Part shown: positions 1 through 25,813 of the stretch, in pieces
Layout of the letters: each line of letters starts with the position of its first letter
Position numbering within the stretch: the stretch's first letter is position 1
From: a virus
Length of the DNA stretch: 25,813 nt
Virus record (IMG/VR): IMGVR_UViG_3300028393_000304
Span: 1 to 25,813 of that record
Reading direction: 5' to 3' (one strand)
Program-made: the position numbers and the translations under genes
Notes under the pieces: generated by a model
The model's input: the letters and a program-made list of their open reading frames with translations, nothing else
Told to the model about the DNA's origin: nothing
Database searches by the model: none

Positions 1-5
1 AAAAC

Positions 6-341
6 ATGACTGTTACAGTTAAAGTCCTAGTACCGGCAAAATACGCCGAAAACGCCCAAACAACCCAGTACACAGCGACTGGCGTTACGGCTATTATTGA
101 CAAGTTCACCGCAACCAACATCAGCGGCTCTGCCGCCACAATCAGCGTGAACTTGGTCACAGTATCTGGTTCTGCCGGTAATACCAACTTGATTACCAAG
201 ACCAAAACTTTGCAGGCGTCTGAAGTTTACACATTTCCTGAATTGGTTGGCCAAGTCCTTGGCGTTGGCGACTTTATCAGTACAATCGCAGGCACAGCCA
301 GCGCAATCAATATCCGCGTTTCTGGACGCGAGGTGACTTAA
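6..341 (+). CDS. small beta-rich phage protein, probably virion-associated
   Basis: A 111-residue protein with no signal peptide or membrane segment. It is rich in Thr, Val, Ala and Ile in alternating patterns that suggest an all-beta fold. I do not recognise a named family. In composition it resembles the 102-residue protein at 25167-25475, which lies between the portal gene and the tailspike, so a small head, neck or tail decoration role is reasonable but inferred. The gene starts five bases into the window, so its ribosome binding site cannot be judged. Its TAA stop shares a base with the ATG of the next gene (TAATG), which indicates one transcript and probable translational coupling with the cupin gene. 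Confidence 0.7.
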   Translation: MTVTVKVLVPAKYAENAQTTQYTATGVTAIIDKFTATNISGSAATISVNLVTVSGSAGNTNLITKTKTLQASEVYTFPELVGQVLGVGDFISTIAGTASAINIRVSGREVT

Positions 342-679
342 TGATCGAACACCACTTTAGTGCAGGTGTATACGCCAAGGAAACACGTATTCCTGCGGGG
401 CATGTTCTTGTGCAGCATAAGCACAAGTTTGATCATCTGTCGATCCTTGCCAGTGGTTCAATTGAATTAATGGTTGACGATGAGCGCAAAATTATTGACG
501 CGCCAGCATGTATAACTATTGAAGCAAATAAACATCATGGCGTAAAATCGCTTACCGATGTTGTGTGGTATTGTATTCACGCCACAGATTGCACAGATAC
601 AGACGAAATTGATGAAGTGTTAATAGTGGCGGGCAATGAAACGCAAGCCCGTGAACTGGCCCAGTGCCTTCAGGAGTAA
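341..679 (+). CDS. cupin-fold protein of the virion gene cluster
   Basis: A 112-residue single-domain protein. It has a cupin motif 1-like stretch: GHVLVQHKHKFDH followed by a Gly about ten residues on (ASGSIEL). A motif 2-like PACITIEANKHHGV follows. The two His of HKH and the later His are the usual metal ligands, but the motif 1 Glu is not obvious. Small cupins are common next to tail and neck genes in short-tailed phages, where their function is mostly unknown; a structural or metal-stabilised role is inferred. It overlaps the upstream gene by one base (TAATG) and is followed four bases later by the ejection protein run. An enzymatic role cannot be excluded. Confidence 0.75.
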   Translation: MIEHHFSAGVYAKETRIPAGHVLVQHKHKFDHLSILASGSIELMVDDERKIIDAPACITIEANKHHGVKSLTDVVWYCIHATDCTDTDEIDEVLIVAGNETQARELAQCLQE

Positions 680-682
680 ATT

Positions 683-1393
683 ATGCCTTGGATGATACCA
701 GCAGCGATTATTGGAAGTTCTTTACTTGGCGGAAGCGCCGCTAAAAGCGCCGCATCTACTCAAGCTGCTGCGGCTGACCGCGCGGCTGAATTTCAAAATC
801 AGCAATATTTACAGACACGTGAAGATCAAGCGCCTTACCGCGCGGCGGGTGTTAACGCTTTGGCTGAACTGCAACGCACCTCTGGTAATGTGCCTGGCGC
901 GTTTAAGTTTGGCAATTATGAATTTAACGCTGATCCAGGCTACGGTTTTCGTTTATCTGAAGGCCAAAAAGCGCTTGATCGCAGCGCCGCCATGCGTGGT
1001 GGTTTGATTTCTGGTGGCGCGTTAAAAGCCGCTACTCGATTTGGTCAAGACATGGGTTCGCAAGAATATCAAAACGCATTTAATCGCGCGCTGACTGAAT
1101 ACAACACCGGCGTGTCTAGTGAGAATCAGTTGTATAACCGTCAAGCCGCATTGGCTGGTATTGGCCAAACCGCTACCAATTTTACAAACAATGCGGGCGC
1201 TACTAATGCGGCTAACGTAGGTAATATGATTACTAACGCAGGGGCTGCTAACGCGGCTGGCCAAGTTGGTATGGCCAACGCTGTTACTGGCGGTTTGGGT
1301 ACTTATCTAAATTACACTCAAAATAATGCTTTACTTAACGCGCTACAAAAAAATCGTGGGTATCCTTCTGGATACGGCGGTTTATTAGATTAA
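683..1393 (+). CDS. putative DNA ejection (internal virion) protein, P22 gp7-like
   Basis: A 236-residue protein. The N-terminus is hydrophobic and Gly/Ala/Ser-rich (IPAAIIGSSLLGGSAAKSAA), followed by an Ala/Gln-rich helical stretch and an Asn/Ala-rich C-terminal half. This composition is typical of small podovirus ejection proteins, which leave the virion with the DNA and help build a channel across the envelope. Size and place support this: proteins of 236, 534 and 649 residues follow in order, compared with 229, 471 and 609 for P22 gp7, gp20 and gp16. The Shine-Dalgarno sequence is GGAG, seven bases before the ATG. Function is inferred from context and composition; no catalytic motif was seen. 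Confidence 0.7.
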   Translation: MPWMIPAAIIGSSLLGGSAAKSAASTQAAAADRAAEFQNQQYLQTREDQAPYRAAGVNALAELQRTSGNVPGAFKFGNYEFNADPGYGFRLSEGQKALDRSAAMRGGLISGGALKAATRFGQDMGSQEYQNAFNRALTEYNTGVSSENQLYNRQAALAGIGQTATNFTNNAGATNAANVGNMITNAGAANAAGQVGMANAVTGGLGTYLNYTQNNALLNALQKNRGYPSGYGGLLD

Positions 1394-1407
1394 AGTAAGG
1401 AACAAAC

Positions 1408-3012
1408 ATGGCTCTCGATCCAAACATTTCTCTTGGCGTTAGAGGTATTGAACTAGCCAATCCTTTGGCGCAATACGCCCAAGTCGCACAAATTCAAAAC
1501 GCTCAGAATCAAAACGCATTGGCGCAATTTCAATTGGGTTCTGCTCAACGCGCAGACCAAGCCGCTATCGCGCAAAATGAGTTATACGCCAAACATTTCA
1601 ACCCAAACACTGGCGGCCTAAACGTAAATGCACTGGTAGAAGAAGCAGCTCAACGTGGTCAAGGTGGCATCATTCCAGGCATTTTAAAGTCTGAAAATGA
1701 ACGATTAAAAGCCGCTGCAGATTTGACCAAACTTAAAAGCGAAACTGAAAAAACACAATTTCAACTTCAAAAAGATAAGCTAGAACATGGTTGGCAATCA
1801 GTAGGCGCGTCTCCAAATCCCGCCGCCGCTGTTCAAAAATTAGTCGAAGGAGTTAAAAAAGGCTATTTTGATATGGTCACTGCCGGGCCAGAAATAAATA
1901 AACTTCAAAGCATGACAACGCCCGAAGAATTTAAAGACTGGCGCGTCAACAAAGTTTTAAGTTTGATGGATGCTAAAGATCAATACGCCGCGACCGTGCC
2001 TAAAATTATGTCCGCGTATGAAGTTTCGCATTTACCAATTTTGCAACAGCAAGCAAACGCCGCAACTAGCAACGCCGCAACAAACCGAGGTCGTTTGGGC
2101 GTTGAAACAAGCGGATTAGGTTTGCGCGCGCTTCAAGCTGACCCATTTAATTTAAATAACGCGCAAAACGTGTTTCCATTAACGGCTCCTGGCGGCGTGG
2201 GTGGCGGCGGCATGGGCGGCGGTGGAGGCGCGCCAGGCGTTGCAGGCGCTCCCCGTGCTGCGGCGCCAACCCCAACGCCAGCAAACGCTCCTGTTGCGGA
2301 TACAATCAGCGGTAGACAAATGCCTTTGGGTCAAGCAATTAATAGTGGTCTGACTGGCCCTGAATTATTGTCTGTCATGCCAAAAAGTTTAGCGGGTCAA
2401 GTAAACGCTATTTTGGAACATCGCGCCGCACCGCCAGCAGGCAACACTACGCGTTCATCTCAATTGATGCAAATTGTGCAAGCCGCTGACCCCACATATG
2501 ACGCACAACAATACAAAACCAAGCAAGGTGTTGAAACTGCATTTACTATTGGTGTGCCGTCACGCACTATTAAAGCAATTAATGTTGCGGATGATCACTT
2601 AAAAGTTTTGAATAGCACAATTGACGCGCTTCAAAATGGTAACGTAAAAGCGTTTAACCAATTAGGCAACACAATTGCGTCGCAATTTGGTTCTCCCGCG
2701 CCAACAGATTTTAACGGTGTTAAAGCTATTGTTGCCGATGAACTTGTAAAAGCTATTCTTGGCGGCGCGGGCGCGTTGGGTGATCGTAAAACCATTCAAG
2801 ACACTGTTAACTCAGCTATGGATCCTGACGCTTTGCGTAGCATGATTAAACGCTACCAACAACTTATGGACGGCCAACGTACAGGTCTTGCAGAACAATA
2901 TAAATCTGGCGGCGGTAATAGTGCTAATGTTCTTAGCTTGCTAAATAAAACCAAACCTGCGGCTACACAAGGAACTGGTGGGTTTACATATCTTGGTAAA
3001 GAGGGCGGATAA
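1408..3012 (+). CDS. putative ejection / internal virion protein, P22 gp20-like position
   Basis: A 534-residue protein. The N-terminal third is Gln/Ala/Asn-rich and strongly helical (repeated QNAQNQNALAQ-type sequence), as in internal virion proteins. A Gly-rich then Pro/Ala-rich linker lies at about residues 257-295, dividing it into an N-terminal helical part and a C-terminal part of about 230 residues. No enzymatic motif was recognised. It is the middle member of the three-gene ejection-protein run, and its TAA overlaps the next ATG by one base (TAATG). AAGGA precedes its own start. The flexible linker fits a protein that must unfold to pass through the portal, but this is inference. Confidence 0.65.
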   Translation: MALDPNISLGVRGIELANPLAQYAQVAQIQNAQNQNALAQFQLGSAQRADQAAIAQNELYAKHFNPNTGGLNVNALVEEAAQRGQGGIIPGILKSENERLKAAADLTKLKSETEKTQFQLQKDKLEHGWQSVGASPNPAAAVQKLVEGVKKGYFDMVTAGPEINKLQSMTTPEEFKDWRVNKVLSLMDAKDQYAATVPKIMSAYEVSHLPILQQQANAATSNAATNRGRLGVETSGLGLRALQADPFNLNNAQNVFPLTAPGGVGGGGMGGGGGAPGVAGAPRAAAPTPTPANAPVADTISGRQMPLGQAINSGLTGPELLSVMPKSLAGQVNAILEHRAAPPAGNTTRSSQLMQIVQAADPTYDAQQYKTKQGVETAFTIGVPSRTIKAINVADDHLKVLNSTIDALQNGNVKAFNQLGNTIASQFGSPAPTDFNGVKAIVADELVKAILGGAGALGDRKTIQDTVNSAMDPDALRSMIKRYQQLMDGQRTGLAEQYKSGGGNSANVLSLLNKTKPAATQGTGGFTYLGKEGG

Positions 3013-4961
3013 TGGCTACCAAATACCGTGTTCAAGGCCCTGATGGCGCCATCCATGTTTTTGAAGGGCCTGATGATGCAACGCCTGCTCAAATAGAATC
3101 GTTTGCGTCTCAAACTTTTAGCGCGGCGCCAGCAGCGGCGCCAACTACTACTGGCATACCAGGCGAGCGCAAAAAACCAACAATGGGCGAACTAGCGTTA
3201 GCATCGCCCCCAGCCCGAATGTTGATGGGCATGGCAACACCTTTGGTTGGCGCGGTGCAACTTGGCGCAAACGTGGGCGATTACATTAACGAAAAGATTG
3301 GCCAGAAACCCGTTGTAAGCAAAGCAATCGCTAATTGGTGGAATGATCTTCAAGCCGCTAAAGAGCGCGGCATGGCTGGCGGCGAAGCGCCAGGCGTCAA
3401 ACCTGTTGACGTTTTGGGTGGCGTTGGCACGTTGATGACCGGCATGATGCAACCATCAAGCGCCATGACAACTGGCAAACAAATTCTTGAAGGCATGAAG
3501 CAAGGTGCGGCATTAGGTGTAGCGCAACCAGGCACAACTAAACTATCAGACCAAGCTGTTGGCGGCGTTGTTGGCGCTACATTAGGTGGCGCGGCACCAA
3601 TTGTTATTCCCGCCGCCGCTAAAGCATTAGGCTGGATGTGGGACGCTGCAACTGGCCGTTTGATCCAAGTCAAAGCTGGCAAAATCATGCGTGAGATTGC
3701 TGGCAATGATTTGGCCGCTATTCAAGCGGCTAATGCCAATGCAGCGCCTGGCCTGACTTCAGCGCAAGCTATTCAAGAAGCAGGTGTTCTTAACCCCGTA
3801 TGGCAAGCTATGGGTCAGCGCGCGCCTACATCCAACGTCGCTTCTGCTAAAGCTGTTAAAGAAGCTGCCGATGTGCAAGGCCGCGTAAATACGCTTGAAG
3901 CAGTTACGCCTAATTTAGCAAAAGCATTATCTGAGCGCGAAGCGGCCGCAACTGCAAACTATGCTGCCGCAAGAGAAGCAGATAGATTACGTTTGGCTGC
4001 ATTAACGGCGCAAGAACAACAGTCTCGTTCTTTAGCAGGAACTGCTGGCCCAACTTTTGAGGCAAAGATTTTGCCTGAATTGCAAGCGTTAAAAAATAAC
4101 CCTGCTATTGTTGCCGCACAAACAGAAGCTAAACGATTGGCCGCAACAAAAGGCGTTGATTTGGGCAAAGACCCAATGAGTACGCTTGAAGGTTTGCATT
4201 ACATGAAGTTAGCAATTGACGCGCAGTTTAAAAGTCCAACTGCTGCAACTGCTTTGCAAAACTACAGCACGGCTGCGTTGCAAAACACTAAATCTCAATT
4301 GTTAGGTGCAATTGATAAGTTGTCGCCAATGTACAGCGGTGCCCGTGTTCAATACGCTTCAATGTCTGAGCCAGTCAATCAAGCGCAAGTTTTGAATAAG
4401 ATGGTAGAAACCCTTAAAGGTTCTGGCGCGGCGGCTGAAAAACCTACTCAATTTTTAAACGCGCTTGGCCAAGGCGAATCTGCATTGCTTAAAAAAGCAG
4501 ATCAAAACCCACGCTTTGGCGGAATCAATGAAGTTTTGACGCCTGAGCAAATGACGGCGGTTAATAAAGTTTCTGGCGAATTGAAACGCGAAGCAACAAT
4601 GGCGCAGTTGGCCAAAGACGGCGCAGAAGCGTTGGCGGGCATTTTGAAAGAGCGAGCGATTACCGCACCTGGTGTTAATGCAACGTCTGCGGTCATTAAC
4701 AAAGTGTCCGGCATTTTGCGCGGCCGTGTTAACGACAAAACACTTGAAGCCGTTGCAAACGGTATGATGTCTGGCAAAAGCGCAAATGAGTTGTTGGCCA
4801 CGCTTCCTACTGTGGAGCGCAACGAAGTTCTTAGGGCGCTTGCTGAATCAAGAGTCACGGGTGCTGAAGCTGGCGCTACGGTAAATGCTTTAGCCCCACG
4901 TCGTAAAAACCAAAACGCGCTTATTCCATCTACCGATGTTGGAACAATAACAGTTCGTTAA
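3012..4961 (+). CDS. putative ejection / internal virion protein, P22 gp16-like position
   Basis: A 649-residue protein, the largest of the ejection run. The first 30 residues form a compact motif (YRVQGPDGAIHVFEGPDDAT, then PAQIESFA). I recognise this kind of segment at the start of other phage internal virion proteins, so it may be a shared docking or packaging element. Residues 60-210 contain hydrophobic Gly/Ala stretches (for example VGGVVGATLGGAAPIVIPAA) that could insert in membrane. The remainder is Ala-rich and helical. No lytic transglycosylase active site was seen. The length is close to P22 gp16 (609 residues), and the gene is followed by the lysis cassette. Exact function is inferred. 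Confidence 0.65.
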   Translation: MATKYRVQGPDGAIHVFEGPDDATPAQIESFASQTFSAAPAAAPTTTGIPGERKKPTMGELALASPPARMLMGMATPLVGAVQLGANVGDYINEKIGQKPVVSKAIANWWNDLQAAKERGMAGGEAPGVKPVDVLGGVGTLMTGMMQPSSAMTTGKQILEGMKQGAALGVAQPGTTKLSDQAVGGVVGATLGGAAPIVIPAAAKALGWMWDAATGRLIQVKAGKIMREIAGNDLAAIQAANANAAPGLTSAQAIQEAGVLNPVWQAMGQRAPTSNVASAKAVKEAADVQGRVNTLEAVTPNLAKALSEREAAATANYAAAREADRLRLAALTAQEQQSRSLAGTAGPTFEAKILPELQALKNNPAIVAAQTEAKRLAATKGVDLGKDPMSTLEGLHYMKLAIDAQFKSPTAATALQNYSTAALQNTKSQLLGAIDKLSPMYSGARVQYASMSEPVNQAQVLNKMVETLKGSGAAAEKPTQFLNALGQGESALLKKADQNPRFGGINEVLTPEQMTAVNKVSGELKREATMAQLAKDGAEALAGILKERAITAPGVNATSAVINKVSGILRGRVNDKTLEAVANGMMSGKSANELLATLPTVERNEVLRALAESRVTGAEAGATVNALAPRRKNQNALIPSTDVGTITVR

Positions 4962-4982
4962 CTTTACCAAAATGGCACAGTA

Positions 4983-5204
4983 ATGGACACTCAAGTTTTA
5001 TTCAACATCGCGGTCAGCTTGGCTGGCTTTTTGGGTGGCTGGGTATTGAACAACATCTACCGATCACTTGAGCGTTTAGATTCTGACGTTCGGTCTATGC
5101 CTTTTAACTACGTCACTCGCGACGACTACCGCGCTGACATGCGTGAGGTTAAAGATATGCTGGCCAAGATTTTTGACAAACTTGATAACAAGGTTGACAA
5201 ATGA
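4983..5204 (+). CDS. small membrane protein with C-terminal coiled coil, lysis cassette
   Basis: A 73-residue protein with one hydrophobic segment near the N-terminus (VLFNIAVSLAGFLGGWVL). A charged helical tail follows that is likely a coiled coil (about residues 28-70, ending in MLAKIFDKLDNKVDK). The charge pattern, acidic before the helix and basic after it, suggests the tail is cytoplasmic. That would resemble haemolysin XhlA-type accessory proteins with the order of parts reversed more than an inner-membrane spanin. It opens the lysis cassette and its stop directly abuts the next start. No strong Shine-Dalgarno sequence precedes it. A holin-accessory or spanin-like role is possible but unproven. 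Confidence 0.6.
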   Translation: MDTQVLFNIAVSLAGFLGGWVLNNIYRSLERLDSDVRSMPFNYVTRDDYRADMREVKDMLAKIFDKLDNKVDK

Positions 5205-5489
5205 ATGCGCTGGTTTTGGTTACTGCTCATATCATTGGTTTTTTGGGCAAATGCCAAAGCACCTTGCACAGTTACAGACTTTTACGCTCTGAGTTGGCTG
5301 GGAAACCCGCTGGAGAGGCATCAAAGATTGTCGGAGTGGCTCACCGCAAATGGTGATAACTGTTCCTCTGAGCAACTAGCGGGTATTTGGAATAACCTTG
5401 CGGCATGGGCAGGAACGGCAGACAGTGCAGAATTAAGAAGCAAAGTTCTGTATTACTACGCTAAAGCTGTTGAGAGGGAAAAGAAATGA
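5205..5489 (+). CDS. secreted periplasmic protein of the lysis cassette
   Basis: A 94-residue protein with a clear signal peptide: a hydrophobic core (WFWLLLISLVFW) and an ANAKA cleavage-like site near residue 19. The mature part has two Cys residues (in APCTVTDF and DNCSSEQ) that could form a disulfide in the periplasm, and a helical Trp-containing C-terminus. No catalytic motif was recognised. It sits between the small membrane protein and a coiled-coil protein, ahead of holin and endolysin, so help in envelope disruption is a fair guess. Its start abuts the upstream stop, and its end overlaps the next gene by ATGA. An alternative start four bases upstream opens another frame (see findings). 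Confidence 0.65.
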   Translation: MRWFWLLLISLVFWANAKAPCTVTDFYALSWLGNPLERHQRLSEWLTANGDNCSSEQLAGIWNNLAAWAGTADSAELRSKVLYYYAKAVEREKK

Positions 5490-5722
5490 TAACCCTGAAC
5501 AAATGGTATCCAATGGTTCAGCCCAACTATGACGCAAGAATGGTTGCATTTGACAAGGCGATGGAAAAGAAACTAGCAGATTACAAATTAGCTGTTGAAT
5601 GTAAAAAACTAGCTATCAAAACGCAAGAATTAGAAGTTGAGCTTTACAACAAGCGAGCTAGAGAAAATACAATTTTGTTGGAGAATATTAACAATCACCG
5701 ACGTTTTGCAATATTTGTATAA
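5486..5722 (+). CDS. small coiled-coil protein, lysis cassette
   Basis: A 78-residue protein without signal peptide or membrane segment. The central part (about residues 24-65) is a charged Lys/Glu/Leu-rich helix with heptad-like spacing, probably a coiled coil. It starts through an ATGA overlap with the secreted protein gene and is followed by the holin gene after a 9-base gap that carries that gene's ribosome binding site. I do not recognise the family. From position it may be a cytoplasmic partner of the lysis proteins, but no sequence feature proves this. Confidence 0.55.
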   Translation: MITLNKWYPMVQPNYDARMVAFDKAMEKKLADYKLAVECKKLAIKTQELEVELYNKRARENTILLENINNHRRFAIFV

Positions 5723-5731
5723 GGATTAAAT

Positions 5732-6139
5732 ATGTTTGGACTAGATGCACTTTTAAGCGTGGGCAACAAGCTCATTGACAAACTGATTCCCGATCCTGAG
5801 CAAAAAGCCAAAGCTCAGATGGAGTTGGCTAAGATGGCGCAGGACGGCGAGCTGGCCAAGATGGCCAACGAAACCAAGTTGTACGAAGTAGAGCAAGAAA
5901 ACGTCACCAGACGCGCTGAAGCGGATATGGCTAGTGACTCATGGCTGTCCAAAAATATTCGCCCTATGACGCTTGTATTCTTGTTGGTGGCCTATTCTGG
6001 CTTTGCCATTGCCTCTATCTTTGAACTTGAGACGCGCGGCGCCTATGTGGAGCTGCTAGGCCAATGGGGCATGTTGGTAATGTCGTTCTATTTTGGCGGA
6101 CGCACAATGGAAAAGATTGCCGAAAGAGTTAAAAAATGA
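5732..6139 (+). CDS. holin of the 3TM (gene-transfer release) family
   Basis: A 135-residue protein. The N-terminus carries an amphipathic segment (FGLDALLSVGNKLIDKLIP) and a charged helical stretch. Two membrane segments follow in the C-terminal half (about residues 79-97 TLVFLLVAYSGFAIASIF, and 108-125 LLGQWGMLVMSFYFGG). The sequence around WLSKNIRPMT and FYFGGRTMEK is typical of the holin family first described from gene transfer agents (Pfam 3TM_holin). Holins open the inner membrane at the programmed time so the endolysin can reach the cell wall. AAGGA precedes the start. It overlaps the endolysin start by ATGA, the usual pairing of holin and endolysin. Confidence 0.85.
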   Translation: MFGLDALLSVGNKLIDKLIPDPEQKAKAQMELAKMAQDGELAKMANETKLYEVEQENVTRRAEADMASDSWLSKNIRPMTLVFLLVAYSGFAIASIFELETRGAYVELLGQWGMLVMSFYFGGRTMEKIAERVKK

Positions 6140-6552
6140 ATCTCTCACCAAACTTTACTTTTGAAGAACTGACGCATACTGACCACCGCAAATATGATAA
6201 TACGCCGAATGATGCAGAACTGGAAAACCTCAAACGCCTCGCAGAATTTCTTGAAGACGTCAAAACTGTATTGGGCGATAAGCCTGTAATGATCAACTCT
6301 GCCTTCAGGAGCAAGGCCGTAAATGATGCAGTGGGTTCATCTGATAAATCTCAGCACCGCACGGGGTCTGCCGCAGACATCCGTGTGCCCGGCATGACGC
6401 CAGACGAAGTGGTCAAAACAATCATTGCTTCGGGTTTACCCTACGATCAAATCATCCGTGAGTTTGACCGTTGGACGCACATTAGTATTGCAGACAAACC
6501 ACGTAAGCAAGCATTAATCATTGATAAACAAGGCACTAGGCCATTTATTTAA
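6136..6552 (+). CDS. endolysin, M15-family D,D/L,D-peptidase
   Basis: A 138-residue single-domain protein. It shows the zinc-peptidase pattern of the M15A_3 family: INSAFRS, then H74 and D81 in QHRTGSAADIRV (H-x6-D), and H115 in WTHIS as the third ligand. The N-terminal FTFEELTHTDH is also usual for these phage enzymes. It is expected to cut peptide cross-links in peptidoglycan. There is no signal peptide and no cell-wall binding domain, so release depends on the holin, whose gene overlaps it by ATGA. The length is normal for a single-domain enzyme of a Gram-negative phage. Confidence 0.88.
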   Translation: MNLSPNFTFEELTHTDHRKYDNTPNDAELENLKRLAEFLEDVKTVLGDKPVMINSAFRSKAVNDAVGSSDKSQHRTGSAADIRVPGMTPDEVVKTIIASGLPYDQIIREFDRWTHISIADKPRKQALIIDKQGTRPFI

Positions 6553-6587
6553 ATAAAAGCGTCATAAACTTTGTATAAGGTGTTGAA

Positions 6588-6962
6588 ATGTCAAACATAC
6601 CGACACCCGAAGATGCACGTTTCTTTGCGCTATGCGTTAAGAAATGGCAAGAAATCCTTAACCTCGGCGACTGGCGTATCGAAAAAGGATTGAAGCCTGC
6701 CAAGCAAGCAATGGCTTCTGTCGAATTCAATGAGAGCGCCCGTTTGGCCACCTACCGTTTAGGTGACTTTGGCGCCGAACAAATAACCCACGAATCCCTT
6801 GATTGCACAGCACTGCATGAATTGCTTCATGTGATGCTGCACGATCTTCTGGCTGCGGCTCAAGACCCTAAGTCATCGCAAGATGACATAGACAAGCAAG
6901 AGCATAGAGTGATTAATTTACTTGAGCGCTTGCTCTCAAAGGATTCAAATGGTGTCAACTAA
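6588..6962 (+). CDS. small HExxH protein, putative zinc metallopeptidase
   Basis: A 124-residue protein with a clear zinc-binding HELLH at residues 77-81, in the helix ALHELLHVMLHDL, and further acidic and His residues downstream (QEHRVINLLERLL) that may supply a third ligand. The N-terminal part (KKWQEILNLGDWRIE) is like that of other phage proteins annotated as putative metallopeptidase. Substrate is unknown. It follows the endolysin and overlaps the metallophosphoesterase gene by 14 bases, so the two are probably co-translated. AAGGTG precedes the start. Whether it is catalytic is inferred only from HExxH. Confidence 0.7.
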   Translation: MSNIPTPEDARFFALCVKKWQEILNLGDWRIEKGLKPAKQAMASVEFNESARLATYRLGDFGAEQITHESLDCTALHELLHVMLHDLLAAAQDPKSSQDDIDKQEHRVINLLERLLSKDSNGVN

Positions 6963-7935
6963 TGGATTGAATTCTTGCACCGATGAAGAATTTTTGGCGC
7001 TGTGGGATCAATATCAATCCACCTCAAAGATTGCCAAAATTTTATGCGTGACTGATCGGGCTGTTGCCTACCGCAGGCGCAGGATGGAAAAAGAGCATGG
7101 TGCTTTGCCAGCGGCAGACCACCGAGGCGCTTTGTACGATGAGAGACAAAAATCATTTTCCCCGTTACGGCAGATTGACCTAGGGATACTGGATGGCACA
7201 GTCATCGTGTTCTCTGACGCACACTTTATACCTGGTCAACGCTCTACCGCCTTTAAAGGACTCCTATGGGCCATAGAGACGTTTAAACCAAAAGCCGTAA
7301 TAGCTAACGGCGACTCATTCGACGGCGCCGCTATTAGCCGCCACGACCCAACCGATCAGCCCGCCACCACAGTTATTCAAGAACTAAAGGCTTGTCAGGG
7401 CGCTTTGGGTGAGATTGAAGAAATTGCCAAGGCAGGGCGACACAATGTCAAATTAATTCACACTTGGGGCAACCATGACGCTCGATTTGCTAACCGACTT
7501 GCTCAACACGCACCACAGTACAAAGACGTTTTGGGATTTAAGATTACCGACCACATCCCTGATTGGGAGTTCTGTTGGGCTTGCTGGCCTACTTCCAAAG
7601 TAATTGTCAAGCACCGATATAAGGGCGGCGTACACGCCACACACAACAACGCCGTCAACGCTGGCGTCAGCGTGGTCACGGGCCACTTACACAGCTTAAA
7701 AGTTACGCCTTTCAATGATTACAACGGCACACGCTACGGGGTGGATACGGGGACGTTAGCCGAACCAGATGGGCCTCAGTTTACGTATGCTGAATTGAAT
7801 CCAAACAATCATAGGTCAGGCTTTGCAGTGCTGACCTTTTTCAATGGTGAGTTGCTTTGGCCTGAGTTAGTCCATTCGTTTAGTGAAGGCTGTATTCAGT
7901 TTAGGGGCGAAGTGATTGATGTGAGCGCGTTTTAG
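6949..7935 (+). CDS. calcineurin-like metallophosphoesterase with N-terminal helix-turn-helix
   Basis: 328 residues from the ATG at 6949, chosen because AAAGGA lies five bases upstream; a TTG nine codons earlier is less likely. Residues about 10-50 look like a helix-turn-helix (ALWDQYQSTSKIAKILCVTD then RAVAYRRRR). The rest has every metallophosphoesterase block in order: SDAH (D90, H92), GDSFDG (D122, D125), GNHD (N175, H176, D177) and GHLH (H246, H248). The fold uses two metals to cleave phosphodiesters or phosphomonoesters. The DNA-binding-like N-terminus suggests a nucleic-acid substrate or DNA-targeted action. It overlaps the HExxH gene by 14 bases and ends the late-side cluster with one small gene. 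Confidence 0.85.
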   Translation: MVSTNGLNSCTDEEFLALWDQYQSTSKIAKILCVTDRAVAYRRRRMEKEHGALPAADHRGALYDERQKSFSPLRQIDLGILDGTVIVFSDAHFIPGQRSTAFKGLLWAIETFKPKAVIANGDSFDGAAISRHDPTDQPATTVIQELKACQGALGEIEEIAKAGRHNVKLIHTWGNHDARFANRLAQHAPQYKDVLGFKITDHIPDWEFCWACWPTSKVIVKHRYKGGVHATHNNAVNAGVSVVTGHLHSLKVTPFNDYNGTRYGVDTGTLAEPDGPQFTYAELNPNNHRSGFAVLTFFNGELLWPELVHSFSEGCIQFRGEVIDVSAF

Positions 7936-7966
7936 CCCCTATAAGGGCAATACAGGATAAAACTAT

Positions 7967-8110
7967 ATGAGTGCTTGGTTAATTGTTCTTACGGGGGTAA
8001 TCTACGCATATATTGCGGTGGAACAGTTGCTTAGGGGAAACCCGTATATGGCAGTCGTATACGCTGGGTATGCGTTTAGTAATGTGGGGCTTTACTTCTT
8101 AGCGAAGTAA
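7967..8110 (+). CDS. 47-residue membrane protein
   Basis: A short gene with AGGA nine bases before ATG. The product is hydrophobic, with two likely membrane helices (AWLIVLTGVIYAYIAV and MAVVYAGYAFSNVGLYFLA) separated by a short polar turn, EQLLRGNP. Very similar tiny proteins are, to my recollection, widespread in phages of aquatic bacteria, with no known function. It lies 31 bases after the metallophosphoesterase gene and is the last rightward gene before the convergent junction. Its last 25 bases form the left arm, loop and part of the right arm of the stem-loop at 8086-8115. Function not assigned. Confidence 0.7.
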   Translation: MSAWLIVLTGVIYAYIAVEQLLRGNPYMAVVYAGYAFSNVGLYFLAK

Positions 8111-8115
8111 GCCCC
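8086..8115. terminator. stem-loop between convergent operons
   Basis: GGGGCTTTACTTC pairs with GAAGTAAGCCCC around a short loop, with one bulged T. The stem covers the stop codon of the 47-aa gene and ends six bases before the stop of the leftward operon, so it could act on both strands. There is no long T tract on either side (AATTTAAT-type sequence only), so it may be a weak terminator or an mRNA-end stabiliser. Confidence 0.55.
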
Positions 8116-8121
8116 ATTTAA

Positions 8122-8325
8122 TTATTCCGCAGCTAGTTCTTCTTCTTCGGTGTCTTCTTCAAACTCAATCTCAAGTTCGTCAGCATCTTCATATTCCATT
8201 GCCCAATCATTTGCTTCTTGGGCTTCAATAAATTCCTGAATGATCTGTAGCTTTTCAAAATCATGTGAAGTAATGGTGACTTTTTCTTCACCAATCCAGC
8301 CGATGTTAATTTCCAATGTGTACAT
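8122..8325 (-). CDS. small acidic protein, last gene of leftward cluster 1
   Basis: 67 residues from the ATG at 8325, chosen because AAGGAG lies six bases upstream; an upstream TTG at 8343 lacks this. The N-terminal half (YTLEINIGWIGEEKVTITSH) looks like a beta hairpin. The C-terminal half is a very acidic helix and tail (about residues 24-67, ending EEDTEEEELAAE). Strongly acidic small phage proteins are often inhibitors or DNA mimics, but no family was recognised and this is only a possibility. It ends six bases from the convergent stem-loop. The separate ribosome binding site and preceding hairpin suggest it can be translated independently of the upstream genes. Confidence 0.7.
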   Translation of the reverse strand: MYTLEINIGWIGEEKVTITSHDFEKLQIIQEFIEAQEANDWAMEYEDADELEIEFEEDTEEEELAAE

Positions 8326-8338
8326 AATTTTCTCCTTA

Positions 8339-8355
8339 CGCAACCGATTGTTGCG
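8339..8355 (-). promoter_or_regulatory. small hairpin just upstream of the acidic-protein ribosome binding site
   Basis: CGCAAC and GTTGCG form a perfect 6-bp stem with a 5-base loop, ending next to the AAGGAG of the gene starting at 8325. It has no T tract, so it is not an intrinsic terminator. It might mark mRNA processing or modulate ribosome access. Seen in sequence; function inferred. Confidence 0.35.
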
Positions 8356-8363
8356 ATCAAATA

Positions 8364-8540
8364 TTAGGCTTGTTTTGTGTCAGTTGTGTTTAACGCCCGA
8401 TATGCCTCAAGTGCTGTTTTTAAGTCACACTGAAGATGCTGAATGATGTCATCTTGCTCTTGCAGTTTGGCGTAAACGTCTTCAGCAAACTTGGCCAAGT
8501 TGGCTTGGCTCCATGAGCGAAAGTCAGGTCTGTTGGTCAT
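8364..8540 (-). CDS. 58-residue helical protein, leftward cluster 1
   Basis: Start taken at the ATG at 8540 (MTNRPDFRSW), inside the end of the preceding gene, with an AAAG-rich sequence upstream. Longer open frame exists upstream but runs over the neighbouring gene. The product is a charged helix (residues 12-50, KFAEDVYAKLQEQDDIIQHL) with heptad-like leucine/isoleucine spacing, probably a short coiled coil. No family was recognised. It overlaps the upstream gene by 17 bases in another frame, as is typical of this tightly packed cluster. Confidence 0.65.
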   Translation of the reverse strand: MTNRPDFRSWSQANLAKFAEDVYAKLQEQDDIIQHLQCDLKTALEAYRALNTTDTKQA

Positions 8541-8700
8541 CACTTTTCTTTCGGTAGTATTCTTTTGGGAACTTGGCCTTGGCGTCCAGATGCTGGCGCA
8601 ACCAAGCGATGCCGCCAAGCTCGTTAAAAATCATTATGTGCCGGTCGCATAGGCGAATCTGGCGCCCTTTAAGTGGTTCGGGTGGTTTAGGTCTTGGCAT
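8524..8700 (-). CDS. 58-residue conserved-looking small phage protein
   Basis: A short gene. Its ATG at 8700 shares a base with the preceding TAA (TAATG on this strand), and its TGA lies 17 bases inside the next gene. The sequence MPRPKPPEPLKGRQIRL, then an LGGIAWLRQHLDAKAKF stretch, resembles small phage or plasmid proteins with a central 'lGG..WLR' element that may be ribbon-helix-helix-like. I cannot name the family. Basic Pro-rich N-terminus and coupling to both neighbours support a real gene. Confidence 0.65.
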   Translation of the reverse strand: MPRPKPPEPLKGRQIRLCDRHIMIFNELGGIAWLRQHLDAKAKFPKEYYRKKSDDQQT

Positions 8701-8891
8701 TATGGTTGTGTTGCCTCGTTAAGCAATTCGATTCGTTCGCGCGCAACGCGCAGGGTGTTATAGCGCTGGTGTAAGCGCTGGAGCATGGAGACGCGCTTGG
8801 CGTTCTTCCGTTCTTCATTCAGCAGTCTGAGGACTTCTTCCTCTGTCAAACTGCTAAGTTTGTTGTTAAGGCTTCGCCAGGTGTCGTTCAA
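8700..8891 (-). CDS. 63-residue helical protein with TTG start
   Basis: The likely start is TTG at 8891 (read as Met-Asn-Asp-Thr-Trp), because GGAG lies seven bases upstream. The frame is open further upstream, but that part overlaps the neighbouring gene and has no good start. The product is an all-helical, strongly charged protein (SSLTEEEVLRLLNEERKNAK, then RVSMLQRLHQRY). It overlaps the preceding gene by 26 bases and the next by one (TAATG). No family was recognised. The TTG start could keep expression low. Confidence 0.6.
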   Translation of the reverse strand: MNDTWRSLNNKLSSLTEEEVLRLLNEERKNAKRVSMLQRLHQRYNTLRVARERIELLNEATQP

Positions 8892-9027
8892 TTTTATTCT
8901 CCAATTCTTCAATTGTTGTAAGTACACGATTAACAGCGCGCATGGCGGCGTTAACGTCACGATCTCTAATGCGTAGCTCAGCTTTGGCCGCTTTGAGTTT
9001 GGCCTTCCACAGATCAAGTCTTTTCAT
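8866..9027 (-). CDS. 53-residue coiled-coil protein
   Basis: A short gene starting at ATG 9027 with an AAGGGAA ribosome binding site in the preceding gene. The product MKRLDLWKAKLKAAKAELRI followed by a second helix (VNRVLTTIEELENKIERHL) is a likely two-helix or coiled-coil protein. It starts 14 bases inside the preceding gene and ends 26 bases inside the next, in a different frame. Codon-by-codon overlap with both neighbours and a good ribosome binding site support expression. Function not recognised. Confidence 0.6.
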   Translation of the reverse strand: MKRLDLWKAKLKAAKAELRIRDRDVNAAMRAVNRVLTTIEELENKIERHLAKP

Positions 9028-9286
9028 TTCGTTCCCTTAATTGTCTTTCAACAAACCAAGCAAATTCAACCTTGCTTAAATTGTCTGGAAAAGCCTCAAT
9101 CTCGCCTCTGGTCAGCTCAACCCAAGGTTTTAAAGTATGCTGGACTTTAGCTTGCGCGGCCATGCCGTCCTCGTAGCCTTGCGCGTACGTAGCGTTATCA
9201 ATGTCAATCAGTTGTTTGATAAGCGCCAGACTTTCTTCGCATACTTTGGTCAAACTAGCCAAAGCCATATCTCGTTTGATAATCAT
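9014..9286 (-). CDS. 90-residue hypothetical protein
   Basis: The start at 9286 has GAAAGGGG upstream and shares ATGA with the preceding gene. The protein is mainly helical (MALASLTKVCEESLALIKQL), followed by a segment containing YAQGYEDGMAAQ, which is often seen in small phage proteins, and a C-terminal SKVEFAWFVERQLRERN. No catalytic motif was seen. It belongs to the small-gene train downstream of the SNF2 helicase. I do not assign a function. Confidence 0.7.
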   Translation of the reverse strand: MIIKRDMALASLTKVCEESLALIKQLIDIDNATYAQGYEDGMAAQAKVQHTLKPWVELTRGEIEAFPDNLSKVEFAWFVERQLRERNEKT

Positions 9287-9528
9287 TTGTTTCCCCTTTC
9301 TCGAATGGCTTTAGCGCAGTCTTCCGCAGTAGGCGCATAAAACCATTCATTCCACATAAGGTCGCACAATTTTGCACATGCCTCGCGTTCGATATTTACC
9401 GCTGCTTTAATGGCATCGGCTTCCCAATGGTAGGGCTGGCCTTGCGCTTGCAATATTTGCTTGCCAAGGTTGCTATGCTTTTCAACATCGTTGAATGCTT
9501 CTTCTTCCTCATTTGTCCAGTCAGTCAT
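9283..9528 (-). CDS. 81-residue hypothetical protein
   Basis: The start at 9528 is part of an ATGA overlap with the 31-aa gene upstream, and the end overlaps the next start by ATGA. The product has an acidic N-terminus (MTDWTNEEEEAFNDVEK), a middle helix containing AIKAAVNIEREACAKLCDLM, and a C-terminal APTAEDCAKAIRERG. The 'EREACAKLCD...AE.CA.AIR.RG' pattern is common in small proteins of Gram-negative phages, where it precedes or replaces short replication accessory genes. Three Cys are present but not in a zinc pattern I recognise. Function unknown. Confidence 0.75.
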   Translation of the reverse strand: MTDWTNEEEEAFNDVEKHSNLGKQILQAQGQPYHWEADAIKAAVNIEREACAKLCDLMWNEWFYAPTAEDCAKAIRERGNK

Positions 9529-9620
9529 AGTGGTGCGTCCTCATGGTTATCAGGGTTAAATTTAGGGACTCGGTTGCCCTTGTCCTTGGGGTTGGGAAAC
9601 GGTGGAAATGGCCAGCTCAT
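9525..9620 (-). CDS. 31-residue Pro-rich micro-protein
   Basis: A micro-gene whose ATG at 9620 lies in an ATGA overlap with the SNF2 helicase stop, and whose TGA lies in an ATGA overlap with the next gene. The product begins MSWPFPPFPNPKDKGNRVP and has no helix-forming stretch, so it is probably extended. Exact coupling at both ends, and the lack of any other frame filling this gap, are the reasons for calling it. It could instead act only as a translational bridge. No function recognised. Confidence 0.55.
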   Translation of the reverse strand: MSWPFPPFPNPKDKGNRVPKFNPDNHEDAPL

Positions 9621-10939
9621 GTTTTAAGTTCTTCCATTGCAATATCAGATATAGCCCGCTTGTCATGCAAGGCCGCCCAAATTTTTTCATCAACTGTTTT
9701 GTTAGTCAACATGACATAACACCACACGTCGTGCTTCTGGCCGCTGCGGTGCAACCTGCCTATGGTTTGTTCAAAGAGTTCAAGTGACCAAGGCAGTGAC
9801 AGGAATACCATGTGGCATCCACCGTGCTGGAGGTTAAGACCGTGGCCTGCCGACTTCGGATGCACGGCCAGCAGGCGTACCTTGCCTTCGTTCCAGCGCT
9901 CAATGGCGCGCTCGTCGTCAAGTGTCGTGACCTTAAATCGCCTCTTGAGTTCTGCAAGTTCTTCTTGATATGTGTACGCAATGATTGTGTTGGCATGTTG
10001 GTTTTCATCTAATAATTCTTCTAGTCGGTCAAACTTATGTGTGCTGTACCACATAGGCGTTTGCTCTCGTATAAATTGACCTGGCACGTCTGAGGGTGTG
10101 ATACATGTATCGTAAACAAACCCAGACGCCAGTTGTTGCAACTTGCCCGTTACGACCGCCGCATTTATGGCAGTAATACCATCTAGCACAAAGTCTTTTT
10201 TAAGAGTGTTGTATGGTTTTAAATCCATGTCGCATTTGAGTTCAACGGTATGCAAAACGGGTAATTTGTTCTTATACTCACCTGCCTCCAAGACAAATGT
10301 GGCAGGCCTAATTACGTCCATGACCTTCTGAAGTGCCCCCACGCGGGGCGCCCATTCGCCAAAGTCTTTGTTGATAAGTACAAAGTATTGCTGCATGAAC
10401 GCACCCTTGGAACGGCCAAGCAAAGACTGGTCAACGATCTTGCACTGGCCAAAGACGTCTTCAAGGCCGTTGCTGGTAAACGATCCAGTCAAGCCCCAAC
10501 GCTTAGTCATGGGATCAACGACTTTTAAAAATGCTTTGAAGCGCGTGCCAGACGGGTTCTTGAGGCGTGTCAGCTCATCAAACACCACGCCATCAAAGTT
10601 TAGCTTCTGCTCAGCCAGCCACTGCAAGTTGTCGTAGTTAGTAACGACCACTTGGGCGTTTGTCTTGAGGGCGTCTAGGCGCTGCTTAGGTGTGCCAACG
10701 CACAGAGCCATGCTTAGGCGATCTGCCCACTTAGGGCGCTCGACTGGCCATACGTCGGTACAGACGCGCTTAGGCGCCAGCACCAGCCAGCGCTTGACGT
10801 GGCCGTCGCGGATCATTTCCCACATGGCAGTCAGCGTGATGGCAGTCTTACCAGCACCGACCGGCGCCAAGATCATGGCGCGGTCATGCTCGTAGAGAAA
10901 GTCAGCGGCTGTCTCTTGATACGGACGCAATGAAAGCAT
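9617..10939 (-). CDS. SNF2-family DNA helicase/translocase
   Basis: 440 residues from the ATG at 10939, with AAGGA eight bases upstream; a TTG one codon earlier is also possible. Superfamily 2 motifs are all visible: LRPYQ, Walker A PVGAGKT (about 26-32), DELT (D121-E122), LTGSF, SAGHGLNLQ, and the motif VI stretch EQTIGRLHRSGQ near residue 405. It is a compact phage SNF2 enzyme that moves on duplex DNA using ATP, probably aiding replication, recombination or repair. It overlaps the VRR-NUC gene upstream. VRR-NUC next to SNF2 is a recurrent pair in phage replication modules, which supports joint action on branched DNA. Confidence 0.93.
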   Translation of the reverse strand: MLSLRPYQETAADFLYEHDRAMILAPVGAGKTAITLTAMWEMIRDGHVKRWLVLAPKRVCTDVWPVERPKWADRLSMALCVGTPKQRLDALKTNAQVVVTNYDNLQWLAEQKLNFDGVVFDELTRLKNPSGTRFKAFLKVVDPMTKRWGLTGSFTSNGLEDVFGQCKIVDQSLLGRSKGAFMQQYFVLINKDFGEWAPRVGALQKVMDVIRPATFVLEAGEYKNKLPVLHTVELKCDMDLKPYNTLKKDFVLDGITAINAAVVTGKLQQLASGFVYDTCITPSDVPGQFIREQTPMWYSTHKFDRLEELLDENQHANTIIAYTYQEELAELKRRFKVTTLDDERAIERWNEGKVRLLAVHPKSAGHGLNLQHGGCHMVFLSLPWSLELFEQTIGRLHRSGQKHDVWCYVMLTNKTVDEKIWAALHDKRAISDIAMEELKT

Positions 10940-11189
10940 CAATTTGTTCCTTAGTCCATAAACACATATATTTTTGACGCAGCAGCATCATGTCAACTTC
11001 AAACAATTTTTGTAATGGCGACAATCTGCCACCTTTTGTTTTCAATTCCACAAACCATGTCTGACCATCGGGTAAACACGCAATGCGATCTGCTACCCCT
11101 TTGCGTCCAGGCGATGTAAACTTCCAAGTCCTGCCGCCAATGCTTTGCACCGCCCAGTCGAAGTAAATTTCAATTTCTTTTTCTCTCAT
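10902..11189 (-). CDS. VRR-NUC domain nuclease
   Basis: 95 residues from the ATG at 11189. It shows the PD-(D/E)xK pattern of VRR-NUC proteins: an early Glu helix (REKEIEIYFDWA), GVADRI (D34), then FVELKTKGGRLSPLQ (E48, K50). Stand-alone phage VRR-NUC enzymes are thought to be structure-selective nucleases such as Holliday junction resolvases. No Shine-Dalgarno sequence precedes this ATG, but a promoter -10 sits seven bases before it, so the mRNA may be leaderless. Upstream in-frame ATG and TTG codons would overlap the promoter. It overlaps the SNF2 gene by 38 bases, and is the first gene of leftward cluster 1. Confidence 0.88.
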   Translation of the reverse strand: MREKEIEIYFDWAVQSIGGRTWKFTSPGRKGVADRIACLPDGQTWFVELKTKGGRLSPLQKLFEVDMMLLRQKYMCLWTKEQIDAFIASVSRDSR

Positions 11190-11196
11190 GTTTGAA

Positions 11197-11225
11197 ATCA
11201 TAACATGTAAAAAAGATTTGCACAA
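11197..11225 (-). promoter_or_regulatory. leftward promoter of cluster 1
   Basis: Sigma70-like: -35 TTGTGC at 11225-11220, 17-bp spacer, and -10 TATGAT at 11202-11197 (5 of 6 to consensus). The predicted start of transcription falls at 11190-11189, on the A of the VRR-NUC ATG, giving a leaderless or nearly leaderless message. Found by reading; not tested. Confidence 0.6.
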
Positions 11226-11246
11226 CTATTATTTTTGTGCTAAGAT
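11218..11246 (+). promoter_or_regulatory. rightward promoter of the replication module
   Basis: Sigma70-like: -35 TTGCAC at 11218-11223, 17-bp spacer, and -10 TAAGAT at 11241-11246. It is followed by a short leader with AGGA at 11264-11267, seven bases before the GTG start at 11275. It overlaps the leftward promoter at the -35 boxes, so RNA polymerase could hardly occupy both at once. Confidence 0.55.
11220..11240. promoter_or_regulatory. candidate operator: inverted repeat shared by the divergent promoters
   Basis: GCACAA at 11220-11225 and TTGTGC at 11235-11240 form a perfect 6-bp inverted repeat around a 9-bp AT-rich centre. Two more symmetric A/T pairs lie near the centre. It covers the -35 of the leftward promoter and the spacer of the rightward one. 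The 15-bp distance between half-site starts would fit a dimeric repressor or activator controlling both operons. The cognate regulator is not identified in the window. Confidence 0.5.
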
Positions 11247-11274
11247 CAAATCTCATTAACTACAGGACAGTAAA

Positions 11275-12402
11275 GTGCAACACTCAAACATCGTCGGCGG
11301 CTCTACAGCAAAACGCGTCATCAACTGCCCAGGCAGTGTGGCGTTGGTGCAGAAGATGCCGCCTAAGCCTTCTAGCAAATACGCTGACGAAGGCACGCTC
11401 TTACATAACGTCATGGCCGAACTCATTATGGGTGACGAGCCGCCTGAGTTTTACTTGGGAACTACTTACGAAGATCAAGTCTTAACGCAAGAGTTGATCG
11501 ACAACAAGATCAAACCTGCGCTTGAGGCACTTGATGCAATCGACCCACAAAGAATCATGGAAATCGAAGCTGAGACACGCGTTAATTTTGGCGATCTGCT
11601 TCCCAATGTATTTGGCTCTACTGACCTCATCGGTCGTCTGGGCAACCGTGCGGTTGTTCTTGATTGGAAGTTCGGAGACGGCGTTATGGTTGAAGTCGAA
11701 GAAAACCCGCAACTGATGTTTTACGCCGCCGCTGCCATGCGTACACCTGAAGCGCAGTGGGCGTTTGACGGCGTGACTGAGATTGAAATGGTCATTGTCC
11801 AGCCGCCTGAAGTGCGCCGCTGGAAAACCACGCCAGCGCGCATCGCCAAGTTTGAGATGGAGCTGGTGCAGGCCGTCAAGCAGTCTGAGAAACCTGACGC
11901 GAAACTTGCAGTGGGCGACCATTGCCGTTGGTGCGCGGCCAAACCCATCTGCCCCAAGATGACAGGCGCCGCAGATCGCGCGCTTAAACTTCAGATTGAG
12001 GCGTTGCCCGCAGATCAGATCAGCACACTTTTGCGTAACGCTGATATGCTGGAAGACTGGATCAAAGACCTTCGCGCCCTTGCATTGCAAATGCTTGAGT
12101 CTGGCGTGAAGCTGACAGAACACAAACTTGTGGCCAAGCGCGCCATTCGTTCATGGCACGATGAGCATAAGGCTAAGGCCGCCTTGCTTGCATCTGGCCT
12201 TACAGAATCTGAGGTGTTGGAAACAACTTTAGTCACCCCTGCAAAAGCTGAGAAAGCGCTTAAAAAGCTCAAAATCAGCCTGCCAGATGACTTGGTTGTG
12301 GCCATATCTTCAGGTAACACTTTGGCAAGCGTGGATGACCCACGACCCGAAGTGATGCTTTTGGGTAAGCAATTAACCGCTGCCCTTTCTAAACTTCAAT
12401 AA
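11275..12402 (+). CDS. RecB/Cas4-like nuclease with probable Fe-S cluster (DUF2800)
   Basis: 375 residues from a GTG start with AGGA seven bases upstream. Nuclease motifs are complete: H44 in GTLLHNVMAE, D117 in FGSTDLIG, and D130-x-K132 in VLDWKFG. Four cysteines (C18, then C217-x2-C220-x5-C226) have the spacing seen in AddB, Dna2 and Cas4, where they hold a 4Fe-4S cluster. This agrees with the phage DUF2800 family, which lies in replication modules beside a DUF2815 SSB and DNA polymerase I, as here. It probably processes DNA ends for recombination-dependent replication. It is the first gene of the rightward module and is followed by the presumed SSB after eight bases. Confidence 0.88.
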   Translation: MQHSNIVGGSTAKRVINCPGSVALVQKMPPKPSSKYADEGTLLHNVMAELIMGDEPPEFYLGTTYEDQVLTQELIDNKIKPALEALDAIDPQRIMEIEAETRVNFGDLLPNVFGSTDLIGRLGNRAVVLDWKFGDGVMVEVEENPQLMFYAAAAMRTPEAQWAFDGVTEIEMVIVQPPEVRRWKTTPARIAKFEMELVQAVKQSEKPDAKLAVGDHCRWCAAKPICPKMTGAADRALKLQIEALPADQISTLLRNADMLEDWIKDLRALALQMLESGVKLTEHKLVAKRAIRSWHDEHKAKAALLASGLTESEVLETTLVTPAKAEKALKKLKISLPDDLVVAISSGNTLASVDDPRPEVMLLGKQLTAALSKLQ

Positions 12403-12410
12403 GGTAAATT

Positions 12411-13049
12411 ATGAACTTAACTACATTTTCCCAGGCAAACTTGCCAGCCGTTTCAACCTTGTCTAGCGCTTTGCGTTCGATCCAAGCCGAAGTCGGCCCA
12501 GCCGGTGTTGTCATCCTCAAGATGGACAAGACAGGTCACTGGGTCTTTGGTGCAGATCAAACTGAAGTGGAAGACGACGCTGTATGGGCTGTCAATCCTT
12601 TCTCTTTTGTCCACGGCTTTATTGCTTGGGGTGATGGCGAAGTGTTGGGCGAGAAGATGACCAGCGTTAGCAACCCACTGCCTGAGTTGGATGAGGCACC
12701 CCCTCAAGCCAAAAAAGGCTGGGAAACTCAAGTTGGTATGTCGCTGAAATGTATATCAGGCGAAGACAAGGGTATGGAAGCGCGTTTTACAACCACGTCA
12801 GTGGGCGGCAAGCGCTCTGTTCAAACCTTGGCCGTGGCTTTGGCCGAGCAGGTCGAAAAAGATCAAACCAAACCAGTGCCAGTCGTGCGTCTGAAGAAAG
12901 ACCATTACGCCCATAAATCTTACGGCAAAATCTACACGCCAGTGTTTGAGATTGTTGAATGGATGTCTATGGATGGCGAAGCGCCTGCTGCAATTGAAGC
13001 CGCTGAAGAAGCGCCTGCTGCACCTGCACGTCGCCGCCGTAACGCTTAA
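12411..13049 (+). CDS. presumed ssDNA-binding protein (by position)
   Basis: 212 residues with AAGG upstream of the start. The middle (about residues 100-185) is beta-rich with aromatic and basic residues (VVRLKKDHYAHKSYGKIYTP). The C-terminal tail is an Ala/Glu/Pro-rich acidic stretch ending in ARRRRNA. It occupies the slot between DUF2800 and DNA polymerase where DUF2815 ssDNA-binding proteins sit in related modules. I cannot show that it belongs to that family; an SSB-like role is inferred from order and composition. An acidic tail is usual for SSBs, but the final Arg run is not. The tail contains a 30-bp (10-codon) internal repeat. Confidence 0.6.
   Translation: MNLTTFSQANLPAVSTLSSALRSIQAEVGPAGVVILKMDKTGHWVFGADQTEVEDDAVWAVNPFSFVHGFIAWGDGEVLGEKMTSVSNPLPELDEAPPQAKKGWETQVGMSLKCISGEDKGMEARFTTTSVGGKRSVQTLAVALAEQVEKDQTKPVPVVRLKKDHYAHKSYGKIYTPVFEIVEWMSMDGEAPAAIEAAEEAPAAPARRRRNA
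12978..13022 (+). repeat. 15-bp direct repeat with 30-bp period in the SSB-like tail
   Basis: GAAGCGCCTGCTGCA occurs at 12978-12992 and 13008-13022. The 30-bp period keeps the frame and encodes EAPAA twice in the Ala/Glu-rich tail. A small tandem duplication in a flexible tail is the simplest explanation. Confidence 0.8.
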
Positions 13050-13056
13050 TTGATTA

Positions 13057-13146
13057 GGGGGCTGTTAAGCCAGCATTCGAGGATGGTGACTCACAGTTTT
13101 TTCTGGTTTTCCACTGTGATTTATTGAAGCCCAAATCGAAGCCCCC
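13057..13146 (+). promoter_or_regulatory. nested stem-loop leader in front of polA
   Basis: The 104-base gap between the SSB-like gene and the polA ATG holds two nested perfect 7-bp inverted repeats. GGGGGCT (13057-13063) pairs with AGCCCCC (13140-13146). Inside it, TCACAGT (13091-13097) pairs with ACTGTGA (13113-13119) around a 15-base T-rich loop. The outer stem ends seven bases before the ATG at 13154, which has no Shine-Dalgarno sequence. This looks like a cis-acting control element for polymerase translation. Pairings seen directly; function inferred. Confidence 0.5.
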
Positions 13147-13153
13147 GCCTTTT

Positions 13154-15055
13154 ATGTTATACGTTGATTTTGAAACTCGCAGTACATGCGACTTACGCGC
13201 CAAGGGCGTGTACAACTACGCGCAAGACGCAAGTACCGATGTACTGTGCATGTCTTACGCTTTTGATGACGATGAAGTCACGACGTGGGTACCTACCCAG
13301 CCATTCCCTGAAAGCGTACGCAACTACACTGGCCAGATTAGGGCGCATAACGCCGCGTTCGAGCGCTTGATCTTTTGGTACGTGTTGCAGATTAACTTCA
13401 AATTAGAGCAGTTTTACTGCACCGCAACACAAGCCCGCGCCAACTGTGCGCCTGGCAGTTTGGAAGACGTTGGCCGCTTTGCTGGCGCCTCTATGAAAAA
13501 AGATCACAGGGGCGCGCAATTAATTCGCTTGATGTGCGTGCCGCCGTTCAAAGACTCGCCAGAACTTATGGCTGAGATGATCCAGTATTGCGAGCAAGAC
13601 GTGCGTGCCATGCGTGCAATCAGCAAAGCCATGCGTGACTTATCTGACGAGGAACTTACAGATTATCACGTCAATGAACGCATCAATGATCGAGGCGTGT
13701 TGGTCGATGTGCCGCTGTGCCAAGCAGCCGTGAAGTTTGCGTCTGACGAGCTAGTTGAGATCGAGCAGATCGTGCAAGAAGTCACCGGCGGCGCAATCGC
13801 CAGTGTCAGGTCGCCGCGTATGCGTGAGTGGGTGCTTGAGCGCGTTGGCGAGCAAGCCAAGAAGTTGATGGAAAAAGATGGCAAGTATTCCATTGACAAA
13901 ACAGTCCGTGCCAACCTTTTAATGATGGAGAATCCAGATGAAGTCCCAGCCGATGTACAAGAAGTTATCCAATGCGCCGACGACCTCTGGGCGTCCTCTG
14001 TGGCAAAGTTCAGCCGACTCAGCGGTCTGGCGGATGAGGAGGATCAACGAGTACGAGGAGCGTTCGTATTTGCTGGCGGCTCAGCAACAGGCCGCGCATC
14101 ATCCTACGGCGCCCAAGTCCACAACTTCACACGCAAGTGCGCTGACGAACCCGAAGCCGCACGAAATGCTATGGTCAGAGGGCACTCAATCGTGCCTCGG
14201 TATGGAAAGCGCGTTACCGATGTACTTAAAGGAATGCTTAGGCCAGCCCTCATCCCTGCAACAGGCAAGCACTTTGTCGTCGCAGACTGGGCGGCTATCG
14301 AAGCCCGCGTTAACCCGTGGCTGTCTGGCCGTGGGGACGACAAACTTGAACTTTTCAGAACGGGCGAGGATGTTTACAAAGTTAACGCGGCCGCAACATT
14401 TAATGTTCGCGTGGCAGATGTCACCAAAGATCAAAGACAGATTGGTAAAGTTCAAGAGCTGGCCTGCGGGTTCGCTGGAGGCGTTGGCGCTTTCGCTGCT
14501 ATGGGCAGGGCTTATGGCATATCTTTGCCAGAACCCGTCGCCAAGCGAATGGTGGACGGTTGGCGTCGTGCTAATACCTGGGCTGTTCCTTATTGGACGT
14601 CGCTTGAAGAATCCTACACCAGAGCAATGAGAAACAAAGGCCGCGAGTTCAAAGCTGGCCGTATAACATATTTATTCGATGGGCAACACCTATGGTATGC
14701 CCTACCTTCTGGCCGCATTTTGTGTTACCCATATGCCAAATTGGAATCGGACGGCATCAGTTATGCCAAAGCGGCATGGAAGCCTGCACAAGATGCAAAA
14801 GAATGGCCGCGTGCAAGGTTGTGGAAAGGGTTGGCGTGTGAAAATGTCACTCAGGCTGTCGCAAACGATTTATTGCGGCACTCCTTGCGCCAACTTGATG
14901 ACGTCGTGTTACACGTGCATGACGAGATTGTGGTCGAAACTGCTGACCCAAGCGCAGCAGAGAATTTAAAGCGTGTGATGTGTACAGCACCAGCGTGGGC
15001 GCAAGGCCTGCCACTCGATGCTGAAGTTGAAACTATGAAAAGGTATGGCAAATGA
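13154..15055 (+). CDS. polA: family A DNA polymerase with 3'-5' exonuclease domain
   Basis: 633 residues if started at ATG 13154 (MLYVDFETRS), where family members usually begin; a TTG at 13124 would add ten residues. The exonuclease domain has DFET (D5, E7), HNAAFER (about 65) and YCEQD (D149). The polymerase domain has motif A ADWAAIEARV (D378), an O-helix RQIGKVQELACGFAGG, and motif C HVHDEIV (H589, D590, E591). There is no 5'-3' exonuclease domain, as usual for phage PolA. It is the phage replicative polymerase. No good ribosome binding site is seen before either start, but a structured leader is. It overlaps the next gene by ATGA. Confidence 0.95.
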   Translation: MLYVDFETRSTCDLRAKGVYNYAQDASTDVLCMSYAFDDDEVTTWVPTQPFPESVRNYTGQIRAHNAAFERLIFWYVLQINFKLEQFYCTATQARANCAPGSLEDVGRFAGASMKKDHRGAQLIRLMCVPPFKDSPELMAEMIQYCEQDVRAMRAISKAMRDLSDEELTDYHVNERINDRGVLVDVPLCQAAVKFASDELVEIEQIVQEVTGGAIASVRSPRMREWVLERVGEQAKKLMEKDGKYSIDKTVRANLLMMENPDEVPADVQEVIQCADDLWASSVAKFSRLSGLADEEDQRVRGAFVFAGGSATGRASSYGAQVHNFTRKCADEPEAARNAMVRGHSIVPRYGKRVTDVLKGMLRPALIPATGKHFVVADWAAIEARVNPWLSGRGDDKLELFRTGEDVYKVNAAATFNVRVADVTKDQRQIGKVQELACGFAGGVGAFAAMGRAYGISLPEPVAKRMVDGWRRANTWAVPYWTSLEESYTRAMRNKGREFKAGRITYLFDGQHLWYALPSGRILCYPYAKLESDGISYAKAAWKPAQDAKEWPRARLWKGLACENVTQAVANDLLRHSLRQLDDVVLHVHDEIVVETADPSAAENLKRVMCTAPAWAQGLPLDAEVETMKRYGK

Positions 15056-17346
15056 ACTTTCTTGAATTCCTAACGTCCCTTGCACCGGAGGGCGAGACAG
15101 CGCTTATCGTGCGTCAAAAACCCCAACTAAAAGACGGCGAAATGCAGTTCCATGCGGATGGCGCAATTAAATGCACATGGCCTGCTATGTTACCCACCGC
15201 ACGCATCAAAGACGATTGGGCGATTTACGGCAACACCGCCAGCTTTATCATTGACCGCTTCAAAGATGGCCATGTCTCAGCGTCAGCGGCCAACTGCGAG
15301 TACGTGCTTGTCATGGTGCTTGATGACGTGGGCACCAAGGCCAAGATCCCGCCACTTGAGCCGACTTGGAAGATTGAAACGTCTGAGGGATCATTTCAGT
15401 GGGGCTATGTTTTTTCTGAGCAGCCTACAAAGGCCGACTTCAGCGCGGCCATTAAAGCGATTGCCGATGCAGGTTACACCGATGCAGGCGCTATCAATGC
15501 CGTGCGTAACTTTCGCCTGCCTAACTCGATTAACTTGAAGCCTGACCGCAATAATTTTGCCGCCATTTTGCGTGAGTTTGAGCCATCACGTGAGTTTACT
15601 TTGCATGAAATTTGCCAAGCGCTTAACGTGACGCCCGCGCCTGCCGACTCTGTTGGCGTGCGCCCGATCCGTCTATCAGATGACGGCGCAGATGATGTGA
15701 TGGCGTGGCTGTCTAGCCAAGGCCTGCTGTTGTCCAAGCCTAATCAAGAGGGCTGGGCTGGCGTGATCTGCCCTAACTCTGGTGAGCATAGCGATGGCAA
15801 CCCCGAAGGCCGTTACATGCCCGCCAACCGCGCTTATTGTTGCCTGCACAGCCATTGCCTTGAATTTGACTCTGGCGTGTTCTTGAAATGGGTGGCCGAG
15901 AATGGTGGCCCGAAACACGCCCCAGGCTTACGTGATGAGCTACTGACCTTGGCCATGGATCAAGCCTTGTCTAAGTTGACGCCATCTGACATGTTTACAG
16001 ATGACGCGTCTGCCGTGATCGCTGAAGTTGAGCGCAAAGAATTAGGCCGCGTTGAAAAGTCGCAGTGGTTTGAACGCTTTGCATACATTCAAGACGATGA
16101 ATCTTATTTTGATATGCAAGATCGTCGTGAGGTGTCGCGCTCGACCTTTAACGCTCTGTTCCGTCACATTGCGTGCAAATCTATACATGGTAAAAACCCT
16201 AAGATCGAAGCATCTATTTGCTTTGATGAGAATCGTCAGAAACATGGCGCGAAGGCACTTGTTGGCATAACGTATGCCGCAGGTGAGTCGGTTATTGTGG
16301 CGCGCGATGGTGACCTGTATGGCAATCGCTGGCGTGACGCCCGCCCTGTCGTGGGCACGGGTGATGTGACTCCTTGGCTTGAGCATTGCAAGACGCTTGT
16401 GCCTGACGAGGCCGAGTTAGAACACATCTTCAATGTGATGGCGTTTAAGGTGCAACATCCTGAGATCAAGATCAATCACGCCGTGTTGCATGGCGGTGAC
16501 CAAGGCTCAGGCAAAGACACCATGTGGGCACCCTTCATTTGGGCAGTCTGTGGTGAACACCTTAAAAATCGTGGCCTCTTGGACAATGACACTATGTCGT
16601 CTCAATTTGGTTACGCTCTTGAGTCTGAAATTTTGATCTTGAATGAGTTGAAAGAACCTGACGCCAAGGAGCGCAGGGCGTTGGCAAACAAACTCAAACC
16701 AATTATTGCCGCCCCGCCTGAGATGCTGACAGTTAACCGCAAGGGTCTGCATCCATATCAAATGGCAAACCGCGTGTTTGTGTTGGCGTTTTCGAATGAC
16801 CCTGTGCCAATTAGTTTGGACTCGCAGGATCGTCGTTGGTTTTGCGTCTGGTCACATGCCCCGCGCATGTCGCCCCAAGCTGCTGAGAAAATGTGGAAAT
16901 GGTACAAGTCGGGCGGCTTCGCGGCTATCGGTGGCTGGCTTGCGTCCCGTGATGTGACGGCCTTCAATGCAGGTGCCGCGCCTATGATGACCGAGTTCAA
17001 AATGAATCTTGTCGAGCATGGCATGAGCATGGCAGAAAGTTACCTTGTCGAACTTATGCGCGGGCGTCTGGGCGAGTTTTCAAAAGGCGTGGTGGCGTCG
17101 CCTTTCCATGCGCTGTGCGATCGCCTTGCAGGCGCGGCTCCGTCTGGCGTGAAGGTGCCACAGCCTGCCTTGTTGCATGCGCTTAAAGAAGCAGGGTGGG
17201 TTGACATGGGGCGTCTGAAGTCCCGTGAGTTTGACACTAAAAAACACATTTTCTGCGCGCCTGAGATGTGCGATGTGTCTAAATCTGAATTGCGTAGGCT
17301 TGTCGAGGATGTGCCCGCGCCCTTATCTGTGAGGTTAGTAAAATGA
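15052..17346 (+). CDS. PrimPol-helicase fusion (RepB-like primase plus D5/DUF5906 helicase)
   Basis: 764 residues. The N-terminal 190 look like an archaeo-eukaryotic-type primase: VMVLDDVGTKAK (D91, D92), a GSFQWGY strand and RNFRLPNSINLKP. A zinc-knuckle-like region follows at about 236-272 (ICPNSGEHSDG, then CCLHSHC). The C-terminal half is a superfamily 3/D5-type helicase: Walker A GDQGSGKD (482-489), Walker B-like ILILNEL (about 527-533), and the sensor stretch FSNDPVPISLDSQDRRW. It would prime and unwind DNA for PolA, whose gene it overlaps by ATGA. This matches the VapE/D5 position in related phage replication modules. The 3' end overlaps the next gene by ATGA. Confidence 0.9.
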   Translation: MNFLEFLTSLAPEGETALIVRQKPQLKDGEMQFHADGAIKCTWPAMLPTARIKDDWAIYGNTASFIIDRFKDGHVSASAANCEYVLVMVLDDVGTKAKIPPLEPTWKIETSEGSFQWGYVFSEQPTKADFSAAIKAIADAGYTDAGAINAVRNFRLPNSINLKPDRNNFAAILREFEPSREFTLHEICQALNVTPAPADSVGVRPIRLSDDGADDVMAWLSSQGLLLSKPNQEGWAGVICPNSGEHSDGNPEGRYMPANRAYCCLHSHCLEFDSGVFLKWVAENGGPKHAPGLRDELLTLAMDQALSKLTPSDMFTDDASAVIAEVERKELGRVEKSQWFERFAYIQDDESYFDMQDRREVSRSTFNALFRHIACKSIHGKNPKIEASICFDENRQKHGAKALVGITYAAGESVIVARDGDLYGNRWRDARPVVGTGDVTPWLEHCKTLVPDEAELEHIFNVMAFKVQHPEIKINHAVLHGGDQGSGKDTMWAPFIWAVCGEHLKNRGLLDNDTMSSQFGYALESEILILNELKEPDAKERRALANKLKPIIAAPPEMLTVNRKGLHPYQMANRVFVLAFSNDPVPISLDSQDRRWFCVWSHAPRMSPQAAEKMWKWYKSGGFAAIGGWLASRDVTAFNAGAAPMMTEFKMNLVEHGMSMAESYLVELMRGRLGEFSKGVVASPFHALCDRLAGAAPSGVKVPQPALLHALKEAGWVDMGRLKSREFDTKKHIFCAPEMCDVSKSELRRLVEDVPAPLSVRLVK

Positions 17347-17573
17347 ATCGTGAAGACCTAGATTATGAAGGCCTGCTGTTTGCTGATGGCTTTGATGAGG
17401 CCATTATTGGCGTCGAAGAACGCGCGGGCGTGGTGGCTTATGACATCGACAAGATCATTGAAATTTTGATGCGTGAGATGACTGAAGACGAGGCCGTTGA
17501 ATATTTTGAATTCAACATCTTGGGCGCGTACGTGGGCGAGAAAACGCCTGTGTATATAAAAATTGTGAGATAA
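17343..17573 (+). CDS. 76-residue acidic hypothetical protein
   Basis: Starts in an ATGA overlap with the PrimPol-helicase gene, so it is translationally coupled. The product is acidic, with an N-terminal EGLLFADGFDEAIIGV segment and a helical middle, IDKIIEILMREMTEDEAVEY, ending in a beta-like VYIKIVR. Proteins with the 'GFDEAiiGv...vvYd..kii..L' pattern are common at the end of replication operons in Gram-negative phages; the function is unknown to me. It is the last rightward gene before the terminator at 17572-17597. Confidence 0.8.
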   Translation: MNREDLDYEGLLFADGFDEAIIGVEERAGVVAYDIDKIIEILMREMTEDEAVEYFEFNILGAYVGEKTPVYIKIVR

Positions 17574-17597
17574 AAAAAAGCCCCTGTGAAGGGGCTT
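17572..17597 (-). terminator. intrinsic terminator of leftward cluster 2
   Basis: AAGCCCCT and AGGGGCTT form a perfect 8-bp stem with a GTGA loop on the plus strand. Read on the minus strand, it is followed by a run of eight T (17579-17572), a classic rho-independent terminator for the leftward cluster. On the plus strand the T tract is missing, so termination of the replication operon there would be weaker. Confidence 0.85.
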
Positions 17598-17614
17598 GTG
17601 AGGTGTGGCAACTG

Positions 17615-17674
17615 CTACAAGTCCAAAAGAATCGCCAGCAGTGCCGCCAGTATAACAGCAATTAATAAAATCAT
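17615..17674 (-). CDS. 19-residue hydrophobic micro-peptide
   Basis: A micro-gene whose ATG lies in an ATGA overlap with the 63-aa gene; GGAGG lies ten bases upstream. The product MILLIAVILAALLAILLDL is a single membrane helix with almost no polar residue. It ends 18 bases before the terminator hairpin. The coupling and the strictly hydrophobic content argue for a real membrane peptide, like small toxin or regulatory peptides, but length alone makes the call uncertain. Confidence 0.45.
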   Translation of the reverse strand: MILLIAVILAALLAILLDL

Positions 17675-17862
17675 CTCATCATGGCCTCCATCGCGCCTCT
17701 GTTGAGCAATCTGCGGGCTTGTTGGCCTTCGGCCTGTGCTCGCCTGTATTCGTGCTCGTTGGCTTTGCCTAGTTCGTGCTGATAACCTAATTCGATGTAA
17801 TAGTGCTCGGTATACGTCAACGGGCGAAAAGGCGCGAGCGCCTCGGCAATAACTTCGTTCAT
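17671..17862 (-). CDS. 63-residue hypothetical protein
   Basis: Start at 17862 in an ATGA overlap with the 136-aa gene; the end overlaps the micro-peptide start by ATGA. The product begins MNEVIAEALAPFRPLTYTEH and has a charged helical second half (ELGKANEHEYRRAQAEGQQA) ending in RGAMEAMMR. No membrane segment or catalytic motif. Basic and probably helical; I do not recognise a family. It belongs to the leftward early-type cluster 2. Confidence 0.65.
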   Translation of the reverse strand: MNEVIAEALAPFRPLTYTEHYYIELGYQHELGKANEHEYRRAQAEGQQARRLLNRGAMEAMMR

Positions 17863-18269
17863 TTAATCGCCTCCGTCAAAATACATTGAGCCATATCCAC
17901 GTCGCCCGCTTTGAGCGCGTCAAGTGCTTGAATAATGGCTTGTTTGGGCGTGATCTTGCGCGCCTTAGCCGTAGGCACATAATCGGGGTCTAATTCCTCC
18001 AAAACCTCGGCCGTGGTGCCGTCATACATGGCCGGAATGTTATAAATGTTCGGGCAATCGTGGCCACATTGGATCATGCGGCGGCGGTCATTCAATATTA
18101 AATATTTTTGCAAGTAGTCGGCCGTGCTCATTTCAGCGTGCCATTGTGGATAGTCGCGCTTTTCACTAACTGACTTGGCCTTTGGCGGCTTGTCCATGGC
18201 GGCGCGATACGCGGCGGCGTTTTCAGGCTTGCATTTTACGGCGATGCCGTGGTGTTCAAAGTTAATCAT
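17859..18269 (-). CDS. 136-residue hypothetical protein, largest gene of cluster 2
   Basis: The start at 18269 directly abuts the stop of the preceding gene, and the end overlaps the next by ATGA. The N-terminal third contains HHGIAVKCKPENAAAYRAAM. The middle has YPQWHAEMSTADYLQKYL followed by IQCGHDCPNIYNIP, with two Cys and a His (C-x2-H-x-C is reminiscent of a metal site but lacks a fourth ligand). The C-terminus is helical (ITPKQAIIQALDALKAGDVD). I do not recognise a family. An anti-host or regulatory function would fit the cluster, but nothing in the sequence proves it. Confidence 0.7.
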   Translation of the reverse strand: MINFEHHGIAVKCKPENAAAYRAAMDKPPKAKSVSEKRDYPQWHAEMSTADYLQKYLILNDRRRMIQCGHDCPNIYNIPAMYDGTTAEVLEELDPDYVPTAKARKITPKQAIIQALDALKAGDVDMAQCILTEAIK

Positions 18270-18485
18270 TTAACAGTCCCATTCCTCAAGTGTTAATTTA
18301 AAATTGCAAAGGTCTTTGTGAGTGTCGTTGACGTGGGCGCGCACCAAGTTGCATACGGCTTCAATCAATTCCTGGTCAATCAAATCATTCATTGTGAAAG
18401 TCCCGAACGGCTCGGCGTCCATGCCGTTGATGTCGAAGGCGTTGCCTCGGTGAAATGTAATAACTGTTCTGTCAAACGTGCTCAT
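18270..18485 (-). CDS. 71-residue hypothetical protein
   Basis: The start at 18485 overlaps the preceding gene by ATGA, with GAGGAAAT upstream. The product is MSTFDRTVITFHRGNAFDIN followed by GTFTMNDLIDQELIEAVCNL and an acidic C-terminus ending LTLEEWDC. It looks like a small alpha/beta protein with two Cys. Its start junction carries the recurring ACAGAATGA sequence seen at three other junctions of the cluster. No family recognised. Confidence 0.7.
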   Translation of the reverse strand: MSTFDRTVITFHRGNAFDINGMDAEPFGTFTMNDLIDQELIEAVCNLVRAHVNDTHKDLCNFKLTLEEWDC

Positions 18486-18655
18486 TCTGTTATTTCCTCA
18501 ATATCCGTATCAGTCCATTCGCCCGTGTGTAAATAGTCGCCTTCGTCGCGTTGCAACATGTCAAGGGCGATATTTTCCGCGTCGTCTCTGTCCTCGGCTT
18601 CTACCTCATAATGAGCGTAGGTTTCATATTTAAATGTGACTGTGTAGGTTTTCAT
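18482..18655 (-). CDS. 57-residue protein, paralogue B of a tandem pair
   Basis: Start at ATG 18655 with GGAGG upstream; longer upstream frame overlaps the previous gene and lacks support. MKTYTVTFKYETYAHYEVEA, then a helix (DDAENIALDMLQ), and an acidic tail ending DIEEITE. It has the same length and plan as the upstream 57-aa protein: beta hairpin ending EVEA, helix with A..IA, Trp, then DI-E-x-TE at the end. This points to tandem duplication. Likely a small beta-alpha fold. Both ends are ATGA overlaps. Function unknown. Confidence 0.72.
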   Translation of the reverse strand: MKTYTVTFKYETYAHYEVEAEDRDDAENIALDMLQRDEGDYLHTGEWTDTDIEEITE

Positions 18656-18825
18656 TCTGTCGCCTCCCAAATGTCTTCGATGTGCCAGTCGTCGGGGTCG
18701 CATACTGTGTCGTACACACTTCCGTCCAACTTTTTAGCTATCTCATACGCTTCGTCTAAACTGTTGGCCTCAACTTCGGTTTGGCACATGGCTTGATAAG
18801 ATGCCCTTACAATGAATTTTTTCAT
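18652..18825 (-). CDS. 57-residue protein, paralogue A of a tandem pair
   Basis: A short gene from ATG 18825 with AAGGAGG upstream, ATGA-coupled at both ends. The product starts MKKFIVRASYQAMCQTEVEA, has a helix LDEAYEIAKKLDG, and ends WHIEDIWEATE. It lines up along its length with the next gene product: MK-aromatic-x-V, Y at 10, EVEA at 17-20, EA/DA and IA in the helix, Trp, DI and a final TE. The pair is therefore probably a duplication that has since diverged. Two Cys are present only in this copy. No known function. Confidence 0.7.
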   Translation of the reverse strand: MKKFIVRASYQAMCQTEVEANSLDEAYEIAKKLDGSVYDTVCDPDDWHIEDIWEATE

Positions 18826-19136
18826 GCTGTGGCCTCCTTATATGCGGCAACGTCTGCCTCGTCTGCGTAATCAAGGAACATGTGTCGGGCTATTTCGTGC
18901 CAGTTGACGTTTTGTATAAAAGCGCGGGCGTAGTCTTCCATGAGACTACTCGTTGATTTTTGGTCGTAGTTTTCAAAAATAATAGCTTCCGCGTGATCTT
19001 TGAGCGCATCAGCCAGCCAATCCATCATGTTGGCTTGATCATCTGAAAAGTAGTCGAACGGGTCGAACCCGTCGAAAATCTCCAAGTTGACGCGCCACGT
19101 TTCGTAGTTAGTCCAGCCGTTGTATTTGTTATCCAT
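18822..19136 (-). CDS. DUF7249-like protein (NGWTNYETW family)
   Basis: 104 residues from ATG 19136 with AGGGGATAAAA upstream. The N-terminus YNGWTNYETWRVNLEIFDGF is the signature of a family found in many phages and plasmids (to my recollection DUF7249), whose function is unknown. The middle is acidic and helical (MMDWLADALKDHAEAIIFEN), and the C-terminus contains NVNWHEIARHMFLDYADEAD, also typical of the family. The size is usual. It ends in an ATGA overlap with paralogue A. Frequent presence in small-gene clusters of mobile elements suggests an accessory, possibly anti-defence, role; this is inference. Confidence 0.85.
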   Translation of the reverse strand: MDNKYNGWTNYETWRVNLEIFDGFDPFDYFSDDQANMMDWLADALKDHAEAIIFENYDQKSTSSLMEDYARAFIQNVNWHEIARHMFLDYADEADVAAYKEATA

Positions 19137-19138
19137 TT

Positions 19139-19222
19139 TTATCCCCTATAAGTTAAGAAAAAGGCAAGCATGAGCGCAAAGGCAATTGCCGCCAAAATAT
19201 CGTAAAGGTCTTCTTTTTTCAT
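19139..19222 (-). CDS. 27-residue single-helix membrane micro-protein
   Basis: A micro-gene filling the gap between two cluster genes. Its ATG at 19222 is in an ATGA overlap with the first gene of the operon, and its TAA lies two bases before the next start. MKKEDLYDILAAIAFALMLA, then FFLTYRG: a charged N-terminus, one membrane helix and a basic end, giving a clear small membrane protein. The coupling and the fit to the gap support it. Function unknown. Confidence 0.55.
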   Translation of the reverse strand: MKKEDLYDILAAIAFALMLAFFLTYRG

Positions 19223-19422
19223 GCTGTGGCCTTTTGGTTAAGTGTTGCAAATTCGGTCAGGGTAACTAAGCGCACGCGCTTGTCATCAATGCGCCACCCC
19301 TTAGCGCGGGCGAATCGGATGGCTTGCATAAATGTGCAAGGCACAGTCACATCGCGCCATGTGTTGTCATAGTCTTCAAACAACACAATCAAATAGTCTT
19401 TTTTCCAAGAATTGCTTTTCAT
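19219..19422 (-). CDS. 67-residue hypothetical protein, first gene of cluster 2
   Basis: Start at ATG 19422 with AAGGATAAAC upstream, about 50 bases from the predicted transcription start of the strong promoter at 19479-19506. The product is basic and looks alpha/beta: MKSNSWKKDYLIVLFEDYDN, then a helix FMQAIRFARAKGWRI, and a C-terminal strand VRLVTLTEF. Being first after a consensus promoter, it should be among the most strongly expressed early proteins. No family recognised. Its end overlaps the 27-aa gene by ATGA within the recurring junction sequence. Confidence 0.75.
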   Translation of the reverse strand: MKSNSWKKDYLIVLFEDYDNTWRDVTVPCTFMQAIRFARAKGWRIDDKRVRLVTLTEFATLNQKATA

Positions 19423-19451
19423 GTTTATCCTTAGTTGAGGTTAGGTTTTAC

Positions 19452-19503
19452 CTTTGCATTGTTTGCGCCGGTGAATGTATTGTAAAACAATTCTTTGCAT
19501 TGT
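19452..19503. repeat. 11-bp direct repeats flanking the cluster 2 promoter core
   Basis: CTTTGCATTGT occurs exactly at 19452-19462 and 19493-19503, 41 bp apart, close to four helical turns. One copy overlaps the -35 box and spacer; the other lies just after the predicted transcription start. Such placing suits a repressor binding two sites on one DNA face. Repeat seen directly; operator role inferred. Confidence 0.6.
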
Positions 19504-19506
19504 CAA
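19479..19506 (-). promoter_or_regulatory. strong sigma70 promoter of leftward cluster 2
   Basis: On the minus strand, -35 TTGACA (19506-19501, exact consensus), 16-bp spacer, and -10 TACAAT (19484-19479, 5 of 6). Transcription would start near 19472. This is the closest match to the sigma70 consensus I found in the window, as expected for an early phage promoter. Confidence 0.78.
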
Positions 19507-19517
19507 CAATTATTTTA

Positions 19518-19533
19518 TAGGGATAAACCCTAA
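19518..19533. repeat. left TAGGG-ATAAA-CCCTA element bracketing the iteron array
   Basis: A 5-bp inverted repeat, TAGGG and CCCTA, around ATAAA, including the 10-mer TAAACCCTAA (19524-19533). The same 10-mer recurs at 19921-19930, just past the other end of the iteron array. Confidence 0.45.
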
Positions 19534-19534
19534 G

Positions 19535-19908
19535 TGTGGACAATAGATGGATAACGGGTGGACACTGTATAAATGAAAGTTTGACCCACGTGGAATGTCA
19601 ATAAATACGCGGTTTGCAGAGAAGTGTGGACAATGTGGACAATCATTTTCTAGCAACTAAAATTCAAGATTTTTATATAAGGGTTAATACCTATACAGTG
19701 TGTCACGCCAAGTTGACGCCTCGTCCGCCACCGATTTTAAATCGACGTCCACATTGTCCACATTGTCCACAAATGTCCACGCCAACATGTCCACGCAAAA
19801 AACAAAAAAGGAAATGTGGACAAGTTGGACAATGTAAAAACTTATTGTCCACATTGTCCACAAAGTTATGGCCATGCGACTTGAAACAGACTGTCCACAT
19901 TGTCCACA
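19535..19908. other. iteron array, candidate replication origin
   Basis: Fifteen copies of a 9-bp unit. As TGTGGACAA or one/two-base variants: 19535, 19557, 19625, 19634, 19815, 19824. As TTGTCCACA or close variants: 19745, 19754, 19763, 19773, 19787, 19845, 19854, 19891, 19900. Many abut exactly, giving pairs and one triplet. TTGTCCACA differs from the E. coli DnaA box TTATCCACA at one base. An AT-rich stretch without copies (about 19643-19695) could be the unwinding region. No gene fits here: frames that run through it only translate the repeats. Origin role is inferred; a regulatory or packaging role is possible. Confidence 0.7.
19815..19862. repeat. 48-bp imperfect inverted repeat inside the iteron array
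   Basis: Two abutting TGTGGACAA-type units (19815-19832) face two TTGTCCACA units (19845-19862) across 12 bases. They can pair over 18 bp with two mismatches, in DNA as a cruciform or in RNA as a hairpin. Confidence 0.65.
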
Positions 19909-20100
19909 TGACCCACAGGGTAAACCCTAATAAGCATTCAGGCCGAGGGGAGGGGGTAGGGCCGACGGCAAAGGGCCAACAAAAACGAATGGGTCACGAA
20001 CAATTTTTTTTCTTACAGCAATTTGCTAACTGCCTTTAGTTTTTAATTTTTTATTTTTTGTTGTAAACTCACAGCCACGTGCAAACTGCATGGAGAACAC
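19909..20100. other. non-coding stretch between iterons and terS
   Basis: 192 bases without a supported gene. It holds the right bracket element GGGTAAACCCTAA (19918-19930), a G-rich patch (19947-19975) and several T-rich runs (19 T in two blocks near 20003-20060). GGAG precedes the terS start. I find no convincing sigma70 promoter; TAAACT at 20064-20069 has no good -35 partner. Late transcription of the packaging genes may begin here with a phage-modified or non-standard promoter. Confidence 0.5.
19947..19975 (+). other. G-rich patch with four G runs, possible G-quadruplex
   Basis: G runs of 4, 5, 3 and 3 at 19947-19950, 19952-19956, 19959-19961 and 19973-19975, with loops of 1, 2 and 11 bases. 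It could form an intramolecular G-quadruplex. Only the base pattern is seen. Confidence 0.35.
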
Positions 20101-20547
20101 ATGTTCCATTCGATTCCATTTACGCCGCGCAAGGTTGAAGCAACAGAGTCGCGCTTGAAAGCGGTATATGACGCCGCAAGGCTAGGCCTCAAAGGCGACG
20201 CGCTTGCGTTGGCCGCAGGCATGTTGCCTACCGAGTACCGGCAACTTACGCAACTTGACCCCGTGGTCGAGATCGCCGCGCAAAAAGGCAAAGCTGATGG
20301 CGAGATTGAGCTTTCTAAAGTGATGCACCAAGCCGCGCTAAACGGCGACTCCAAAGCGGCGTTAGAAATCCTCAAACATCAACACGGCTGGGTAGCCAAG
20401 CAGGCTATCTCTGTCGAAGTCGATCAGCGCATTTCAATCACTGGCGCGCTGGCCGAAGCGCAAAAGCGCATACTGGATGTAATCGACGTAACAGACGCCC
20501 AAGTAATAGAGACACCAATAGATGCAATCGACCATATACAGCGCTGA
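20101..20547 (+). CDS. terS: terminase small subunit
   Basis: 148 residues with GGAG five bases before the ATG. The N-terminal half (about residues 15-60, LKAVYDAARLGLKGDALALA then GMLPTEYRQL) looks like the DNA-binding helix-turn-helix of small terminases. A central helical part follows (GKADGEIELSKVMHQAALNG, then DSKAALEILKHQHGW), which is common in this family. It would recognise the packaging site and feed DNA to the large subunit. It overlaps the terL start by 26 bases in another frame. Identity rests on sequence look plus position directly ahead of terL. Confidence 0.82.
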   Translation: MFHSIPFTPRKVEATESRLKAVYDAARLGLKGDALALAAGMLPTEYRQLTQLDPVVEIAAQKGKADGEIELSKVMHQAALNGDSKAALEILKHQHGWVAKQAISVEVDQRISITGALAEAQKRILDVIDVTDAQVIETPIDAIDHIQR

Positions 20548-22048
20548 AGACGAACAAGAGTTGATGGCCAGATTGTGGGCGCCAGCGATCAAGGACAACC
20601 CATTGGCGTTTGTGATGTTTGCGTTTCCTTGGGGTCAGCCCGGCACGCCGCTAGAGCATTTCAAAGGCCCACGCAAATGGCAGCGCGAGGTCTTGCAAAG
20701 CGTCGGCGACCACATTAAGCAGAACCAAGGCAAAGTAGACTTTGACACCCTGCGACATGCCGTCAGTTCAGGCCGTGGTATTGGCAAGTCGGCGTTGGTT
20801 AGCTGGATTACGATCTGGATGTTGACCACGCGGATTGGCTCAACGACCATTATCTCGGCTAACAGTGAATCACAGTTGCGAAGTGTCACATGGGCCGAGA
20901 TAACCAAGTGGATAGCAATGTCGCTCAACAGCCACTGGTTTGAAGTCTCGGCCACCAGGCTGATGCCTGCCAAGTGGTTGACTGAGCTGGTCGAGCGCGA
21001 CTTGAAAAAAGGCACACGCTACTGGGGCGTCGAGGGGCGGCTATGGTCAGCGGAAAATCCTGATGCGTACGCTGGCGTACACAACTACGATGGTGTGTTG
21101 GTAGTGTTTGACGAAGCGTCAGGTATTGACGACAGCATCTGGGCGGTGACATCTGGTTTCTTTACTGAGAACACGCCTAACCGATTCTGGATGGCGTTTA
21201 GTAACCCACGGCGTAACACTGGGTACTTTTACGAAGCGTTTAATTCAAAGCGCGAGTTCTGGACTACAAAAGTAGTAGACGCCCGAACGGTCGAGGGAAC
21301 GGACAAACAGGTCTACCAGCAGATCATCGACGAGTACGGCGCTGACTCATCACAGGCGCACGTTGAGGTGTACGGTCAGTTCCCATCCGAGGGCGACGAT
21401 CAGTTTATATCAGCTAATTTAGTTGACGACGCAATGAAGCGGCCTAAGTATAAGGACGAGACGGCACCAATCATCATTGGCGTAGACCCTGCGCGGTTTG
21501 GCGCGGATGCAACAGTTATTGCCGTGCGGCAAGGGCGCGACATTATTTCAATTCAGCGCCATCGGGGCGACGACACTATGACTGTCGTTGGCCATGTGAT
21601 CGAAGCGATTGAAGAATACAAACCCGCGCTGGTTGTAATCGACGAAGGCGGATTGGGTGCAGGCATTGTGGATCGCTTGAAAGAGCAGCGCTACAAAGTC
21701 AAGGGCATCAACTTTGGCAACAAGTCGGTCAACCCTATTATGTACGGCAACAAAAGAGCCGAAATGTGGGGCAAGATGAAAGATTGGCTCAAGACGGCAT
21801 CAATACCGCTTGACAGATTTCTTAAAACTGATCTAATTTCACCTATGATGAAACCCGACTCTAAGGGTACAATATTTTTAGAGTCGAAAAAAGACATGAA
21901 AGCACGGGGCTTGGCATCACCTGACGCGGCTGACGCGATCTGCGTGACATTTGCATTTCCCGTGGCCCACCGTGAGGCGCGTGAATCCACGCAGCGCCGC
22001 ACGTACAGTGACCGAAGCGTGGTGACAACCTCATGGATGGGTTCGTAA
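20522..22048 (+). CDS. terL: terminase large subunit (ATPase and nuclease)
   Basis: 508 residues. The ATPase domain has Walker A SGRGIGKS (G84-S90) and Walker B GVLVVFDEASG (D197, E198). The RNase H-like nuclease domain has IIGVDPARFGAD (D322), VVIDEGG (D374, E375) and a C-terminal PDAADAI (D468, D471) as metal ligands. It is the motor that pumps DNA through the portal and cuts the concatemer. The set resembles terminases of P22-portal podophages. It starts 26 bases inside terS, and its TAA shares a base with the next ATG (TAATG). Confidence 0.95.
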   Translation: MQSTIYSAEDEQELMARLWAPAIKDNPLAFVMFAFPWGQPGTPLEHFKGPRKWQREVLQSVGDHIKQNQGKVDFDTLRHAVSSGRGIGKSALVSWITIWMLTTRIGSTTIISANSESQLRSVTWAEITKWIAMSLNSHWFEVSATRLMPAKWLTELVERDLKKGTRYWGVEGRLWSAENPDAYAGVHNYDGVLVVFDEASGIDDSIWAVTSGFFTENTPNRFWMAFSNPRRNTGYFYEAFNSKREFWTTKVVDARTVEGTDKQVYQQIIDEYGADSSQAHVEVYGQFPSEGDDQFISANLVDDAMKRPKYKDETAPIIIGVDPARFGADATVIAVRQGRDIISIQRHRGDDTMTVVGHVIEAIEEYKPALVVIDEGGLGAGIVDRLKEQRYKVKGINFGNKSVNPIMYGNKRAEMWGKMKDWLKTASIPLDRFLKTDLISPMMKPDSKGTIFLESKKDMKARGLASPDAADAICVTFAFPVAHREARESTQRRTYSDRSVVTTSWMGS

Positions 22049-22308
22049 TGGCTACAAAAAAGAATGTCTCTTTGTCAGTAGGACGCGGCGAGAAGTTGCC
22101 AGTGTCTAAAGGCGCTGGATTGACAGCCAAAGGACGTGAGAAGTACAACCGTGAGACTGGCTCGCACCTCAAAGCGCCAGCACCTAGCCCTAAGACCAAA
22201 GCAGATCAGGGTCGCAAAGATTCATTTTGTGCAAGAATGGGCGCCGTAGCCGCCAACGCCAAAGATGGCGAACGCGCTAAAGCAGCTCTTAAACGATGGA
22301 AATGTTAA
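22048..22308 (+). CDS. Lys/Arg-rich small protein of the packaging cluster
   Basis: 86 residues from ATG 22048, chosen for its TAATG overlap with terL; an ATG five codons upstream is also open. Strongly basic: KKNVSLSVGRGEKLPVSKGA, then GREKYNRETGSHLKAP, and a conserved-looking C-terminus KDSFCARMGAVAANAKDGER followed by KAALKRWKC. This C-terminal pattern is seen in many phage proteins near terminase and portal genes (to my recollection DUF6321). Its role is unknown; a basic DNA-contacting or capsid-internal protein is possible. Confidence 0.8.
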   Translation: MATKKNVSLSVGRGEKLPVSKGAGLTAKGREKYNRETGSHLKAPAPSPKTKADQGRKDSFCARMGAVAANAKDGERAKAALKRWKC

Positions 22309-22310
22309 TC

Positions 22311-22463
22311 ATGGCAACTAAACCCGGCTTGTATGCCAATATTCATGCAAAACAGGCTCGTATAAAAGCCGGTTCTGGCGAAAAAATGAACAAAGTTGGT
22401 AGCAAAAACGCACCTACTGCCAAAGACTTTAAAGATTCAGCTAAAACTGCAAAGAAAAAATAA
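22311..22463 (+). CDS. 50-residue Lys-rich conserved phage protein
   Basis: A short gene two bases after the previous stop. [20 protein letters not shown], then [20 protein letters not shown] and a Lys-rich end. The '[21 protein letters not shown]' pattern is very common in tailed phages close to terminase, portal and capsid genes, with no known function. It is basic, probably disordered or helical. Second of three consecutive Lys-rich genes that all end in KKK-type tails. Confidence 0.8.
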
Positions 22464-22465
22464 TC

Positions 22466-22609
22466 ATGCCACTCGTTAAATCTAAATCACCCCAAGCATT
22501 TCGCAAAAACGTGGCCGCTGAGGTAAAATCCGGCAAACCCGTCAAGCAAGCAGTAGCAATTGCGTATTCAGTAAAGCGCGAAGCTGCTAAACCTGCAAAG
22601 AAAAAATAA
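22466..22609 (+). CDS. 47-residue Lys-rich conserved phage protein (DUF6496-like)
   Basis: A short gene starting two bases after the previous stop and overlapping the portal ATG by one base (TAATG). [20 protein letters not shown], then [20 protein letters not shown] and a Lys tail. The '[17 protein letters not shown]' element is characteristic of a small phage family I associate with DUF6496. Function unknown. It shares its last residues (PAKKK/TAKKK) with the preceding gene product. Confidence 0.8.
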
Positions 22610-24798
22610 TGGCTGATCCAACCGGAATGGTCGCAGTAGCCAATGTGGCTGCTGGCGGCAAACCACCTAAGTCTGACTCAGACATTTTGACCACGGCTCG
22701 CTCGCGGTTGGACATGGCCGTCGCTTCTTTGGCTGAAAGCCGTGAAGATGAGATGGACGATTTGCGGTTTTATGCCGGTTCACCTGACAATCACTGGCAA
22801 TGGCCTGCTGACGTACTGGCCACCCGTGGCGCGGTGCAAGGCCAGACCATTAATGCACGCCCAACGCTGACAATCAACAAACTGCCGCAACACGTTCGTC
22901 AAGTGACGAATGACATGCGTCAGAACCGCCCAGGCGCCAAAGTTATTCCAGTGGATGACAACGCTGACGTGGAAGTGGCCGACATTTTCAACGGCATGAT
23001 TCGCCACATTGAGTACATCTCTGACGCTGACGTGGCATACGACACGGCCTGCGAGAATCAGGTGGCTTATGGCGAAGGTTACATCACGCTATACACCGAA
23101 TATTGCGAAGAAAATACGTTCGATCAAGACATTAAGATTGGCCGTATTCGCAACTCTTTCTCGGTCTACATGGATCCATTGATCCAAGACCCAACGGGTG
23201 CAGATGCAACGTATTGCTTTATCACAGAAGACCTGACAAAAGCAGAATACGAGCGCCAGTACCCTGACGCAGCTCCTATTTCTACGCTCCAGTCCCTTGG
23301 TGTAGGCGATCAGTCGATCAGCAACTGGCTAAACGAAGACACAGTGCGTATCGCTGGCTACTACTACATTGAGTACGACAAGACAATGCTGAATTTGTAC
23401 CCAGGCAATCAGACCGCTTTTGAAGGCACGCCTGAAGACAAGATGTTGAAAGACATGTTTGGCAAACCAGTCAACAAACGTGTGGCCGAGCGCCCACGGG
23501 TCAAGTATTGCAAGATTAATGGCTACGAAATTCTTGAATCAAAAGAATGGGCAGGCAAATGGATTCCCGTGATCCGCGTTGTTGGTAACGAATTTGAAGT
23601 CGATGGCCGGTTGTACGTGTCTGGCTTGGTGCGAAACGCCAAAGATGCCCAGCGCATGTACAACTATTGGGTTTCACAAGAAGCCGAGATGCTGGCCTTG
23701 GCGCCAAAAGCGCCATTTATTGGATACGGTGGCCAATTTGAGGGCTACGAAGATAAATGGAAAACAGCCAACACAAATAATTGGCCGTATCTTGAGGTCA
23801 ATCCTGACGTTACAGACGGCCAAGGCGCAGTTCTGCCACTACCCCAACGGGCACAGCCTCCAATGGCTTCCAGCGGTCTGTTGCAAGCCAAGGCTGGCGC
23901 TTCTGAGGACATTAAGTCCACGACTGGCCAATATAACGCCAGTTTGGGCATGGGAAGCAACGAACGCTCTGGTAAAGCCATCTTGGCTCGCCAGCGTGAG
24001 GGTGATGTAGGTACTTTTCACTATGGTGACAATTTGACTCGTGCCGTACGTCATGTGGCTCGTCAGTTGGTGGACTTAATCCCCAAGATTTACGACACGC
24101 AACGTATTGCTCGCATTATTGGTGAAGATGGTGAAACTAAGATGGTCAAGATCAACCCTGACCAGCCACAACCCGTCAACAAGATTGTCAATGAGCAAGG
24201 TATTGTGATTGAGAAGATCTACAACCCAGGCGTTGGCAAATACGATGTGGTGGCCACAACTGGCCCAGGCTACGCAACCAAGCGCCAAGAAGCGCTGGAA
24301 GCTATGGCTCAGTTATTACAGGGTAATCCCCAACTGTGGTCTGTGGCCGGTGACTTGTTCGTCAAAAACATGGATTGGCCAGGCGCCCAAGAAATGTCCA
24401 AGCGTTTTGCCAAGACGATTGACCCCAAATTCTTGGCGGATGGCAACGAAGACCCCGCATTGCAGGCTGCACAGCAACAAATTCAAGCTATGGGCCAAGA
24501 GATGGAGCAAATGCACCAGATGATTACCAATGTCGGCAAATCTATTGAGATGCAAGACATGGAACGCAAAGACTTTGAAGCTCAAGTTAAGGCTTATGAC
24601 GCTGAAACTAAGCGTTTATCTGCTGTTCAGGCTTCTATGTCGCCAGAGCAGATTCAAGATATTGTCATGGGCACGGTGCATGGCATGATTACATCTGGCG
24701 ATCTAGTAGGCGAGATGCCTGGCCGTGAACCTAACGAAATGATGCCTGAAAGTGCTGAATATGCACAGCCTGACCAACAAATGGGGATGCCACAATGA
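22609..24798 (+). CDS. portal protein, P22 type
   Basis: 729 residues, the usual size for P22-like portals (P22 gp1 is 725). Typical stretches are SLAESREDEMDDLRFYAGSP, RPTLTINKLPQHVRQVTNDM (then RQNRPGAKVIP), CENQVAYGEGYITLYTEY, and an NERSGKAILARQREGDVGTF segment. The C-terminal part (about 600-690) is a Gln/Met-rich helix that probably forms the barrel. The dodecameric portal sits at one capsid vertex, docking TerL during packaging and the tail afterwards. It is joined to the upstream Lys-rich gene by TAATG and to the next gene by ATGA. Confidence 0.95.
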   Translation: MADPTGMVAVANVAAGGKPPKSDSDILTTARSRLDMAVASLAESREDEMDDLRFYAGSPDNHWQWPADVLATRGAVQGQTINARPTLTINKLPQHVRQVTNDMRQNRPGAKVIPVDDNADVEVADIFNGMIRHIEYISDADVAYDTACENQVAYGEGYITLYTEYCEENTFDQDIKIGRIRNSFSVYMDPLIQDPTGADATYCFITEDLTKAEYERQYPDAAPISTLQSLGVGDQSISNWLNEDTVRIAGYYYIEYDKTMLNLYPGNQTAFEGTPEDKMLKDMFGKPVNKRVAERPRVKYCKINGYEILESKEWAGKWIPVIRVVGNEFEVDGRLYVSGLVRNAKDAQRMYNYWVSQEAEMLALAPKAPFIGYGGQFEGYEDKWKTANTNNWPYLEVNPDVTDGQGAVLPLPQRAQPPMASSGLLQAKAGASEDIKSTTGQYNASLGMGSNERSGKAILARQREGDVGTFHYGDNLTRAVRHVARQLVDLIPKIYDTQRIARIIGEDGETKMVKINPDQPQPVNKIVNEQGIVIEKIYNPGVGKYDVVATTGPGYATKRQEALEAMAQLLQGNPQLWSVAGDLFVKNMDWPGAQEMSKRFAKTIDPKFLADGNEDPALQAAQQQIQAMGQEMEQMHQMITNVGKSIEMQDMERKDFEAQVKAYDAETKRLSAVQASMSPEQIQDIVMGTVHGMITSGDLVGEMPGREPNEMMPESAEYAQPDQQMGMPQ

Positions 24799-25157
24799 AA
24801 GCCGCAGAATTTATAGGAATTTTGTTCCTAGCCCGTGATGTAACGCACAGTGTTCACTTGAACACCCGCAGTTACAGCAAGCATGTGGCTTTAAACATCT
24901 TTTATGACCGCATTATTGGCGCGGCTGACGACTTTGCTGAAGCCTACCAAGGCCGTCATGGTTTGATTGGCCCAATTACTTTGCATTCAGCCAAGAAAAC
25001 ATCCAATATCATTGAATTTTTGCAGGATTCTCTTGCCGAAATTGAAGCCGCAAGATACGATGTATGTGATAAAACCGATACATCACTGCAACAATTGATA
25101 GATAATATCGTTGAAATCTATCTTCGCACGTTGTACAAATTGAAATTCTTGGCGTAA
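24795..25157 (+). CDS. helical conserved phage protein (DUF5856-like)
   Basis: 120 residues starting in an ATGA overlap with the portal gene. It is all helical, with the pattern AAEFIGILFLARDVTHSVHL then NTRSYSKHVAL, and FAEAYQGRHGLIGPITL. I recognise this as a small phage family (DUF5856, as I recall). The spaced His, Glu and Asp residues in the helices resemble ferritin-like four-helix bundles, but a metal site is unproven. Position right after the portal suggests a virion or assembly role; a DNA-protection role is also possible. Confidence 0.8.
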   Translation: MKAAEFIGILFLARDVTHSVHLNTRSYSKHVALNIFYDRIIGAADDFAEAYQGRHGLIGPITLHSAKKTSNIIEFLQDSLAEIEAARYDVCDKTDTSLQQLIDNIVEIYLRTLYKLKFLA

Positions 25158-25166
25158 GGAAACATG

Positions 25167-25475
25167 ATGGAACTACTTAACCCGATGAGCAAAGCGGATT
25201 TCCCCGCTTACACCGCAACTGCTGGGGCAAGTGCAGGCAACACAACCGCATGGGGCGCTGGCCCACAAGGCGTTTTGGTTTGGTGCGATGTGCCTTGTTA
25301 CGTTGAAGTTGGTGTGGGCGCGGTTGCCACTAGCGCCAGCACACCAATCCCTGCTTACACGCCAATTCCTTTTGTTCTGACACTCAGCACAAGCGGCGCA
25401 CCTTGGCGCGTCAGTGTTTTGCGAATTGGCAGCAGTGACGGTACTGCGTACTGCAAACCAATTAATAAACAATGA
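25167..25475 (+). CDS. small beta-rich virion-like protein
   Basis: 102 residues from ATG 25167, which has AAGGA six bases upstream; the ATG one codon earlier (25164) would have only three bases of spacing. No signal peptide. Rich in Thr, Ala, Gly, Val and Pro (FPAYTATAGASAGNTTAWGA, then PIPAYTPIPFVLTLSTSGAP), suggesting a beta sandwich. It has three Cys. Located between the portal-linked gene and the tailspike region, it is probably a minor head or neck protein. It resembles the protein encoded at 6-341 in size and composition. ATGA overlap with the next gene. Confidence 0.7.
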   Translation: MELLNPMSKADFPAYTATAGASAGNTTAWGAGPQGVLVWCDVPCYVEVGVGAVATSASTPIPAYTPIPFVLTLSTSGAPWRVSVLRIGSSDGTAYCKPINKQ

Positions 25476-25636
25476 GCTTTGGTGTCGCCCTTCGCAATGC
25501 AGTAGGTCTTGGCCTAGGAGGCATTGTGTCTCTGTTTTCAGGCACGCTTGATACGGGTGCTTCGGTAGGCAATTTGTTGTGCGAAAATGGTGACAACCTC
25601 GTCCAAGAGGACGGTGGACAAATTCTTTTGGAGTGA
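25472..25636 (+). CDS. 54-residue hypothetical protein before the tailspike
   Basis: A short gene starting in an ATGA overlap with the preceding gene. MSFGVALRNAVGLGLGGIVS followed by LFSGTLDTGASVGNLL, and an acidic end, GDNLVQEDGGQILLE. The C-terminal 'LLxEnGdnLvqEdGgqIlLE' pattern is common in small structural proteins of phages and occurs as a repeat in larger virion proteins. The Gly/Val/Leu-rich N-terminus may be a hydrophobic segment. Probably a minor structural protein; exact role unknown. Confidence 0.7.
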   Translation: MSFGVALRNAVGLGLGGIVSLFSGTLDTGASVGNLLCENGDNLVQEDGGQILLE

Positions 25637-25641
25637 CCTAA

Positions 25642-25813
25642 ATGGCCGTCAATCTTTCCCCCGTGGGCGGCGTTGCGGCCCAGTTTTTTACAAATACTGG
25701 CGCAGTCCTGACTGGCGGTAAGTTGTATACATACCTTGCTGGCACTACTACTCCTGCAACAACATATACCACTAGCGCGGGAACTGTTGCTCGCGCTAAC
25801 CCTATTGTGTTAG
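25642..25813 (+). CDS. tailspike / tail-fibre protein, N-terminal part only
   Basis: 57 complete codons, open at the window end. The sequence MAVNLSPVGGVAAQFFTNTG, then LTGGKLYTYLAGTTTPATTY, is the well-known N-terminal head-binding segment of podovirus tailspikes and tail fibres. It docks the receptor-binding protein to the phage particle. The receptor-binding and possible enzyme parts lie outside the window. It starts five bases after the preceding stop. Missing 3' end is due to the window edge, not a mutation. Confidence 0.85.
   Translation, partial: MAVNLSPVGGVAAQFFTNTGAVLTGGKLYTYLAGTTTPATTYTTSAGTVARANPIVL

Follow-up and report, generated by a model that had tools for sequence, protein, structure and literature searches.

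An iteron array that switches its unit together with a primase-helicase is the probable replication origin of a mostly freshwater phage family

An array of short repeats in both orientations lies upstream of the small terminase gene (terS) in the phage DNA analyzed here, and it raises the question of which protein reads these repeats and to what end. The DNA, hereafter the window, is an entire linear virus record of 25,813 bp; it is a fragment of a genome, because near-complete relatives measure 36–39 kb. The sequence-only reading had described 15 copies of a 9-mer, six in one orientation and nine in the other. A motif count confirmed this array: the core TGTCCAC, with at most one mismatch, was found 15 times within positions 19536–19907, with six cores on the minus strand (19536, 19558, 19626, 19635, 19816 and 19825) and nine on the plus strand (19746, 19755, 19764, 19774, 19788, 19846, 19855, 19892 and 19901). 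The core is exact in 13 of the 15 units, as against an expectation of 0.14 (mean of 2000 dinucleotide shuffles of the stretch; maximum, 2), and the full-length unit TTGTCCACA is exact in nine. Beyond the array, exact TGTCCAC occurs in the window only at 12608 and 25614. Units abut with a 9-bp period at 19626/19635, 19746/19755/19764, 19816/19825, 19846/19855 and 19892/19901. This phasing, which had also been pointed out from the letters alone, is real, being found in 263 of 445 same-strand neighbors; however, the 9-bp period is not essential, because other unit classes use about 8 or 10 bp.

The sequence AGGG(A)TAAACCCTAA stands on both sides of the array (19519–19533 and 19917–19931). The AGGGTAAACCC flanks were considered as borders of a cassette and rejected, since similar sequences were found in only about 15 of 176 relatives. 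An Rfam search returned no match.

Features of the window around the array (PRIM denotes the primase-helicase gene and its product; coordinates are positions in the window)
Feature	Position	Strand	Basis or remark
PRIM, 764 aa, primase, DUF5906 helicase and predicted C-terminal winged helix; proposed initiator	15052..17346	+	
DUF5906 helicase core of PRIM, residues 479–595	16486..16836	+	domain match, NrS-1 6k9c/6k9e
PRIM C-terminal domain, residues 660–752	17029..17307	+	AlphaFold2 fragment model
Predicted PRIM wing, residues 723–728 (KSREFD), with putative specificity triad K723, R725, D728	17218..17235	+	
Strong leftward sigma-70-like promoter, serving the small-gene block	19479..19506	-	TTGACA-16-TACAAT, 11/12
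Iteron array, proposed replication origin	19535..19908	both (9 plus, 6 minus)	15 units, TTGTCCACA type
Inner left tandem pair (leftward), bordering the gap	19625..19642	-	scaffold conserved across unit classes
Repeat-free gap, candidate unwinding element	19643..19745	.	left half 77% AT
Inner right run (three rightward units), bordering the gap	19746..19771	+	scaffold comparison
Two more rightward units	19773..19794	+	motif count
Lone leftward pair, second unit imperfect (TTGGACA)	19815..19831	-	motif count, scaffold comparison
Right tandem pair	19845..19862	+	scaffold comparison
Outer right tandem pair	19891..19908	+	scaffold comparison
terS, 148 aa, downstream neighbor of the array	20101..20547	+	without covariation with the unit
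terL	20522..22048	+	gene annotation

An exact scan for TTGTCCACATTGTCCACA returned at least 120 viral contig stretches. Nearly all of the listed contigs with genes of this phage family have the array between PRIM and terS, with small antisense genes standing between PRIM and the array, and relatives fetched via TerL alone again had the array between PRIM and terS. The family is large and mostly freshwater, and the location of the array is constant throughout it. Its gene set consists of a P22-like portal, TerL, PolA, a DUF2800 exonuclease and a DUF5906 primase. Genome bins containing near relatives belong mostly to Burkholderiales or other Proteobacteria, which hints at proteobacterial, largely Burkholderiales, hosts. 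The nearest named phage is MW202483 (L125; Manatee Spring), which encodes at 31423–31719 a stand-alone DnaA domain-IV helix-turn-helix protein (PF08299, E 1e-17).

Whereas the location is constant, the unit is not. Many relatives with 94–99% identity in TerL and up to 94% in TerS have no TGTCCAC upstream of terS, and instead carry an array with another unit at the same location; L170, for example, is identical to the window at 99% in TerL and 94% in TerS, yet has a different unit. Absence of the array from close relatives had been named beforehand as an observation that would speak against an origin. What is absent from relatives with 99% identical TerL is the unit sequence, whereas an array itself is present. 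Variants across the family include ATTGTCCAC, ATTGCCTAC, ATTGCCAAC, ATGACCCAA and ATGAC(C/T)CAC. Among the TerL-fetched relatives, we found the units AATGACCCAAA, TTGCCAACA, TTGCCTACA and TAGCCCACA, and in others AATGA(C/T)CCACA-type units with a 10-bp period; the array of MW202483 is built from TGTTTACA. Across the unit classes, which were assigned by script from the consensus, a scaffold is kept that consists of a leftward pair, a gap of about 100 bp, a rightward pair, a leftward unit and two further rightward pairs. Counted from terS, these elements lie in the window, of class A, at -475/-466 (leftward), -346/-337 (rightward), -285 (leftward), -255/-246 and -209/-200 (both rightward). In L202, of class B, the left part lies at -437/-428 (leftward) and -320/-311 (rightward) and the right part at -267/-258 (leftward pair), -238/-229 and -181/-172 (both rightward), and L217, of class D, has a scaffold like these two.

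If the unit is rewritten within a fixed scaffold, the protein that reads it should be the one whose history the unit follows. Among 59 phages, the unit class changes seven times on the PRIM tree (minimum, six), but 20 times on the TerL tree and 19 times on the TerS tree, close to the mean of 21.5 for shuffled labels. In matched sets, the numbers of changes were six for PRIM versus 13 for PolA, six versus 13 for SSB, and four versus 10 for the exonuclease. Close linkage alone is an unlikely cause of this difference, because the PolA gene overlaps PRIM by 4 bp, whereas the array is 2–4 kb away. In other words, switches of the unit follow PRIM and not TerL, TerS, PolA, SSB or the exonuclease.

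PRIM matches DNA primase PHROGs, and domain matches place primase and helicase in one protein. DUF5906 was found in the PRIM of 29 of 29 relatives and RepB_primase at the N-terminus in 16 of 29, and the helicase part matches the NrS-1 PrimPol (profile E 1e-10). An AlphaFold2 model of the C-terminal fragment (pLDDT mostly 84–94) has the order helix-strand-helix-helix-strand-wing-strand-helix. In this model, residues 723–728 lie between strands 717–722 and 731–735, after helices 685–695 and 704–713 (pLDDT about 93), so that residues 723, 725 and 728 fall in the predicted wing. The name ‘winged helix’ rests on this topology, because a Foldseek comparison of the C-terminal model with the PDB gave no significant match (best E 0.067, a transcriptional regulator); likewise, no PDB sequence matched this domain. 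The model of full-length PRIM, for which confidence was low (pTM 0.35), did not enter the fold search.

The part of PRIM that varies with the unit is this wing. Closely related PRIMs of classes A and B differ by 16 fixed substitutions, seven of which lie in residues 720–764, and, with 74 further loci added, the wing segment GRLKSREFDTKKH was seen to vary along with the unit. We counted combinations of residues and bases in 110 phages, with the unit framed as A1 T2 N3 N4 N5 C6 N7 A8 N9. R725 occurs with C9 in 70 of 74 cases, and G, A, S, T or H at 725 with a base other than C at position 9 in 35 of 35, MW202483 apart; this distant phage does not obey the residue-base rules. K723 occurs with C7 in all 68 cases, and T, Q or P at 728 with GAC at bases 3–5 in 39 of 43. 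In phylogenetically independent pairs, drawn from a tree of the PRIM residues before the wing, the counts for and against were 10.5 versus 0 for residue 725 (p 0.001), 10 versus 0 for residue 728 (p 0.002) and 5.3 versus 0 for residue 723 (p 0.06). In an unbiased scan of all 764 residues, the top rank for base 9 went to 725 and that for bases 3–5 to 728; for base 7, 728 was again first and 723 second. The K723 rule is the weaker one, because class B lost K723 but kept C7, and the residue is missing from 23 phages whose units retain C7. These comparisons suggest a wing code in which residue 725 would pair with base 9, residue 723 with base 7 and residue 728 with bases 3–5. Four R725 phages (L291, L293, L308 and L312) have C in less than half of their units at position 9; their arrays are possibly relaxed or degrading, or reflect errors in motif calling.

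Predictions were recorded before three further scans for other unit pairs. Among the matches listed, the prediction for residue 725 came true in all 51 loci that were parsed, three of which were already known and many of which are mutually related; these counts leave out one locus, L389, for which parsing failed. When C7 was replaced by A and C9 kept, all four PRIMs listed (two of them new) had R725 and none had K723. When C7 was replaced by T and C9 kept, the same was true of all 43 parsed PRIMs listed, of which one was already known, with wings such as YSREYT, ASRTHG, SSREYG, ATRELT, GTREYQ, SARALP, NTREHA and AARGLE. When C9 was lost, none of the four PRIMs listed had R725, the residue being K or A. 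The rule for residue 728 is looser, in that several GTREYQ, SARALP and ATRELT wings go with TGC and not with GAC.

These results bear on the other proteins that might read the array. The unit TTGTCCACA had been described as one base from the DnaA box, which is correct with respect to TTATCCACA but incomplete, since it is also the exact high-affinity DnaA box of the actinobacteria Mycobacterium tuberculosis and Streptomyces coelicolor (PMC4285127, Table 1). Host DnaA might thus bind the array, and the phage borrow host initiation. However, the units of sister phages have switched, in step with PRIM, to other sequences (ATGACCCAA, ATTGCCTAC and more), none of them a DnaA box, the hosts indicated by the MAG bins are proteobacterial, and the dnaA neighborhoods of two MAGs that carry relatives contain TTATCCACA and no TTGTCCACA. 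Moreover, a DnaA_C search of 42 records found the domain only in MW202483, whose unit differs. Given the PRIM tree and the unit switching, therefore, this explanation falls to a negligible probability, the link to host DnaA implied by the sequence-only reading is not supported, and the evidence indicates that the identity of TTGTCCACA to an actinobacterial box is coincidental here. The constant position beside terS could instead mark a packaging site (pac or cos) recognized by the adjacent TerS, and three of five circular contigs indeed open at or near the array (G014, G020 and G022), while, of 58 contig ends, four are located shortly upstream of terS, 554–577 bp before terL (L183, L203, L211 and L213). 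The sequences at these clustered ends differ, though, and most contigs that hold both PRIM and TerS read straight through. The openings and ends are probably assembly breaks at a variable region, with a terminus as the alternative. The near-random distribution of unit classes over the TerS and TerL trees, as opposed to that of PRIM, and the different unit of L170 at nearly identical terminases therefore leave packaging very unlikely.

Two further possibilities keep the array in touch with PRIM. The reader might be a different phage protein that is linked to PRIM, for instance a product of the small leftward genes that separate PRIM from the array, with PRIM hitchhiking; but among the loci from the listed TTGTCCACATTGTCCACA matches, g18270 was present in 26 and g17859 in 18, as against PRIM in 68, and the covariation at the level of residues points to the PRIM wing, so we give this idea hardly any credence. 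PRIM might also read the array as an operator of the leftward early promoter and the rightward terS promoter, with replication starting elsewhere. A strong leftward promoter abuts the array, weaker promoter-like sites lie within it, the divergent intergenic position fits, and all covariation data are equally compatible with this. We nevertheless consider it unlikely, in that an operator does not need as many as 15 units, arranged on both sides of an AT-rich gap in a conserved scaffold, the predicted binder is a primase-helicase, and neither the window nor the near-complete relatives showed another TGTCCAC cluster. Operator and origin roles may coexist, and PRIM may additionally act in autoregulation at the flanking promoters.

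We therefore favor, with a probability of roughly 85%, the reading that the array is the phage's own theta-type origin and that PRIM is its initiator, reading the units through the C-terminal wing. Judged by the sequence comparisons, the array is very probably a replication start site, to which the C-terminal part of the primase-helicase would bind. Origins of the iteron type combine short repeats clustered in one intergenic region, here 15 units, with an AT-rich region beside them and a cognate initiator of matching specificity. The gap is 62% AT against 51% for the whole window, and across the family it has a mean length of 103 bp and 63% AT against 53% for the region; the matching specificity is statistical, given by the covariation and the advance predictions. 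The proposal of an iteron-type phage origin, made at the outset, is thus well supported, by the conserved location and scaffold as well as by the unit-PRIM covariation. GC skew in ten near-complete relatives was weak, with small amplitudes, scattered minima and no consistent signal at the array, and it speaks neither for nor against an origin there.

In the mechanism that we propose, the wing of the C-terminal winged-helix domain would read each 9-bp unit: R725 would touch the C9:G pair and K723 the C7:G pair, while residue 728 would read bases 3–5. The divergent tandem units would take up many copies of PRIM, which would form helicase rings to the left and right of the AT-rich gap, open its strands and make the primers for DNA synthesis by the phage PolA. 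By the logic of P4 alpha and SaPI Rep, PRIM would most likely be a self-loading initiator.

Iteron origins with primase-helicase initiators are already known. In lambdoid phages, the initiator O and its iterons, which lie inside the O gene, form type-specific pairs, and O, being neither helicase nor primase, recruits the host DnaB. The proposed pairs of PRIM and array are likewise type-specific, but PRIM is a primase-helicase and the array is intergenic, outside the PRIM gene. Phage P4 has two separate repeat arrays, ori and crr, whereas only one array was seen here, in an incomplete window, with only isolated cores elsewhere in it and in the near-complete relatives. According to the works cited in PMC4234260 (Ziegelin and Lanka 1995; Yeo et al. 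2002), the P4 alpha protein joins a primase, a helicase and a winged-helix domain that binds origin repeats, as PRIM is predicted to do. However, the P4 primase is of the Toprim type (PMC4234260) and that of PRIM is RepB_primase/AEP-like, and the DNA-binding domain of PRIM had no detectable sequence match and no significant fold match in the PDB; the P4 alpha domain did not appear among the fold matches listed. The replication proteins of pRN1 (ORF904) and phage BIP-1 also combine an AEP primase, an SF3 helicase and a winged helix (PMC4234260), but the origin there is a large stem-loop, unlike the iterons here. SaPI Rep and SCCmec Cch2 are self-loading initiator helicases whose C-terminal domain recognizes iterons downstream of the gene (PMC7581432), which resembles the proposed role of PRIM; those are staphylococcal islands with iterons directly downstream of rep, whereas here the array lies 2–4 kb off beyond antisense genes, the primase is fused to the helicase, and no wing-residue code with many specificity switches was found in the literature covered. 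NrS-1 PrimPol (6k9c, 6k9e and 6lrb; PMC7102993), also a phage primase-helicase, is the only solved sequence homolog of PRIM, but the match is limited to the helicase part, and no counterpart of the PRIM C-terminal domain was found there. What is new here is the assignment of an origin and initiator to this phage family, the wholesale switching of units in a fixed scaffold and the three-residue wing code. A literature search that reached only a minority of subscription journals found no paper on the array, and the matches listed for TTGTCCACA were only DnaA boxes and unrelated sequence.

It has long been asked how an initiator and an origin of fifteen sites can shift their specificity jointly while replication is maintained, and the known cases offer only a few pairs; here, hundreds of related phages provide many independent switches, which are localized to three residues. 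Since the unit covaries with three PRIM residues, the recognition rule can be read from nature, and it has already predicted unseen proteins from the unit sequence alone. It is likely that the origin has been rewritten independently some ten or more times, each time with joint changes in the units and in two or three wing residues but with the scaffold retained, giving a natural recognition code and, if this is true, possibly origin-incompatibility groups among co-infecting lake phages. A domain of 158 residues and short oligonucleotides would suffice for a direct test of the code. An abundant group of uncultured freshwater phages thereby gains an origin and initiator assignment, which also explains why a phage whose hosts are probably proteobacterial carries a perfect DnaA box of the actinobacterial type.

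Other repeats were observed near the array in some relatives. A palindrome unrelated to the array unit, GTTAGTN3-4CACTAAC, is absent from the window and occurs in 4–8 copies between the array and terS, about 100–450 bp upstream of terS, in one sub-group (L021, L024, L062, L073, L080, L088, L106, L122, L223, L247 and L331). In L317, a CCGACCGA-type tandem repeat with about 29 matches lies upstream of terS, beside the array.
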